Below, piece by piece: positions 1 through 64,000 of a stretch of 64,000 nucleotides of DNA. Under the pieces are notes generated by a model. It did no database searches and was not told the origin of the DNA. It worked only from the letters and a program-made list of their open reading frames with translations. Each line of letters opens with the position of its first letter. The stretch's first letter is position 1. Location: contig NZ_SODI01000001.1 of the NCBI RefSeq assembly GCF_004365915.1, positions 1,054,001 through 1,118,000 of the forward strand. The letters run 5' to 3'. This stretch comes from Cryobacterium psychrophilum (GTDB taxonomy: Bacteria; Actinomycetota; Actinomycetes; Actinomycetales; Microbacteriaceae). The position numbers were made by a program, and so were the translations under genes.

Positions 1-204
1 GAGGCGCAGGCCGTCGACCGCACGCACCGCATCGGCCAGACCCGCAACGTGATGGTCTATCGCATGGTGGCGACGGGTACGATCGAGGAGAAGGTGATGG
101 CGCTCAAGCAGCGCAAGGCCGCTGTGTTCGACGCTGTACTCGGCGACGACGCGGGCTTCAGCGAGTCGCTCACCGCCGACGATATCCGCTCCCTGCTCGA
201 ATGA
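1..204 (+). CDS. SNF2-family DNA/RNA helicase, C-terminal end (partial)
   Basis: Open from the first base in frame 1 to a TGA at 202-204, so only the last 67 residues are present. The start reads EAQAVDRTHRIGQTRNVMVY, which is helicase motif VI (Q-x-x-D-R-x-x-R-I-G-Q) of the SWI2/SNF2 family, followed by the usual tail with GTIEEKVMALKQRKAAVFDAVL, where these proteins end. SNF2 proteins are ATP-driven translocases on double-stranded DNA; in bacteria the substrate of most members is unknown. The N-terminal part lies outside the window. The next ORF's most upstream ATG overlaps this stop codon (ATGA). Confidence 0.93.
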   Translation, partial: EAQAVDRTHRIGQTRNVMVYRMVATGTIEEKVMALKQRKAAVFDAVLGDDAGFSESLTADDIRSLLE

Positions 205-596
205 CCTGCCAGGTCCGACGAACCGGATGTGCGCGAGCAGTGCCCGCTGAAAGAGATCGACGTGTGAGTGGCCCCGTTGCGCAACCTCGCATCGAAGCGC
301 ACGCATCCGCTTTGATGGCGGGGTCCCTCAGCGTCGTACTGGTGGGGGCCGTGGTCCTGGCCCCAAAGTCGCGATCGCCCATACAGCTTGTGCTTGTCTC
401 GGCCCACAACTTCGTCTCCGGCGCTCTCATCGTGCTCCCCGTCACGATCGCTCTTCAGCTGCCACTACTGCGTTACATGGGACGACGCCGAGTCGACTAT
501 GGGATCCAGATCGTTGTTTCATCACTCGCGGGCCTCACCGGGTTTGTCTGCGGTCTGGTGAGCGCTGTCTGCGTACCGCCCTCATCGGGATCGTGA
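201..596 (+). CDS. hypothetical small membrane protein
   Basis: I do not recognise a family. The ORF has an ATG overlapping the helicase stop, but the first 21 codons are arginine-rich and unlike a secreted or membrane N-terminus; GTG at 264 or ATG at 315 could be the real start. From about residue 39 on there are three hydrophobic stretches (around residues 42-54, 72-92 and 103-124), so the likely product is a membrane protein of 90-130 residues with two or three spans. No good ribosome binding site is visible before any of the starts, so the gene itself is uncertain. An inverted-repeat element follows 35 bases after the stop. Confidence 0.4.
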   Translation: MTCQVRRTGCARAVPAERDRRVSGPVAQPRIEAHASALMAGSLSVVLVGAVVLAPKSRSPIQLVLVSAHNFVSGALIVLPVTIALQLPLLRYMGRRRVDYGIQIVVSSLAGLTGFVCGLVSAVCVPPSSGS

Positions 597-631
597 GCAT
601 GGTCTTTTAGATCGAGCACGCGCGCCGCGGT

Positions 632-712
632 ACGTAAACTCGGAGATTTTCATGGCACGCCGGGTTTTGTGGCTGCGGTGACGGCATGTTGCGAAAAAAT
701 CCGAGTTTACGT
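632..712. repeat. 81-bp element bounded by 20-bp inverted repeats
   Basis: The left arm (632-651) begins ACGTAAACTCGGA and the right arm (693-712) ends TCCGAGTTTACGT: 13 bp match perfectly, and the arms extend to 20 bp with two mismatches through a T-run/A-run (ATTTTC with GAAAAA). The 41-base interior holds no gene. A further GAGCAC (614-619) pairs with GTGCTC (713-718). It sits between the 3' ends of two converging genes, so it could act as a bidirectional terminator, but the AT-rich arms differ from the surrounding GC-rich sequence and look like a REP/MITE-type palindromic element. Confidence 0.7.
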
Positions 713-726
713 GTGCTCCGCGAGTC

Positions 727-1752
727 CTAGACCGCGCTCGAACCCGCCCAGAGGTTGATGCCCTGGTCGGTGGCGTGCTCGTCGATCGCGGCGAGCTCGT
801 CGACACTGAACGAGAGGCTGTCGAGCGCGGCAACGTTCGTCTCCAGCTGCGCCACCGAGGAGGCACCCACGAGCGCCGACGTGACCGCCGTATTGCGCAG
901 CACCCAGGCGAGGGCCATCTGGGCCAGTGACTGGCCGCGACCCTGCGCGATGTCGGTGAGCGAACGGATGCTCGCAAGCGTCGCCGCGTTCACCATGGAC
1001 TTGTTCGCCGAACCGTCACGTGCCACACGCGAATCCGACGGAATTCCGCCGAGGTAGCGGTCGGTGAGCAGTCCCTGCGCGAGTGGGGAGAACGCGATGC
1101 AGCCGGCACCGATGTCGTCGAGGGTGTCGAGCAGGTCGTCTTCGACCCAGCGGTTGAACAGGGAATAAGAGGGCTGGTGAATGAGCAACGGCGTCCCCAT
1201 ATCGGCGAGAATCGCGGCGGCCTCGCGCGATCGAGCCGGTGAGTATGAGGAGATGCCGGCGTAGAGCGCCCGGCCGCTGGTGACGGCCGTGTGCAGCGCA
1301 CCCATGGTCTCCTCGAGCGGGGTGTCGGGGTCGGCGCGGTGGGAGTAAAAAATGTCGACGTAGTCCACGCCCATGCGACCGAGGGACTGGTCGAGGCTCG
1401 CGAGCAGGTACTTGCGCGAACCGAAGTTGCCGTACGGCCCCGGCCACATGTCGTAGCCGGCCTTGCTCGAGATGATCATTTCGTCGCGGTGGGCCACGAA
1501 GTCCTCACGGAAGATCTTGCCGAAGTTCGTCTCCGCGCTGCCGTAGGGCGGGCCGTAATTGTTCGCGAGGTCGAAGTGCGTGATGCCGAGGTCGAAGGCC
1601 CGGCGCAGGATGGCGCGCTGGGTGTCGATGGGCTTGTCATCGCCGAAATTCTGCCAGAGTCCGAGCGAGATCGAGGGCAGCTTGAGGCCACTCCGCCCCG
1701 TGCGTCGGTACGGCATGGATTCATAGCGGGCTTCTGCGGGAATGTAGGTCAC
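727..1752 (-). CDS. aldo/keto reductase, YghZ (L-glyceraldehyde-3-phosphate reductase) type
   Basis: A cytosolic NADPH-dependent (beta/alpha)8 aldo/keto reductase of 341 residues, close to the 346 of E. coli YghZ. The GTG at 1752 is chosen because it gives VTYIPAEARYESMPYRRTG, which lines up with the N-terminus of YghZ (ERY..M.YR..G.SGL.LP..SLGLW.NFG). Visible family signatures are DLGITHFDLANNYG with the catalytic Asp and Tyr, the Lys in ISSKAGYDM, and FYSHRADP carrying the His. YghZ reduces glyceraldehyde 3-phosphate and methylglyoxal-like aldehydes. It is divergent from a YaeR-type VOC gene only 49 bases away; an AGGAGG abuts the GTG with almost no spacing, so a leaderless or alternative downstream ATG (1716) start is possible. 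Confidence 0.88.
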   Translation of the reverse strand: MTYIPAEARYESMPYRRTGRSGLKLPSISLGLWQNFGDDKPIDTQRAILRRAFDLGITHFDLANNYGPPYGSAETNFGKIFREDFVAHRDEMIISSKAGYDMWPGPYGNFGSRKYLLASLDQSLGRMGVDYVDIFYSHRADPDTPLEETMGALHTAVTSGRALYAGISSYSPARSREAAAILADMGTPLLIHQPSYSLFNRWVEDDLLDTLDDIGAGCIAFSPLAQGLLTDRYLGGIPSDSRVARDGSANKSMVNAATLASIRSLTDIAQGRGQSLAQMALAWVLRNTAVTSALVGASSVAQLETNVAALDSLSFSVDELAAIDEHATDQGINLWAGSSAV

Positions 1753-1801
1753 CCTCCTGATACTGCCACGGCATCCGCTCGTCTCGTAGTTGACTGGGCC
1801 C

Positions 1802-2188
1802 ATGCGAATCAACGGAGTGCACCACATTGCCATCATCGCGAGTGACTATGAGGTCTCGAAACGCTTCTACCAGGAGGTGCTCGGCTGCCGCCTCGACGCC
1901 GAATATTACCGCGGCGAACGCGAGTCCTGGATGGGCAAGCTCTCGCTCAACGGCACGTATCTCATTGAGCTCTTCACCTTTCCGAACACGCCACCGCGAC
2001 GCACCGGCCCCGAGTCACTCGGGCTGCGCCACCTCGCATTCGAGGTCGACGACGTGCCGGCGGCCAGGGAAGAGCTCCTCGGCAAGCACGTGGAGTGCGA
2101 AGAGCTGCGCGTTGACCCGAATACTCACAAGGCCATGTTCTTCTTCCGCGACCCCGACGGCCTGCCGCTCGAAATCTACGAACACTGA
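1802..2188 (+). CDS. gloA2: VOC (glyoxalase I-like) protein, YaeR/GloA2 type
   Basis: A 128-residue single-copy VOC module pair. The sequence opens MRINGVHHIAIIASDYEVS, with the metal-binding His of the first beta-alpha-beta unit, and carries YRGERESWMGKLSLNG, GLRHLAFEVDD and FRDPDGLPLEIYEH with the second His and the metal-binding Glu. These match the YaeR branch of E. coli rather than classical GloA. The biochemical role of YaeR is unsettled; aldehyde or lactoylthiol handling is the usual guess and would suit the divergent aldehyde reductase. A TTG at 1790 also opens the frame, but the ATG at 1802 gives the family's normal N-terminus. No Shine-Dalgarno sequence is visible, which fits a leaderless transcript. 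Confidence 0.88.
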   Translation: MRINGVHHIAIIASDYEVSKRFYQEVLGCRLDAEYYRGERESWMGKLSLNGTYLIELFTFPNTPPRRTGPESLGLRHLAFEVDDVPAAREELLGKHVECEELRVDPNTHKAMFFFRDPDGLPLEIYEH

Positions 2189-2216
2189 CTCGCGTGCTCG
2201 ATGCGAGAATTGGCGC

Positions 2217-2774
2217 ATGACCTCCGCTCCTTCTCCGGCCACGGTCGTCGCGGTGAGCCGTGATGACCGGCACCGTTTCAGCAAACCCGCCGTCACCGAG
2301 ATCGTGCTGCTCGAAGGCTTCGGTATCGAGGGCGACGCGCACGCCGGCGCCACCACGCAGCACCGTTACCTGCTGAAGAAAAACCCCACGAGGCCCAACC
2401 TCACGCAGGTGCATTTGATTGCGTCGCAGCTCTTCGCCGACCTTGAGCCCGACGGTTTCAGCGTGGCCCCCGGAGAGCTCGGCGAGAACATCACGACTGC
2501 GGGCGTCGACCTGATGGCCCTGCCGGAGGGCGCCCTGCTTCATCTGGGCGGCGAGGCCGTTGTACGAATCACCGGCATGCGCAGCCCGTGTTCGAGTATC
2601 AACGAATTCCAGCGCGGTCTCATGAAGGCACTCATAGAAACGGATGCCGCGGGACGCCCCGTGCGCCGGGCCGGCGTCATGGGCGTGGTGGCACGCGGCG
2701 GCGTCGTCCGGCCCGGCGACACCCTTCGGGTGGAGCTGCCCAGCGGCGAGCAGCGCCCCCTCGGCGTTGTCTGA
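2217..2774 (+). CDS. MOSC domain-containing protein
   Basis: A 185-residue protein filled by one MOSC (molybdenum cofactor sulfurase C-terminal) domain of the YiiM-like stand-alone class. Visible features are the GIEGDAHAG segment with HRY, LGENITTAGVDL, and RITGMRSPCSSINEFQ, which contains the conserved MOSC cysteine (near residue 125). MOSC proteins carry or transfer sulfur or bind Mo cofactor; the substrate here cannot be read from the sequence. The ATG at 2217 is 28 bases after the VOC gene stop, and only 9 bases separate this gene's stop from that of the converging DarT-like gene, so no room exists for a separate terminator. Confidence 0.9.
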   Translation: MTSAPSPATVVAVSRDDRHRFSKPAVTEIVLLEGFGIEGDAHAGATTQHRYLLKKNPTRPNLTQVHLIASQLFADLEPDGFSVAPGELGENITTAGVDLMALPEGALLHLGGEAVVRITGMRSPCSSINEFQRGLMKALIETDAAGRPVRRAGVMGVVARGGVVRPGDTLRVELPSGEQRPLGVV

Positions 2775-2783
2775 CGGAGGGCG

Positions 2784-3656
2784 TTAGTCCTCGAGCTCAA
2801 CCTCTTCGGTCGGCTGGAACCACGGCGGGTACACGGCGACCTTGGGTCGATACGACGACTGCTTCAGGATGTCGCGCACGACGTCGCGCACGCGGTCGTT
2901 CGCCACGCCGAGCAGGGTGACGAGCTCAAGCGGGAAGGAGTCCATCACGAGCAGTTCCGCATTCAGGAGAACATCGGAGTCGGGATCGGAACGCAGGCGA
3001 ACGAGCATCCGCTCGACACCGTCACTGGTGGCAACGATGCGGGAGCCGGCCCGGGCGGCATCGCCGTCGGCGAGGGCCACCCCGGCGGGGAAGTCATCGT
3101 TGGTGGCCACATGGGCGTCGACAACCGTCTTGACCGTGCTGACGATGATCACGAAGTCGTAGGCATCGGAGCCGTGGGCGTTGAGGACGAGTCGCGGGTC
3201 ACCATTGCGGGCACGAATCGCGTCCCACACCGTGGCGTGCGGGGAGAGGAAGAAGGGCACATAGTTGGCCACGCTGAGGTCGTCGTCGCCGGGGAGAAGC
3301 ACCGAGCGGCGCGCATCGCGAACCGCGGGCGTGGAGACGTCTACGTGCGGTCGCGTCTCGAGCGACTCGCTCGCGTCGGCCAACAGGTACCCGCTTTCGA
3401 GGATAGCGGCGAGGTTGCTGATGTGGGTCACGTGGTACAGCCGCTGCTCACCGACGTTGTCGGCGGCACGCTTCGCTGCTGTCGTCTTGCGGGGCGCTGC
3501 GGCAGGCGTTACTCGACGCGGGCCGGTCAGCGACGGCGGCTTGGCGGTGCTGGACCGCTTGCGCACGGTGGCCACGGGTACGACCTCCGGTGCAGCCTTG
3601 GGAAAGCAGATCGCGCAGAGTTTGCCATCAAGTCCATGAATGCATTCGTCGCTCAA
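2784..3656 (-). CDS. DarT-like ssDNA thymidine ADP-ribosyltransferase family protein (DUF4433) with N-terminal Cys motif
   Basis: About 290 residues. The N-terminus has C-I-H-G-x5-C-A-I-C, a likely metal-binding knuckle, then a 60-residue Pro/Thr/Lys/Arg-rich linker. The rest matches DarT: LYHVTHISNL (the H-x-T-x-x-x-N-L NAD-binding signature), DVSTPAVRDARR, NYVPFFLSP, and NAELLVMDSFPLE with the catalytic-type Glu. DarT toxins ADP-ribosylate thymidine in single-stranded DNA and are normally followed by the macrodomain antitoxin DarG; none is encoded here. TTG at 3656 is preferred because AAAGG lies seven bases upstream; an in-frame start at 3695 adds 13 residues. A second, diverged copy is at 22817-23578. 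Whether it is an active toxin is unknown. Confidence 0.8.
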   Translation of the reverse strand: MSDECIHGLDGKLCAICFPKAAPEVVPVATVRKRSSTAKPPSLTGPRRVTPAAAPRKTTAAKRAADNVGEQRLYHVTHISNLAAILESGYLLADASESLETRPHVDVSTPAVRDARRSVLLPGDDDLSVANYVPFFLSPHATVWDAIRARNGDPRLVLNAHGSDAYDFVIIVSTVKTVVDAHVATNDDFPAGVALADGDAARAGSRIVATSDGVERMLVRLRSDPDSDVLLNAELLVMDSFPLELVTLLGVANDRVRDVVRDILKQSSYRPKVAVYPPWFQPTEEVELED

Positions 3657-3787
3657 GTCAAAACCTTTCGTGGGTGTGGAGAAAACCACCACCAATCAAC
3701 GTTACGTTCATTTTGAGCGCCTCGCTGACACTCGTCGTGATTGTTTGATCCTCAACTCCCTGCTTCGGACCTCACCGCCGCGCCCCG

Positions 3788-4480
3788 TCAGCGCCGAAGG
3801 CTGAAGACCACGCCCTCGTCGGTGACGGTCGCCCGCAGGCGATCAAGGCTCGGCAGCACAAGGTCTGCCACGAGGTCGTCGGCAGTGTGGGTTCCCACCA
3901 CGGCGATGGTCGCACACCCGGCCGCACGGGCTGCGGTGAGGCCAGCTGGCGCGTCTTCGATCACGACGCAGTGGCGCGGATCGACACCGAGCCGCACGGC
4001 GCCCTCCAGGAACGGATCGGGGTTGGGCTTGCCGCGGCTTGTGTCGTCGATGGTCACGACCACGCTCGGCGCGGCGAGTCCCGACGCGGCGATGCGGGCG
4101 GCGGCAAGCGTGCCCGCGCAGGACGTGACGATGGCACGCCGCGCATCGGGGATGCCGAGGAGCAGCTCGGCGGCCCCCGGCAACACGGTGATGTCGTGGG
4201 TATCGACCGTTTCCAAGGCCAGCACCCGAGCGAGCGCTTCTTCCACGTAGCCTTCCGGCACGAGCGATTCGACGATTTGGCGCGCGGGCTTCCCATGATT
4301 ACCCGTGCGGAACGCTTCATCCAGTCCACGCTCGGCAGCCCAACGCAGCCACGACCGGTTTACAGCGGGGGTCGAGTCAATGAGCGTGCCGTCCATGTCG
4401 AACAGCACTCCCTGGAAGCCGCGCCCCAGCACGTTTTCGGTGACGGGTGACGTAGCGGAAACGGCATTGATGTTGAGCAT
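3788..4480 (-). CDS. HAD-superfamily (subfamily IA) sugar-phosphate/glycerol-phosphate phosphatase
   Basis: A cytosolic phosphatase of 230 residues. Motif I is VLFDMDGTLIDS (nucleophile and acid Asp), motif II is IVTSCAG (Thr-Ser region), motif III is the Lys in RGKPNPDPF, and motif IV is CVVIEDAPAG. The cap domain lies between motifs I and II, as in the YfbT/HxpA and DL-glycerol-3-phosphatase group that dephosphorylates small sugar phosphates. The ATG at 4480 is preceded by AAGGA at a good spacing, which rules out the longer frame upstream. The gene is divergent from a 72-codon ORF at 4571. Confidence 0.9.
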   Translation of the reverse strand: MLNINAVSATSPVTENVLGRGFQGVLFDMDGTLIDSTPAVNRSWLRWAAERGLDEAFRTGNHGKPARQIVESLVPEGYVEEALARVLALETVDTHDITVLPGAAELLLGIPDARRAIVTSCAGTLAAARIAASGLAAPSVVVTIDDTSRGKPNPDPFLEGAVRLGVDPRHCVVIEDAPAGLTAARAAGCATIAVVGTHTADDLVADLVLPSLDRLRATVTDEGVVFSLRR

Positions 4481-4570
4481 GTGGTTCCTTTCGAGCTGTC
4501 CTTCAAGGCTAGGGGGGGGTGGGGTGCTGCGCACCCATGGCTCGCACAACGGGCTCGGGTACCGTGAAGT

Positions 4571-4789
4571 ATGCAGACTTCTGAAACGAACCCCGTGGCC
4601 CCCGCCGACCCCGCCCCGAGCGCACAACGCTTGATCGCGGTCATCCGGCAGCTCGCCGAATTCGACGTGGTCCAGTCCACGGAGGAGGATCAGCTTGCCG
4701 TGCAGGAAGCCGTCGCCCTCACCTCGCCCGAGCACCAGCGCGCCCTCCTGATCGCTCTCCTTCTCGAACGCGTTCGCGCCGAGCAGTAG
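4571..4789 (+). CDS. small hypothetical protein, probably helical
   Basis: A 72-residue product with an Ala/Pro-rich start and then a largely helical, Leu/Glu-rich body (RLIAVIRQLAEF, QRALLIALLLERVRA). No recognised domain, no signal peptide and no membrane segment. The composition and third-position GC fit a real gene. It runs divergently from the HAD phosphatase gene with 90 bases between the starts, and no strong ribosome binding site is visible. Confidence 0.5.
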   Translation: MQTSETNPVAPADPAPSAQRLIAVIRQLAEFDVVQSTEEDQLAVQEAVALTSPEHQRALLIALLLERVRAEQ

Positions 4790-4882
4790 CTCGATACACG
4801 CGCCGTCCCCGGGAGAACGCGCCCGGCGGACGGCGGACGGTCACCGAGACCGGCTGAGGCCGGCACCGCATGGCCGGCAGCG

Positions 4883-5620
4883 TCAGATCCCGATCGTGAC
4901 GTCCCGGTCAGTGGCCGCGGACCCGACGTAGAGCGGGCGCATCGGTTTGTCGGCGCTATATGACGATGTCACGAGGATGGGCATGTGGTCGGACGTGCCG
5001 CTCGGCAGGGTCGCGACGTTGTCGATGCTGAGTCCCACCGAGGTGGCGAGGTCGAAGTGACCCTGGAAGAACTTGTACCGCGTGTACGTGACGGTGTCGC
5101 TCAGGGTCAGGTCGTAGCCTGACTCGTTGACGTGCGCACTCAGCTTCTGTTTGAAGATCGGATAGTTGTAGTCGCCGACCATGAGCGTCGGCAGGCCAGG
5201 ACCGAGTTCGTGCAGCTCATCATGTGCCGAACGGATCTGGTTGCGCCGCAGGGAGTTCAGCGCGGTGAGCGGTGCGGCGTGGAACGACGCCACGACGATC
5301 TCCCGCTGCTCGACGAGATCGACCAGGCGCGTGCCGATCAGTCGTTCGTGAGCGGGCGTCAACAACCGGTCGTGCACGGACTTCTTGAGCGCGAACGTCT
5401 GTGTCTTCACCGTGGTGAAGCGGTCCCTGCGGTAGTAAATGGCCAGTCCCAGCCGGTTGCGCACGGTCCAGTCCGCGAGGTGCAGCAGGCCAACCTCGGC
5501 GGGCAGCTCGAGCGTGTCACACTCCTGCAGACACAGGATGTCGGGGTCGTACCGTTCCGCCAAGGCGATGAGTTCACCGCTGGCCCGATTCTTGCGGAGG
5601 TTGTAACTGATGACCTTCAT
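4883..5620 (-). CDS. endonuclease/exonuclease/phosphatase-fold protein
   Basis: 245 residues forming one EEP (DNase I-like) domain. Conserved metal and catalytic residues are visible: Asn in VISYNLRKN, Glu in LCLQECD, the His of ASFHAAPL, the D-x-N pair in MVGDYNYP, and the terminal SDHMPI with Asp-His. There is no signal peptide, so the enzyme should be cytosolic. EEP enzymes cleave phosphodiester or phosphomonoester bonds in nucleic acids, phospholipids or nucleotides; nothing in the context identifies the substrate. The ATG at 5620 follows AGGTCTTCC-type sequence with only a weak ribosome binding site. Confidence 0.86.
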   Translation of the reverse strand: MKVISYNLRKNRASGELIALAERYDPDILCLQECDTLELPAEVGLLHLADWTVRNRLGLAIYYRRDRFTTVKTQTFALKKSVHDRLLTPAHERLIGTRLVDLVEQREIVVASFHAAPLTALNSLRRNQIRSAHDELHELGPGLPTLMVGDYNYPIFKQKLSAHVNESGYDLTLSDTVTYTRYKFFQGHFDLATSVGLSIDNVATLPSGTSDHMPILVTSSYSADKPMRPLYVGSAATDRDVTIGI

Positions 5621-5695
5621 GGAAGACCTGCCTCAAACTCAATAGGAATATCCCAGCCTAAGGTTCGCCACCCGGGAGTTTGCACTATCGAAGGC

Positions 5696-7063
5696 TTACC
5701 CGGCGCCCACGATGAGCAGGGTGACGCAGAAGACCAGACCCGCGGCGAGAAAAGTGATCGTCGTGTAGCCCAGGATATCTCGCATCTTCAGTCCCGCGAT
5801 GGCGAGCAGCGGGAGCGCCCAGAACGGTTGGATCATGTTCGTCCACTGGTCCCCGTACGAGACGGCCATGATCGCAACTGAGGGGTCGACGCCGAGGCGA
5901 TCGGCGGCATCGAGCATGATCGGGCCCTGCACGGCGAACTGACCACCGCCGGAGGGAACGAAGAAGTTCACTAGCCCGGCTGACAGCAAGGCCATGACCC
6001 CGAAGGTCTGCGGCGTGGAGATATTCACGAAGAAGTCCGAGAACACCCCGATCAGTCCGGAGCCCACCATCATGCCCAGGATTCCCGCATAGAGCGGGAA
6101 CTGCAGCAGGATGTCGCCCACGTTGGATGCGGCGTTGCGCACGAGGCGAATGAGTTCGAACGGGTTGTGCACGAGCAGGAAGATGAGCGCCAGGAAGGAC
6201 CAATTGACGATGTCGAGGGTGAGCGTGCCGCCCTCGACGAAGTGCACCACGAGGTAGGCCACGAGGGCGAGCCCCACGAGGAGGGTGAGGATGCGGCTCG
6301 CGTCGAGCCGGTCGGCCGGAGTGACGACCTTCTCCTCTTCGACCTTCTTCTCGCGGGCATCGAACTCAAGCTCAAAAATCGGGGCGGTGCGCTTCGGCGC
6401 CACAACGGCGAGGGCGAGCGCCACCACCACGATGGTCCCCCCGGCCGCGGCGATGTTCCACGGCGAGAACATTGTGTCACCGAGCGGAATCGTACGGCCG
6501 AGCGCTTCCGCGAGGAAGGAACCCTCGGTCGCGGCGGCGAGCGGCCCCGACCCGGAGTAACCCATGTGCCAGACGACGAAACCGGAGTAGCCGGCGGCCA
6601 CGAGCAGGGGGAAGTGCAGCTTCACTCCCCTGGCGCGCGACTGCGCCGCGACCTCCTTGGCCAGCAGGCCTCCGACCACGAGGCCGAGGCCCCAGGTGAT
6701 GAGTGAGGCGAGCGACGCAACGACGAACACAAACACGTAGGCCTGCAACGGGGTGCGGGGAACCCCTCCGAGCTTCGTGAGCAGGCGGTGAACCGGGCTC
6801 GTATTGGCGAGCGCGTGCCCCAGCAGCAGCACGAGCGCCATCTGGGTCATGAAGGCGAGCAGCCCCGCGAGACCGTCACCCCAGCTGCGAATCACGTCGA
6901 CCGGCCCAGCATCCGTCAGGACGAGCGCAAGAATCGCGACCACGATGGTGAGCACGATCACGAAAACGAGAGCACTCGGAATGTACCGCTCGACAAGCGA
7001 ATTGATGGGCCTCATGAAGGCGGCGACCGGGCCGGCGACCCGTTTATCACTTGCTACGGACAC
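5696..7063 (-). CDS. atoE: AtoE-type short-chain fatty acid transporter
   Basis: A polytopic inner membrane protein of 455 residues, the usual size for the AtoE family (about 440-470). Around ten to twelve hydrophobic segments are visible, and the C-terminal part with FVPSGGGQFAVQGPI and GDQWTNMIQPFWALPLLAI is diagnostic for AtoE. The family takes up short-chain fatty acids such as acetoacetate or butyrate. No ato catabolic genes are adjacent, so it stands alone between the EEP gene and a divergent histidine phosphatase. The start is GTG at 7063 with a G-rich stretch (GGGGG) about seven bases upstream. A charged loop EFDAREKKVEEEKV lies in the middle. Confidence 0.9.
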   Translation of the reverse strand: MSVASDKRVAGPVAAFMRPINSLVERYIPSALVFVIVLTIVVAILALVLTDAGPVDVIRSWGDGLAGLLAFMTQMALVLLLGHALANTSPVHRLLTKLGGVPRTPLQAYVFVFVVASLASLITWGLGLVVGGLLAKEVAAQSRARGVKLHFPLLVAAGYSGFVVWHMGYSGSGPLAAATEGSFLAEALGRTIPLGDTMFSPWNIAAAGGTIVVVALALAVVAPKRTAPIFELEFDAREKKVEEEKVVTPADRLDASRILTLLVGLALVAYLVVHFVEGGTLTLDIVNWSFLALIFLLVHNPFELIRLVRNAASNVGDILLQFPLYAGILGMMVGSGLIGVFSDFFVNISTPQTFGVMALLSAGLVNFFVPSGGGQFAVQGPIMLDAADRLGVDPSVAIMAVSYGDQWTNMIQPFWALPLLAIAGLKMRDILGYTTITFLAAGLVFCVTLLIVGAG

Positions 7064-7211
7064 GAAAAATCCCCCTGATTGGCAACGATGGTTTCGCTTC
7101 AGGGCGTCTGCACTGACCTGATCACCATACAGGCGTCCTATTCACCCCCGTTGCCACGCTCCTAGACTGAGGGAAGGCAGGTGTTCACCGTCACGACGCA
7201 GGGATGCAACT

Positions 7212-7811
7212 ATGAGGCAGAACGACATCGTTTTGATCCGGCATGGACAAACCGACTGGAGCATCACCGGCCAGCACACCGGCCGCACCGATGTGCCGCT
7301 CACTGATTTTGGTCGCCAGCAAGCAGATGCCCTGGGCGGCATGCTCGATGGCGAACACTTCGATCTGGTTCTCTCAAGCCCACTGGTTCGCGCCTGGGAA
7401 ACGATGGAACGCGCCGGCTACCGGGCGCAGGGCGTGCCGACCGACAACGTTCTTGAGTGGGACTACGGCGTCTACGAGGGACGACGCACCGACGACGTCC
7501 GCATGGAGATTCCCGGCTGGTCGGTCTGGACCCACCCGATTCTCGGCGGCGAGTCCGCCGAGGAGGTGGGCGCCCGCGCAGATCTCGCCATCGAGCAGTG
7601 TCTCGCTGCGGAGGGCCGCGTGGCACTGTTCGCCCATGGTCATTTCCTGCGCGTCATGGCGGCCCGGTGGATAGGGCTGCCCGCACTCTCCGGCAAGAGC
7701 CTGAGCCTCGGAACCGCCACCGTATCAATGCTCGGCTGGGAGCGGGAGAACCGCGTGTTGCAGGGTTGGAACGACGCGTGCCACCTCAGTTCCATGGACC
7801 CGCTGCTCTAG
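7212..7811 (+). CDS. histidine phosphatase (phosphoglycerate mutase-like) family protein
   Basis: 199 residues. The N-terminal LIRHGQTDWS carries the phosphohistidine His (residue 11) and Arg of the RHG motif, GRTDVPLTDFGRQQA follows, the acid Glu lies in EWDYGVYEG, and the second His in ALFAHGHFLRVMAARW. This is the GpmB/CobC-like branch of broad-specificity phosphatases. The catalytic residues are intact, but the substrate cannot be predicted. A weak hairpin (CAGCCCC 7837-7843 with GGGGCTG 7862-7868) lies shortly after the stop and may terminate the transcript. Confidence 0.88.
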   Translation: MRQNDIVLIRHGQTDWSITGQHTGRTDVPLTDFGRQQADALGGMLDGEHFDLVLSSPLVRAWETMERAGYRAQGVPTDNVLEWDYGVYEGRRTDDVRMEIPGWSVWTHPILGGESAEEVGARADLAIEQCLAAEGRVALFAHGHFLRVMAARWIGLPALSGKSLSLGTATVSMLGWERENRVLQGWNDACHLSSMDPLL

Positions 7812-7927
7812 GAATCCCCCTTGAAAGCAACCGGCGCAGCCCCTTTCGCGGGATCTCCACTGGGGCTGGGTTGATTTCGATATGCCTCGGTCGAGGGCGG
7901 TAACCGACGCGCACGAAGGAGAAACCG

Positions 7928-8131
7928 ATGACAGCCGAACGAGTTGAGCTTGAGCCGCTCACCATGATGGGCGTGCACGAGGTAGTCCCCATGGACCAGC
8001 TGACAGAGTACTTCGGCCGTGCCATCACTGTCACGGCGACCGACGCTATGTGTGAAGAATATCTCGTCGATCCCGGCTCCGAGCCGGACCCGGCCAACTG
8101 GCAGACGCGCCTCACCTGGCTCTTCGTCTGA
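7928..8131 (+). pseudogene. GyrI-like domain remnant with internal deletion
   Basis: A 67-residue ORF with a strong ribosome binding site (AAGGAG, seven bases before ATG). The first 33 residues (MMGVHEVVPMDQLTEYFGRA region) resemble the N-terminal strand and helix of GyrI-like/AraC effector-binding domains, and the last 32 (AMCEEYLVDPGSEPDPANWQ and TRLTWLFV) resemble their last strand. A normal domain has about 150 residues, so roughly 90 from the middle are absent without loss of frame. I read this as an in-frame internal deletion product. It could still be expressed, but the ligand-binding pocket cannot form. The alternative is an unrelated small gene. Confidence 0.55.
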
Positions 8132-8210
8132 GGCGCTCGCTGAGGATCACGTCCCCACGTTTCCCCTGCAACCGGGGTCGTCAAAAGACGATCTGTCACG
8201 ATTCAGAATG

Positions 8211-8226
8211 TATAGTCCATTATACG
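8211..8226. promoter_or_regulatory. palindrome upstream of malate synthase, candidate operator
   Basis: GTATA-GTCCAT-TATAC: two perfect 5-bp arms around a 6-base spacer, 35 bases before the malate synthase start and in an AT-rich island. The spacing and symmetry suit a GntR- or IclR-type dimer, and IclR-type regulators do control glyoxylate genes in other bacteria. The inverted TATA elements might also simply be -10 hexamers. Confidence 0.45.
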
Positions 8227-8260
8227 GAAGTCCCGCGAACGTGAAGCAGAGGATTGACAG

Positions 8261-9886
8261 ATGTCGATAACGATCACACCGCCCCACCCCGTAGAGCGAG
8301 CCGATGAGATTTTAACTCCGGATGCCCTCGCCTTCGTTGAAAAACTGCACCAGAAGTTCGCCGGCACCCGCAATGCACTCCTCGCGGCCCGCTCCACGCG
8401 TCGCGAGGAAGTCGCCCGCACCGGCAAGCTGGATTTCCTGGCCGAGACCGCCGGCATCCGTTCGGCGGAGTGGCAGGTCGCGCCCGCACCGCTGCCGTTG
8501 CAGGACCGCCGCGTAGAAATGACCGGCCCGGCCTCCCCTTCCAAGATGGCGATCAACGCCCTCAACTCCGGCGCCAGGGTCTGGCTCGCTGACTTCGAAG
8601 ACGCAAGTACCCCCACGTGGCACAACGTCATTGATTCCCAGCTCTCGCTTCTGGATGCCACCCGCGGCACCCTCTCCTACACCTCCCCCGAGGGCAAGGC
8701 GTATTCCCTCCGAACGGATGCCCCGCTCGCCGTCGTCGTGATGCGCCCGCGCGGCTGGCACCTGGACGAGTCCCACGTCACCGTCGACGGCACCCCCGGC
8801 ATCGGCGCCCTCGTGGACTTCGGCCTGCATTTCTTCCACAACGCTGCGGAGCTCCTGCAAAACGGAAGCGGCCCGTACTACTACCTTCCCAAGCTTGAGA
8901 GCCACCTTGAGGCTCGACTCTGGAACGATATCTTCGTGTTCGCGCAGGAGGAGCTGGGCATTGACCAGGGCTCCATCCGCGCCACCGTGCTGATTGAGAC
9001 GATCCCCGCCGCGTTCGAGATGGAGGAGATCCTCTACGAACTCCGCGATCACGTCTCTGGACTCAACGCCGGGCGCTGGGACTACCTATTCAGCATGATC
9101 AAGTACTTCCGCGATGCGGGCGTCGCCTTCTCCCTGCCGGACCGCGCCGACATCTCCATGACGGCGCCATTCATGCGCGCGTACACCGAGCTGCTCGTGA
9201 AAACGTGTCACCGTCGTGGTGCCTTCGCCATGGGGGGGATGGCGGCCGTCATTCCCAACCGTCGTGAGCCGGAGGTCACCAAACAGGCCTTCGACAAGGT
9301 TCGCGCCGACAAGACCCGTGAGGCCGGCGACGGCTTCGATGGATCATGGGTGGCGCACCCCGACCTGGTGCCCGTGTGCCGCGAGGTCTTCGACTCCGTG
9401 CTCGGCGAACGTCCGAACCAGATCGATCGCCAGCGCCCCGAGGTTGAGGTGACTGCGGCCGATCTTCTCGACGTGACGAGCGCACCAGGACGTGCCACCG
9501 AGGCCGGACTGCGCTCCAACCTTTACGTGGCCGTGGCCTACGTTGCCGTCTGGCTCTCCGGCAACGGGGCCGTCGCCATCCACAACCTCATGGAAGACGC
9601 CGCGACCGCCGAGATCTCCCGCTCGCAGGTGTGGCAGCAGATTCGCAACAGCGTCACGCTGAGCGACACCGGCACCACGGTGACCCGCGAACTCGTGACG
9701 CGCATTCTCGCCGAAGAGACCGCGCGCCTTCGCGACGAGGTGGACGAACAGGCCTTCAACAACTTCTACGCCCCGGCCAGTGAGCTCGTGGCCGAGATCT
9801 GTCTGAGCGAGAACTACACCGACTTCCTGACCCAGCCGGCCTACGAGCTGCTCGTGAGCAACGCAATGGCCGCCGCCTCGCTGTAG
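8261..9886 (+). CDS. aceB: malate synthase A
   Basis: A cytosolic enzyme of 541 residues that condenses glyoxylate with acetyl-CoA to malate. The length and order match malate synthase [96 protein letters not shown], and [15 protein letters not shown] near the acid/base region. Isocitrate lyase is not in the window, so the glyoxylate shunt partner is elsewhere, or the enzyme serves glyoxylate from purine or allantoin breakdown. The ATG at 8261 follows AGAGGA. A palindrome at 8211-8226 may regulate it. Confidence 0.97.
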
Positions 9887-9978
9887 GTGACGAGTGGCAG
9901 GTGACCGGTATCGCACCGCTCATCTGCTACTCACCGCTCGCTCAGGGTCAACGGATGTGGCGCCTTTAGACTCAAGTC

Positions 9979-10257
9979 ATGACTGAAACAGCAGCTTCCA
10001 CCGATTCCCAGCGCATCACGATGTTCGGAGCGGAATGGTGCGGCGACTGCCGCCGCTCCAAGAAAGTACTCGACAGCCTCGCTGTGGACTACGACTACGT
10101 CGATCTGGAGAGCGTCGAAGACGGTGCCGACCGTGCAAAGGCCATCAGCGGTCTCTCCAAGATTCCCGTGATCGTTTTCCCCGACAACACGTATGTCGTC
10201 GAGCCCACCGATGCCGACCTGCGCGCCAGGCTCGACGAGTCCACCCCCGTCGCCTGA
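9979..10257 (+). CDS. mycoredoxin-like glutaredoxin
   Basis: A 92-residue thioredoxin-fold protein with the redox pair Cys21-Gly-Asp-Cys24 in FGAEWCGDCRRSK, the cis-Pro in LSKIPVIVF and a VEPTDADLRARL end. The size and motif fit the mycoredoxin/glutaredoxin group of actinobacteria, which reduces mycothiol mixed disulfides; Mrx1 itself has CGYC, so the Asp is a variation. It lies 72 bases upstream of the mycothiol-dependent formaldehyde dehydrogenase gene on the same strand, which supports a thiol-redox role. Confidence 0.86.
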   Translation: MTETAASTDSQRITMFGAEWCGDCRRSKKVLDSLAVDYDYVDLESVEDGADRAKAISGLSKIPVIVFPDNTYVVEPTDADLRARLDESTPVA

Positions 10258-10329
10258 CTTTCGCCTGAACCCCTCGTCGGCACCGCGTGCGAGGGTGAAA
10301 CGACAGCCCACCAAGTTTCGAGGAGCCTC

Positions 10330-11424
10330 ATGCCCACCACCGTTCACGGCGTCATCGTTCGTTCGAAGGGCGCCCCGGTGGAACTCACCGACATCGTCAT
10401 TCCCGACCCGGGCCCCGGCGAGGTCATCGTCGACATCGAGACCTGCGGCGTCTGCCACACCGACTTCCACTACAAGGAGGGCGGCATCAGCGATGACTTC
10501 CCGTTCCTGCTCGGGCACGAAGCCGCCGGACGCGTGAGCGTCGTTGGCGAGGGCGTCACCCACGTCGCCGTCGGCGACTTCGTCGTGCTCAACTGGCGCG
10601 CCGTCTGCGGCGACTGCCGTGCCTGCAAACGGGCCGAACCCTGGTACTGCTTCAACACCTTCAATGCCACCCAGAAGATGACCCTGACCGACGGCACCGA
10701 GCTCAGCCCCGCCCTCGGAATCGGTGCATTCGCCGACAAGACCCTCGTGCACGAGAAGCAGTGCACCAGGGTGAACCCGGATGCCGACCCTGCGGCGGTC
10801 GGGCTGCTCGGCTGCGGCATCATGGCCGGCATCGGCGCCGCCATGAACACCGGCAACGTGACCCACGGCGACTCGGTCGCCGTCATCGGGTGCGGCGGAG
10901 TGGGCGATGCGGCGGTTGTGGGCTCGAAACTCGCCGGGGCATCCGTCATCATCGCCATCGACCGCGACCCGAAAAAACTGGTCAAGGCCCGCGAGCTCGG
11001 GGCCACACACGAGATTGACTCCTCCGACCTCGATGAGGCCGGAGTGGTCGCCGCCGTGCAGTCGATGACCGGCGGCTTCGGTGCCGACGTCGTGATCGAC
11101 GCCGTCGGCCGCCCCGAAACCTGGCGCCAGGCCTTCTACGCCCGCGACCTCGCCGGAACCGTCGTTCTCGTGGGCGTGCCAACCCCCGACATGATGCTCG
11201 AGATCCCCCTGCTCGACGTCTTCGGCCGCGGCGGCTCGCTCAAGTCCTCCTGGTACGGCGATTGCCTGCCGGAACGGGATTTCCCCATGCTCACCGACCT
11301 CTATCTGCAGGGGCGGCTACCGCTCGACCAGTTCGTCAGCGAGCGGATAGGGATCGACGACATCGACGCGGCCTTCGACAAGATGGCCCGCGGCGACGTG
11401 CTGCGCTCGGTCGTGGTGCTGTAA
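10330..11424 (+). CDS. mscR: S-(hydroxymethyl)mycothiol dehydrogenase
   Basis: A zinc-dependent medium-chain dehydrogenase of 364 residues. Formaldehyde adds to mycothiol and the enzyme oxidises the adduct with NAD to S-formylmycothiol; related enzymes also reduce S-nitrosomycothiol. Catalytic zinc ligands are in [15 protein letters not shown] and LLGHEAAG, the structural zinc cluster is [15 protein letters not shown], and the Rossmann glycines are in [12 protein letters not shown]. The ATG at 10330 follows GAGGAG. The downstream MBL gene starts inside this stop codon (TAATG), the same neighbour pair as Rv2259-Rv2260 in mycobacteria, so translational coupling is likely. Confidence 0.93.
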
Positions 11425-12050
11425 TGGCCGCTCGCATCGACAGCCTCGTGACAGCCGGCAGCTTCAGCCTCGACGGCGGCACGTGGGACCTGGAAAACAA
11501 CGTCTGGATCGTTGGCGACGAAACCGAATGCATTGTGATCGACGCCGCCCACGACCCCGAGGCCATTCTCGCGGCCGTCGGGAGCCGCACCCTGCTCGGC
11601 ATCTACTGCACGCACGCGCACAACGACCATATCGGCGCGGTTGCCGACGTTCAGTCGCTCACGCAGGCGCCCGCTTACCTGCACCCGGCCGACGATATGC
11701 TGTGGAAAACGGTATACCCGAATGCCGCACACCTGCCCCTTGAGAACGGCCAGCACATCTCCGTGGCCGGCACCGAGCTCGCGGTCATTCACACGCCAGG
11801 GCATTCCCCGGGTGCGGTCTGCTTCTACGCTGCGGAGCTCGGCACCCTGTTCAGCGGGGACACCCTGTTTCACGGCGGCCCCGGGGCAACCGGGCGCTCG
11901 TACAGCGATTTTCCCACCATCATCGAATCGATCGCCACGCGACTGCTCACCCTGCCGGCCGAGACCATCGTGCTCACCGGGCACGGCGAGTCGACGACAA
12001 TCGGCGACGAAGCACCCGAACTGGATGCGTGGGTTGCCAGAGGGTACTAA
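11424..12050 (+). CDS. metallo-beta-lactamase-fold hydrolase of the mycothiol/formaldehyde pathway
   Basis: 208 residues with a complete MBL metal site: THAHNDHIGA (H-x-H-x-D-H), the His of HTPGHSPGAVCF, the Asp of FSGDTLF and the His of LTGHGEST. The ATG at 11424 shares one base with the mscR stop. This pairing suggests that it hydrolyses S-formylmycothiol, or another acyl-mycothiol, to free mycothiol plus acid, analogous to glyoxalase II or S-formylglutathione hydrolase. That reaction is inferred from genomic context; the fold and metal site are seen directly. Confidence 0.9.
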   Translation: MAARIDSLVTAGSFSLDGGTWDLENNVWIVGDETECIVIDAAHDPEAILAAVGSRTLLGIYCTHAHNDHIGAVADVQSLTQAPAYLHPADDMLWKTVYPNAAHLPLENGQHISVAGTELAVIHTPGHSPGAVCFYAAELGTLFSGDTLFHGGPGATGRSYSDFPTIIESIATRLLTLPAETIVLTGHGESTTIGDEAPELDAWVARGY

Positions 12051-12154
12051 GCACACGGAGGTGGGCGACCCGGCCGCGGGGATGCTCCCTCACGCCGTTG
12101 CGGTCACCGCGACAGTTCTCGCGGTTGCCGGTGCGCCTCGCACCATGGTGATTC

Positions 12155-13759
12155 TCACAGCGGGTCGGTGCTCACTCGGTCTCGTCCACCGCGCTTGGAC
12201 GCGTACAGTGCGGAGTCAGCCCGCGCGAGCCAGTGAGCGGTGCTCTCCCCCGGTTGCATCTGGGAGATGCCGACGCTCACCGTGCAGGTGAGGTCCACGC
12301 CGAGGCTGCTCCAGGGGTAGGCACGCACGGACGCGAGCAGCCGTTCACACGCCCGCGCGGCCTGGTCGCGCCTGGTGTCGGCAAAGACCAGCAGGAACTC
12401 TTCGCCGCCCATGCGCACGGCCAGGTCGGTTTCCCGAGTGACCTCACGCAGCATCGCGGACATGGCAACGAGAACCTGGTCACCGACGCCGTGTCCGAAG
12501 GTGTCGTTCACGAGCTTGAAGTTGTCGAAGTCGATCATGGCAGCGCACAGGGGCTCGTCGGCGTCGCGGGCTTGCGCGATCATGACCGGTAGCGCTCCAT
12601 CGAGAGCTCGACGGTTGGGCAGCAGCGTGAGCGGGTCGGTCTTGGCTTCCGTACTGAATTCGTCAGCCCGGATGCGTTCCATCTGCGCTTCGAACCTGGC
12701 TCGCGCCGCCTCGTGACGTGCCTGCTCAATCTCGATGGTGTTGATGAGCATCCTGGCCTGCAATCCGGCGGTCTGCTGCGTCATCTGAAAAGTGAGTTCG
12801 TGCAGTTTCTCGTAATGCTGCAGCGCTGGCTCGAAACGACCGCTGGCCTTATGCATTTCGAAGAGCGCCCGGTGAAGGGTGGCGAGCAGCTCAAGGTCGC
12901 CCTCCGAGGATGGATCCTCGAGTTGGGCATCCATCATTGCGGTCGCCTCGTCCAGATTTCCCTCCGCCCGAACGATGGCGGCAAGCTGCGCGTCGTTATT
13001 GATCTCAACGTTCCGGTACCCGTTGTCGCGCGCCAGCTTCGTGGCCCGAGCGACTTGTTCGCGCCCCTCGGCGAACTGCCCCAACTCAATCAGGAGGCTG
13101 ACGAGGTTTGTTCGGGCGAGCGACTCATAGAAGGAGTGTCCCTGCGCCTGCGCGAGGGACACGGCCTCACGCACGTGGGAGAGTCCTGCCGTCAGTGCGG
13201 CGACGGGATCGAGTCCGGCGAGCCGTTGGTTCTTAGCCACTTCGAGATATGTGTCCCCCAAGTTGTTGCTTGCCGCGAAGGCAATCTCAGGGTCGTCAAG
13301 GCTACGCGCGAGATCGAACGCCTTGCATCCGAGCTCGACGCCCCGCTGGGGATCCCCCATTACCTCGTGCACCATGGCCGAGCGGCTCAGCGCCCAGAAC
13401 TCTGCCGAGTAGCTTCCGCAGGCGCGCGCGGCCTCAAGTGCGGCGAGCACGTGATGCAAGGCCGGTTCGTTGAGCGCGGTCTCATGGTAGGCCAGAGCCA
13501 GGGTGCAGTGCAGTTTGGACTGCCGCGGCAGGTCGCCATTGACCGTCAGGAATTCCAGGGCCAGTAGGCCGTTCTGCACGGATGCGGCAAAGTCGCCGAG
13601 CCTCAGGCGGTGCAGGGCGAGCAGCTCCCGGGCGTGCGCCTGCTGCGCGCGAGTGATCTTTGCACGCGCCAGCACGGCATCGGCTTGTTCCGCGCCCTCA
13701 CGGTGGCGCCCTTCCACTCCGAAGCGCTCGGACTCGGCGAGCGTCTCGGCGACCGACAT
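12155..13759 (-). CDS. TPR-like sensor diguanylate cyclase (GGDEF)
   Basis: A cytosolic protein of 534 residues. The N-terminal two thirds are helical repeats of the TPR type (ELLALHRLRLGDFAASVQNG, ALAYHETALNEPALHHVLAA and others), a coiled stretch follows (ARHEAARARFEAQMERI), and the C-terminus is a GGDEF domain: DPLTLLPNRRAL, IDFDNFKLVNDTFGHGVGD, active-site MGGEEF, and a c-di-GMP inhibitory I-site RETD five residues before it. It should make c-di-GMP, with the TPR part sensing a partner. The start at 13759 (MSVAETL) is chosen because the decayed paralogue at 23128-24997 begins MSVDDLL in the same alignment; GTG at 13885 would add 42 residues. No good ribosome binding site is seen. Confidence 0.9.
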   Translation of the reverse strand: MSVAETLAESERFGVEGRHREGAEQADAVLARAKITRAQQAHARELLALHRLRLGDFAASVQNGLLALEFLTVNGDLPRQSKLHCTLALAYHETALNEPALHHVLAALEAARACGSYSAEFWALSRSAMVHEVMGDPQRGVELGCKAFDLARSLDDPEIAFAASNNLGDTYLEVAKNQRLAGLDPVAALTAGLSHVREAVSLAQAQGHSFYESLARTNLVSLLIELGQFAEGREQVARATKLARDNGYRNVEINNDAQLAAIVRAEGNLDEATAMMDAQLEDPSSEGDLELLATLHRALFEMHKASGRFEPALQHYEKLHELTFQMTQQTAGLQARMLINTIEIEQARHEAARARFEAQMERIRADEFSTEAKTDPLTLLPNRRALDGALPVMIAQARDADEPLCAAMIDFDNFKLVNDTFGHGVGDQVLVAMSAMLREVTRETDLAVRMGGEEFLLVFADTRRDQAARACERLLASVRAYPWSSLGVDLTCTVSVGISQMQPGESTAHWLARADSALYASKRGGRDRVSTDPL

Positions 13760-14429
13760 CGTCGCTCGGATGAAGAAATTTGAGGTGTCTGTAGCGCGCG
13801 TTGCGACGCAGACCACGAGAGCGGAGGCGCCAGGCGACCCGTCACTCGATGATGAGATTTCTCTCACAGTTTTGTCCAAAGTCACGCGCCTACCCCCCCC
13901 ACGTCTTCCAGGCTTATTTTCGAACCTAGCAGGTGAAATCCGGCCGGCACCACTCGACCGGGTGGCACCTGGACGCGCGGCCAGGCCGGGTGGACAGACA
14001 GGGAGTTGTCCACATGCATGAACATCGCTCACGTTCGTCCTTTTTCACCCTCCCGCGTGGGTGCAACGACCCACAGATCAACGTCTCACACGCCCGACGA
14101 ATCGCGCCGATATCCCCGCTGGCGAGCACACTCACGCGCCAACGCGGCGTCGAATTCGTCGTTTGAACTTTCTCCGACAACCTCTCCGACAGGGCGCAAA
14201 AAGTCCCTGGTCAGGCATTTCAGGATTGGCTGGCGCCGCGGTATGCGCGGGAAGCTCTCGCAAGGGCCAACGCGCACACGTCATTGCAGTGCCGCCGCGG
14301 CGGGTCTGCACCCGTGCCGCCGGGAGTGTGCGGGCCGGTTCCGATGCGCTCGGCCTCGCTCCGGTCGAAACCGGGCACCGATGGCCGGTTCGGGGTGAGA
14401 CGCCGTCCCGCTGACGAGTTCGGCGCGGC
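13760..14429. other. intergenic region without a supported gene
   Basis: Several arginine-rich open frames occur on both strands, but none shows a family match, a plausible start or normal amino acid use. The part next to 13759 must hold the promoter of the diguanylate cyclase, including a run of eight C at 13893-13900. I see no tRNA or small-RNA fold that I can support. The stretch ends at the terminator of the glutamate dehydrogenase gene. Confidence 0.5.
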
Positions 14430-14485
14430 AAAAAAACTTGGCGGATCGGGCAATAATTCCTGAATCAGGAACCATTGACCGATCC
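14430..14485 (-). terminator. intrinsic terminator of the glutamate dehydrogenase gene
   Basis: A nested hairpin at 14443-14485: outer arms GGATCGG/CCGATCC, then CAAT/ATTG, then TTCCTGA/TCAGGAA around a short loop. On the minus strand it begins 17 bases after the gdh stop and is followed by a run of seven U (A7 at 14430-14436 on the plus strand). This is a classical Rho-independent terminator, uncommonly clear for a genome of this GC content. Confidence 0.85.
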
Positions 14486-14501
14486 GGCCACGGTGGTGAC
14501 G

Positions 14502-17500
14502 TTAACGACGCACGATGGACCGCAGGAGGCGCAGGGCCACCGAGAGCGAAGCCATGTCGTCCTGGCCGAGCGCATTGACCTCCTCGAACACGCTGCGTGC
14601 CCGCTGGAGCTGCTCGACGTTGAGTGCCTCCCACGCGAGCAGGCGGTCTTCGGCAGTCCCGGCATCCGTTGCCTCCAACACGGCCTTGGCCATGTCGGCC
14701 ACGGTCGAGTAGAGGTCATCGCGCAGGGCGGCTCGGGCGAGGGCCTGCCAGCGGTCTTTGCGCGGCAACGCCGTGATCCGCACAAGAATGTCATCGATCC
14801 GGAACCGGTCGTAGACCAGGTAGTACACGGCCGCGACGTCTTCCACCGACTCCTGCGTGCGCGCCGCGACCTGTGTCACGTCGAGCAGCGCGAAAGCCTC
14901 AAAGAGCTCGGCCCACTGGTGACCAAGCGTCTCCGGAACACCCCACTCTTCGGCTTTCTGCATCTGCATCTGCAGACGCTTGAGGTCGGCACCCTGCAGG
15001 TACCGGCTCAGGCTGGAGCGCAGGCGGTGCACCTGCGGCTTGTACTTCTCCACGACCTGGGCCACCGTGCGAGTGTCGCCCTGGTTCACCTGCCAGCGCA
15101 CCGCTCGGTCGAGCAGACGGCGAATATCGAGGTGCATCGCCGTCCACTGCCCGGTGGGGAACGAGGAGGGCAAGGAGTTGAGTGCGTCGATCATGGAGTC
15201 GAGATCGAAGATCTCCCGCAGGGCCACGAACGCCCGGGCCACCGTGGCCGGGCTCGCCGACGTCTCTTCAATCGTGCGGAACGCGAATGTGACCCCGCCG
15301 AGATTGATCATGTCGTTCGCGACGACCGTGGCGATGATCTCCCGCCGCAGCGGATGCGTGTCGAGTTCGGCGTCGAAACGCTCGGACAGCTGAGCCGGGA
15401 AGTAGCGGCGCAGCGTGCCGCCGAACCACGGGTCGTCCGCAAGGTCGCTGTCGCGCAGCGCGGTCGCAAGCTCGATCTTCGCGTAGGCAGCGAGCACCGA
15501 CAACTCGGGCGAGGTGAGTCCCTGCCCCTGATCGAGTCGTTCCCGCAACGTTGCCGTGGTCGGCAGTGCCTCAAGTTCACGCTGCAGGTCCCCGGCCGAC
15601 TCAAGCCAGTTCATGAGGCGTTCGTAGCTCGGGCTCCAATTGTTGACGAGAACCCGATCGTTGAGCAGAAGGATGTTCTGGTCAACGTTGTCCTGCAAGA
15701 CAAGGCGACCCACCTCATCCGTCATCTCGGCCAGGAATTGGGCACGTTCGGCCGTGTCGAGCTTGCCCGCGGCGACCATACGGTCGACGAAGATCTTGAT
15801 GTTGACCTCGTGGTCGGAGCAGTCGACGCCAGCCGAGTTGTCGATGGCGTCGGTGTTGAGAATGACGCCGTGCAACGCCGCCTCGATGCGGCCGAGCTGG
15901 GTGAGCCCGAGGTTCCCGCCCTCGCCGACCACCTTCACACGCAGGTCCTTGCCATCCACCCGGATGCCGTCGTTGGCCTTGTCGCCCACCTGCGCGGCTG
16001 TTTCGCTGCTCGCCTTGACGTAGGTTCCGATGCCGCCGTTGTACAGCAGGTCAGCCGGTGCCGTCAGGATCGCGCGCAGCAATTCCGGCGGACTCAACCG
16101 AGTCGTGCTCTCGGCGAGCCCGAGCACAACCCGAACCTCGGCGGAGATGGGCACGGACTTGGACTGTCTCGGATACACGCCGCCGCCGGCGCTGATGAGT
16201 TCGGCCGAGTAGTCCGCCCATGACGAGCGCGGCAGTGCGAAGAGTCGCGCGCGTTCCGCGAAAGAGAGTGCCGCGTCAGGGTTCGGGTCGAGGAAAATGT
16301 GGCGGTGGTCGAAGGCTGCCACGAGCTTGATGTGCTTCGAAAGCAACATGCCGTTGCCGAACACATCACCTGACATATCACCGACGCCGACGACGGTGAA
16401 CTCCTCGGTCTGCGAGTCAACATCGAATTCGCTGAAGTGGCGTTTCACCGATTCCCAGGCCCCGCGCGCGGTGATGCCCATTTCTTTGTGGTCGTAGCCG
16501 ACCGATCCGCCGGAAGCGAAAGCATCCCCGAGCCAGAAGCCGTACTCGGCAGCAAGGCCGTTGGCGATATCCGAGAAGGAGGCCGTGCCCTTGTCGGCGG
16601 CCACCACGAGGTAGGTGTCAGCATCGTCGTGGCTGACCACTCGGGCCGGCGGCACCATGCGCTCGCCCTCGTCGGGCGTGGTGACGAGGTTGTCGGTCAG
16701 GTCGAGCAGCCCGCGAATGAAGGTCTTGTAGCTTTCAACACCCTCGGCCATCCACGCGGCGCGGTCGACCGCGGGGTTGGGTAGCTTCTTGGCGAAGAAC
16801 CCGCCCTTGGCGCCCGTGGGAACAATCACGGCGTTCTTCACCGTCTGCGCCTTCACGAGGCCGAGCACCTCCGTGCGGAAGTCCTCCTTGCGGTCAGACC
16901 AGCGCAGGCCACCGCGGGCAACCTTGCCGAAGCGCAGGTGCACACCCTCGACGCGGGGCGAGTACACCCAGATCTCGTATTTCGGCCGGGGGAAGGGCAG
17001 CAGGGCGATCTCGGTCGGATCGAGCTTGATGCTCAGGTAAGGCTTGTTTTGGAAGAAGTTCGTGCGCAGGGAAGCTTCGATCAGGTTAATGAATATGCGC
17101 AGCACGCGGTCTGCATCGAGGGTGGCCACCTCTTCCATGGCTGCGGTGAGCTGGGCACGCACCTCGTCGACCCGCGGCATCCGTTCGTCATCGCTCAAGT
17201 CGGGGTCGAACCGTGCCTCGAAGAGCGCCACGAGACCGCTCGCGACGACCGGGTTGGCGAGCAGGGTGTTGGCAACGAACTCGTAGGAGTTGGTGTTGCC
17301 GATCTGGCGCAGGTACTTGGCATAGCTGCGCAAAATCACCACGCGATGCCAGGCCATACCCTCGCGCAGAACCAGACGGTCGAGGCTGTCGGATTCGATG
17401 GCCCCGCTCACTGCGGCACCGAACGAGTCTGCGAGCAGCTCGCCGGTGGCGATGGGATCGACGCTCTCCGGGTAGACCAGGCCCAGGTCGTAGAGAAAGA

Positions 17501-19340
17501 ACTCACGGCCGTCGGAGGTTTCGATGCCGAACGGCACCTCGTCGAGGACTTCAATCCCGAGGTTCTGGAAGTACGGCAGAATCTGGCTGAGGCTCTGCGA
17601 CTCCATCATGTAGAGCTTCACGCGGACGGGGGCTGATTCGCTGGCCTCGGGAATGTAGACATGGAGTCCGGGGCGTGCAGGCGCCGTACCGGCCGCTTCC
17701 GCCCGTGCCGCTGCCAGTGCACAGGCCTCGAACCGAGCTATGTCTTCGAGGGCGTCCTTGACTTCGTAGTCCACGCGGTAGCTGTCGGGGAAGGCCTCTG
17801 CCCAGACCCCGGCGAGGCGATCGGCTTCCTCAAGCGGGTGCGTTTCGCGCAGTTCGTCAATGATTCCCTCTGGCCACGAGCGCACCGCCATGGCGAGCCG
17901 ACGTTCCAGGGCAAGGCCATCGACCTCTTCCACAGCATGGGGCTGCGGCAAGCGGATGCGATAGAAGAGGCGGGCGAGCGCCGACTCGGTCATGCGGGCT
18001 TCAAAATCGAGGGAATCCGCCTGGAAAGTCTCGCGCAGCTCTTTCTCAATACGCAGACGGACGGCCGTGTTGTACCGGTCGCGGGGAAGGTATACCAGCG
18101 CGGACATGAAACGTCCGTAGACATCGGGACGCAGGAACAGACGGGTGCGGCGTCGCTCCTGCAACCGCTGGATGGCGAGGGCTACGACAACGAGCGCCGG
18201 CACCTCAATCTGGAAGAGCTCGTCACGGGGGTAGGTCTCCATGATGCCGAGGAGATCCTTGCCACTGTGGGATCCGGGAGGGAAGCCGACTTCGTTGAGA
18301 ACGGCCTCGACCTTCTCGCGCAGAACGGGCACGACCTCCACGGAACTGGTGTACGCACTGGCCGCGAAGAGTCCGATGAAGCGCTGCTCACCGCGCACGA
18401 GTCCATTCTCGTCGAAGCTCTTGATACCGATGTAATCGAAGAAGGCAGGTCGGTGCACGGTCGACCGCGAGTTGGCTTTCGTGATCACGAGGGCGGTGCG
18501 CTCCCGCGCCTTGGTTCGTCCGGCCTCCGTGAGGTGCTGGATCTGGTGCCGGTCCTCGGCGGAGCGCAGCAGCCCCAGGCCGCTGCCCTCACGGATCGAC
18601 AGCACATCCTCGCCGTCGAGGGTTTCAAGCTCATACTCGCGGTAGCCGAGGAATGTGAAGTTGTCGCTCTCAAGCCAGGCCAGCAGGTTCTGCGTCTGCC
18701 TGAGATCGTGGATCTGTTCACCGTGCGTTACGTGATTGAGGTCGTCGGCAACCTGAATCGCTTTCCGGCGCATGAGGGGCCAGTCCTCAACAGCGGCGCG
18801 CACGTCAGCAAGCACGGCGGCGAGACCCTCAACGAGCTGTTGCCGACGTTCTTCGCCGACACCGTCGATTTCGATGGCGATCCAGGACTCGAGGTGAGAG
18901 CCATTGCCGCCCGTGGCGATCAGGTGCGAGATGCTCGGCATCGCCGAGGTATCGCCGCTGGCCACGCCGACGTTGGCGGGCATCCGCGAGATGCTGACGA
19001 GTTCATGTGATTCCCGATTTCGCGCCACGATCAGCAGCGGGTGCACCACCAGGCGAATGGCGGACTGCTGGCGTACGAGTTCGGCAATGACGGAGTCCAC
19101 GAGAAAGGGCATGTCATCGGTGACGATGAAGACCACACTGCGACCCATTTCGCTGCGAACGTCCACGTTCGCAGTCTTGGGTTTGCGATTGCGCGCCACC
19201 TCCCAATGAGCGAGCGCGCGTTCCTGCAGTACCGCATCCGTGTAGTTCTGCGCATCATCGTCGATGAGGTGCTCATAGTAATCGGCGAGGAAGGTGCGTT
19301 CCACCGGGGACTGATCGATCGCCGTGGGCTCAGACGTCAT
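14502..19340 (-). CDS. gdh: NAD-specific glutamate dehydrogenase, large (GDH-180) class
   Basis: 1,612 residues, typical for the roughly 180-kDa class. It oxidises glutamate to 2-oxoglutarate and ammonia with NAD. The first half contains regulatory ACT-like domains (for example FIVTDDMPFLVDSVIAELVR); the catalytic half has VKNAVIVPTGAKGGFFAKKL (near residue 830) and the nucleotide-binding VVGVGDMSGDVFGNGMLLS (near residue 990). ATG 19340 is preferred over 19379 because AGGA lies nine bases upstream. It is monocistronic: an intrinsic terminator follows the stop, and the plus-strand DUF1294 gene diverges upstream. The enzyme mainly serves glutamate catabolism and fits the amino acid utilisation genes in this window. 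Confidence 0.96.
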   Translation of the reverse strand: MTSEPTAIDQSPVERTFLADYYEHLIDDDAQNYTDAVLQERALAHWEVARNRKPKTANVDVRSEMGRSVVFIVTDDMPFLVDSVIAELVRQQSAIRLVVHPLLIVARNRESHELVSISRMPANVGVASGDTSAMPSISHLIATGGNGSHLESWIAIEIDGVGEERRQQLVEGLAAVLADVRAAVEDWPLMRRKAIQVADDLNHVTHGEQIHDLRQTQNLLAWLESDNFTFLGYREYELETLDGEDVLSIREGSGLGLLRSAEDRHQIQHLTEAGRTKARERTALVITKANSRSTVHRPAFFDYIGIKSFDENGLVRGEQRFIGLFAASAYTSSVEVVPVLREKVEAVLNEVGFPPGSHSGKDLLGIMETYPRDELFQIEVPALVVVALAIQRLQERRRTRLFLRPDVYGRFMSALVYLPRDRYNTAVRLRIEKELRETFQADSLDFEARMTESALARLFYRIRLPQPHAVEEVDGLALERRLAMAVRSWPEGIIDELRETHPLEEADRLAGVWAEAFPDSYRVDYEVKDALEDIARFEACALAAARAEAAGTAPARPGLHVYIPEASESAPVRVKLYMMESQSLSQILPYFQNLGIEVLDEVPFGIETSDGREFFLYDLGLVYPESVDPIATGELLADSFGAAVSGAIESDSLDRLVLREGMAWHRVVILRSYAKYLRQIGNTNSYEFVANTLLANPVVASGLVALFEARFDPDLSDDERMPRVDEVRAQLTAAMEEVATLDADRVLRIFINLIEASLRTNFFQNKPYLSIKLDPTEIALLPFPRPKYEIWVYSPRVEGVHLRFGKVARGGLRWSDRKEDFRTEVLGLVKAQTVKNAVIVPTGAKGGFFAKKLPNPAVDRAAWMAEGVESYKTFIRGLLDLTDNLVTTPDEGERMVPPARVVSHDDADTYLVVAADKGTASFSDIANGLAAEYGFWLGDAFASGGSVGYDHKEMGITARGAWESVKRHFSEFDVDSQTEEFTVVGVGDMSGDVFGNGMLLSKHIKLVAAFDHRHIFLDPNPDAALSFAERARLFALPRSSWADYSAELISAGGGVYPRQSKSVPISAEVRVVLGLAESTTRLSPPELLRAILTAPADLLYNGGIGTYVKASSETAAQVGDKANDGIRVDGKDLRVKVVGEGGNLGLTQLGRIEAALHGVILNTDAIDNSAGVDCSDHEVNIKIFVDRMVAAGKLDTAERAQFLAEMTDEVGRLVLQDNVDQNILLLNDRVLVNNWSPSYERLMNWLESAGDLQRELEALPTTATLRERLDQGQGLTSPELSVLAAYAKIELATALRDSDLADDPWFGGTLRRYFPAQLSERFDAELDTHPLRREIIATVVANDMINLGGVTFAFRTIEETSASPATVARAFVALREIFDLDSMIDALNSLPSSFPTGQWTAMHLDIRRLLDRAVRWQVNQGDTRTVAQVVEKYKPQVHRLRSSLSRYLQGADLKRLQMQMQKAEEWGVPETLGHQWAELFEAFALLDVTQVAARTQESVEDVAAVYYLVYDRFRIDDILVRITALPRKDRWQALARAALRDDLYSTVADMAKAVLEATDAGTAEDRLLAWEALNVEQLQRARSVFEEVNALGQDDMASLSVALRLLRSIVRR

Positions 19341-19532
19341 TGTAGAAAATCCTCCATCACATTCTGTGATCGGTGCCACTCAAGCCACGGAGAATCCCCC
19401 GGCACGCACCAATCGGGCCCTGCAAAAAAAGTGCACGGCCCTTATAGGGTAGTCAACTTCTTGCCATCAGAACGGATGCGACCGGGCCAAGTCTGCAAAG
19501 ATCGGCCTGCATTCGGCGGCTACGCTCGAAAT

Positions 19533-19976
19533 ATGGGTTCTGCATCGAGTCGACACCCGGGTACAGCAGCCTCGCCACGATCGAAGCGCCGACGTTCTGG
19601 TCGGGCGGGTTACCTCGTTATTGCCGGTTTTCTCGTCGCCTATGCCGTCATCGGCATGTCCCGCCCCATACCCCTATGGGTCGCCGCGCTGTATTCCCTG
19701 GCGAGTATCGCGTCGTACATTGTCTATGCCGTAGACAAGTCGGCGGCGCGTGCGAATCGTCGACGGGTACCGGAACGCAGCCTGCTGCTGCTGGGCCTCG
19801 TCTGCGGCTGGCCTGGCGCGATTGTGGCGCAGCAGCTGCTGCGCCACAAAACCCAGAAGGTCTCCTTCCGGCGGGCCTTCTGGGTTTCCGTGGTGGTGAA
19901 CCTCGCGGTTTTCGCCGCGCTCACGACTCCGATGCTCGCAGTCATCGTGGATGGCGCGGTCGCGGCTGGAGGCTAG
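19533..19976 (+). CDS. DUF1294 membrane protein
   Basis: 147 residues with three or four hydrophobic segments (GYLVIAGFLVAYAVIGM, WVAALYSLASIASYIVYAVD, then WVSVVVNLAVFAALT) and the DUF1294 signature YAVDKSAAR, RRVPERSLLLLGLVCGWPGA, QQLLRHKTQK. In many bacteria DUF1294 is fused to a cold-shock domain; here the N-terminus is only a basic, Ser/Arg-rich tail, so it is the stand-alone form. Function is unknown. ATG 19533 is used because upstream codons of the same frame are antisense to gdh. Its stop overlaps the stop region of the converging transglycosylase-like gene by four bases. Confidence 0.85.
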   Translation: MGSASSRHPGTAASPRSKRRRSGRAGYLVIAGFLVAYAVIGMSRPIPLWVAALYSLASIASYIVYAVDKSAARANRRRVPERSLLLLGLVCGWPGAIVAQQLLRHKTQKVSFRRAFWVSVVVNLAVFAALTTPMLAVIVDGAVAAGG

Positions 19977-20866
19977 TACCAGTTGTTGGCCTGGGAGTGA
20001 GCCCAGGCCGCGCACGGCGTTCCGTAGCTTGAGGCCTTGATGTATCCGAGGCCCCACGCCACCTGTGTGCTCGCGTTGGTGGCCCAGTCGGTTCCGGCCG
20101 AGGCCATTTTGCTTCCCGGCAGCGCCTGCGGGATACCGGTTGCGCCGCTCGGGTTGTAGGCCTGGTAGTCCCAGCCGGATTCCTTCTCCCACAGCTGGTT
20201 CAGGCACGAGAACTGGTCACTGCCCCAGCCATACTTCGAGGAGGCGAGGGCCCGTGCCGCGGCTTTTGCACCCTCGGGTGTGTTCGTGGTGGCGAGTGTG
20301 GCCTGGCGAGCGGCCTCGGCGGCGGCGGCCTCGGCGGCGGCGGCCTCAGCGGCGGCGGCGGCCTCAGCGGCGGCGGCGGCCTCAGCGGCGGCGGCGGCTT
20401 CAGCGGCAACCCGGTCGGCCTCGGCTGCTGCGGCGCTCAGTGCGGCTGTTTCGGTCTTCGTCTCTGCGGTCAGTGACACAACGAGGTCGATCGGCATGCT
20501 CTCGAAGCCGGCGAGCGAGCTGCTCACTGCGGTGAGGGCGGAAGCGTCCGCTTTGCCCTCCGTGTTCGCGAGAACCTGATTGGCCTCGTCCAGGGTGACG
20601 GATGCCGTCTTGTCGGTGTGCGCCTCGGCAATTGTGCTGTACGCGCCGAGCTGTTCGTGCTGGCGGCCGGTGGCGTCGCTCAGGGCGCTTGTGGCGGTGA
20701 CGCTCTCGCGGCTGTCGGCAGCCGATTGCACGGCATGGACGCCGCCCGTGGCGAGTCCTGCAATCGCAAGCACCGCGACCGTGCCGAGCGTGAAACGCTT
20801 CAGGCGCGGGCCAGCCATTTTTTTGGTGGAGCTGACGGATGTGGGGACAGATGAAGTCGTGCGCAT
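19973..20866 (-). CDS. secreted lytic transglycosylase-like protein with Ala/Glu repeat
   Basis: 297 residues. A basic N-terminus and one hydrophobic segment (FTLGTVAVLAIAGLATGG) form a signal peptide or anchor. A mid-region with degenerate A-A-A-A-E repeats (roughly residues 153-190) predicts a rigid helix, and the C-terminal 85 residues resemble the SLT/RPF-like lysozyme fold: GWGSDQFSCLNQLWEKESGW with the probable catalytic Glu, then YQAYNPSGATGIPQALPGSKM and TQVAWGLGYIK. Such proteins cleave peptidoglycan glycan strands during growth. Two Cys residues (in FSCLNQ and GTPCAAW) could form a disulfide. The 5' region holds two tandem palindromes. Confidence 0.88.
   Translation of the reverse strand: MRTTSSVPTSVSSTKKMAGPRLKRFTLGTVAVLAIAGLATGGVHAVQSAADSRESVTATSALSDATGRQHEQLGAYSTIAEAHTDKTASVTLDEANQVLANTEGKADASALTAVSSSLAGFESMPIDLVVSLTAETKTETAALSAAAAEADRVAAEAAAAAEAAAAAEAAAAAEAAAAEAAAAEAARQATLATTNTPEGAKAAARALASSKYGWGSDQFSCLNQLWEKESGWDYQAYNPSGATGIPQALPGSKMASAGTDWATNASTQVAWGLGYIKASSYGTPCAAWAHSQANNWY
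20317..20405. repeat. tandem GCC/GCG-rich repeat encoding (A4-5 E)n
   Basis: Near-identical 15-18 base units of the type CCTCAGCGGCGGCGGCGG are repeated in tandem inside the transglycosylase-like gene and encode the alternating poly-Ala/Glu segment. Copy number can change by slippage without frameshift, because all units are multiples of three. Confidence 0.75.
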
Positions 20867-20889
20867 AACCTACCAAATCGTGGACCTGC

Positions 20890-20920
20890 ACGCTCAAGAG
20901 CGTCGGCTCACTGAGCGTCG
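20890..20920. promoter_or_regulatory. two tandem palindromes in the transglycosylase 5' region
   Basis: ACGCTCAAGAGCGT (20890-20903) is directly followed by GCTCACTGAGC (20905-20915), each continued by GTCGG, so the two units are near-direct repeats of one another as well as palindromes. They lie 24-54 bases upstream of the start codon at 20866 and could be paired operator sites or a stem in the leader. I saw no c-di-AMP (ydaO) riboswitch core here. Confidence 0.4.
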
Positions 20921-21137
20921 GGCCCGCGCACTCCGGTGCGTCGCAGGCGAAGCGCCAAACATTCCACAGGTTTCTGGACAAATCCTCAGTAAAGCCTAGA
21001 AATTACATGTGACATGCACGTGGCCGGGACCGGCGAGCTGGCCCAGGGCCCCCACGAAGTTCGGCACGATCAGGTCGTCGAGTCGCCGCTCCACGACATC
21101 GACGGGGCGGAGCCTCTCTCGTTCCCGGACGGTCTCG

Positions 21138-22295
21138 TCACGCGAGTCGTCGCCCCGCCGCGAACACCGCGTCGACCCTGAACGCGTCATCCAGGAGCAC
21201 GGCATCGGCCGCGTAGCCGACGGCAAGCTTCCCCAGGTCGTGTCCTCGACCGATGGCTCGCGCGGGCGTCAGCGTCAGCGCCGTCACGGCGGCTTCGATG
21301 GTCACACCGACGTCGGTCACCGCCCGGCGTAGTGCCTCGTCGAGCGTGAGGGTTGAGCCGGCGATCGCTCCGCCGTCAACAAGACGCGCAACACCGCCCT
21401 TCACGCTGACCGCAAGGGTTCCGAGCAGATAGGAGCCGTCGGATGCTCCGGCGGCGGCCATGGCATCGGTCACCAAGGCAATGCGACCAGGAGCGCCGGC
21501 GAAGGCCAGGCGAACCATCTCGGGGTGCACATGCACCCCATCGTTGATGATCTCGAGGGTGACCCCTGCGGAGCGCGTGGCGGCCGCGATGGGGCCTGGC
21601 TCCCGGTGGTGGAGCCCCCGCATGCCGTTGAAGGCATGCGTCAGGATGGTCGCTCCCCCATCGAACGCCCGGAGCGCGGTGTCGTAGTCTGCGGCGCTGT
21701 GGCCGACCGCCACGACAATCCCGGCGTCAACCAGAGTGCGAATGGTCGAGGTGGCGCCAGGCAGTTCGGGTGCGACGGTCATCTGTCTCAGGTGACCCCG
21801 ACCAGCCGCGAGGAGCCGGTCCACGGACCCGGCATCCGGCGCACGGAGCAGCGCCGGATCGTGGGCACCGCGGTACGTCGGGTCCAGAAAGGGGCCTTCG
21901 AGGTGGGCGCCGAGAATGAGTGGATTCTTCTCGGCCGCGTCTGCCACGGCGGTCAGTCGCGTTTCGAGATCCGTCTGGCTGGCCGTCACCAGGGAGAGCA
22001 TGGTCCGCGTGGTTCCATGGCGGTGATGCACGCCCAAGGCGGTGTCGATGGCCGCCGCACCGTCGTCGAATGCGGCACCCCCCGCGCCATGGCAGTGGAT
22101 GTCAATGAATCCGGGGGTGAGTACCCGTCCGGCAGCATCCACGACGTCATGTGCGCCCGTCGCCAACGGCTGCCACGTACCGCCCACTCCGAGCTGGCGA
22201 ACGGTGTCCCCCTCGAAAACCACCCAGGAATTTGCGGTGACAGTGCCCCCGGACACCAGTCTGGCCGAGTGAATAATGATGCGCCCACCGATCAT
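21138..22295 (-). CDS. nagA: N-acetylglucosamine-6-phosphate deacetylase
   Basis: 385 residues, the usual size. A cytosolic amidohydrolase-fold enzyme that converts GlcNAc-6-P to glucosamine-6-P and acetate in amino sugar recycling. Family motifs are FIDIHCHGAGG (metal-binding H-x-H), GAHLEGPFLDP with the metal-binding Glu, VGHSAADYD, THAFNGM, EIINDGVHVHP and the catalytic Asp in LVTDAMAAAG. nagB is not adjacent. The gene stands alone on the minus strand between the transglycosylase-like gene and a divergent cupin gene; a cell wall recycling link between nagA and the former is possible but only inferred. Confidence 0.95.
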   Translation of the reverse strand: MIGGRIIIHSARLVSGGTVTANSWVVFEGDTVRQLGVGGTWQPLATGAHDVVDAAGRVLTPGFIDIHCHGAGGAAFDDGAAAIDTALGVHHRHGTTRTMLSLVTASQTDLETRLTAVADAAEKNPLILGAHLEGPFLDPTYRGAHDPALLRAPDAGSVDRLLAAGRGHLRQMTVAPELPGATSTIRTLVDAGIVVAVGHSAADYDTALRAFDGGATILTHAFNGMRGLHHREPGPIAAATRSAGVTLEIINDGVHVHPEMVRLAFAGAPGRIALVTDAMAAAGASDGSYLLGTLAVSVKGGVARLVDGGAIAGSTLTLDEALRRAVTDVGVTIEAAVTALTLTPARAIGRGHDLGKLAVGYAADAVLLDDAFRVDAVFAAGRRLA

Positions 22296-22432
22296 GAGGC
22301 AACACTCACGTCGAGGCCGGTGGCGGAGAGGGTCAAGAGGCGCTGAAACGTGGGCACTGTGTGAATCTAGCGTCGGAGAGTGAGCGCGCGATATTTTGGC
22401 CTGCGTCCGGCCCGCAGGACTATCGTGTGGGT

Positions 22433-22759
22433 ATGGAAACCAGCGTCGGTCCGACCACCTTCATTCCCGACATCATCGATGGAACGGTTGTGGAGCCGGG
22501 TCGAATACATCACACCAAGGTACTGAGCTCGCCCGGCGTGCGCGTCGTCGTGCTCACGTTCGAGGCCGGGCACATTCTCCAGGAGCACAACGCGCCCAAG
22601 GTACTCCTGATGCAAGCATTGGCGGGGCGGCTTCTCGTGAGCGCCAACGGCGCCGTGCACGAGCTGACGCCGGGAGCACTGCTGCGTCTGGACGCGAATG
22701 TGCCGCACTCCGTGGAAGCGTTCGAGGAATCCCGCCTCATGCTCACGCTGATTGGGTAG
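22433..22759 (+). CDS. cupin-domain protein
   Basis: A 108-residue single-domain cupin. The first motif is PGVRVVVLTFEAGHILQEH and the second is LTPGALLRLDANVPHSVEAF; metal-binding residues are partly conserved (His of QEH, Glu of VVEP region uncertain, His of PHSV). The ATG at 22433 gives a normal N-terminus; the frame is open further up to 22361. The role is unknown; small cupins of this type are often metal-dependent sensors or anti-sigma-like ligand binders. It is 57 bases upstream of a DarT-like gene on the same strand, so co-transcription is likely. Confidence 0.75.
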   Translation: METSVGPTTFIPDIIDGTVVEPGRIHHTKVLSSPGVRVVVLTFEAGHILQEHNAPKVLLMQALAGRLLVSANGAVHELTPGALLRLDANVPHSVEAFEESRLMLTLIG

Positions 22760-22816
22760 ACCTCTGACGAGATACCGCAGGTCTGCGGCAGACTGGGTGT
22801 GACGAAGGGAGGATGA

Positions 22817-23578
22817 GTGGTTCATTTCATCGACCCGCTGGAAGAGAACGCTGCCCCGGCGCCCCGGTCTTCGCCGATTCGGCGGTCGCGCATCGGCACC
22901 AGAGAGGTTCTGTCGCGTGGGTCGCGCGAGGTGCGCCGCGCCGTGGAGCCAGGGGCCCAGGTCGGCGAGCAGCAGATCTTCCATCTGACCCACGAAGGCA
23001 ACCTGGCGTCAATCGTTGCCGAGAAACAGCTCTTCGCCGACACCAACCCGGACTGGGAGGAACGCCCGGCAGTAGACCTCGCGGCGGAAGCCACTCGACT
23101 CGCGCGCCGCGCGCGGCACACCGGGCATCACGACGACTCGGTCGTGGCTGATTTTGTCCCGTTTTCTTTGCGCCCGGATTCGCGCCAGCTGCGCGGGCTC
23201 GTACCACGTGCGGGGCTTGTGCTGCTGGTGAGCAGCATCGCCAGTGTGCTCGATTGGCAGACGACAGCGCACCCGGCGCACACGCCCAAAATGCTGTTCA
23301 CCAACATGGATGCCGCGGTGCCCGGCGCTGAATTCGGCCGCACGCGTGAGCAGCTCGCGTCGCTTGTGCGGATGCTGTTCAGCCCGGCAACGGCGCCCGC
23401 GCATGTTGAGGAGTCTCGCGCGGCGGAGTTTCTTGTGCAGGGGTTCTTCCCGCTGCGGAGGGTGCTGTCGATCGGGGTGCCCTCCGAGGAGGCCGCCACG
23501 CGGGTTCGCGCGGTGCTCGCCGATCGGTCGGCAACCATAGACGTGCTCGTGCGGCCGGAGTGGTTCCGGGCCGACTGA
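22817..23578 (+). CDS. DarT-like ADP-ribosyltransferase family protein (DUF4433), second copy
   Basis: 253 residues, no signal peptide, no Cys knuckle. After a 50-residue Arg/Pro-rich lead come the DarT features: IFHLTHEGNLASIV (H-x-T-x-x-x-N-L), a DLAAEATRLARRAR segment with the NAD-contact Arg, ADFVPFSLRP, and AAEFLVQGFFPLRRV with the catalytic-type Glu. It is clearly related to the protein at 2784-3656 but diverged. No macrodomain (DarG) gene is adjacent. GTG 22817 is used, with GGGAGGA close upstream; spacing is short. The 3' half overlaps, antisense, the run-on part of a decayed GGDEF frame. Toxic activity is not established. Confidence 0.75.
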   Translation: MVHFIDPLEENAAPAPRSSPIRRSRIGTREVLSRGSREVRRAVEPGAQVGEQQIFHLTHEGNLASIVAEKQLFADTNPDWEERPAVDLAAEATRLARRARHTGHHDDSVVADFVPFSLRPDSRQLRGLVPRAGLVLLVSSIASVLDWQTTAHPAHTPKMLFTNMDAAVPGAEFGRTREQLASLVRMLFSPATAPAHVEESRAAEFLVQGFFPLRRVLSIGVPSEEAATRVRAVLADRSATIDVLVRPEWFRAD

Positions 23579-24294
23579 GGCCTCCGGGTCTGCCCTGCGC
23601 CGTGTGACGGCCGGCGGCTGATCGCGTGGACCGTGCGACTACCGGTCAGTGGCCCCCGCCTCAGCCCGGAAGACGCGGTGGCGATCTGGTCCCGGCCGGC
23701 GTGCTTCGCTTCGTACAGGGCGGCATCCGCCCTGGCAAGCCAGTCCGCAACGTTTTCGTCGCCTTCGAGTCGTGCCAGACCGGCACTGACGGTGCAGGGG
23801 AGCCCCGGGGCCAGCGCGTCCCAGTCGTAGGTGCGCACCGAGGTGAGCAGCCATTCACATGCGTGCAGGGCTTCGTTCAGTCCGGTTTCGGCGAAAACAA
23901 GCAGGAATTCCTCGCCGCCCACTCGCACGGCGAGGTCGGAGCCGCGCGTGATCGTGCGCAGCATTGCGGCCATTACCGTCAGCACCCGGTCCCCCGTGGC
24001 GTGGCCGTACTCGTCATTGACTCGCTTGAAGTGGTCGAAGTCGATCATGGCGGCGCAGAGCGGTTGCATTCTCTTCTGCGCGCGTCCGATCAGCCACGGC
24101 AGTTCCCGCTCCAGCGCACGGCGGTTCGGCAGACGCGTCAGCGGGTCGGTGTGCGCCTGGTCATCGAGTTCTTCGGCCCGGAGCCGTTCCACCCGCAGTT
24201 CCAGTTGGGACTTCTCCACCTCGTGGCGGGCGGGCTCGATCTCGATGGTGTTGATGAGCATCTGAGACTGCAACCCGGCCGTCTGCACGGTCAT
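23128..24294 (-). pseudogene. GGDEF half of a broken TPR-diguanylate cyclase
   Basis: The frame starts inside the old gene (MTVQTAGLQSQMLINTIEIE, closely matching the paralogue at 12155-13759) and encodes a complete GGDEF domain: DPLTRLPNRRAL, IDFDHFKRVNDEYGHATGD, VGGEEF and I-site RGSD. The normal end should be near GRDQIATA (about 23678), but no stop follows, and the frame continues antisense through about 450 bases of the DarT-like gene, giving a proline/serine/arginine-rich tail without meaning. The upstream TPR half is in another frame (24161-24997). If translated on its own, the GGDEF domain could still be active, since all catalytic residues are present. Confidence 0.75.
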
Positions 24295-24997
24295 GCGCAG
24301 AATCGCGGCGTGCAGCTTCTCCTGATGTTCCGATGCCGACCATGTTCGTCCGCGCCAGCGCCTCGTTGAAGGGGTTTACCTGCGACTGGGCCAGGGCAAC
24401 GGCCTCCCTCATCAGAACCAGTGCGTCAGTGAACGGTTGCGTGGGGTCATCGCCGCGGTTTACAGCTTCCCTGGCCATGACCAGGTAGGTGTCGCCCAGG
24501 TTATTGACAGCGACAAAACTGGTTTCCGGGTCGTGGAGCGTCTGCGCCACGGCAAGCGCCTGCCGGCCCAGATCAATCGATCGCGCGTCATCCCCCATCG
24601 CCCCGCGCACGAGGGAGAACCGGCTGAGTGCCCAGAATTCCGCCGTCGGGTTGCCGCAGGCCCGCGCTGCCTCGAGCGCCCCGAGCACGTGCCGCAGCGC
24701 CGTCTCGTTCAGCGCGGTGTCGGTGAAGGCCAGCGCGAGGGTGCAGTGCACGCGCGACTGGGCGAGCAAATCACCGTTGGCGGTGAAGAACTCAAGCGCC
24801 TGCAGGCCCTGCTGTACACAGTCCTGATAGTCGCCGAGACGAAGCCGGTGGAGTGCGAGCAGTTCACGGGCTTTCGCCTGGTTGTCGGGCGTCGCATCCG
24901 GGTGGTTGAGCGCCGTTTCAGCCCCCTCTGCGCCCTGACGATGGTCACCGGACTCGGTCGCACTCCGACTCTGCGTCAGCAGGTCGTCAACCGACAT
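24161..24997 (-). pseudogene. TPR half of a broken TPR-diguanylate cyclase
   Basis: Starting at ATG 24997 (MSVDDLLTQSRSATESGDHR), the frame follows the paralogue at 12155-13759 almost residue by residue (AKARELLALHRLRLGDYQDC, ALAFTDTALNETALRHVLGA, NPFNEALARTNM) until about 24341. There it jumps: the sequence continues as the region equivalent to HYEKLH of the paralogue, but in the next frame, so about 94 codons are missing and the reading frame is lost. The remaining codons to 24161 are out-of-frame. This is an internal deletion of about 280 bases plus frameshift, or a sequencing artefact of the same size (unlikely). Confidence 0.75.
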
Positions 24998-25259
24998 CGA
25001 ATCGCGCTCAGATCGGAGTGTGTCAGGTTCAACCACGATGCAGCCCCCCAGCTGTTTAAGGGTCCAGAGCGAACCTGGAAACGGCGCACGTCAGTGTCCG
25101 CCGGGCCCCAATTCTGACCTTAGTCACAGCATAGGCATCCCGGCATCGTTCGGGCGCCATTCTCGCCACAGGTCTCATTGTGGTGACACTGGCGAACCGT
25201 CAACCAACGCATGGACGCGCCCCCGCCCCATCCCGCACGAGGGCGTGAGCCTTCCTCGC
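24998..25259. other. intergenic, upstream of the broken TPR-GGDEF gene and the sugar ABC operon
   Basis: No supported gene. Open frames seen here are short shadows. The region must carry the former promoter of the broken cyclase gene and the start of the sugar transporter promoter region (strong candidate boxes follow at 25260-25289). Confidence 0.4.
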
Positions 25260-25289
25260 TTGACGGTCAACGTCCGGCGACCATAAACT
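25260..25289 (+). promoter_or_regulatory. candidate sigma-70 type promoter of the sugar ABC operon
   Basis: TTGACG (25260-25265) and TAAACT (25284-25289) are 18 bases apart, giving a long leader of about 125 bases to the ATG at 25421. TTGACGGTCAACG also reads as a small palindrome (TTGAC-G-GTCAA) overlapping the -35 box, which could be an operator. Confidence 0.45.
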
Positions 25290-25420
25290 CTCTGTCAAGC
25301 TTGTGCGTGTGTCGTCGCGCGCCGACCTCTGTCGGCGACTATTGGCAGATGCGCAGCACCTCATGCACCCCCCGACCACAGCAGATTGGGGCGGCAGATT
25401 ATCCAATGGAGGAAAATCAC

Positions 25421-26698
25421 ATGCGTAAAAAAAGACTGTCCCTCATCGCGGGCGTTGCGCTCGTCGGCCTCGCCCTGGCGGGCTGTTCCCCGGCGGGAGG
25501 GGACACCGACGATGGCAACGCCAATCAGGTGGAGGTCTTCACCTGGTGGGCCTCTGGATCGGAAAAAGTCGGACTCGATGCGCTCGTGGGCGTCTTCAAC
25601 GAGCAGTACCCCGACGTGGAATTCAACAACGCTGCCGTTGCCGGTGGTGCTGGCTCGAATGCCAAGGCCGCCCTGGCGTCCCGGCTTGAGGCGAACAACC
25701 CGCCCGACACGTTCCAAGCCCACGCGGGTGCCGAGCTCACCGACTACATCGCCGCCGGCCAGTTGCAGGATCTCAGCAGCTTCTACGAAGAGAACGGCCT
25801 CAACGAGGCGTTCCCCGCCACGCTGATTGAGCAGCTCACCTCCGACGGCAAGATCTACTCGGTGCCGAGCAACATTCACCGCGCCAACGTCACCTGGGTG
25901 AACGTCGACGTGCTTGAGAGCGCGGGCATCGACCCGAACGTCGCTCCAGCCGACATGGACGCCTGGATCGCGGACCTCACCAGGCTCAAGGACTCGGGCA
26001 TCAAGACGCCCCTCGCCCTGGGTACCGAGTGGACCCAGATGCAGCTGTTGGAAAACGTGCTCATCGCCGATCTCGGTGCCGAGGGATACTCCGGCCTGTG
26101 GGACGGCACCACCCCGTGGGACGGTCCCGGCGTTGCGACGGCCGTTGACCACTACGGCCAGCTATTGGACTTCGTCAACAGTGACTATGTCGGACTCGAC
26201 TGGGATGCCGCCATGCAGCTTGTGCTCGACGGCAACGCCGGCTACAACGTGATGGGCGACTGGGCCGAGGCTGCCTTCGTGCAGGCCGGCCAGACGTACG
26301 GTACCGAGTACACCACCTGGGCCACCCCGGGCACCGAGGGCATCTTCGACTTCCTCGCCGACTCGTTCACCCTGCCCGAGGGCGCCCCGCATGAGGCCGC
26401 GGCCATCGACTGGCTGACCACCATCAGCTCCGCCGAGGGCCAGAAGGCGTTCAACATCGCCAAGGGTTCAATTCCGGCCCGAACGGATGCCGTCGCATCC
26501 GACTACCCGGCCTACCAGCAGACCGCGATGACGTCCTTCGGCGAAGACACCGTGGTGAGCTCGCTCGCGCACGGTGCCGCCGCGGCGAGTTCCTGGTCGG
26601 CTGACCTCTCCTCGGCGATTGGCAAGTTCGGCGCCGACCGTAAGGGCGACGCGCTGATCGCTGCGATGGTCTCGGCTGCCTCGAGCGCACTGGGCTAA
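25421..26698 (+). CDS. sugar ABC transporter, substrate-binding lipoprotein
   Basis: 425 residues, lipoprotein signal MRKKRLSLIAGVALVGLALA with Cys22 in LAGC, an acidic linker (GGDTDDGNANQ), then an extracellular solute-binding family 1 domain. The start EVFTWWASGSEKVGLDALVG and ANNPPDTFQAHAGAEL resemble the glucose/mannose binding proteins of Thermus and actinobacteria (GtsA/TTHA glucose type). The ATG at 25421 has an excellent ribosome binding site (GGAGGA, seven bases). The gene begins an operon with two permeases; sugar uptake by a high-affinity importer is the role, with glucose/mannose the best guess for substrate. Confidence 0.93.
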   Translation: MRKKRLSLIAGVALVGLALAGCSPAGGDTDDGNANQVEVFTWWASGSEKVGLDALVGVFNEQYPDVEFNNAAVAGGAGSNAKAALASRLEANNPPDTFQAHAGAELTDYIAAGQLQDLSSFYEENGLNEAFPATLIEQLTSDGKIYSVPSNIHRANVTWVNVDVLESAGIDPNVAPADMDAWIADLTRLKDSGIKTPLALGTEWTQMQLLENVLIADLGAEGYSGLWDGTTPWDGPGVATAVDHYGQLLDFVNSDYVGLDWDAAMQLVLDGNAGYNVMGDWAEAAFVQAGQTYGTEYTTWATPGTEGIFDFLADSFTLPEGAPHEAAAIDWLTTISSAEGQKAFNIAKGSIPARTDAVASDYPAYQQTAMTSFGEDTVVSSLAHGAAAASSWSADLSSAIGKFGADRKGDALIAAMVSAASSALG

Positions 26699-26782
26699 TC
26701 TGCTCCATCCGCACAGGGCGGGCGACGGCCAAGGCCTCGCCCTCCCTGTGCATCGACGCTTCAACGCACGGAAAGGCGCATT

Positions 26783-27673
26783 GTGCGCAAGGGAGTACGC
26801 AACTGGGGACCCCCGCTTCTGCTGGTATCCCCCACCATTCTCATCCTGGGCATCTTCGTGTACGGCCTCATCGCCGCCAACATTCAGGTTTCCACGACCA
26901 ACCGGCACAGCCTCGCGCCCGAATCCGAGTTCGTCGGCCTCGACAATTACCTGGCGCTGCTCAGTGAAGATCGTTTTCTGCACTCGCTGTTCAACCTCGT
27001 CATGTTCACGGTTGTATTCATCGCGGGCACGATGCTCTTCGGCTTCATCTGGGCGTGGATGCTCGACAAGGGTGTGAGTGCCGAAGGTGTCTTCCGCTCC
27101 GTCTTCCTGTTCCCGATGGCGATCTCATTCGTTGCATCCGGTGTGGTGTGGCGGTGGCTGCTCAACAGCGCGGAGGGTGATCGGGCATCAGGTCTTAACC
27201 GCATCTTTGAGAGCCTCGGGCTGGGTTTTCTGCAGAACGCCTGGTGGAACGAGCCCATCTGGGGCATGGCGGCCATCGCCCTGCCCGCTATCTGGCAACT
27301 CTCCGGCTATGTCATGGCCCTGTTCCTGGCCGGCTTCCGCGGGGTTCCGCAGGAGTTGCGCGAGGCGGCCCGAATGGATGGCGCCTCCGAGTGGAAGCTC
27401 TACCGTTTCGTGGTGTTTCCGCAGCTGAGCCCGATCGCGTTGTCGGCGCTCATCATCGTGAGCCACATGTCGCTCAAGGTCTTTGACCTGATCATGTCGA
27501 TCACCGGCTCGATCTACCAGACCGAGGTGCCCGCCACGTACATGTGGGTCACGCTCACCTCGAATGACTACGCCAAGTCGGCTACGATCGCCACGATCTT
27601 GCTGCTGCTGGCGTCGCTCTTCATCATCCCCTACCTCATTCAAACGTGGCGTTCAGAGAAGGCGACCCGATGA
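26783..27673 (+). CDS. sugar ABC transporter permease (MalF/UgpA-like)
   Basis: 296 residues, six hydrophobic segments starting with PPLLLVSPTILILGIFVYGL. The ABC permease EAA loop is EAARMDGASEWKLYRFVVFP near residues 195-215, which contacts the ATPase. GTG 26783 has AAGG in range and follows the binding-protein gene by 84 bases. Together with the next gene it forms the heterodimeric channel. Confidence 0.92.
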   Translation: MRKGVRNWGPPLLLVSPTILILGIFVYGLIAANIQVSTTNRHSLAPESEFVGLDNYLALLSEDRFLHSLFNLVMFTVVFIAGTMLFGFIWAWMLDKGVSAEGVFRSVFLFPMAISFVASGVVWRWLLNSAEGDRASGLNRIFESLGLGFLQNAWWNEPIWGMAAIALPAIWQLSGYVMALFLAGFRGVPQELREAARMDGASEWKLYRFVVFPQLSPIALSALIIVSHMSLKVFDLIMSITGSIYQTEVPATYMWVTLTSNDYAKSATIATILLLLASLFIIPYLIQTWRSEKATR

Positions 27674-28596
27674 CCGTCACCGCAGAAGTGCCCCCGGCCG
27701 CACGGCCCCGTCCCGAACCGGCGCCCCGCACGCCCAAGCCGGTGCGTCGCGTCACCATGGGGCGCACGCTCAAATACGTGCTCCTGGTCCTCTTCGTTTT
27801 CGTGGTGCTCATTCCCGTCTACGTGCTCATCGTGACGAGCTTCAAGCCCCCCGCGGACGTCACAGCCTCCACGTCCTGGGGTCTGCCGGTGCGGTGGCCG
27901 TGGGAGAGCGTGGCCCCGGGCGGACCGACCGGCTTCGACAATTGGACCGGGGCCTGGACGGCCCTCGGTCCGGCGCTCGGCCGAACGTTCCTCCTGGCCA
28001 TTCCGGCGGCGCTCATTTCATCGTTCATCGGCGCCATGAATGGCTTCGTGCTGTCACGCTGGCGGTTCCCGCACGCCGACATCGTCTTCACGTTCATCCT
28101 GTTCGGCATGTTCATTCCGTACCAGGCCATCATGACGCCGCTGGTGCAGATGAAGACGACTCTCGGCCTGCCGAGCGACATTTCGACGCTGCTCATGGTG
28201 CATATCATCTACGGACTGCCGATTTGCACGCTGATCTTTCGCAACTACTACGTCAGCATCCCGATGGAACTCATGGAAGCTTCGCGTATGGACGGCGCCG
28301 GAATGTTGCGTACCTTCGCCTCGATCGTGCTGCCCCTGTCGCTGCCGGGTTTCGTGGTTACGATCATCTGGCAGTTCACCAACGCCTGGAACGACTTCTT
28401 GTTCGCTATGTTCCTCTCGGACACCAGCGGCGGCCCGGTCTCGCTCGCGTTGAACAACCTCGCCCAGGGCGCGCAATTGGCCAATTACGGTACGGCCATG
28501 GCGGGAGCGCTCATTGCGTCGTTGCCCACCCTGCTCGTGTACATCATCCTCGGCAAGTACTTCATCGGAGGGCTCATGAGCGGATCGGTCAAGTAG
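27670..28596 (+). CDS. sugar ABC transporter permease (MalG/UgpE-like)
   Basis: 308 residues with a Pro/Arg-rich cytoplasmic N-terminus, then six membrane segments; the EAA loop is MEASRMDGAGMLRTFASIVLP. The ATG overlaps the previous stop (ATGA), so the two permeases are translationally coupled. No ATP-binding gene follows: the next gene is alr. Such CUT1 importers usually borrow a shared ATPase (MsmK/MsiK) encoded elsewhere, which I expect here. Confidence 0.92.
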   Translation: MTVTAEVPPAARPRPEPAPRTPKPVRRVTMGRTLKYVLLVLFVFVVLIPVYVLIVTSFKPPADVTASTSWGLPVRWPWESVAPGGPTGFDNWTGAWTALGPALGRTFLLAIPAALISSFIGAMNGFVLSRWRFPHADIVFTFILFGMFIPYQAIMTPLVQMKTTLGLPSDISTLLMVHIIYGLPICTLIFRNYYVSIPMELMEASRMDGAGMLRTFASIVLPLSLPGFVVTIIWQFTNAWNDFLFAMFLSDTSGGPVSLALNNLAQGAQLANYGTAMAGALIASLPTLLVYIILGKYFIGGLMSGSVK

Positions 28597-28633
28597 CCTC
28601 CCGCGGTCGCCTGCCGGCGGTAGGCTGCAACGT

Positions 28634-29812
28634 GTGAAATCTGCAGTCAGCGTCACCGCCACCGAACGGATGCCAGAGCGCGCGGCGGTCATCGACCTCG
28701 CCGCCGTCAGGGACAACGTTCGGCACCTGGTGGAACTCGCCGCCCCGGCCGCGGTCATGGCCGTGGTCAAGGCGGATGCCTACGGGCATGGCGCCCTTCC
28801 GGTGGCCCGCGCGGCGCTCGAAGCAGGCGCCGGCTGGCTCGGCGTGGCACACATCTCGGAGGCGCTGCCGCTGCGTGCGGCGGGCATCGACGCCCCGCTG
28901 CTCGCGTGGCTGCACACCGTCGACAGCGACTTTTCTGCGGCCGTCGCCGCAAACATTGACCTCGGATGCTCCGGCTGGGAGCTGCCCCACATCGTCGCCG
29001 CCGCGCAGCTGCTGAACACAACCGCACGCATCCACCTGAAGATTGACACCGGTCTCGGCCGCAACGGCAGCACCCCGGCGGACTGGCAGGAATTCGTGCG
29101 CCTCGCCCGGCAGGCCGAACTCGCCGGCGCCGTCCGTGTCGTCGGCATCTTCTCGCACCTTGCCGTGGCGGACGAACCAGCACGCCCGGAGACCGACGAG
29201 CAGCTTGCGGTGTTCATGCGGGCAGTGGCCCAGGCCGAGGCCGCGGGCCTGCGCCCCGCACAACGCCACATTGCCAACAGCGCCGGCGTGCTTTCCCGTG
29301 CGGACACCCACTTCGATCTCGTGCGCCCGGGACTGGCCATCTATGGTCTCTCGCCGTTCGCCGACCGAACCTCGAAGAGCCTCGGCCTGCGCCCCGCGAT
29401 GACCCTACGCACCGTGGTCTCGGTCTGCAAGGACGTGCCTGCCGGGCAGGGGGTGTCGTACGGGCTGACCTACCACACGGCCGGCCCGACAACGCTCGGT
29501 CTCATTCCACTCGGCTACGCGGATGGCATTCCGCGCATCGCAACCGGGGGCCCGGTGCGGGTGAACGGGGTCACGTACCCGGTGGTGGGCCGCATCGCAA
29601 TGGACCAGATGGTCATCGACCTCGGCCGCGCCGCCCTGGTTGCCGCCGGCGCGAGCATGATCGGCGCCGAGGCGATCCTCTTCGGCCCCGGGGACGACGG
29701 GGAGGCATCCGCTGACGAGTGGGCGGTAGCCGCCGGCACCATCAACTACGAAGTGGTGACCCGCATCAGCTCCCGCGTGCCTCGCGTCTACCGCAACGCC
29801 GTCCCCACCTGA
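28634..29812 (+). CDS. alr: alanine racemase
   Basis: A PLP-dependent fold type III enzyme of 392 residues that interconverts L- and D-alanine for peptidoglycan and D-alanine catabolism. The PLP lysine is Lys46 in VMAVVKADAYGHG; the second active-site tyrosine is in GQGVSYGLTYH, and DQMVIDLG with the catalytic-region Met/Asp is present. GTG 28634 starts MKSAVSV. It is 37 bases after the sugar permease gene and could be read through from it, but functionally it belongs with ald and cycA downstream. Confidence 0.96.
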   Translation: MKSAVSVTATERMPERAAVIDLAAVRDNVRHLVELAAPAAVMAVVKADAYGHGALPVARAALEAGAGWLGVAHISEALPLRAAGIDAPLLAWLHTVDSDFSAAVAANIDLGCSGWELPHIVAAAQLLNTTARIHLKIDTGLGRNGSTPADWQEFVRLARQAELAGAVRVVGIFSHLAVADEPARPETDEQLAVFMRAVAQAEAAGLRPAQRHIANSAGVLSRADTHFDLVRPGLAIYGLSPFADRTSKSLGLRPAMTLRTVVSVCKDVPAGQGVSYGLTYHTAGPTTLGLIPLGYADGIPRIATGGPVRVNGVTYPVVGRIAMDQMVIDLGRAALVAAGASMIGAEAILFGPGDDGEASADEWAVAAGTINYEVVTRISSRVPRVYRNAVPT

Positions 29813-29869
29813 CGCTTACTCCGGCCACCCGTCGACTGGCGCAGTGGGGTACAGGCCCGGCGGGCATCG

Positions 29870-31075
29870 CTAAAGGCGGGGACGGCCCGCCCATCTGTCG
29901 GCCTTGAGCGCGAGATGCAACTCGAGGCGGGCGTGGCCGCCCAGAGCGTCGACCCCGATCAGCGCACGGATGCGTCCGAGCCGGTTGTAAATGCTGGTGC
30001 GGTGCAGGTGCAGTTGCTCAGCGACCTCGGCGACGGAGCCGTCCTTGTCGTAGAGCAGTTCAAGGACGGGCAGCAGCTCCTCGTTGCGGTCGAGCTCCCG
30101 CAAATCCGAGAAGAGCGTTGACTCGCCGGGCGACACGTCGCGGCCCTCCACGGCCAGAAACTGGTACACCCCGATGGCGCGGAACGACACCAGCGCACCG
30201 AGCTGGCCGTCCACCCATGCCGCCTGCACCGCGCTGCGGGCCTCCGCGTACGCTCGGGGAAGCCGGCGCAGGTCGGAGAAGGGTTCGCTCAGTCCGAGTA
30301 GCGCGGGCGAGGCCGGCTGCCCGCTGCGGCGGGCCACCTCACGCCCGAAACGGCGCAGAATCTCCGTCTCGTCCTCGCCACCAATGGCATCCTGCAGGAG
30401 CAGGACAGCGTGCGTCTCCGTGCCGGCGGAAAACAGCACGGTGTTAATGCCAAGCGTGGCGTGCAGCGCGGAGAGTCGCTGCAACAGGCCGCTCTCCACC
30501 GGGTCTGACGGGTTCTCCCCACGCACCAGCAGCGTCGCAAGCCGCCACGGCCCACGCCCATGCACTCCCGGCCAGCCGCCCACGCCCACCACGGCTTCCC
30601 GATCGCCGCGGCAGGCGGCAACAAATTGGGCCTCCCGCAGCCGACGCCCGTCGGAGTCCGCGCTGGTGCGATTGAGCAGCATCTCCGCGAGCGAGTCCAT
30701 CTCCGGCCGGATCATTCGAAGTTCCTGCAAGATCGCATCCGGTGCGTGCTCGTCGTCCAACTGCAGCACCCACAGGTATCCCACCCGGAATCCCCGCGCG
30801 AGGAGAGGGACGCACACCCGGCCCAGCATTTCCAGCTCGGCATTGGCCGGAACCGGCACGGGCTTCACCGCAGTCGCGATGCCGTGGCTGAGCTGCCAGG
30901 CGCCCACGTCGGGAGGGACCATCTTGCTCAGGAGAAAGTTCGTGCGCACCCGGTCGGCTGTTGCCACGTGCGCGCTGTAGGCGAGCAGCAGCCCGTCGAG
31001 GTCTTCCAAAGAGAGTGCGCGGCCGAGGCGCGCGGCGATAATCGCCACCGCCTGGTCGATATCGGCCGCTTGCAT
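29870..31075 (-). CDS. PucR-family transcriptional regulator, probable alanine-responsive regulator of ald
   Basis: 401 residues. The C-terminal PucR-type helix-turn-helix is clear (SVAEVAEQLHLHRTSIYNRL, around residues 345-370); the middle looks like a GGDEF-like/CdaR regulatory fold, and the N-terminus is an effector domain of unknown ligand. ATG 31075 (MQAADIDQAVAI) is preferred; the frame upstream of it is a shadow. It is divergent from alanine dehydrogenase across 302 bases. In Bacillus subtilis the PucR-type activator AdeR controls ald, so control of ald (and perhaps alr and cycA) by alanine is the best reading. Confidence 0.88.
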   Translation of the reverse strand: MQAADIDQAVAIIAARLGRALSLEDLDGLLLAYSAHVATADRVRTNFLLSKMVPPDVGAWQLSHGIATAVKPVPVPANAELEMLGRVCVPLLARGFRVGYLWVLQLDDEHAPDAILQELRMIRPEMDSLAEMLLNRTSADSDGRRLREAQFVAACRGDREAVVGVGGWPGVHGRGPWRLATLLVRGENPSDPVESGLLQRLSALHATLGINTVLFSAGTETHAVLLLQDAIGGEDETEILRRFGREVARRSGQPASPALLGLSEPFSDLRRLPRAYAEARSAVQAAWVDGQLGALVSFRAIGVYQFLAVEGRDVSPGESTLFSDLRELDRNEELLPVLELLYDKDGSVAEVAEQLHLHRTSIYNRLGRIRALIGVDALGGHARLELHLALKADRWAGRPRL

Positions 31076-31377
31076 AGCCTCAAGTCTAGGGACGCGCGTG
31101 AACGTCAGGCGACAATCGACGCGTGTTGACGCTACATCTGTCGACCTGTTCGCGGGACACCCGGCAGCACAAACGTCGGCACCGGGTGCCCCGGCGCCTC
31201 CCGCCCCCCTGTAAACACGGGCATCGCAGCCGACGGGTGCCCCGCGCCGCCAACGGATGCCGACCATCGGCTTCCGTCCCCCGTCGCCGGTCGAACGCCC
31301 GAGCGGCAAAAACCTGACATATCGTTTTTCTGCTGACCCCGTATCGGCGCCGCGACCACAACGAGCTGGAGTTTCCC
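31076..31377. promoter_or_regulatory. divergent control region between the PucR-type regulator and ald
   Basis: No supported gene. It holds a 13-base palindrome GGCACCGGGTGCC (31178-31190) and a second GGGTGCCCC about 45 bases on, either of which could be the regulator's site. Near ald, an AT-richer patch (AAAAACCTGACATATCG, around 31310-31326) may be promoter boxes. The ald GTG at 31378 is preceded by GCTGGAG. Confidence 0.45.
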
Positions 31378-32514
31378 GTGATTATTGGTGTTCCCACAGA
31401 AGTCAAAAACAACGAATTCCGCGTGGCCATCACCGCCGCCGGAGTACACGAGGCCAGGCTGCACGGCCACACCGTGCTCGTGCAGGCCGGCGCGGGAGTC
31501 GAATCCGGCTTCTCCAACGCCGACTACGAGTCGGCCGGCGCCACCATCGTCGACGGCGCCGCCTCGGTATGGGCCGGCGCCGACATGGTCCTCAAGGTGA
31601 AAGAGCCCATCACCGCCGAGTACGTGCACTTTCGCAGCGGCCTGATCCTCTTCACGTACCTGCACCTCGCCGCCGAGCCGGAGCTTGCCGCCGCCCTGCT
31701 CGAGGCCGGCGTCACCGCCATCGCCTACGAGACCGTGCAGAAGGCCGACCGGTCGCTGCCGCTGCTCGCCCCAATGAGCGAGGTCGCCGGACGCCTCGCC
31801 GTTCAGGTCGGCGCCCAGTCGATGACCCGTCCCGCCGGCGGTCCCGGCATCCTGATGGGCGGCGTACCAGGCGTGCGTGCCGCGAAGGTCACCGTCATCG
31901 GTGCCGGCGTGGCCGGCACGAACGCCGCCGCCATGGCCCTCGGCCTGGGCGCGGACGTCTCCATCCTCGACATCAACATCGACCGCCTGCGCGAACTCGA
32001 CGCCCTGTACGCCGGACGACTCAAGACCATCGCCTCGAACGCCTTCGAAATCGACCGTGCCGTCGTCGAGGCCGACCTCGTCATCGGCTCCGTGCTGATC
32101 CCGGGCGCCAAGGCCCCCAAGCTCGTCACCAACGAGCTGGTCTCCCGGATGAAGCCGGGCAGTGTGCTCGTCGACATCGCCGTGGACCAGGGCGGCTGCT
32201 TCGCCGACTCGCACGCGACCACGCACGAAGCCCCCACCTTCGCCGTGCACGGCTCCATTTTCTACTGCGTCGCGAACATGCCCGGCGCCGTGCCGCGCAC
32301 GTCGACGAACGCCCTCACGAATGTCACCCTGCCCTACGCCCTCTCCATCGCCGACCGTGGGGTGCGCGCCGCGTTCGAGCGTGACGCCGCCCTCGCCGGC
32401 GGCCTCAACATCGCGGCCGGCAAGGTCGCGAACCGCTCGGTGAGCGTGGCCCTCGGCCTCGAACTCGCCAGCTGGACCGACCTCGTCGCCGAGGTCGAGC
32501 TCGCCCTCGCCTAA
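31378..32514 (+). CDS. ald: alanine dehydrogenase
   Basis: 378 residues (family about 370). NAD-dependent oxidative deamination of L-alanine to pyruvate and ammonia, in the cytosol. The N-terminal [20 protein letters not shown] holds the substrate-binding Arg, MVLKVKEP the catalytic-region Lys, FTYLHLAAE the catalytic His, [20 protein letters not shown] the Rossmann glycines, and [16 protein letters not shown] is a highly conserved block. GTG start at 31378. The regulator gene diverges upstream; cycA follows after a strong hairpin. Confidence 0.97.
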
Positions 32515-32527
32515 CCTGCGCGCATAA

Positions 32528-32572
32528 GCGGATGCCGGGGGTCAACCACCATGGTCGACCCCCGGCATCCGC
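32528..32572 (+). terminator. perfect 16-bp hairpin between ald and cycA
   Basis: Arms 32528-32543 (GCGGATGCCGGGGGTC) and 32557-32572 pair perfectly over 16 bp, and the 13-base loop can add an ACC/GGT pairing. No U-run follows, so it is either an I-shaped terminator of the kind proposed for actinobacteria or an mRNA-stabilising/attenuating stem between two functionally linked genes. Confidence 0.65.
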
Positions 32573-32608
32573 ATTACACGCTCACTCTCTCCCTCAGGAA
32601 GAAGCCCG

Positions 32609-34087
32609 ATGTCAATGAAGACACCCCCGGTCGCCACGAGCCGTCCAACCTTCTCGAACCGGCAGCCGCACCTCGCCCGCTCCCTGTCCAACAGGCACAT
32701 TCAGCTCATCGCCATCGGTGGCGCCATCGGAACCGGCCTCTTCATGGGTTCGGGGAAGACCATTGCCCTCGCCGGCCCCTCGGTGATCTTCGTGTACATG
32801 ATCATCGGCTTCATGCTGTTCTTCGTGATGCGGGCCATGGGCGAACTGCTGCTCTCCAACCTGGAATACAAGTCGTTCAGTGATTTCGCCGGCGACCTTC
32901 TCGGCCCATGGGCCGGATTCTTCACAAGCTGGACCTACTGGCTATGCTGGATCGTCACGGGCATCGCCGAACTCATCGCGATCGCCCTGTACACGAGCTT
33001 CTGGTGGCCCGACCTGCCACTGTGGATTCCCGCTCTCGCCGCGGTGGGGATCCTGCTCGGCCTCAATCTCACGAGCGTCAAGGCCTTCGGCGAGACCGAA
33101 TTCTGGTTCGCGCTGATCAAGATCGTCGCCATCGTTACGCTCATCGTCGTGGGCCTCGTCATGGTTATCACGAAATTCCAGTCGCCCGGGGGAACCCCGG
33201 CGAGCTTCAACAACCTCTGGAACGACGGCGGAATGTTCCCGACCGGGCCGATGGGCTTCATTGCGGGCTTCCAGATCGCGGTGTTCGCTTTCGTCGGGCT
33301 CGAACTCGTGGGAACCACGGCCGCCGAGGCCAAGGACCCCGAGAAGAACCTGCCCAAGGCAATCAACTCGATTCCCATTCGCATCATGCTCTTCTATGTG
33401 GTGGCCCTGATCATGATCATGACCGTCACCCCCTGGCGCGAGGTCACCGCCGATGTCAGCCCCTTCGTAGCGATGTTCTCCCTGGCCGGCCTGGGCATTG
33501 CCGCGGCCGTGATCAACTTCGTCGTGCTCACGAGCGCCACGTCCTCCGCGAACTCCGGCCTGTATTCCACATCAAGAATGATGTTCGGCCTCGCCGGGGA
33601 GGGCAGCGCCCCGAGCCGCTTCCAGCGACTGTCACGACACAAGGTGCCCGCCAACGCGTTGCTGTTCTCGTGTGCGTTCCTGCTCGCCTCTGCGGTGCTG
33701 CTCTACGCCAACCCGTCGATCATTGCCGTGTTCACGGTGGTCACCACCATGTCGGCAGTGCTGTTCATCTTCGTCTGGACCATCATCCTCGTCAGCTACA
33801 TCGTGTTCCGCAAGCGCCGTCCCGCGCTGCATGCCGCCTCGAAGTTCAAGATGCCCGGCGGTGTCTACATGTGTTACGTGGTGCTGGCATTCTTTGGTTT
33901 TCTCATCTGGGCGCTCACGCAGAAAACCGACACCCTGCAGGCGCTGCTCGTGACGCCGCTGTGGTTTGTCGCCTTGGGCATCGTGTGGTTCATCATTCGT
34001 CGACGCCCGGAGCAGGTGGCCCACCACGAGTTGCACCGTGCCAATGTGGAGGCCGACAGGGACGCGATACTCGCCGCGCAGTCCTGA
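32609..34087 (+). CDS. cycA: amino acid permease, D-serine/D-alanine/glycine transporter type
   Basis: 492 residues, twelve predicted membrane spans. APC-superfamily signature IQLIAIGGAIGTGLFMGSGK near the N-terminus, FVGLELVGTTAAEAKDPEKN in the middle. The overall sequence and the alanine gene context match CycA, a proton symporter for D-/L-alanine, D-serine and glycine. Uptake by CycA, racemisation by Alr and deamination by Ald would form a complete alanine use route. ATG 32609 with AGGAAG nearby; a second Met two codons on could also be used. Confidence 0.93.
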   Translation: MSMKTPPVATSRPTFSNRQPHLARSLSNRHIQLIAIGGAIGTGLFMGSGKTIALAGPSVIFVYMIIGFMLFFVMRAMGELLLSNLEYKSFSDFAGDLLGPWAGFFTSWTYWLCWIVTGIAELIAIALYTSFWWPDLPLWIPALAAVGILLGLNLTSVKAFGETEFWFALIKIVAIVTLIVVGLVMVITKFQSPGGTPASFNNLWNDGGMFPTGPMGFIAGFQIAVFAFVGLELVGTTAAEAKDPEKNLPKAINSIPIRIMLFYVVALIMIMTVTPWREVTADVSPFVAMFSLAGLGIAAAVINFVVLTSATSSANSGLYSTSRMMFGLAGEGSAPSRFQRLSRHKVPANALLFSCAFLLASAVLLYANPSIIAVFTVVTTMSAVLFIFVWTIILVSYIVFRKRRPALHAASKFKMPGGVYMCYVVLAFFGFLIWALTQKTDTLQALLVTPLWFVALGIVWFIIRRRPEQVAHHELHRANVEADRDAILAAQS

Positions 34088-34220
34088 CAGCCGCGTGCGG
34101 CCCGGTTCGAACGATCGGGCCGCACCCGCGTTTATGCCGCCGGACGCATGCACGTGTACGGACGGCATGCCCCCGGTCAGTTAGATTCGAGGTACCGCAT
34201 GCGCGGGCCAAAGGAGCACC

Positions 34221-35261
34221 ATGACCGCCCGAACACGAATTCGCCCGCCATACTCCGCCCGCATCTGGGTGATCCTTGTGGCAACGTTGTCGCTCAGCGG
34301 GATTGTGCTCGCCGGTGCGCTCACGCCGGCGTCCGGGGACACCCCCGTCAGCACGCCGAACGCAACGAGCCCACAGCTCACGCCAACCCCCACGCCCACA
34401 CCCACACCAACACCAACGGATGCCTCCCCCCTCGACCCGGAGACGTCCCGCTTCGCCGCCGATGAGGCGTCCGTCGGCGTCACGGACTCCACCGCCACCG
34501 ACAGCACCGCCCTCGCGCTGCTGGCGACGCTCGCGGTCAAGGGGCGCGCACCGAAAACCGGGTACGATCGCACCGGCAGCTTCGGCTCCGCCTGGCTCGA
34601 CGTGGACCGAAACGGGTGCGACACCCGCAACGATATTCTGGCTCGTGACCTCACGGGCATCGTGACATCCGGATCGTGCCGTGTCATGGCCGGCACCCTG
34701 ACCGGCCCGTACACCGGCCAGGACATCGGATTTGTGCGCGGCACCTCCACCTCCACGCTCGTGCAGATCGACCACGTCGTTGCCCTCTCCAACGCCTGGC
34801 AGACCGGCGCCCAGCAGCTCACGCAGGGCCAGCGCGTGTCGCTCGCCAACGACCCGCTCAACCTCCTGGCGGTGGACGGACCGACCAACTCGAGCAAGGG
34901 AGACGGTGACACCGCAACCTGGCTGCCGCCACAGAAGTCATTCCGCTGCGCTTATGTTGCCCGGCAGGTCTCGGTCAAGGCCACATACACGCTGTGGGTG
35001 ACCCCCGCAGAGCAGGTGGCCATGACCCGCGTTCTCACGGACTGCCCCGGCGAGCGCGCGACGACCTCGGCCTTCGCACCCGTCGCGCCAGAGGCCATCC
35101 CCGCAGCTCCCGTTGCGCCCGCGCCCATCCCCGCCACCGCCACCGCGTACTACAAGAACTGCACGGCAGCCCGGGTGGCGGGCGCCGCGCCGGTGCGCGT
35201 CGGCGACGCCGGCTATGCCCGGCACCTGGACCGCGACGGCGACGGGGTCGGCTGCGAGTAG
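34221..35261 (+). CDS. secreted HNH-type nuclease (DUF1524) with C-terminal excalibur domain
   Basis: 346 residues. N-terminal signal or anchor (IWVILVATLSLSGIVLAGAL), then a Thr-Pro repeat linker (about residues 54-68), a DUF1524 nuclease domain (YDRTGSFGSAWLDVDRNGCD, TRNDILARDL, and VQIDHVVALSNAW with the Asp-His catalytic pair, NDPLNLLAVDGPTNSSKGD), a Pro/Ala linker, and a C-terminal excalibur calcium-binding motif (YYKNCTAARVAGAAPV ... HLDRDGDGVGCE). It is predicted to be exported and to cut DNA outside the cell, for nutrient acquisition or competition. Strong ribosome binding site (AGGAG, four bases before ATG). No immunity gene is apparent next to it. Confidence 0.92.
   Translation: MTARTRIRPPYSARIWVILVATLSLSGIVLAGALTPASGDTPVSTPNATSPQLTPTPTPTPTPTPTDASPLDPETSRFAADEASVGVTDSTATDSTALALLATLAVKGRAPKTGYDRTGSFGSAWLDVDRNGCDTRNDILARDLTGIVTSGSCRVMAGTLTGPYTGQDIGFVRGTSTSTLVQIDHVVALSNAWQTGAQQLTQGQRVSLANDPLNLLAVDGPTNSSKGDGDTATWLPPQKSFRCAYVARQVSVKATYTLWVTPAEQVAMTRVLTDCPGERATTSAFAPVAPEAIPAAPVAPAPIPATATAYYKNCTAARVAGAAPVRVGDAGYARHLDRDGDGVGCE
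34387..34417. repeat. CCCACA/CCAACA tandem repeat (Thr-Pro linker)
   Basis: A short tandem hexamer repeat in the nuclease gene that encodes alternating Thr-Pro. Units are multiples of three, so slippage changes linker length only. Confidence 0.7.
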
Positions 35262-35323
35262 CCCGCACGGCATATGCGCGGCGCGGCCGGTCGCATTCGC
35301 TTCGCTGAAACGGATGCCTGCGT

Positions 35324-35956
35324 TCAAGCGGCCGTCGGGTCGCCGAAGTGCCGCATCGAGGGGCGAGTACCCCAGGTGACGGGATTGTCGATCACGGCGG
35401 CCAGTTCCATGCGTTCGATCGGGCGCAGCACGGAGGGCAGCTCCTGCAACCAGCCCTGCAGGTCACGCGCATCAACGACCTTCACGTCGGCGGGCTTGCC
35501 TCGCGCGAAAATGAACCGGGCGCCGAAGAGCACGATCACCGGGCGTACCGGTGCGCGGAGCGGAATGCGGGCGCGCAGCAGGCTCGTCACGAGGTGCGCC
35601 TCCGCGATCGCGTCGCGACCGTCGGGCCTGCGGCGACCGGACACCCGAACGGTGCCCCTGTCAACCCATACCCATTCGCCGTCAGAATGCCGGGTGCGCA
35701 GGGTGTGCAGGGTGAAGATTCCGCCTGGCCCCACAACGAGATGCTCAGAGACGGGGCTCGCCGAATCTGAGTCGAAAACGGCCCAGTCGTTCGGTGGCTC
35801 CTGGAGAAGAGTCGCAAGCGCCAATTCCCCCTGCGCGGCGACGTAGCGCGACGGGCGTGGGGGCTGTTGCGGCTCGGGCACGGGTGACGTGCGCGGGCGC
35901 TGCTCGGTTGTGATCAGCGCCGGGTGACGACGCCTTACTGAGGATGCATGAGTCAT
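35324..35956 (-). CDS. NERD-like protein, catalytic residues lost (copy A)
   Basis: 210 residues, cytosolic. It matches the actinobacterial NERD (nuclease-related) family: HLVVGPGGIFTLHTLRTRHS, RPVIVLFGARFIFARGKPAD, VKVVDARDLQGWLQELP. In active-looking relatives the core reads F-x-I-x-T-K; here FTLHTL lacks the Lys, so a nuclease role is unlikely. ATG 35956 is supported by AGGAG; the longer frame is rejected. A paralogue with a C-terminal membrane segment is at 37703-38536, with a universal stress protein and a membrane hydrolase between them. Confidence 0.78.
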   Translation of the reverse strand: MTHASSVRRRHPALITTEQRPRTSPVPEPQQPPRPSRYVAAQGELALATLLQEPPNDWAVFDSDSASPVSEHLVVGPGGIFTLHTLRTRHSDGEWVWVDRGTVRVSGRRRPDGRDAIAEAHLVTSLLRARIPLRAPVRPVIVLFGARFIFARGKPADVKVVDARDLQGWLQELPSVLRPIERMELAAVIDNPVTWGTRPSMRHFGDPTAA

Positions 35957-36016
35957 GGTGTACTCCTCGCCGGGTTTCATATCATGCCATTTCGGCGGCA
36001 AAAAGCAATACCCCAC

Positions 36017-36281
36017 AGCGGAGGACGTGCGGTGAACAACGCAAATTTCGGGTCGAAAGCCGCCAAAAACGGGCTGCGGGGCGGTGACCGTGCCGAGAGT
36101 GCCTTCGGCAGCTCAGCGAGCAGTGGACGTCGGGCCCCGGTCTGCACCAGCCCACGGGGCCGCCGAGCGAGGTACGCCGGGCGGCCCCGTTCTGGCGGGG
36201 GGCTAGGCGTCGGCCAAACAGGCACCACAATGGTACGGAGACAGAGTCGTCCGCACACGCCCACCACACAAGGAGCAATAC
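36017..36281. other. intergenic before the universal stress protein gene
   Basis: No gene supported. It contains a GC-rich inverted repeat around 36155-36190 (GGGCCGCC...GGGCGGCCCC type), which may be a terminator-like stem, and the usp promoter. Confidence 0.35.
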
Positions 36282-36776
36282 ATGAACACCGAAGACACTC
36301 TCGGAAACACTGACCCGGCAGCCGCGACGGCAGCCGTTCCCGCCGGCAGCATCGTCGTCGGTCACGATGGCTCCAACTGCTCGGATCGCGCGCTCACCGA
36401 AGCACTCGAACTTGCCGTACAGCTCACGGCTCCCGTCGTCGTCGTCCGCACGTGGACCATCGACACGGCCCCCCGCCCCGCCGACTGGGAATTCGGCTAC
36501 GTGTCCTCATTCGCCGAGTATTCCACCGCGGTGCACGACGGGCTCGTGCACGACGTCGAGGCGCAGATCAAAAAGTTCTCCGATGTCTCGGTCGGCTACC
36601 GGGTCCTCCACTCGGGCGCGGCCAAGGGTCTCATCGAAGTTTCGCGCACCGCACGGATGCTGGTGGTTGGCTCCCGGGGGCACGGCGGCTTCGCGGGCAT
36701 GCTGCTCGGCTCCGTGAGCGACCAGTGCGTGCGCCACGCGGCGTGCCCGGTGCTCGTGGTGCGTCCCCACAGCTGA
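36282..36776 (+). CDS. universal stress protein (UspA family)
   Basis: A 164-residue single Usp domain. The first strand is SIVVGHDGSNCSDRAL, and the ATP-binding signature G-x2-G-x9-G-S is present as GSRGHGGFAGMLLGSVSDQC, followed by HAACPVLVVRP. It is therefore of the ATP-binding class. A Thr/Ala-rich 20-residue lead precedes the domain. AGGAG with good spacing before ATG 36282. Usp proteins help survival in stress or starvation; the partner is unknown. Confidence 0.92.
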   Translation: MNTEDTLGNTDPAAATAAVPAGSIVVGHDGSNCSDRALTEALELAVQLTAPVVVVRTWTIDTAPRPADWEFGYVSSFAEYSTAVHDGLVHDVEAQIKKFSDVSVGYRVLHSGAAKGLIEVSRTARMLVVGSRGHGGFAGMLLGSVSDQCVRHAACPVLVVRPHS

Positions 36777-36891
36777 GTGAGCGTGCAGAACCCGCCCGCC
36801 AGCAGAACCGCAACGGCCATGTCGGGGGTGGCGCCTACAGTGGTGAGCGGTCGGGATTCGCCCGGCCCTCACTCGAATGGAGGCCTCGCTC

Positions 36892-37683
36892 ATGATGGGT
36901 GCACATCACGCCGTGACCGGTGCCGCCGCCTGGATCGCCGTGACCGCGACCGCGGGGCATGGGCTGGGGCTGTTCCCCGTGACCCCAACCGGCGCGCTTG
37001 CCGGCACTCTCCTGTGCGCGGGGGCAGCTCTCCTACCCGATGCCGACCACGGATCGGCCACGATCTCCAATTCGGTCCCCGTGGTGGGAAAATTCGTCAC
37101 CTCAAGCATCTCCCGCGCCTCTGGCGGTCATCGCCACGGGCTGCACAGCCTGCTTGCCATCGCCTGCGTCTGGATCCTCGCGACCGGGCTCGGACTTCTC
37201 GTGTGGCAGCCGACCGGATGGGCCGAGCCGATCAGTGTGGGTCCGGCGGTGATGACGGCAATGACCGTGGCATTCGCCGCGAAGGCATTGCGCCTCGCCA
37301 AACGGTGGGCTCTTGCCTGGCTCATCGGACTGGCGGTGGCGGCATTCATCGCGCTGTATGCTCCCGAGCAGCAGGCGTGGTTCGTGGTCTGTGTAGCACT
37401 CGGCTACGCCGTTCACCTGCTGGGCGATTTCCTGACGACCGGCGGGCTTCCCCTGCTGTGGCCGTGGCGACCCAAGCCGCCCCCGCTGTGGCGCAGGACT
37501 CCCCTCCGGCACATCTGGACCTCCGGCGGCTACATGGCCCTGCCCGTTCTCGGAAACGCTGGCTCGTTCCGGGAGTGGGTGTTGCTCCTGCCGCTGACGG
37601 CATACGTGGTCTACGGCATGCTCTTCGCCGCGCTGGCCGCAGCCAGGGGCAGCACCAGCCTGCCGGCACTCTTCGGGTGGTGA
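36892..37683 (+). CDS. membrane-bound metal-dependent hydrolase (YdjM/DUF457 family)
   Basis: 263 residues with a His-rich N-terminal motif (MGAHHAVTGAAAW), LLPDADHGSATISN, and SGGHRHGLHSLLAIA; further spans follow, and the pattern of HH, DxDH and HRxxxHS is that of YdjM-like (DUF457) inner membrane hydrolases. The later GYAVHLLGDFLTTGGLPLLWP adds His and Asp. The ATG at 36892 is chosen because GGAGG lies eight bases before it; the ATG at 36877 lies on top of that site. Substrate unknown (phospholipid or isoprenoid head groups are guesses). Confidence 0.88.
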   Translation: MMGAHHAVTGAAAWIAVTATAGHGLGLFPVTPTGALAGTLLCAGAALLPDADHGSATISNSVPVVGKFVTSSISRASGGHRHGLHSLLAIACVWILATGLGLLVWQPTGWAEPISVGPAVMTAMTVAFAAKALRLAKRWALAWLIGLAVAAFIALYAPEQQAWFVVCVALGYAVHLLGDFLTTGGLPLLWPWRPKPPPLWRRTPLRHIWTSGGYMALPVLGNAGSFREWVLLLPLTAYVVYGMLFAALAAARGSTSLPALFGW

Positions 37684-37702
37684 CCCTGCGCGACGCCCTG
37701 CA

Positions 37703-38536
37703 TCACAGGCCTGCGGGATGCTGCATGCCGATGTCGGCAAGCATCGCGGTGACCACGTTCAGCACGACGACGGCTTCGACCCCCACCATGGCGATCACCA
37801 GGACCGTGGCCCACGAGGTCCACCACAGCCTCCGACGACGTGAGATGCTCACGTCGCCGTCGAGTGCGGCGAATCGCGCCATCACCTCCTGCGCGTTCAC
37901 CTGCGGCGCAGCTCCCCACGTCTTCGGGTCATCAACGATGGTCATGATCTCGACGAGCTCACGGTCGTTGAGCACGGGTGGCTGCCGCACCAGCCACGCA
38001 TTCAAGTGACGCGAGTTGAGCACCTTCACCTCTGAGGGCTTCTCGCGAATGACGACTTCACGCGGGTTCACCAGGGCGATGACCGGCCGCACGGCGTGGT
38101 GCTGCGGCATCCGTTTTCGCAACACGCGGGTGGCGCGTTCCGCCTCAAGTTCGGCGTCGCGCAGGTAGGAGACACTACGCCCCGCCACGAGCAGCAACCG
38201 CTTGAAGACCCAGATATTCTGACCGCGCGCATTCCTCATGGTGACCGTGAACACACCGTTGGGCCCCACGACGAGGTGCCCGATCTCCGATCGCGCCTTG
38301 CCAACGGGGAGGGAATGGAAAACCTTCCAGCCGGCGGGAATCCTGGCGAGCGCGGCGGCCACGGAAATGTCGTCCTTGGCGCCGTGGAACACGGCGAGGC
38401 TCTCACCGTGTAATGGCGAGCGGCCAAGCAGACGGGCGAGAGGTGAACGGGTGGGCACAACGCGCTGGTCCAAGAGATCTTCGATGACCGTTTGGGCCGC
38501 GAGTCGAGCACGCAGGGGGGGCGGTTCGACTGTCAC
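37703..38536 (-). CDS. NERD-like protein with C-terminal membrane segment (copy B)
   Basis: 277 residues. The NERD-like region (residues about 75-215) reads PAGWKVFHSLPVGKARSEIG, HLVVGPNGVFTVTMRNARGQ, RPVIALVNPREVVIREKPSE, VKVLNSRHLNAWLVRQP. The core T-K of active relatives is replaced (VTMR). A basic stretch (SRRRRLWW) leads to one membrane helix (WATVLVIAMVGVEAVVVLNVV), so the NERD domain faces the cytosol. GTG 38536 is chosen because AGGAGGA lies six bases before it. The copy at 35324-35956 has no membrane segment. Confidence 0.8.
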   Translation of the reverse strand: MTVEPPPLRARLAAQTVIEDLLDQRVVPTRSPLARLLGRSPLHGESLAVFHGAKDDISVAAALARIPAGWKVFHSLPVGKARSEIGHLVVGPNGVFTVTMRNARGQNIWVFKRLLLVAGRSVSYLRDAELEAERATRVLRKRMPQHHAVRPVIALVNPREVVIREKPSEVKVLNSRHLNAWLVRQPPVLNDRELVEIMTIVDDPKTWGAAPQVNAQEVMARFAALDGDVSISRRRRLWWTSWATVLVIAMVGVEAVVVLNVVTAMLADIGMQHPAGL

Positions 38537-38700
38537 GGAAAATCCTCCTCGAGAAACGGTAGCGAGGGCAGGCGGCGTCCCCAATGCCCCAGAAGGGGCA
38601 CTGGAACGATCGATGTGTTGCGCCCGCGCCGATCAGGGCGGTCACGAAGCGGGCATCCCGGCCACGAAAACGATGAGGGCGCCCGCGCTGAACCGAGTTC

Positions 38701-39168
38701 TCAGCGCTCGACGAGAATCCCGTCTTCGTCGCAGTAGATCGTGCGCCCGGGCGTGAACGTCACCCCGGCGAACGTGACGACGGCGTCCGCTTCGCCGCTT
38801 CCTGTCTTCGAACTCTTGCGCGGGTTACTGCCCAGCGCTTTGACCCCGAGATCGAGACCCGAGATGGCGACGCGATCGCGGATCGCGCCGTTGATGACAA
38901 CACCGGCCCACCCGTTGGCCACGGCGGATTCGGCGATCATGTCGCCCATGAGCGCGGAATTGAGTGACCCGGCCCCGTCAATCACGAGCACGGAGCCCTC
39001 GCCAGGGGTGGCCAGGATCGATTTGACCAGAGCGTTGTCCTCGAAGCATGCCACCGTGCGGATGGGACCGCTGAAGCGGGCGCGGCCACCGAGCGTTTGA
39101 AACTGCAGCGGAACGGACTGGAGAACTTCTTCGTACTCATCATAGAGATCAGCGGTTAACAGCGTCAT
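38701..39168 (-). CDS. rraA: RraA-like protein (ribonuclease activity regulator / HMG aldolase fold)
   Basis: 155 residues, full length. Typical family blocks are TADLYDEYEEVL, GGRARFSGPIRTVAC, VLVIDGAGSLNSALMGDMIA, GWAGVVINGAIRDRVAI, LGVKALGSNPRKSSKTGSGE and FTPGRTIYCDEDGILV. E. coli RraA binds and inhibits RNase E; homologues elsewhere are 4-hydroxy-4-methyl-2-oxoglutarate aldolases (Asp and Arg in the G-A-I-R-D motif are needed for the latter and are present), so either activity is possible. ATG 39168 is preceded by AGGA. It diverges from acyP. Confidence 0.9.
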   Translation of the reverse strand: MTLLTADLYDEYEEVLQSVPLQFQTLGGRARFSGPIRTVACFEDNALVKSILATPGEGSVLVIDGAGSLNSALMGDMIAESAVANGWAGVVINGAIRDRVAISGLDLGVKALGSNPRKSSKTGSGEADAVVTFAGVTFTPGRTIYCDEDGILVER

Positions 39169-39262
39169 GGAAATCCTCCGAAAGAGTGTGGCACGTGCTC
39201 GGTTCCTCCAGAGTACGGCCACCGCAGTGGCGCGAGCGGACACGGTGGTGCACACTGATTGC

Positions 39263-39532
39263 GTGATTCGACGACGCGTGACGGTGAGTGGGCAGGTACA
39301 GGGTGTCGGATTTCGCTACTACACGGCGGAACAGGCGCGCGACCTCGGCGTGCACGGCACCGTTCGAAACCTCGCGAACGGCAACGTCGAGGCAGAAATC
39401 GAGGGATTGCCGGCGGCCATCGACGCCATGGTCGCCTGGTTACATGCTGGTCCAAGGTCGGCGGTGGTGGATAACGTGACGGTTGTCGATGTCCCAGCGA
39501 CGGGCGAGAAGACATTTCGCGTGGCGCACTGA
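39263..39532 (+). CDS. acyP: acylphosphatase
   Basis: 89 residues, the normal size. The signature VSGQVQGVGFRYYT carries the catalytic Arg, and VRNLANGNVEAEIEG includes the catalytic Asn. It hydrolyses carboxyl-phosphate bonds such as those of acetyl phosphate or carbamoyl phosphate. GTG 39263 is chosen because it gives the canonical short N-terminus; the ATG at 39167 belongs to antisense sequence. Weak ribosome binding site. Confidence 0.93.
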   Translation: MIRRRVTVSGQVQGVGFRYYTAEQARDLGVHGTVRNLANGNVEAEIEGLPAAIDAMVAWLHAGPRSAVVDNVTVVDVPATGEKTFRVAH

Positions 39533-39632
39533 TCTCCGACACGGCCCGCGCGCTGCCGGATGACGAAAGCTGGCGTAGCGTTGTCACGTCGCCGTGGGCG
39601 AGTAAGCACTTTTCTTGTCGAGGGGAGATGCG

Positions 39633-40373
39633 GTGCGCAGAACGTTCGGCGTTGCCCGACTTCTCTTGGCGACCGTCGAACTCGTGTCCCTGACGGGCTA
39701 TTTCATGTACACGCTGAGCGTGGCGAGTTTTGCCATCGGCAACTTCTTCGCGTACTTCACCGTGCTGAGCGCGATGACCACCGTGATCGTTCTGGTCACC
39801 GCCGCCACCATTGCGCTGCGCCGCCCCCGGGATCCGGCCTGGCTGGACATGGCCCGCGTCATGATCACCACGTACATCCTCGTGTCCGGGGTGGTCTATG
39901 CCATCATCGTGTGGCAGGCGGCCAGCGTCAACTATTCGATCGCGGTACCCTGGTCAAGCCAGATCCTGCACTTCTGGATCCCGGCCTTCGTGCTCATCGA
40001 CTGGATCGTGGACCCGTATAAGGCCCGGGTGCCGTGGCGATATCTTGCGTGGGTGATCGTGTTCCCCGTTATCTGGCTCGTAGGCACCCTCATCCGCGGT
40101 GATATTTTGGGCTGGTACCCCTACTTTTTCCTCGACGCGCGACAGGTGAGCGGCCCCACCGAGACGGTGTTGTACTGCGCCCTGATTGTCGTCATCATCA
40201 CGGGAATCGCGGCAATCCTCGTCACCGCGACCCGCATCAAGTGGAAGCCGCGGACCGGCACCACGTCGATGTCCCTGACACATCCGCACGCGCAACCGAC
40301 GTCAAGCCCGGCGCCCCGCCCCTCGGCCGGGCAGCACAAACGCCATCTGAAACGGAGCCGCACGGGCACCTGA
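39633..40373 (+). CDS. Pr6Pr family membrane protein
   Basis: 246 residues, six predicted membrane spans with WxW-type positions (SSQILHFWIPAFVLIDWIVD, RYLAWVIVFPVIWLVGTLIR, WYPYFFLD). The overall pattern matches the Pr6Pr/FAR-17a-like integral membrane family of unknown function. GTG 39633 is chosen because AGGGGAG lies about six bases upstream; an upstream start at 39615 falls on this site. The last 40 residues are a Pro/Ser/Arg-rich cytoplasmic tail. Converges with the amine oxidase gene. Confidence 0.8.
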   Translation: MRRTFGVARLLLATVELVSLTGYFMYTLSVASFAIGNFFAYFTVLSAMTTVIVLVTAATIALRRPRDPAWLDMARVMITTYILVSGVVYAIIVWQAASVNYSIAVPWSSQILHFWIPAFVLIDWIVDPYKARVPWRYLAWVIVFPVIWLVGTLIRGDILGWYPYFFLDARQVSGPTETVLYCALIVVIITGIAAILVTATRIKWKPRTGTTSMSLTHPHAQPTSSPAPRPSAGQHKRHLKRSRTGT

Positions 40374-40427
40374 ACCAGGGGGGCTGCACCTCGGCGGAAC
40401 GGCTTCACCGAAGGCCACCCCGGGAGG

Positions 40428-41828
40428 CTACGTCGCGGCCCGGAACGGCTCGAGCGAATGCATCGCCGCAGTGAGGAACACCTCGTCGCTCGCCTCGGCG
40501 AGGCGCAGGGCGTTTTCGGCGGCGATCATGCCCATCAACACGGGTTCTCCCGTGATCGGCAGCATGTTCACCCAGACCGGGAAGTCGGAATCCGTGCCCA
40601 CCACGGTCCACAGCGGGGCCTCGGTGTCCCAGAACGGCTCATCGAAGCGCAGCCACACCTTGTCGAGGACGCCAACGCCAATCGCCGCAATCGCACTGCG
40701 ATGGGCGAACGGCAGCTCGGGAGAAAACTCCACGGCCTCATCCTTCAACACTCCCAGCGGAACGGTGACGATCACGCGGTCCGCGGAGAGCGCTTCACCG
40801 GCCCCGAGGCGCAGGCTGACGCCCTCGTCGTCGTAGGCGATGCGCGTGACCACGCTCGCCATCGTCACGTCGAGGGCGGCGGCGTCACTCGTGAGCAGGT
40901 TGGCGTAGCCGCCCACGACGATGAGGTCGTCATCGGCCAGGGGCTCCGCGGGGGTATACCAGGCGGACTGCTCGCTCAGGAGCGCACCGGAGGTCATTTT
41001 GAGCCGGGTGCTGATCTCATATTCGAGCCAATCGGCATCAGACAGGCCCTGCGCATTGAGCGCGTCAGAGAGCCTGGACTCCCCCGAGTCCACGAACGCA
41101 CGCTCCACCGACACGTCCTGCGGCTGAGTCGCCGCCCAGGCGAGGGCCTCGGCCACGGCCTCGGCGCCGAGGGGCGACAGCGGCACGACCTCACGAGCCC
41201 GGGTGCGTGCCTGTGGCACGCGCGGGAAGGGGAGGGTGCTCACACCGAGGGTCGCGAACTCATCGTCGAGGGTGTTCTCGGTGCTGTTATGCACGAACGA
41301 GGGTCCGAGTTCAATCGGGTTCGGCCAGCCCTTGGTGATCGTGTCGATACGCCCACCCACCCGTTCGCGCGCCTCGACGACGGTGACGTCGTAACCCGCC
41401 TCGCGGAGTTGGGTTGCGGCGGCGAGGCCCGCGATGCCAGCGCCAACAACGATGATGCGCTCGTTCGTTCGACCAACGGCCTGCAGCTGGGTGGCTGCAC
41501 GGAGTCCCGACTCGCGGGCGCCATTAACCGTACCCGGTTCCGTGGCCGCCGTGGCTTCCCCGGCAAAGAACATCCGACCGAGTACGGGTTCGGCGAGCGC
41601 CGCACGATGTTCCGGCGATGCACCCACGGCGGGAAAACTGAACGAGCCACGCGCAAACGGGTCGATTGACCATGAGGAGCGCTGCATGGCCTGCGGTTTC
41701 GGCACCACAGAGGGTGCTCCCGTTGGCACCGGTACCTTCGTGGGCTGCGGTGACGGCGAACCGCAGGCCGCGAGCACCAACACCGAAAGCCCTGACGCCG
41801 TGCCGATCAAAAACTGGCGACGTTTCAT
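40428..41828 (-). CDS. flavin amine oxidase-like lipoprotein, circularly permuted
   Basis: 466 residues. The signal MKRRQFLIGTASGLSVLVLA has a Tat-like R-R-x-F-L and a lipobox with Cys22. After a Pro-rich linker, residues 50-119 carry the block normally found at the C-terminus of MAO/PAO/LSD1-type enzymes (W-x-x-DPFARGSFSF, RMFFAGEAT, GTVNGARESGLRAA). Only then comes the Rossmann motif VVGAGIAGLAAATQL (from residue 127), GGRIDT, and the rest of the fold, which ends at MHSLEPFRAAT, just where the missing C-terminal block would follow. The order is thus permuted and the segments are complete. Substrate is unknown; it should be an exported FAD amine oxidase. No C-terminal FAD block lies downstream in any frame. 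Confidence 0.85.
   Translation of the reverse strand: MKRRQFLIGTASGLSVLVLAACGSPSPQPTKVPVPTGAPSVVPKPQAMQRSSWSIDPFARGSFSFPAVGASPEHRAALAEPVLGRMFFAGEATAATEPGTVNGARESGLRAATQLQAVGRTNERIIVVGAGIAGLAAATQLREAGYDVTVVEARERVGGRIDTITKGWPNPIELGPSFVHNSTENTLDDEFATLGVSTLPFPRVPQARTRAREVVPLSPLGAEAVAEALAWAATQPQDVSVERAFVDSGESRLSDALNAQGLSDADWLEYEISTRLKMTSGALLSEQSAWYTPAEPLADDDLIVVGGYANLLTSDAAALDVTMASVVTRIAYDDEGVSLRLGAGEALSADRVIVTVPLGVLKDEAVEFSPELPFAHRSAIAAIGVGVLDKVWLRFDEPFWDTEAPLWTVVGTDSDFPVWVNMLPITGEPVLMGMIAAENALRLAEASDEVFLTAAMHSLEPFRAAT
41472..41681 (-). other. displaced FAD-binding block (residues 50-119) of the permuted amine oxidase
   Basis: Encodes RSSWSIDPFARGSFSF through the RMFFAGEAT and GTVNGARESG motifs. 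In canonical flavin amine oxidases this segment forms the C-terminal part of the FAD site and follows the substrate domain; here it precedes the dinucleotide-binding motif by about nine residues (AVGRTNERI). Confidence 0.85.
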
Positions 41829-41990
41829 CACCGTGCGAACGTCTCGGTTGTGAGCATTCTGCACGTTGCCGACCCTGCGCCATTCATACGACCAAACTAC
41901 CCCAGTGCACGAGATTCCCCGGGGTCGAACAGGGCGGATTCCAGCATCCGTTCTTGACAACCCCGCCCTCCGCAAAACCGGGGTTTCTGA

Positions 41991-42028
41991 GACACGCCGT
42001 GTTGGACATCCGCCCCGCACGGCGTGTC
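41991..42028 (-). terminator. hairpin after the class I methyltransferase gene
   Basis: GACACGCCGTG (41991-42001) pairs perfectly with CACGGCGTGTC (42018-42028) around a 16-base loop. A second palindrome AAGACCGGTCTT (42035-42046) overlaps the methyltransferase stop. On the minus strand the stem is followed by a moderately U-rich stretch (CCCCGGTTTTGC), so it probably ends the PAP2-T3PKS-methyltransferase operon. Confidence 0.6.
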
Positions 42029-42044
42029 GTGACAAAGACCGGTC

Positions 42045-43595
42045 TTACAACTCAAGGAATCCGTCAGAGACGAGCTCGCGCATCTGCGGAAGCAGCTCGG
42101 ACCGAAGCGCAGCCTCGTCGACGCTCAGCAGTTGCGCGAGCGCACCCACGATCGCGCCGATGCTCAGCTCACCGTCGCATGCGCCCACGAGCCCGGCGAG
42201 CGCGGTGCTCAGCGGCACCGAGCGGCCGAACCCTCCGCCCTGATGCAGCGTCAACAGGGTCGGGTCATCCTGACCAGGCCAGTAGTGGCGTTCCTCGGTC
42301 ACATCGGATGCCACGGTGAGCGTCGCGCTCAGGAGCGCGGCGTCATCCGTCGCGGCCTGCCAGTCATGGGCGGCGAGGCAATCCGCCAGATGCGCGCCGA
42401 TTTCCGCCGCATTGTGGCCGAGGGCCTCCGGCAGACGCTCAAACCGATGCAGGGTGGGCGCGCCGGTCACCGGCCGGCGCAGCATCAGGTAGCCGAAGCC
42501 CACCTGGCGTACGTCGCGCGCCTCGAAGTCGTCGAGCCACGCCGCGTACAGCCGGTCGAAGTCGGGGGTGTCCGGGCGGGTACCGCCGTCGCGGATCCAC
42601 GTTTCGGCGTATTCCGTGGGCTGCTGCACCTCCCGCTCAATGATCCACGCGTCGAGCTCGGGCGTTTCGCCCAGCGAGCCGGGGGTGTTCGAGGTGAGCC
42701 AGGAGGCCAGCCGGTCGAACGCGTCGTCGTCGGCTCGATACTCCCAGTTGCCGAGGAGCTGCGCCACACCATCGGGGTTGAGGTGCTCCGCGGTGCCGCG
42801 CACCACGGCCTCCACGAGCGCGTCGCCGACCATTCCCCCATCGCGGTACTCATAGCTGGGTACGCCGGGAGTTCGCGGAGTGATCACGAACGGTGGGTTG
42901 GAGATGATGTGGTCGAAACGCTCGCCCGCGACGGGGTCGAAGAGGCTCCCCAGCCGAAACTCAATGTTGTTGACATCGTTGAGCCGGGCGTTGAGCGCCG
43001 CAAGTTCGAGGGCGCGCGGGGAGATATCGGTCGCCACGACCCGCGATGCCTGCCGCGCCGCGTGCAGGGCCTGGATGCCACAGCCGGTGCCCAGGTCGAG
43101 CACGGACTCCACCTGGATCGGCATGATGAGCGAGCTCAGCGTGCGCGAGGCCCCTCCCACCCCGAGCACGTGGTTTTCGCCGAGCGGGTGACCGAGCGCG
43201 AGCTCGCCCAGGTCGGAAACGATCCACCAGCTGCCGGCACCGGCCGCATCAAGGAACGAGTACGGCCGGAGCTCAACGAGGGGGCGCACTTCCCCTGCGT
43301 GCTCCGCCACGAGCCCCAGCTCCATCGCTCCCGCGACACCGAGCGACGGCAACGCCGCACGCAGGTCGTCGGCAGACACGGGCAGGCCCAGCACGAACAG
43401 TTGGGCGAGCGTCGCGGTGGGTTCGGGGCGGGAGAGACGTTCGCGCAGAGCGACGAGGGCCCGGCGGGCCGGCACCTGCTGGTTACGGCGCAGCGCGGCA
43501 TCCGCCTGGATTCCCCACAGCCCGGTGAGCGCACTCACCGAATAGTGGGCGGCGGTCAGGTCGGCGCGGAGCAGGTCAATCAGAGCGGAAGTCAC
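42045..43595 (-). CDS. class I SAM-dependent methyltransferase (N5-glutamine/rRNA methylase-like)
   Basis: 516 residues. An N-terminal helical domain of about 160 residues (DUF7059-like) precedes a methyltransferase domain: VESVLDLGTGCGIQALHAAR (SAM motif I), VVATDISPRALELAALNARL (motif II) and DHIISNPPFVITPR (catalytic NPPF, motif IV), as in HemK/RsmC-type enzymes that methylate amide or exocyclic amino groups. A C-terminal winged-helix-like segment follows. GTG 43595 is used, with 17 bases to the FAD monooxygenase stop. It is the last gene of the cluster but probably a housekeeping rRNA or protein methylase, not part of the polyketide route. Confidence 0.87.
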   Translation of the reverse strand: MTSALIDLLRADLTAAHYSVSALTGLWGIQADAALRRNQQVPARRALVALRERLSRPEPTATLAQLFVLGLPVSADDLRAALPSLGVAGAMELGLVAEHAGEVRPLVELRPYSFLDAAGAGSWWIVSDLGELALGHPLGENHVLGVGGASRTLSSLIMPIQVESVLDLGTGCGIQALHAARQASRVVATDISPRALELAALNARLNDVNNIEFRLGSLFDPVAGERFDHIISNPPFVITPRTPGVPSYEYRDGGMVGDALVEAVVRGTAEHLNPDGVAQLLGNWEYRADDDAFDRLASWLTSNTPGSLGETPELDAWIIEREVQQPTEYAETWIRDGGTRPDTPDFDRLYAAWLDDFEARDVRQVGFGYLMLRRPVTGAPTLHRFERLPEALGHNAAEIGAHLADCLAAHDWQAATDDAALLSATLTVASDVTEERHYWPGQDDPTLLTLHQGGGFGRSVPLSTALAGLVGACDGELSIGAIVGALAQLLSVDEAALRSELLPQMRELVSDGFLEL

Positions 43596-43612
43596 TCGTC
43601 CATTAAACCCGA

Positions 43613-44740
43613 CTACAACCACCGCATGGTGAAGGCCCTCGCCAGAAGGGCGTTGGCGGGCGGCTGCGCCAGGGCGCGCACGAGCGCGTTGCGCGCGCCG
43701 AGTCGCAGTCCGGTGGCCGGGCGGCCCATGTTCATGTTGAACCCGGCCTGCCGCGCAGCCATGACCGCGGCACGTCGCCTCCGCCGACCGTAGACCGCCA
43801 GAGCGGATACCGCTTCCCGCGGCTCGGCGAGACCCCGCTCGATGGCCGGGGCCAGGGCCACGGCGTCGAGCCACCCCAGGTTCATGCCCTGCCCACCGAT
43901 GGGGCTGATCTGGTGGCCGGCGTCGCCCACGAATGCTACCCGCCCGGCCGACAGGCGAGAGGCCAGGTGCTGCTGCACCGCGAACGCGCTTGCCACGCCG
44001 CGAGGGTCACCAACCTCGACGCCCGTGCGGTGACGGATGATCCCGGCCAGGTCGCCGCTCGTGGCCTCCGTCGCGAGAAAGTCGGTCATCGCCACCCACC
44101 GGCGGCGCCCGCCGGGTAAGGGGAAGGACTCCACCACTCCCCCGCGTTCGAAGAAGAGCATGGCGGTGTCGCCCAGGGCTCCCGTATCGGCATAGTCGCC
44201 CATCACATAGGTTTCACGGCGGCCGAGGGACGTCCAGCCGATGCGCATCACATCCCGAACCCGGCTCGTGGCACCGTCGGCCGCGACCACGAAACGTGCG
44301 GGAACGCTCTCGCCCGTTTCGGTGAGTACCTCCACGTGGTCTGGGTGTTCACGAATCCCGGTCACCGTGACGCCGCCGCGCGAGCAGCCGGGGCGCAGCT
44401 GCTCAAAGCGAGCGCGCAACAGAAACTCGGTGTCGTACTGCGGCAGCGTGACGATGAACGGGTAGCGGGTGGGTAGGTCCGCAAAGGACAGGCGCCCCAG
44501 GTCCAGGCCGTCACAGCGCACGCTGCCCTCCTGCACGTGCGTGCCGCGGCTCACGACCGCTCCCCCCACGCCGATGTCCTCGAGTACGCGCAGCAGCGGC
44601 GGGTGGATGCCGATCGCTCGCGACCGCATCGACGGCTCGGTGCGCCGCTCCAGCACCTGCACATCGAGTCCGCGCACCGCGAGCACGCAGGCCAGCATCG
44701 TGCCCACCGGGCCTCCGCCCACGATCACCACGTCACGCAC
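43613..44740 (-). CDS. FAD-dependent monooxygenase (SrsC/UbiH-like)
   Basis: 375 residues. Aromatic-hydroxylase-type flavoprotein: N-terminal VVIVGGGPVGTMLACVLAVRG, second FAD motif FVVAADGATSRVRD (DG motif), and AGRVAFVGDAGHQISPIGGQ with the GD motif. Predicted to hydroxylate the aromatic polyketide made by the type III PKS. Its start overlaps the methyltransferase stop by eight bases, so it is co-translated. In Streptomyces griseus SrsC, a similar enzyme, oxidises methylated alkylresorcinol to a hydroquinone. Confidence 0.88.
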   Translation of the reverse strand: MRDVVIVGGGPVGTMLACVLAVRGLDVQVLERRTEPSMRSRAIGIHPPLLRVLEDIGVGGAVVSRGTHVQEGSVRCDGLDLGRLSFADLPTRYPFIVTLPQYDTEFLLRARFEQLRPGCSRGGVTVTGIREHPDHVEVLTETGESVPARFVVAADGATSRVRDVMRIGWTSLGRRETYVMGDYADTGALGDTAMLFFERGGVVESFPLPGGRRRWVAMTDFLATEATSGDLAGIIRHRTGVEVGDPRGVASAFAVQQHLASRLSAGRVAFVGDAGHQISPIGGQGMNLGWLDAVALAPAIERGLAEPREAVSALAVYGRRRRRAAVMAARQAGFNMNMGRPATGLRLGARNALVRALAQPPANALLARAFTMRWL

Positions 44741-45506
44741 GGAAGCCGCCCGCTCCTCGCGCCGAAGCGGATGCCCCTGCCCGGCGCCGGGTGGTGCCCC
44801 GTGAAGCCGGTGCGGCCCACTCGAGCAGGAGGCGGGAGGGACGCCCGCGTACCACCCGCCAGCCGGGCGGCGCGACCGCGGTCAACTCTCGCGCGGTGAA
44901 ACTGCGTCGAATGGAGGTGAGTCCGTCCGGGCGGATGTAGGAGCGACGAAAGAACGGCCACGTTCCGACGGAGAAACCCAGATAGGCCAGGTGGCTGCGC
45001 TCGATATCGGCATGCAACACACGCTGGGCGGCGAGCCGCTCCGAGTCCACGAGCAGCGCCCCCAGCGCGGCCGCGCCCAGGTGATGCAGCATGTGGTTCG
45101 ACACGACGAAGTCAAACCGTGCCCCTTCGCTCACGAGTTCTGAACTGTAGGCGCGACGGAACGTGAGTCCCTGCTGCACCGGCTGAGCGAGGCAGAACGC
45201 GTGCGCACGGGCATCCGGGTCAATGCCCGTGACATCGAGGCGCAGGCCGTCCCGCACCGCCCACCGGGCGAGTGCCCGCGACACGTCCCCGCCGCCGGAG
45301 CCAATATCGAGCAGGGTCGTGAGCCGCGTGGTCGACAGGAACGGCCGAATATCGCGGCGGTATATCGCGCCCCAGCCCGACACCACGGCGTTGACCAGAC
45401 GAAAGTCTGCGTAGGTTCGCGTCAGCATGTCGGGGTCGCAGGGGCCGTCCATGATCTCGACCGCGTCATCCGCTCGCCCGCGGAGCGAGGGCATGAGCAC
45501 GCTCAC
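44733..45506 (-). CDS. SAM-dependent methyltransferase (SrsB-like)
   Basis: 257 residues. SAM motif I is LTTLLDIGSGGGDVSRALAR; DVTGIDPDARAHAF and FDFVVSNHMLHHLG follow. A C-terminal low-complexity Arg/Ala/Gly tail has no visible function. It starts at ATG 45506 inside the PKS stop (ATGA overlap) and overlaps the monooxygenase start, so it is the middle gene of a tight three-gene set. Position equals SrsB, an O-methyltransferase acting on the resorcinol ring. Confidence 0.86.
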   Translation of the reverse strand: MSVLMPSLRGRADDAVEIMDGPCDPDMLTRTYADFRLVNAVVSGWGAIYRRDIRPFLSTTRLTTLLDIGSGGGDVSRALARWAVRDGLRLDVTGIDPDARAHAFCLAQPVQQGLTFRRAYSSELVSEGARFDFVVSNHMLHHLGAAALGALLVDSERLAAQRVLHADIERSHLAYLGFSVGTWPFFRRSYIRPDGLTSIRRSFTARELTAVAPPGWRVVRGRPSRLLLEWAAPASRGTTRRRAGASASARGAGGFRA

Positions 45507-46756
45507 CCCACGCTGACGGTCATGAGTGCCGACTCGACCGTGAGCCCCGGCCCGAACGCCATGGCGCAGAGGCGTTCGCCGTGTGCGCTCGTCGGCTCGT
45601 CGAGAATGGCCTTCATCACGAACAGGACGGTGGCGCTGCTCATGTTCCCGTGAGCCCGCAGCGTCTCGCGGGAGGGGCGCAGTTGCGCTTCACTCAGTCG
45701 GAGCTTCGCCTCTGTCTTGTCCAGGATGCTGCGCCCGCCCGGGTGGATGGCCCAGTGCGCGATGGCCTCGCTCGGGGCGGGGGCCAGAAGGGTGGCGACC
45801 GAGCCGGCGGAGGCGGGCTCCCGGCTGGCAGCATCCCTGGATTCGTCGGGCACGAGCGCCGCGGTGAGGGCCGTGAAACCGAGACCATCGTCGGTGAGCA
45901 GTGAGCTGAGCGCCGAGTCACGCGCCATGAGCGGTGCGAGCGCGCTCTCGATGTGCTCGTCGATGATGTGCGGCACGTACGTGCTGAGCACCATTTCAAA
46001 GCCCTCATCACCGATTTTCCACGCCATGTCCCCCTCGCCGATCGGCGTGATCACCGTCTCGAAGACGTCGAGATCGAGCGCCTTCTCCCCCGGGTACGGC
46101 GCTCGAGCACTCACGATTCCCGCGGCGGCCCCATCGGAGAAGAGCGAGGAGGCCACGATCGTGTCGGGGTCGTTGGACGTGCGCAGATGCAGGGAGCAGA
46201 GCTCGGCGCTCACGACGAGCACGACCGCTTCGGGGTCGGCCTCCACGAATTGTTTGGCGGTGCGCAGCGCCGGCATTGCGGCGTAGCAGCCCATGAAACC
46301 CAGGTGATACCGCTGGGTGGCGGGGCTTAGCCCCAGCTCACGCACAAGCATGTAGTCGGGCCCTGGGGCGAAGAATCCGGTGCAGGAGACAGTGACAACG
46401 TGCGTGATGTCGGAGGCCTCAACCCCAGGACATGACTCGAGGGCACGGCGACCGGCTTCCACGAACAATTTGGTGGCCTCCACGATGTAGAGCTCGTTGC
46501 GCACGCGCGTGCCGGGAACAAGCAATCGTCGCTCCACCGGATCGAAGAACTGCGCACTCGCACCGTCGGCATCAAGGTTGAGCTCCTCAATGACCGTATG
46601 GCGGGTGTCGATTCCCGACACGTTGAAGGAGGTGTTGACGAGGCGTTGGCCGAGTCGACTCAGTCCTGGCTGGGCCGCGAACACGTCGCGAACCTGCTCC
46701 TGGTACAGCACGGTGGGCGGAACTGCAGTCTGGAGCGATCTCAGCGTGACGGCCAT
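45503..46756 (-). CDS. type III polyketide synthase (alkylresorcinol/alkylpyrone type)
   Basis: 417 residues. The catalytic triad of chalcone-synthase-fold enzymes is complete: Cys157 in LGFMGCYAAM, His338 in WAIHPGGRSILD and Asn371 in AHGNMSSAT. The enzyme extends a fatty acyl-CoA with malonyl units and cyclises to a resorcinol or pyrone. ATG 46756 (MAVTLRSLQT) is preferred over 46771. It is upstream of a methyltransferase and an FAD monooxygenase, matching the srsABC gene order for phenolic lipids, so the product is probably a membrane-associated phenolic lipid. The chain length cannot be read from the sequence. Confidence 0.93.
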   Translation of the reverse strand: MAVTLRSLQTAVPPTVLYQEQVRDVFAAQPGLSRLGQRLVNTSFNVSGIDTRHTVIEELNLDADGASAQFFDPVERRLLVPGTRVRNELYIVEATKLFVEAGRRALESCPGVEASDITHVVTVSCTGFFAPGPDYMLVRELGLSPATQRYHLGFMGCYAAMPALRTAKQFVEADPEAVVLVVSAELCSLHLRTSNDPDTIVASSLFSDGAAAGIVSARAPYPGEKALDLDVFETVITPIGEGDMAWKIGDEGFEMVLSTYVPHIIDEHIESALAPLMARDSALSSLLTDDGLGFTALTAALVPDESRDAASREPASAGSVATLLAPAPSEAIAHWAIHPGGRSILDKTEAKLRLSEAQLRPSRETLRAHGNMSSATVLFVMKAILDEPTSAHGERLCAMAFGPGLTVESALMTVSVG

Positions 46757-46817
46757 ACGACAGTGTGGCATGCACTCCCGATTTTCGCTGGACTTTTATC
46801 GCCACGAATGGCCCGGG

Positions 46818-47702
46818 TCAGGGCAGGCGGGAGAACAACCGAATCCCTGTGAGGGCCAGCGTGAGCCCCGCCGTCACAATCGCGGTGACGCCGCCGACGT
46901 AGGCCACGAACAGGTCGACCGACTCCCGGAATTCAAACACGAACGTTGCGGCGAGCGCGATCCCGGCCACGGCTGCGAAGGGCACGAGCGATACACGCAA
47001 GAGTCGCGTGAACGTGGATGCCCGGGGCAGTGCCAGGCGAGTCGTCTGCACGTTCACCGGCGCTCTCGTCCCGGCTCCGCTTCGAGGCCACGCGAGCACC
47101 GCCCCACCCACACAACCCCAGAACGCCACCACGAGCAGCGACGCGATGACGTCGCTCGGCCGATGCCATTGGTTGGCGAGGGTCGCTGCGCCGGCGAGCA
47201 CGGCGAATGCGGTACCGGCCACGGCCAGGATCGGCCGCAGGCGCGGGCTGGCCACGAGAAAGACCACCAGCGCGGACGCTGCGGCCACAGTCGTGTGCCC
47301 CGAGGGGAAGGAGTTGCCCGCGTACCCCGATACTCCGAGATCTGGTCGGTCGAGTAAACCGTGCTTGAGCAGCTGCGCCGACAGCACAGCGGCGGCGGCC
47401 ACCCCGAGTGCCACGACGAGGGTGCGCCAGTTGCGACGCAGCACGGCGATCAGGCCCGTAACGAGGAAGGCGAGTACCACTGCGACGGAGGGCACCGAGT
47501 CGAGCAAACCGCGGGTGAACGGCGTCACGCTGCGGTGTCCGAATTGCGCGCCGTCGTACGCGAGCTGATCAGCACTCTGCCCGGCGTGCGAGGCAACGAA
47601 GAAGAAATAAAGGGCGATGAACGCCAACGCCACGAGCGCTGCACCACCGAGATATCGAGCCGACTCGGAGGGAAGGGGGGAGCGCACGATCCAGCATGCC
47701 AT
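46818..47702 (-). CDS. PAP2-family membrane phosphatase
   Basis: 294 residues, about eight spans. PAP2 motifs: KHGLLDRPDL (motif C1, K-x6-R-P-like), NSFPSGHTTVAAA (C2, P-S-G-H) and NQWHRPSDVIAS (C3, H-R-x-S-D variant). Substrates are lipid phosphates such as undecaprenyl or phosphatidic acid diphosphates. It lies 61 bases upstream of the PKS gene on the same strand and probably leads the operon. Start ATG 47702 has only a weak G-rich upstream sequence. Confidence 0.88.
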   Translation of the reverse strand: MACWIVRSPLPSESARYLGGAALVALAFIALYFFFVASHAGQSADQLAYDGAQFGHRSVTPFTRGLLDSVPSVAVVLAFLVTGLIAVLRRNWRTLVVALGVAAAAVLSAQLLKHGLLDRPDLGVSGYAGNSFPSGHTTVAAASALVVFLVASPRLRPILAVAGTAFAVLAGAATLANQWHRPSDVIASLLVVAFWGCVGGAVLAWPRSGAGTRAPVNVQTTRLALPRASTFTRLLRVSLVPFAAVAGIALAATFVFEFRESVDLFVAYVGGVTAIVTAGLTLALTGIRLFSRLP

Positions 47703-47752
47703 AATCGCCGCCCCAGATACATCGAAAACCAGTTCGTGTCACAGTCAACCAC

Positions 47753-47780
47753 TTGACTTTCGCCTGCTCCGGCGTATTTT
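47753..47780 (+). promoter_or_regulatory. promoter for a leaderless small gene
   Basis: TTGACT (47753-47758) and TATTTT (47775-47780) with 16 bases between. The ATG at 47788 lies seven bases after the -10 box, where transcription would begin, so the mRNA is probably leaderless; no ribosome binding site is present. Confidence 0.65.
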
Positions 47781-47787
47781 CTCGAAT

Positions 47788-48000
47788 ATGTTTAAGTTTC
47801 ATTGGCGCAACAAGAAGTCCGAGCAGCCACGCCCCACGCGCCGGGCGGTAGGCGACAACAGTGGATTCACTGACCTGGAAGGCGACTTCGAGTCTGAACG
47901 CCGCCGCGCTGAGTCCAGCGAGGCGAGCCACCCGAAACCGGACAAGCACGACGATGATCCTCATCTCCCCGGAGGCTGGTCGGCATTCACCCACCCCTAG
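47788..48000 (+). CDS. small hydrophilic hypothetical protein
   Basis: 70 residues, strongly charged (MFKFHWRNKKSEQ, FESERRRAESSEAS, HPKPDKHDDDPHLPGG), no recognised domain, no membrane segment, possibly disordered. The gene has a good promoter and is probably translated without a leader. Its last codons read CCC-TAG, and the TAG is part of the CTAG at 47997-48000 duplicated by the adjacent insertion sequence, so the insertion hit the stop codon without altering the protein. Confidence 0.7.
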   Translation: MFKFHWRNKKSEQPRPTRRAVGDNSGFTDLEGDFESERRRAESSEASHPKPDKHDDDPHLPGGWSAFTHP

Positions 48001-48013
48001 GACGCTGCTGATT
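48001..48013. repeat. left terminal inverted repeat of the IS1182-family element
   Basis: GACGCTGCTGATT; its reverse complement is the right end at 49805-49817. Confidence 0.88.
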
Positions 48014-48187
48014 TAGGGGTTGTGGGGAGGCCTGGCGAGTCGTGAGAGCGATTTTTGGCCTGTGTATTTCATGGTGACGCCTCTCATTTCTCGTTTTTGT
48101 GGTGGTGTTGATCTTCGCGTGCGGGGCGGTTGCGGTCTCTGATGGCCGTCTGCGGCCGGCGGCCGTGGGTGGCCGTCTTCCGGGGTG

Positions 48188-49744
48188 TTATCCCATGGCC
48201 CAGATCCCGCTCTGGCGGGTGAGGCCGAGGTTCAGGAGCCGTTTAAGGTTGATTCCGGCCGCCCGATTCACCCACCACGCGTTGTTCTTCACGACGCCTC
48301 GGTAAGGGACGCGGCGGGACTTGCGTGTCATCCAGGCGATGGAGCGTTCAACCATCGGCCGGTGTTGTCGATAATCGGCTTGGAAGAGCGGATCCTGAGC
48401 CCGGACACGGTGCTCCCGGCGGATGGCGTCATGCTCACGGAGCAGCATTTTCTTGCCGCTCTTCGCCGTCGTGCACTGCTTCATGAGGGGGCAGGTGGCG
48501 CAGGAACTACCAAAACTTGCGCGCCCCGCAGCACTGAGTGGGCGGGTCTGACCCGCTGGGCAGGTGACCGTGTTCGTGGTCTCGTCGATAGTGAAATCAT
48601 CGACGGTGAAGCCGCCGGGAATCGCCCGTCCCAGCGGCGGTGGTTTGATGATCGCGGTGTGACCGGCGGCGGTGATCGCGGCGAGAAGCTCACCACTGCC
48701 ATAAGCAGAATCGCCCAGAACATCGACGTTCTGGGCGCCGATGCTCGTGTCTTTGGTGACTAGTTCCATGCCGCGGGCCGCGTCGCTGTTGGCCAAACCA
48801 GCCGCCTTGGTCAGGATCGCCGCGGTCACCAGGCCCGTGTCCGGTTCGATGATGATGTGGCTTTTGAAGCCGTCGACTTTCTTCTGCCGGCTCTTGTGCG
48901 CGTGACGGGCATCAGGATCAACGGTGGAAATGACCCGGTCCGGGGCGACCCGCCGTGCAATTTTCCACCGCCCCTCCGTTTCATGCGACCCGTCTGCCGG
49001 CTCAACGTCCTGCCCGGCGACCAACGCGAGCAGGGCGACGGTTTCCTGCTGCGCGTCGGTGAGAACCGTCGGGTCAATGCCGGCCAGCAAGGACAGGGCA
49101 TCGGTGACGAGCGCGGACACGAGGTCGTCGCGAGCGGCTCGGTCATCCCACGCGATATCCGGTTTCCCTGGCTTCGCGTAATCGTGACCGGTCAACGCGG
49201 ACACGAGCACATCCGCGCCGGGAATCTCCCGGCCCACCCGGCGGATCTGCGCAACGAGCTGTGTGACGGTGTCCTGACGCGCGACAGCGTCCTCCAAAAT
49301 TGTGGAGTCCAACGCGCGTCGCTTCCGACCCGATAACGCCCCGGACTGCTCGATAACCTCGGTCACTGCCTCAAAAATACGGTGGGGGCGCGTGCTGTTC
49401 GCGAGGCGGCGGCGCCAATACGTGAGGACCGTCGGATGAAACGACGCGTCCGTCAACGCGAACCCGCAGGCCGCTTTCCACCGCAAGTCGAACGTGACCG
49501 CCTCGGCCGTTTCCCGATCCGAGAGGCTATGCAACGTCTGCAACACCATCACCGACGCGATCACATCAACTGGAGTGGACGGGCGCCCCCGACCGGACGG
49601 AAACAAATCCTCGAACGCGTCATCGGGGAACAACTCGTGCCGATGATCGGCGAGGAACTTGAACACGGAACCCGCTGGAAGCATATGCCCCGCCATCGAC
49701 TCGACATCCAAAAGCTGACGTTGACCATCATCACGACCCTGCAT
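48188..49744 (-). CDS. IS1182-family transposase
   Basis: 518 residues, full length, starting MQGRDDGQRQLLDVESMAG as typical for the family. It carries the N-terminal DUF772-like helix-turn-helix region (ELFPDDAFEDLFPSGRGRP, VDVIASVMVLQTLH), the DDE catalytic core (first Asp in RALDSTILEDA, second in VDVLGDSAYGSGELL, Glu in MVERSIAWM), and a C-terminal Cys cluster (CPAGQTRPLS..SSCATCPLMKQC). All parts are intact, so the element may be active. The frame is free of stops, which argues for recent arrival. It is transcribed opposite to the gene it borders. Confidence 0.93.
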   Translation of the reverse strand: MQGRDDGQRQLLDVESMAGHMLPAGSVFKFLADHRHELFPDDAFEDLFPSGRGRPSTPVDVIASVMVLQTLHSLSDRETAEAVTFDLRWKAACGFALTDASFHPTVLTYWRRRLANSTRPHRIFEAVTEVIEQSGALSGRKRRALDSTILEDAVARQDTVTQLVAQIRRVGREIPGADVLVSALTGHDYAKPGKPDIAWDDRAARDDLVSALVTDALSLLAGIDPTVLTDAQQETVALLALVAGQDVEPADGSHETEGRWKIARRVAPDRVISTVDPDARHAHKSRQKKVDGFKSHIIIEPDTGLVTAAILTKAAGLANSDAARGMELVTKDTSIGAQNVDVLGDSAYGSGELLAAITAAGHTAIIKPPPLGRAIPGGFTVDDFTIDETTNTVTCPAGQTRPLSAAGRASFGSSCATCPLMKQCTTAKSGKKMLLREHDAIRREHRVRAQDPLFQADYRQHRPMVERSIAWMTRKSRRVPYRGVVKNNAWWVNRAAGINLKRLLNLGLTRQSGIWAMG

Positions 49745-50084
49745 GAATCAAGTCTTAATCATCGGCCCGCAAACCCGAGCAGGCGCGCCTTAATACCCCA
49801 GATTAATCAGCAGCGTCCTAGCGACGGGCGAGCCGGCACGGGAGGTCGCCCTGCGGGCGGCGGTGCGTTTCCAGCGCTGTCCCACCTCACCGTCGGCTTC
49901 GTTTTCAGCGCGCTCCTGTGCAGTGCGGCAACGGGCCGGAATGAGTCTCGTGCCGTGCCGTACCCGAACAGATACCAAACAATTGCGTGGCGTACACCCA
50001 ACATTCACCTGGGTCTGATCGAATAGAGTGAGAAAAGTGAGTGCGCGCGCTCAGAGTGCGTACCTCAGAACGAATGGAAGCTCC
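49745..50084. other. IS right end and flank, no supported gene
   Basis: Bases to 49817 belong to the IS; from 49822 the original downstream sequence of the 70-codon gene resumes, with a possible small stem (GGGCGA / TCGCCC around 49825-49850). Open frames here have no family match. The start region of the phosphoesterase gene, ATG-rich but without clear boxes, lies at the end. Confidence 0.4.
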
Positions 50085-51038
50085 GTGAACATTCGAACGG
50101 CCGAATATCCTCGGCCGGACCATTTCCTGTTACACCTGAGTGATACCCACCTGCTGGCGGGGGGTGGCCGCCTCTATGGGAGTGTGGATGTTGAAGCGCA
50201 CCTCGCCGAGCTGTTCCGCGAGGTCGAGGCCTCCGGAGCCCGGCCAGAGGCAATTGTGTTCACGGGCGACCTCACCGACAAGGGTGAACCCGGTGCGTAC
50301 GCACGCCTGCGGGAGATGGTCGAACCGGTCGCCGAGCGCATGGGTGCCCGTGTCATCTGGGTGATGGGCAACCACGACGACCGCGCGGCCTTCCGCGAGG
50401 GACTCTTCGATAAGGCGCCGAGCGAAAGTCCCTTCGAGGGCCCCGTCGACCACGTCTATGAGCTCAACGGTCTGCGGCTGATCACACTCGACACGACCGT
50501 ACCCGGCCACCATTACGGCGAGGTGTCACCCGAACAGCTCGACTGGTTGGCACACGAGCTGAGCGTTCCTGCTCCGGACGGCACCATCCTGGCCCTGCAC
50601 CATCCGCCCGTACCGAGCGTGTTGGACCTCGCGGTGGCCGTGGAGCTGCGCGACCAGCAGCCGCTTGCCCGCGTGCTTCGCAACACCGATGTGCGCAGCA
50701 TTATCGCCGGCCACCTGCACTACTCGTCGACGGCGACGTTTGCAGGAATCCCCGTTTCTGTGGCATCCGCTACCTGCTACACGCAGGATCTCAATGTTCC
50801 GGTGGGCGGGACCCTTGGTCGCGATGGTGCCCGGGCGTTCAATCTGGTTCATGTCTTCCCGGACACCGTGCTTCACTCGGTCGTACCGCTCGGCACATTC
50901 CCCACGCTCGAGCACATCGACGCGGCGGAGACCGCCCGTCGGCTGCAGGCGTCCGAGATCGCCATTACCCCGTCGGGAACTTCGCCTGCATGGCACGAGC
51001 CGCCAATGACCACGCCGATCCCGGTTCTGAGCTCGTAA
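50085..51038 (+). CDS. metallophosphoesterase, CpdA (3',5'-cyclic AMP phosphodiesterase) type
   Basis: 317 residues. The dinuclear metal site is complete: LHLSDTHLL (D-x-H), [10 protein letters not shown] (G-D), [11 protein letters not shown] (G-N-H-D), [10 protein letters not shown] and [10 protein letters not shown] (G-H-x-H). This is the CpdA/Icc class. The substrate may be cAMP, other cyclic nucleotides or a phospholipid head group. GTG 50085 (VNIRTAEY) with GGAAG seven bases before it is preferred over the start at 50028. The 3' end overlaps by 74 bases, antisense, with the stealth gene. Confidence 0.9.
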
Positions 51039-52683
51039 ACGACGTCGAACGCTCCCACGGAGCCACGATCGGAAAGTACCGGTCGAGGAAGACAGTCACG
51101 GCCGCGCGACGCACGTCCGCCGTGATCTCGGGATTACTGCCGTCGTTGAGGCAGAACATGTCCTGGTCGCGGCGCTTGCGCAACCGGTTCATCTGACGCA
51201 ATGCCACCCGAAGCGTCGTCTCAATGTAGAGAGATCGGGCCTGCGTCTGCTCCACGGCACGACCGGTCATGAGCGCGTAGTAGTGATAGAGGGAGTTGGT
51301 CACCGAGATGTCCGTGGCCGAACGGAAACGGCTCGCCGCCGTGCGGGCGAAGTCCTCCGGAAACTCCTTCTCAAGTTCGAGAAGCACGCTCTTGCGCATG
51401 GGCGCCGGCGTGTGCTCCAGGTGACGCGTGGTGACCTTGCCAAAGCGCTGGTGCAGCAGCGCACGGTTCACCCGTGCGGCGTTCTCGAAACCGCTGCGCG
51501 TCGGGTCGTTTTCTCCGAGGCCGATGCGCGTTGACGCTTCCACGAACTTGGTGATGCCGCCCGGGGAGAAGAACATCTCGGGTCCCACGGGCCGTCCGAA
51601 GAACATATCGTCGTTGGAATACAGGAAGTGCTCCGCGAGCCCCGGAATGTGGTGCAGCTGGCTCTCCACGGCGTGCGAGTTATGGATGGGCAGCACGCTC
51701 GTGTCCACGAAGAAGTCTTCGCTGCGCATGATCGTGACGCGCGGGTGATCGGCGAGCCACACCGGCGCGGGCGAATCCGTGGCGATGAAGATGCGCCGGA
51801 TCCAAGGCGCGAACATGTAGACGCTGCGCAGCGCGTACTTGAGTTCGTCGATCTGGCGGAAGCGGGCGTCCGAGTCGTCGCCCTCCCCCACGACGTAGGA
51901 CTGCATGCGCTTGGCGCGCTCGCGCTGGAATTCGTCGGAGGAGCCGTCGACCCACGAGAAGACGAGGTCGATATCGAAACTCACGTCGCTCGCGAGGTCA
52001 TCGAACATGTTCTGCAGCGTCAGCCAGGTGCGTCCGTAGAGATCGATCGTGGTCTCGCGGGCCTCTGCGCGTGGCAACCGGGTGCGCATGAGCGCGTTCT
52101 CGACCGGCGCGATGATCTCCTCGTCGCCGAAACGCCAGAGTTCAAGCTGGAATGCCGTTTCTGCGCCGTAGCGCAATCGCCCGATCGGTTCGATCCGGGG
52201 TCGGTAGACGCGAAAAACGGTGGATTTGCGCATCGTCGACAACACACCGTCGGCGAGCAGCAGGGGCATGGTCTGGTTGCCGTTGAGGGGTTTGGCGTAG
52301 AACGGCTCGTTGTCGAAGGCCATGGCCAACACGCCGGTGATTTCCTTGCGGCGTTTGCGGTCCACCGCGATCACCGGGCGATCGTGGTCCCCACGAACGA
52401 GCAGAAAGTCGATGCCCGCGGCCTTGAGGGCATCGTGCACGGCGACGAGGTCTTTCACCATGGACTCGTGCGGGGTGAAATGACCGTTGATCAGGGCAAA
52501 TTCTCCCTTACGCACAACCAGGTCGTCGCGGTCGAAACGGCGAGTGCGGGCATCCGGTGTCACCAGGACGAGCTCTGGCTCCGCACTGAGGACCGGGGCC
52601 GGGATGAGACCGGAATCGGTGTTTGTGAAGTCGTTGTTCGGAACGCCAGCGGGCTGAGCGTCCGGAAAGTCGATTGTCGCCAT
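50965..52683 (-). CDS. stealth-family sugar-phosphate transferase (capsule/exopolysaccharide phosphotransferase)
   Basis: 572 residues. Stealth regions are recognisable: CR1 [20 protein letters not shown]2 [19 protein letters not shown] with RIFIATD, CR3 [20 protein letters not shown] with [16 protein letters not shown], and CR4 FCLNDG. Stealth proteins transfer hexose-1-phosphate in polysaccharide phosphodiester synthesis (homologues of GNPTAB). The N-terminal 230 residues are specific to this sequence ([12 protein letters not shown] and others). ATG 52683 has a strong AGGAGG. It stands alone, without obvious glycosyltransferase partners in the window, so the polymer is unknown. Confidence 0.92.
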
Positions 52684-52830
52684 GTTCCTCCTCGAAAAGT
52701 GGACGACCCCGGGTGAGGCGACCAAGCGCTGGCCTCAGGGAGTGCGTCCGATATAGCGGCCCGCTCAGCGACCCGGTGGGAGACATTGAGGACGAAGCGG
52801 CGGGTCAAACGCGGTGGCGCTGGCTCAATT

Positions 52831-52977
52831 CTATGCGGTGTCGGCGGTCCCCGACTGTGTGGCCGGCTGTGTGGCCGCTCCCCCACGGCCGCCGAGTCCG
52901 GCGGCGCTGATGCCAAAGAGCCCGAGGATGAGCGCCATGACCATGAGAGTGACGAGTTTGTGGGCAAGGTTGAGCAT
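52831..52977 (-). CDS. short hypothetical membrane peptide
   Basis: 48 residues: one hydrophobic segment (LVTLMVMALILGLFGISAAG) then a Gly/Ala/Thr tail. ATG 52977 without clear ribosome binding site. Coding is uncertain; it might be a fragment or a small anchor. Confidence 0.35.
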   Translation of the reverse strand: MLNLAHKLVTLMVMALILGLFGISAAGLGGRGGAATQPATQSGTADTA

Positions 52978-53120
52978 GGTCAGTCCGGCCGGACGACGGT
53001 CAAAACGTCGTGCGTAACCATGCGGGCTGCGGTGGAACCCGCCCAGGGAAGGGGCGTGCTCCGGAGCGTGCTGGCGAGGAAATTTCCACCGTAGAAAGGC
53101 TCGGCGATCGCCGCCGCGGT

Positions 53121-55016
53121 TCAGCTGGCTCCCGGCCCGCCGAGCGCCGCCGCGTCTGTGACCGGAAGCAGGCACACGAAATCGAGGCACAGGTAGGCCC
53201 TCGGCCGCGACCCCATGGCTGTTCGACCGGCGAAGAGTTCAAACCCGGCGTTGGCGAAGGCCTGCGCCTGCTGCTCGGTGACGGATGCGACGAGTGCGGC
53301 CGGATGCCGCCGGGCGGCTTCGACCAGTTCCGTCGGTGTTTTAGGTGTGCTCTCCGTGGGCGAGACGACCACGAGCTGTTCGGTCGCCTCGGTGAGGGTG
53401 TTGAAGAGCCGCAGGGTCGCACCGAAAGCGAGCGGCCGGTCAGGGACGAGGGCCGCCACGTGGCTCATGGCGGCTTCGGCACCCGCACGGTACCGCGGTT
53501 CGGCGGTCAGCAGGTACAAGATATTGGCCGCTCCGGCCGTGGCGGTGAGCCCGGAGGGGTATGCGCCCTCTGACGGATCGAGGGCGATCGCGAGCCCCTG
53601 GGCTTCGAGCACCGGGTCGGCACCGTTGGGAGCTCGAAAGACCTCGCTGTCCTCGGTGTCGACAACCTTGTCGCTGGGCCGGCGCAGGGTGCTGTCCAGC
53701 AGGCTGCGGGCCGTCACGGCATAACTGACGTCTCCGGTTGACAGGGCCAGTTCCAGGAGGCCCCGCGAATACATTCCGTAGTCCTCCAGCGTGGCCTCGG
53801 CCACCGAGGTACGGCTACCGATCGACGCCCGCACGAGGGTTCCGTCTGCGCGCACGTGCCGGTGCTGGAGGTAGTCCGCCGCGCGCCGGGCGGCGCCGAG
53901 CATTTCCGCCCCGCTCTCGCCGAAAGCAAAACCGGCTCGCGCGAGGGCGCCGATCGCGAGACCGTTCCATCCGGTGAGCACCTTGTCGTCGAGGGCTGGC
54001 GGGGTCTCGGCGCGGCGCGCGTCCACGTCAAGCGTGTAGTACCCGCCCTCCACTCGCTGACCCTTCACGGTGCTCTCGGAATCCTGGGCGCTCGCAAAAC
54101 CGCCGCCGGGCAGTTGCATCACCTGCACGAGAAAGCGCCCCACGCCCTCAGCGACGAGCCGCGCCCATGGCTCTCCGGTCAGCTTCCACGCCTGGGTGTA
54201 GTGATCGAGCAATTGGGCGTTGTCGTAGAGCATCCGCTCATAGTGCGGCTCGCTCCAGTCCCGGTTCACGGCGTAGCGGAAGAACCCGCCCTCAATCGGG
54301 TCACGAAGGGGTGAGGCACCGAGGCGTTTGAGCGTGCGCAGGGCGAGCTGCTGGCCGTCGACGCGGTCAAGGAGAAAGCCGAGGGCGGGTGCCACCGGAA
54401 ATTTTGGAGCGGTGCCGAACCCGCCGAACTGCACGTCTTCCATGGCGCTGATCTCGGAAACCATCACCTCAAGGGCGCCGGCATCGGGCAGGTCGCTCTG
54501 TGCGCGCAGCTGAACCGACGACTCCGCGAGGGCCTCCGCCACACGGGACGCTCCCGCTTCGACCTCACGCCGACGCGTGGTCCAGGCATCCGTTACGGCT
54601 TCAAGCACCTCACGAAAGGACGGGTTGCCGAGCATGGGCCTCGGGGGAAAGTAGGTTCCGGCGTGGAAGGCCTTGCCGTCGGGGGTGACGAACACGTTGA
54701 GCGGCCAGCCCAGGCCCTGCACGAAGGCGCTCGCGGCGGCGAGATAGCTCGCGTCAACGTCGGGGTGTTCCTCGCGGTCGACCTTGATGCTCACGAAGTT
54801 GTCGTTGAGGTAGCCGGCGAGATCCGGGTCGCTGAAGCTCTCGCGCGCCATGACGTGACACCAGTGGCACGTGGAGTAGCCGATCGACACGAGCACCGGC
54901 AGGTCGCGGTTGCGAGCCTCGGTGAACGCCTCGGCGCCCCAGCCGTGCCAGTCCACCGGGTTCTCGGCATGGGAGCGCAGATAGGGACTAATGGCGTCAA
55001 CGAGTCGGTTCGGCAT
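53121..55016 (-). CDS. DUF255/thioredoxin-domain protein (YyaL/SSP411 family)
   Basis: 631 residues. The N-terminal thioredoxin-like domain has [18 protein letters not shown] with Cys50-His-Trp-Cys53, and [19 protein letters not shown]; it is followed by a six-hairpin alpha/alpha-barrel region with glycosidase-like fold ([54 protein letters not shown]). Function of the family is unknown; cysteine chemistry or sugar binding has been suggested. ATG 55016 ([20 protein letters not shown]) is the canonical start. It lies 390 bases upstream of the aldo/keto reductase gene's 3' end on the same strand. Confidence 0.93.
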
Positions 55017-55409
55017 ACTCCATTGTGCTCGCCACATGGGAATCGGGCTACGTCGCGCCGAGGACCGGCCGGGTTCGTCGCTGCACCACACGATGAACCC
55101 GATGATCGTGAACGCGCCATAGAACAGGAAGAGAACGGCGGCTGCGTAATGGCCCGGCCTGACCGAGGAGGTTCACCGGGTTGGGGTGCCGATGTGGCGT
55201 TGCGCGTCAAACAACCACTCGATCAGAATCATCCGGCCCCGCCGCCAGGCACACTCAGACGCTGCCGCGTACAACCGTGCGCGCCTCCAACCTATGCCCT
55301 GCCGGCACCGCGTCCGCTACAAGAGTTGCCCGAACGCACGTCAGCGGCTGGGGCGCCGGCCATCTTTGTCCGTTCGGGCCGCTCTGGTGCGGCGAGCCGT
55401 TGCCGGGGG
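55017..55409. other. intergenic region with a possible gene remnant
   Basis: On the minus strand a membrane-like stretch ([20 protein letters not shown]) reads in frame into the DUF255 gene from about 55155, but has no start codon and a stop just before it. It could be a gene fragment fused by chance or part of an uncharacterised small membrane protein. The rest has no supported feature and contains the DUF255 promoter. Confidence 0.35.
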
Positions 55410-56252
<843 letters not shown>

Positions 56253-56395
56253 CTAAGGCTGAGCGCTGATCACTGCCTGCAGACCGGGCCGCGTGCCCCA
56301 GGGCTGCAGGAAACTGGCCCGACAAGGTCGCCCGCACCGCCAAACCGCCTTCGGTACAGGAGCGCCCGACCGCGGCGAAGTACGATAGGAGATCC

Positions 56396-59300
56396 ATGGA
56401 AAACGTTGAGATCACCTTCCCGCCCGAACTGCCGGTCAGCCAGCGCCGCGACGATATCGCCCGCGCCATCCGTGACAACCAGGTGGTCATCGTTGCCGGC
56501 GCCACAGGCTCGGGCAAAACCACCCAGCTGCCCAAGATCTGCCTCGAGCTCGGCCGCAAGAACATCGGCCACACCCAGCCACGTCGCCTCGCCGCACGCA
56601 CGATCGCCGAGCGCATCGCCGAGGAACTGGGCCAGGAGGTGGGCGGCATCGTCGGCTACCAGGTGCGGTTCACCGACCACGTTGGCCCCGATACCCGCGT
56701 CAAGCTCATGACCGATGGGATCCTGCTCAACGAGATCCACCGCGACCGCATGCTGCGCAAGTACGACACGATCATCATTGACGAGGCGCACGAGCGCAGC
56801 CTCAACATCGACTTTCTGCTCGGTTACCTGCGCCAGCTGCTACCCAAACGCCCCGACCTCAAGCTCATCATCACCTCGGCCACGATCGACCCGGCGAGTT
56901 TTGCGAAACATTTCGCCGCCGCCGACGGCACTCCCGCACCCGTCGTCGAGGTGTCCGGTCGAACGTTCCCGGTGGAGATCCGCTACCGCCCCCTCGTGGC
57001 GGAACCCGGAGTCGACGACGATGACGACACGACGGATGCCGCCCCGAGCGTCGACCGCGATTACATCGAAGGCATCACCGCGGCCCTCGACGAACTCGAA
57101 CGTGAGTCGAGCGGCGACGTGCTCGTCTTCCTCAGTGGAGAGACCGAGATCCGCGATGCAGCGGATGCTCTGCAGGGCAAGTTTGCCTCGAGCGCCTCGA
57201 CGAATCCCACCGAGGTGCTGCCGCTGTATGGCCGTCTGTCCTCAAGCGATCAGCACAAGGTCTTCCAGCCGTCGAAGGTGGCCGGGGTGCGGCGCCGCAT
57301 CGTGCTCGCGACGAACGTGGCGGAGACCAGCCTGACGGTTCCGGGCATCCGCTATGTGATCGATGCCGGAACGGCCCGCATCAGCCGCTACAGCGTGCGA
57401 TCGAAGGTGCAGCGGCTGCCCATCGAAGCAATCTCGCAGGCCTCCGGCAACCAGCGGTCCGGTCGAAGTGGGCGCACGAGCGATGGCATTGCCATTCGGT
57501 TATATTCCGAAGAAGACTTCACGCGCCGACCGGAATATACCGAGCCGGAGATTCTCCGCACCAACCTCGCCGCCGTGATTCTGCAGATGATTTCGCTGGG
57601 CCTCGGCGACATCGCCTCGTTCCCGTTCCTCACGCCACCGGACTCACGCAATATCAAGGACGGCCTCGACCTGCTCGCCGAGCTCGGCGCAGTCGAGGCA
57701 TCCGGTGCCGGGCGCACCAAGAGCTCACGCGGTCGCCGCGACGACGCCAGGGGCCAGACTGCTTCCGGAGGGCCAGCGCTTGAGGCTGCGGCCGTGACGC
57801 CGACGGTGACACCGAAAGCTGATGCCGGGCCGCGCCTGACGCGCATCGGCCAACAGCTCGCGCAGCTCCCGATCGACCCGCGATTCGGCCGCATGGTGAT
57901 CGAGTCGAAGAAGCAGGGCACGAGCCGCGAGGTGATGGCCATCGTGGCCGGCCTCACCATTCAGGACCCGCGCGAGCGGCCACTCGAACGACGAGCCCAG
58001 GCCGACCAGCTTCACGCGCGCTTCGCCGACCCCACGAGCGACTTCCTCACGCTGCTCAACCTCTGGAACTATCTTGAGAAGCAGCAGAGCGAGCTCGGGT
58101 CGAGCGCGTTCCGTCGCCTCTGCAAGAACGAATATCTGAACTACCTGCGGGTACGCGAGTGGCAGGACGTGCTGCGCCAGCTGCGCCAACTCGCCAAACC
58201 CCTCGGCCTGCACCTCGGGGACCCGAGCACGAACCCCGACGGGGTGCATCGCTCGCTACTGGCCGGCCTGCTCTCCCACATCGGGTTGAAAGACGTCGCC
58301 AAGAAGGATTACGTGGGCGCCCGGCAGCAGCGCTTCGTGCTGTTCCCCGGGTCGACCCTCGCCAAAAAGCAACCACAGGCCGTGATGAGTGCCGAGCTCG
58401 TGGAGACCAGCCGGCTGTTCGCACGCATGAACGCGGTCGTCGATCCCACGTGGGCCGAACCGCTCGCAGGGGACCTCTGCAAGCGCAGCTACTCCGAGCC
58501 GCACTGGGAGATGAAGCAGGGCGCGGCTGTGGTCTACGAGCGCGTCACTCTGTACGGCGTGCCGATCGTGGCACGCCGCCGCGTGCAGTTCTCGCGCATC
58601 GACCCCGCGTACGCTCGCGAGCTGTTCATCCGGCACGCGCTCGTCGAGGGCGAGTGGGACCGCGCGTCCGGCGCTCGCCCCTCCTCCTCGCTGGTCGAGC
58701 CTGTCGAGTCCGAGGCGGACCGTGGAGGACGCGGACCCTCGCGCAACGAACGCGTGGGCATTTCGGTCGACGGCGGCGTAGCATCCGCCGGCCGCGGCCA
58801 GGGCGCCGCTGCCGCTGCCCGGGGCGGCAGGCCGGGGCAGACCGGCGACCCCGGAATGTGGGCCTTCGAACGCGCCAACGCGCAGCTGCGCGCGGAGCTC
58901 GCCGAGCTTGAGGAACGCACCCGCCGCCGCGATATCCTCTTCGACGACGAGGCCGTGTTCGAGTTCTACCAGCGGCGCATTCCCGCCGACGTCTCCTCGA
59001 CGAAGAGCTTCGAGGGCTGGTGGCGCAAGGCCCGGCTCGAGACCCCGCAGCTGCTCACCATGACCGCGGATGCGCTCGTGGCCGACGACTCCCCCGAAAT
59101 CGACGAGGGCCTCTTTCCCCCGAGCTGGCAGCAGGGCGACCAGCGGCTCTCCCTCGGCTATCGCTTCGAACCGGGCGCGGAAGATGACGGCGTGACCGTG
59201 CGCCTTCCTCTGGCGCTGCTCGCGCGGCTCTCGCCGAATGGCTTCGACTGGCAGGTGCCCGGGTTGCGGGCGGAACTCGTGACGGCACTGCTCAAGTCGC

Positions 59301-60523
59301 TCCCCAAGAACATTCGTCGCAATGTGGTGCCCGCAGCGGACTGGGCGGCTCGGTTGCTCGCCGAGCTGCCGCCGCAGCCAGGAATCGTGCAGACCCTGCC
59401 GACCGAGGTTCCCGACACGACGTTCACCGCAACGCTCGCGGCACTCATCCAGAAGCTCACCTACGTTCCCGTCACCGAGCGGGACTTTGAACTCGACCGG
59501 GTTCCCTCGCACCTGCGAGTGACGTTCGTAATCACCGACGAGCGCGGGCGCACCGTCGCTGCCGACAAGGACCTCGGCGATCTGCAGCGCCGGCTGGGCA
59601 CGCGGGTGCGCGAGAGCGTCGCCAAAGCCACGAGCGCGGCGACGCCGTCGAATGCCATCGAACGCCAGGGCCTCACCACGTGGGACTTCGTGGAACTGCC
59701 CCGATTCCTGGACACGAAGCAGGGCGACACCACGATTCGGGGGTACCCGACGCTGATTGATGACGGTGACTCGGTCTCCATCCGCATGATGAGCACCGAG
59801 ATCGAGCAGGCCAGGGCGCTGCCTCGTGGCGTGCGACGCCTGCTGCTCCTCGCAACGCCGTCCCCGTCGGCGTATGTGCAGCAGCATCTCACCGCCACCG
59901 AGAAACTCAGCCTCGCGACGAGCCCGTACAAGAACACGCCGGCACTGTTCGAGGATTGCCTCTCCGCTGCGATCGACGACGTCCTCTACCGGGTGCGCCC
60001 CGACGGCCAGGTCTTCATGAAGGCCGAGTTCACCACTATTCGCGATCGGGTCTCGGGCGTCGTGATGGATTCGATGTTTGAGACGGTCGGCCTCGTCGCC
60101 CGTATTCTCGCCGCGAGTCGCACCGCCGACAAGGCCCTCAAGGCCGCCACGAGCATGGCGCTGCTGCCGGGCATCAGTGATGGGCGCGGGCAGCTCGCGG
60201 CGCTCGTCTACCCGGGCTTCGTGAGCCAGACCGGGCTCGCCCAGTTGCGCCACCTGCCGCGGTATCTTGGCGGCATCAGCGCGCGCATCCCGAAGCTCGT
60301 CGACAACCCAGGCCGCGACCGGGTCTGGATGAATGAGGCCCAGGCGGCCACGACCCGGTTCGAGAAGGCCGGCGGCGCCATGCCGCTGGCCCCGGATGCC
60401 GCGGCGCACCTCGTGCGGGCCCGGTGGATGATCGAGGAGCTGCGCATCAGCCTGTTCGCCCAGGAGCTCAGGGCCGCCGAGTCCGTGTCGCTGCAGCGCA
60501 TCCAGAAGGTCCTCGCCGGCTGA
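56396..60523 (+). CDS. hrpA: ATP-dependent RNA helicase HrpA
   Basis: 1,375 residues, typical of HrpA (about 1,300). DEAH-box core: GATGSGKTTQLP (Walker A, residues 35-42), TQPRRLAARTIAERIAEELG (Ia), DTIIIDEAHERS (II), TSATIDP (III), GRTF, and ATNVAETSLTVPGIRYVID (V) plus QRSGRSGRT (VI). Then WH, HA2 and OB domains and the DUF3418 C-terminal region. It may act in rRNA or mRNA processing or stalled ribosome rescue. Two low-complexity linkers interrupt the C-terminal half (about residues 442-478 and 760-825); the second includes a dispersed-repeat-like sequence. ATG 56396 with GGAGAT nearby. Confidence 0.96.
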   Translation: MENVEITFPPELPVSQRRDDIARAIRDNQVVIVAGATGSGKTTQLPKICLELGRKNIGHTQPRRLAARTIAERIAEELGQEVGGIVGYQVRFTDHVGPDTRVKLMTDGILLNEIHRDRMLRKYDTIIIDEAHERSLNIDFLLGYLRQLLPKRPDLKLIITSATIDPASFAKHFAAADGTPAPVVEVSGRTFPVEIRYRPLVAEPGVDDDDDTTDAAPSVDRDYIEGITAALDELERESSGDVLVFLSGETEIRDAADALQGKFASSASTNPTEVLPLYGRLSSSDQHKVFQPSKVAGVRRRIVLATNVAETSLTVPGIRYVIDAGTARISRYSVRSKVQRLPIEAISQASGNQRSGRSGRTSDGIAIRLYSEEDFTRRPEYTEPEILRTNLAAVILQMISLGLGDIASFPFLTPPDSRNIKDGLDLLAELGAVEASGAGRTKSSRGRRDDARGQTASGGPALEAAAVTPTVTPKADAGPRLTRIGQQLAQLPIDPRFGRMVIESKKQGTSREVMAIVAGLTIQDPRERPLERRAQADQLHARFADPTSDFLTLLNLWNYLEKQQSELGSSAFRRLCKNEYLNYLRVREWQDVLRQLRQLAKPLGLHLGDPSTNPDGVHRSLLAGLLSHIGLKDVAKKDYVGARQQRFVLFPGSTLAKKQPQAVMSAELVETSRLFARMNAVVDPTWAEPLAGDLCKRSYSEPHWEMKQGAAVVYERVTLYGVPIVARRRVQFSRIDPAYARELFIRHALVEGEWDRASGARPSSSLVEPVESEADRGGRGPSRNERVGISVDGGVASAGRGQGAAAAARGGRPGQTGDPGMWAFERANAQLRAELAELEERTRRRDILFDDEAVFEFYQRRIPADVSSTKSFEGWWRKARLETPQLLTMTADALVADDSPEIDEGLFPPSWQQGDQRLSLGYRFEPGAEDDGVTVRLPLALLARLSPNGFDWQVPGLRAELVTALLKSLPKNIRRNVVPAADWAARLLAELPPQPGIVQTLPTEVPDTTFTATLAALIQKLTYVPVTERDFELDRVPSHLRVTFVITDERGRTVAADKDLGDLQRRLGTRVRESVAKATSAATPSNAIERQGLTTWDFVELPRFLDTKQGDTTIRGYPTLIDDGDSVSIRMMSTEIEQARALPRGVRRLLLLATPSPSAYVQQHLTATEKLSLATSPYKNTPALFEDCLSAAIDDVLYRVRPDGQVFMKAEFTTIRDRVSGVVMDSMFETVGLVARILAASRTADKALKAATSMALLPGISDGRGQLAALVYPGFVSQTGLAQLRHLPRYLGGISARIPKLVDNPGRDRVWMNEAQAATTRFEKAGGAMPLAPDAAAHLVRARWMIEELRISLFAQELRAAESVSLQRIQKVLAG
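58691..58711. repeat. dispersed actinobacterial repeat-like sequence inside hrpA
   Basis: CTGGTCGAGCCTGTCGAG followed by TCC resembles the short palindromic family (GGTCGAGCCTGTCGAGACC-like) that is common between genes in Micrococcales. It is translated here as LVEPVES in a Ser/Gly/Arg-rich linker of HrpA, near residue 766. Only this copy was found in the window. The family assignment is from memory. Confidence 0.5.
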
Positions 60524-60558
60524 CCTGCGCCCACTCCACGCCGCCCGCGCCCCCAAAA

Positions 60559-60596
60559 TCGGTGGCCGCTACGGTAAGCGGCGTAGCGACCACCGA
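60559..60596. terminator. bidirectional hairpin between hrpA and the amino acid ABC operon
   Basis: TCGGTGGCCGCTACG (60559-60573) pairs with CGTAGCGACCACCGA (60582-60596) with one mismatch in 15 bp and an 8-base loop. On the minus strand it is followed by GATTTTGGGG, a short U-run, so it can end the ABC operon and hrpA alike. Confidence 0.7.
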
Positions 60597-60623
60597 GAAC
60601 GGGCGTGGCGACGCCCCTCGGGG

Positions 60624-61418
60624 TTAGAGCACCTTGGAGAGGAACGCCTGCGTGCGGGCGTGCTGCGGGTTACTGAGCACCTCGGTGGGGTCACCGGATT
60701 CCACGACCACGCCGCCGTCCATGAACACGAGCGAGTCGGCGACCTCTTTGGCAAAGCCCATCTCGTGGGTGACCACGATCATGGTCATGCCCTCACGAGC
60801 GAGGTTCTGCATCACGTCAAGAACCTCACCGACGAGCTCGGGGTCGAGCGCACTGGTTGGCTCATCGAAGAGCATGAGCTTGGGCTGCATGGCGAGCGCC
60901 CGGGCAATCGCCACCCGCTGCTGCTGCCCGCCGGACAGGTGCGCCGGGTAGTAGTCGGCACGGTTGGCCAGACCGACCCGTGCCAACAGGGCACGCGCAT
61001 TGGTCTCAACGGCGGCCTTGTTCAGGCCCTTGACCCGAATCGGCGCCTCCATCACGTTCTGCAGCGCGGTCATGTGCGGAAACAGGTTGAAACGCTGGAA
61101 GACCATGCCGATGTTGCGACGCTGCAGCGCGGCGGCCTTCGGATGCATCTCGTAGAGCTTGCCCCTGCTCTCCGTGTACCCGATGAGTTCACCGTCGACG
61201 CTGAGCCGACCCGCTGACACCACCTCCAGATGGTTGATGCAGCGCAGGAACGTGGACTTGCCCGAACCACTCGGCCCGACGAGGCACATCACCTCGCCCC
61301 GCTTCACCTCGAGCGAAATGCTCTTGAGCACCTCGTTCGAGCCGAAGCTCTTGGAGACCGCCTCGGCGACCACCATGGGAACGTCTTCGGTCGATGGTGG
61401 CCCTGCCGTGGCGGTCAT
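60624..61418 (-). CDS. polar amino acid ABC transporter, ATP-binding protein
   Basis: 264 residues. Walker [18 protein letters not shown]-loop [13 protein letters not shown], signature [17 protein letters not shown], Walker [18 protein letters not shown]-loop [12 protein letters not shown]: the GlnQ/GltL (PAAT) type. It powers import with the membrane partner; its start overlaps the permease stop (ATGA). A Ser/Thr-rich 17-residue lead is unusual for the family. A hairpin follows the stop. Confidence 0.95.
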
Positions 61419-62452
61419 CGCACGTCTCCGTTGTTGTTGTTGTTGTTGTTGGGCGGGTTCTCTGGCATCTTCGGCGGGAGGACCACTGTTGCCTGTCCGC
61501 CACCGACGACCGGCACTATTCCGGTGAGGGCGCCCGTGGCCTCATCTGCCTTGCGATCGGGACGCCGGTCCCCGATGCCGCGCGCGAAGCGCTTCTCCAG
61601 GAAATACTGACCGACCATGAGGATCGAGGTGAAGAACAGGTACCAGATCGACGCCACAATGAGTAGCGGAACCGGGTTGAACGTGACCGCCGATATGTCC
61701 CGCGATCGCGTGTACAGCTCAAGCGTGAACGGAATGGCCGTCACGAGCGACGTGGTCTTGAGCATCGAAATGACTTCGTTGCCGGCGGGGGGAATGATGA
61801 CGCGCATCGACTGCGGAATGACAACGCGTGTCATGGTCTGCGCCCAGCTCATGCCGAGGGCGGTCGCGGCTTCTTCCTGGCCGCTGTCGACAGCCAGCAG
61901 GCCAGCGCGCACGATCTCCGCCATGTAGGCCGCTTCGTTGAGCGCCAGTCCGATGATGGCGAGCACAAAAGCACTCATCGCGACCCGGGTGGGGTACGAC
62001 GCCCACGGTTCCGTGAACGGCAGGCCAATGTCAATGGTCTGGTAAATCGTTCCAACCAGGCCCCAGAACGTGAGTTGCACGTAGACCGGGGTACCGCGGA
62101 AGACCCAGAGGTATATCCAGGCGATGCTATTCACGACGGGGTTCGGCGAGAGGCGCATCACCGCGAGGGTCACACCCAGGATGATGGCGATCACCATGCT
62201 GTAGACGGTGAGCTGCAGGGTGACGAATGCGGCCTGCGAGATGCGCTGGTCGAACAGGAACTTGCCGACGGACGGCCAGTCGTAGGCGGGCCGCTGCGCC
62301 GCGTCGATCACGAAGAGGGCCACGAGTAGCAGCAGGACGACGGCGAAGACGTTTCGCCACGGATGCCGAAGGCGGATCGCCTTGATTCCGGGCGTAGGTT
62401 CTGCGCCGTTCGGCGGGGTCCCCGCCGAACGGTTCACGACTGTGTCAGACAT
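61415..62452 (-). CDS. polar amino acid ABC transporter, permease
   Basis: 345 residues. A cytoplasmic N-terminus, one anchoring segment ([19 protein letters not shown]), then the HisMQ-type core ([37 protein letters not shown]), and the EAA loop [22 protein letters not shown]. The last 50 residues are a Pro/Gly tail and end in seven consecutive Asn before GDVR, encoded by a (GTT)7 repeat. It follows the binding protein gene by three bases and should be coupled to the ATPase gene. Confidence 0.94.
61430..61450. repeat. (GTT)7 trinucleotide repeat, encodes seven Asn in the permease tail
   Basis: Seven perfect GTT units on the plus strand (AAC on the coding strand). In a 65% GC genome this is a clear simple repeat; length changes would not shift the frame. 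Confidence 0.85.
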
Positions 62453-62455
62453 CGA

Positions 62456-63346
62456 TTAGCCGTTGGCCGCGGCGTTGATCGTGATGGTGTCGAGGCCGCC
62501 GTCGGTGACGCCCCAGGCGTCAAGGATCTTGGCGTACGAACCGTCATCGACCATGGACTGTAGCGCGGCCTGCACGGCCTTGGTCAGCTCAGAATCCTTG
62601 TTGACCACGATGCCATAGGGGGCAACATCGAAGCTCTCTCCAGCAGCCTCCAGCTTGCCCTCGGTCTTGGAGATGGCGTAGAGCGTCACCGGGGAGTCGG
62701 CACTGAGCGCATCCGCTTTGCCCAGAACGACGGCGTTGGTCGCCTCGTCCTGTGAGGTGTAGGGCAAGACGTCGATGGCGGGCTTACCGGCCGCGGCGCA
62801 GGCCGCATTCTTGGCGGGCAGCTCGTCGGTGTCTTCCACCGTGTTCGACTGCACGGCAACGGTGAGGCCACAGGCATTATTGGGGTCGACATCACTGCCG
62901 GCCTTGGCCGCCCACAGGATTCCGGCGTTGAAGTAGTTGACGAAGTCAACCTGCTTCTCGCGCTCCAGATTGTCGGTGAACGACGACTCGCCAATGTCGA
63001 CGGTGCCTCCGGTGATGCTGGGGATGATGTTGTCGAAGTCGGCGATCTGGTACTTCGGTTCGAGGCCCAGCTTGCCGGCAATGGCATTGGCGAGGTCAAT
63101 GCCCCAGCCGATGGGCGCGCCGGCATCATCCTTGAACTCGTTGGGCGGGTAGGCCGCGTCCGTTCCGATCCGAAGGGTGCCTGAGCTCTTGATGTCGGCG
63201 GGCAGCAGCGCAACGGCGGCGGCGTCGGGAGCGACGGTCGCGGCCTCCGTTGATCCGCCGGCGCTCGGCGTCGAGTTGTCAACACAACCGGTGAGCAGGA
63301 GGGCGGCCACGGCAGCAAAAGCCGGGATTACGTATCTGGCACGCAT
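62456..63346 (-). CDS. polar amino acid ABC transporter, substrate-binding lipoprotein
   Basis: 296 residues. Lipoprotein signal ending LLLTGC (Cys21), Ser/Thr/Ala-rich linker, then a family 3 solute-binding domain: LRIGTDAAYPPNEFKDDAGA, GWGIDLANAIAGKLGL, FDNIIPSITGGTVDIGESS, DELPAKNAACAAAGKPAI and YGIVVNKDSELTKAVQAAL. It feeds amino acids to the permease encoded 3 bases downstream. ATG 63346 has AAGGA seven bases before it. Substrate unknown; glutamine, cystine, or polar amino acid fits. Confidence 0.94.
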   Translation of the reverse strand: MRARYVIPAFAAVAALLLTGCVDNSTPSAGGSTEAATVAPDAAAVALLPADIKSSGTLRIGTDAAYPPNEFKDDAGAPIGWGIDLANAIAGKLGLEPKYQIADFDNIIPSITGGTVDIGESSFTDNLEREKQVDFVNYFNAGILWAAKAGSDVDPNNACGLTVAVQSNTVEDTDELPAKNAACAAAGKPAIDVLPYTSQDEATNAVVLGKADALSADSPVTLYAISKTEGKLEAAGESFDVAPYGIVVNKDSELTKAVQAALQSMVDDGSYAKILDAWGVTDGGLDTITINAAANG

Positions 63347-64000
63347 TAGGAGTCCTTCGTTGTGATCTGGAGATGGGTTTCGTCATTGAAGCCGTGACAA
63401 GATGCGACAGGGACGAGCCTATAACACCGCTGTACGGCGATTTCGTGCGTCAGGAGCGGGTATACACCCATTTTGAAGCGTCATGACGAATGTGTTGCGC
63501 AAATTTGAGCGTTTCATGAAGAACAGACGGATTTGACCGCACCGTAGAGGAGCGTGATCTGCCCACGCACATCACGATGCCGTACCGCCTCATTTTGACA
63601 CTCTTTGCCCCTTTCCCCACTTCTCCCTCTGGAAACGATGCAGTTTTCGACTGAAACGCACGTTTCCACGCGTAAACGTGCGTTCTTCGCCGCGATCTCC
63701 GTCGCCGGCGACGTGCGCTCCGGGTAGTCCGCGACCGCTGCGGACAGCAGGTCGCGTGGTACTGACGACCCCCCGTGAGCGGCAGGCTGGCGGGCGGGGA
63801 TACTGTCGGCCGTGCGCGCGATGCTGTCCCGGTTTCGGGCGACCCGGGCGCGTGTGCCCGCGTCGAGGAACGTCCCGTGCGGTGCTGTGCTGCGAGGTAG
63901 CCAGGTGAGCTCGCAGCCGGGCGACAGCGTGCCAGTGGCGGTATCCGTTCCGCTCGAAGGCACGGCGAGCGTGACCTGCGAATGACCGGGCTGAGGCAGT
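63347..64000. promoter_or_regulatory. upstream region of the amino acid ABC operon with palindromes
   Basis: No supported gene. CGTCATGACG (63479-63488) is a perfect 10-base palindrome about 135 bases before the operon. Further up, AACGCACGTTT (63655-63665) and AAACGTGCGTT (63674-63684) form an 11-bp perfect inverted repeat around an 8-base spacer, and each half is itself near-palindromic, like a LacI-type operator pair. An Arg/Pro-rich frame on the minus strand (63514-63963) and one on the plus strand near the end look like shadows; I cannot exclude a gene that begins or ends beyond 64000. Confidence 0.45.

Follow-up and report, generated by a model that had tools for sequence, protein, structure and literature searches.

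Members of the flavin amine oxidase superfamily are described as starting with the Rossmann motif and ending with the second FAD-binding block. Circular permutation in extracytosolic bacterial flavoproteins is described, in the available passages of PMC11334425, for the FMN-bind1 multi-flavinylated proteins; the term 'amine oxidase' has no occurrence in the available text of that paper, and no amine oxidase appears in the available passages of PMC11334425, PMC11757225 and PMC3281007. A literature search covering titles and abstract openings, for the longer result lists those of the top-ranked entries, with most subscription journals outside its coverage, found no permuted flavin amine oxidase, in keeping with the original prediction, in which no such member was known to have been described.

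The window (the whole analysed stretch of 64,000 nucleotides from Cryobacterium psychrophilum) encodes a protein in which the two FAD-binding segments are swapped, with the following features in window coordinates:

40428..41828, minus strand: permuted flavin amine oxidase-like protein, 466 aa (ORF list, PF01593, LSD2 alignment)
41763..41828, minus strand: Tat-like signal with lipobox, residues 1-22 (MKRRQFL...LAAC; sequence pattern)
41478..41705, minus strand: displaced C-terminal FAD block, residues 42-117 (W-x-x-DPFARGSFSF, FFAGEAT, GTVNGARESG; PF01593 367-442, LSD2 700-775)
41442..41507, minus strand: junction G108-G129, linking the former C-terminal helix and the former first Rossmann strand (G108-G129 spacing; model pLDDT 93-96)
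40449..41471, minus strand: N-terminal Rossmann segment and substrate domain, residues 120-460 (PF01593 1-366, LSD2 334-691)
40659..40661, minus strand: Lys390, at the position of the LSD1/PAO catalytic lysine (residue comparison of aligned rows)

The reading frame runs from an ATG at 41828 to a stop codon ending at 40428 and the protein terminates in LEPFRAAT, the frame, coordinates, motifs and length all being as originally claimed. Profile searches of the open frame placed positions 367-442 of PF01593 at genome positions 1095484-1095711 (window 41484-41711; E 7.9e-18) and positions 1-366 at genome positions 1094437-1095435 (window 40437-41435; E 7.5e-47), the former match lying upstream of the latter in one frame without an internal stop, and these statistics exclude a chance origin of the swapped matches. 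The protein scored 222 bits against a curated cut-off of 19.8, with the full profile covered and its halves exchanged. In the alignment with human LSD2, residues 334-691 of the latter were paired with query residues 120-459 and residues 700-775 with query residues 42-117. The block therefore lies ahead of the Rossmann motif, as predicted, at residues 42-117 by both PF01593 and LSD2 rather than at the proposed 50-119. The prediction of a complete and ordered rearrangement instead of a truncation agrees with the presence of both profile parts, swapped in one frame, and also with the alignment to solved relatives, the recurrence of the order in many genomes and the confidently predicted fold. Residues 120-460 stop where the C-terminal block would canonically come next, and no second block was found downstream of the gene, where the protein ends and the next gene lies on the opposite strand; the in-frame canonical block that might have undermined the prediction is thus absent. 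Because its order is swapped relative to the canonical one (Rossmann motif first, C-terminal FAD block last), the protein was classed as a permuted variant and not as an ordinary PF01593 member; each segment occurs once, the order is rotated and the old termini are joined via a short link, as in a circular permutant.

The swapped order is widespread and not peculiar to the window gene. Among the best 120 of 2311 relatives, 119 (including P0002, the window's own protein) carry the block ahead of the core; the remaining one (P0111) is a fragment that lacks the block. The control, comprising the best 120 of 5271 relatives of the canonical L162 protein, gave 119 canonical proteins and one permuted (P0235), so the method detects both orders. 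Among the matches listed, one spanning the junction was found in 47 of the 150 genomes sampled from the window's family, its own genome included, in four genomes of other families (G195, G266, G346 and G267) among 396 sampled from the order, and in six outside the order (G719, G623, G848, G674, G872 and G693) among 396 sampled from the phylum, both of these samples also including genomes of the window's family. Block-then-core was confirmed in all 10 extra-family genomes; in G872 (L168) the permuted frame is interrupted, and this locus was left out of all trees. L170 (G911) seemed to cross the junction and proved canonical on inspection, and the weak junction-crossing matches L171, L172, L173, L183 and L184 are not permuted.

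The junction was also sought with a degenerate DNA pattern in the genome_contigs collection, where at least 119 stretches matched; the pattern requires a TTC codon and misses the window itself, so its counts are lower bounds and no evidence of absence. Block then core in one frame was recognised by profile in 100 of the 119 pattern loci (89 complete, 11 partial), and in two others (L050, L145) the locus end truncates the gene, yet block and motif are visible, giving 102 permuted loci. The remaining 17, without a match to either half, are regarded as chance; most are from Betaproteobacteria, with further ones in Alloalcanivorax, Amycolatopsis, Lentzea and a Verrucomicrobia MAG. Neither half was matched in five pattern-matching stretches of the viral collection. 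The permuted loci, at least 102, are spread over Microbacteriaceae, Acidimicrobiia and Solirubrobacterales, with two alphaproteobacterial MAGs in addition. Genera carrying the gene include Cryobacterium, Leifsonia, Microbacterium, Frigoribacterium, Frondihabitans, Clavibacter, Agromyces, Herbiconiux, Naasia and Planctomonas; it also occurs in Acidimicrobiia (for example in an Ilumatobacter MAG), in MAGs of Solirubrobacterales, and in two MAGs under the labels Roseovarius and Rhodobacter, which may be misbinned and whose proteins cluster together in the 47-row tree (support 97/98). In the plasmid collection five partial matches were found, each below 80 percent coverage of the query. In L096 (Naasia aerilata) and L143 (Microbacterium sp.) the blocks of the permuted gene are split over two reading frames, and these genes therefore look interrupted.

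The junction is conserved in length. Across 235 permuted rows, a redundant set containing the window's gene several times and some genomes twice, the distance from G108 (last glycine of the block) to G129 (first of GxGxxG) is 21 residues in 222 rows, 18-20 in 12 and 32 in one. The permuted proteins end 63-87 residues past the FW motif in 229 of the 235 rows, and in canonical rows 72-85 residues separate the FW motif from the tryptophan of the block (79 in 88 of 135), so the opening lies in the same loop in all permuted chains. Of the 223 permuted rows with 30 or more leading residues, 218 have RRx[FLIVM] ahead of the first block, against 86 of 111 canonical rows, and 212 have twin arginine with a lipobox, against 47 of 111; the leading residues of locus frames start at the previous stop and may include untranslated sequence, so these may be overcounts. 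By pattern, the window protein has the twin arginine, hydrophobic stretch and lipobox cysteine of a Tat lipoprotein, as anticipated. An AlphaFold model of the protein was obtained with a pLDDT of 90 and a pTM of 0.88 (junction pLDDT 93-96; residues 11-30, 59), and the solved folds nearest to it are LSD2, LSD1 and maize polyamine oxidase. The structure prediction proposed earlier thus gave a confident model, whose superposition on solved relatives, by chain-order aligners, covers the core and not the displaced block. In the best 60 of the 162 matches from the PDB, none of the top-scoring stretches runs across the junction.

Ten FAD-site positions (G129, G131, G134, G158, G159, R160, W53, G90, E91 and G103) are invariant in all 235 permuted rows. 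The positions of Lys390, Trp178 and Tyr63 are those which we take to be the LSD1/PAO active-site residues, the lysine being catalytic. Lysine is found in 165 of 235 permuted rows versus 135 of 135 canonical rows, tryptophan in 39 of 235 versus 134 of 135, and tyrosine in 37 of 235 versus 135 of 135; the local alignments around these positions look sound in the 27 rows inspected. The window protein keeps Lys390 and has Phe at Trp178, Phe at Tyr63 and Glu at the residue-97 position, a set other than that of canonical rows. Most permuted members outside the Microbacteriaceae branch keep Lys, Trp and Tyr (e.g. L022, L023, L026, L036 and L051; also L112, L137, L167, L169 and P0235); L163-L166 have Trp for Tyr, and L114 has Arg for Lys. 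Within the branch many genera are also without the lysine, which Cryobacterium retains. Judged from the aligned residues, the FAD site is kept in the Microbacteriaceae branch while the active site is rewritten, and because the substrate-site Trp and Tyr, and often Lys, are replaced in the window's clade, the chemistry may differ from amine oxidation.

The gene surroundings in the window contain the following features:

39615..40373, plus strand: Pr6Pr family membrane protein gene, convergent neighbour of the permuted gene, stop codons 54 bases apart (NF038065, E 6e-32)
43613-44740, minus strand: FAD_binding_3 oxidoreductase, in the same three-gene row as the polyketide synthase (domain match)
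44733-45506, minus strand: methyltransferase, in the same row (domain match)
45503-46771, minus strand: chalcone/stilbene synthase-type (type III) polyketide synthase (domain match)
48188-49744, minus strand: DDE transposase with DUF772 domain (domain match)

The product of the Pr6Pr gene matched no Pfam family, and 'Pr6Pr' is not mentioned anywhere in the full-text literature searched. Of the 76 loci with 1 kb or more of downstream sequence, 65 have a convergent Pr6Pr gene downstream, and L086 is the one Microbacteriaceae-labelled locus among the 11 without it. In at least 42 of the 47 permuted-positive family genomes Pr6Pr lies within 3.5 kb of the permuted gene, always convergent; of the others, G106 has Pr6Pr in the locus survey, the genes of G044 and G012 are near a contig end, and G038 (no Pr6Pr within the 508 bases examined) and G089 complete the set. 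In two genomes the permuted gene sits between two Pr6Pr genes, of which the upstream one shares its strand and the downstream one is convergent (G076:C1, about 1544567-1547080; G139:C3, about 273298-275812). Pr6Pr is present in 128 of 150 family genomes versus 47 of 150 for the permuted gene, and co-presence alone therefore says little. Lys, Trp and Tyr are all kept in none of the 86 loci with a Pr6Pr match versus 18 of the 29 without, at least five of the latter ending early downstream; since shared descent can explain this association, a functional link between the two genes is put forward as a hypothesis. Directly upstream of the permuted gene is a methyltransferase with DUF7059 and DUF7782 (window 42045-43874, minus strand), which recurs in 5 of 85 related loci, upstream coverage varying between loci. 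The three-gene row at window 43613-46771 (minus strand) resembles a small natural-product operon.

Trees were built on block-rotated alignments of 107 and 47 rows. The permuted rows of the 107-row tree require four order changes, of which strong branches force one; the 47-row tree, whose bootstrap had not converged, likewise requires four, with two forced and 0 percent of 200 bootstrap trees having a single change, and permuted L163, L167 and L169 were grouped with canonical rows. The AU test on the 47 rows did not reject a single permuted clade (p-AU 0.294). Given the four changes, the two forced and the absence of single-change bootstrap trees, a second permutation or a reversion is possible, and the trees leave room for either. 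A single event, or one loop tolerant of opening, is favoured by the breakpoint and junction length that the permuted proteins have in common. Tandem duplication, fusion and trimming would be a plausible route; no frame with a C-terminal block at both ends, the intermediate, was found among the ORFs of the scanned loci. A permuted copy in the Microbacteriaceae (L178, G038) keeps Lys, Trp and Tyr and clusters with a Solirubrobacterales row, and may have been acquired by horizontal transfer.

The most probable reading, held with good though not full confidence, is that of a natural circular permutant of the MAO/PAO/LSD1 fold, the window protein being an envelope FAD oxidase or dehydrogenase with a changed substrate. 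An ancestral flavin amine oxidase gene would have been permuted, probably via duplication and trimming, with the chain opened at the loop ahead of the W-x-x-D-P strand and the old C-terminal helix joined to the old first Rossmann strand through a short turn. The protein would be exported by Tat and then anchored as a lipoprotein, binding FAD by the residues that canonical members use. Permuted lineages other than Microbacteriaceae would mostly retain the amine-oxidase active site, and the Microbacteriaceae branch, window gene included, would have kept the FAD site, rewritten the substrate site and become linked to the Pr6Pr gene. An assembly error or frameshift, the concern raised with the original prediction, can be dismissed for practical purposes because the one-frame order recurs in 119 of the 120 relatives listed and in 100 of 119 pattern loci, and the search for the same order in other proteins, suggested at the same time, extended it to several bacterial classes. 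The omission of the displaced block from the superposition would suit an N-terminal block that closes the FAD site in trans or by a swap between two chains, an arrangement made very improbable by the single-chain pTM, the confidently modelled junction and the short, fixed length of that junction.

Alternatively, the permutation may have left the chemistry ordinary: the protein would export as an amine or polyamine oxidase that releases H2O2 at the cell surface, its substrate-site changes only tuning specificity. That the window protein and 165 of 235 permuted rows retain Lys390, and most members outside Microbacteriaceae Lys, Trp and Tyr, lends this some weight; however, the Phe, Phe and Glu of the window protein, and the loss in many related genera of a lysine present in every canonical row, make it a tentative alternative. 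The near-invariant FAD motifs, the joint variation of Lys, Trp and Tyr, and the lack of any Pr6Pr locus retaining all three would fit a Microbacteriaceae member that holds FAD without oxidase chemistry, for example a sensor or electron carrier acting with the Pr6Pr protein, but Pr6Pr is common without a permuted neighbour and Cryobacterium retains the lysine, and we regard this as unlikely. Any functional tie to Pr6Pr within the favoured reading, an envelope oxidase or dehydrogenase with a changed substrate, is itself weakened in that the pairing may reflect shared descent. A bolder extension, for which we hold only a minority expectation, is that of one old, phylum-crossing permuted family whose Microbacteriaceae members left amine oxidation and formed with Pr6Pr an undescribed envelope FAD module of new chemistry.

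The retention of swapped halves across several bacterial classes constitutes a natural test of the fold's tolerance to reordering, and the family is a lead for split or permuted oxidases. It also offers a lineage with the FAD site kept and the active site rewritten, with canonical relatives at hand for comparison. Annotation blind to order ('flavin monoamine oxidase family protein' in many members) hides both the permutation and the rewriting. Set against the members described in the literature covered, the family has the same PF01593 profile and FAD site, a new block order, and a branch with a changed active site.

The FMN-bind1 proteins, according to the available passages of PMC11334425, are unlike the window protein in having another fold, covalent FMN and one displaced helix. 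Canonical-order bacterial relatives (e.g. L162/P0122, L151 and L154) share the blocks and FAD residues, some also with twin arginine and lipobox, and differ in having the core first, the block last and a nearly uniform active site (Lys 135/135, Trp 134/135, Tyr 135/135). The PF01593 flavin amine oxidoreductases (LSD1, LSD2, maize polyamine oxidase, spermine oxidase and MAO) have in common with the permuted protein both profile halves, the FAD motifs and, by prediction, the fold of the core, whereas the permuted protein carries their C-terminal FAD block at its N-terminus and, in the window protein's clade, has a changed substrate-site Trp and Tyr and often a changed Lys.
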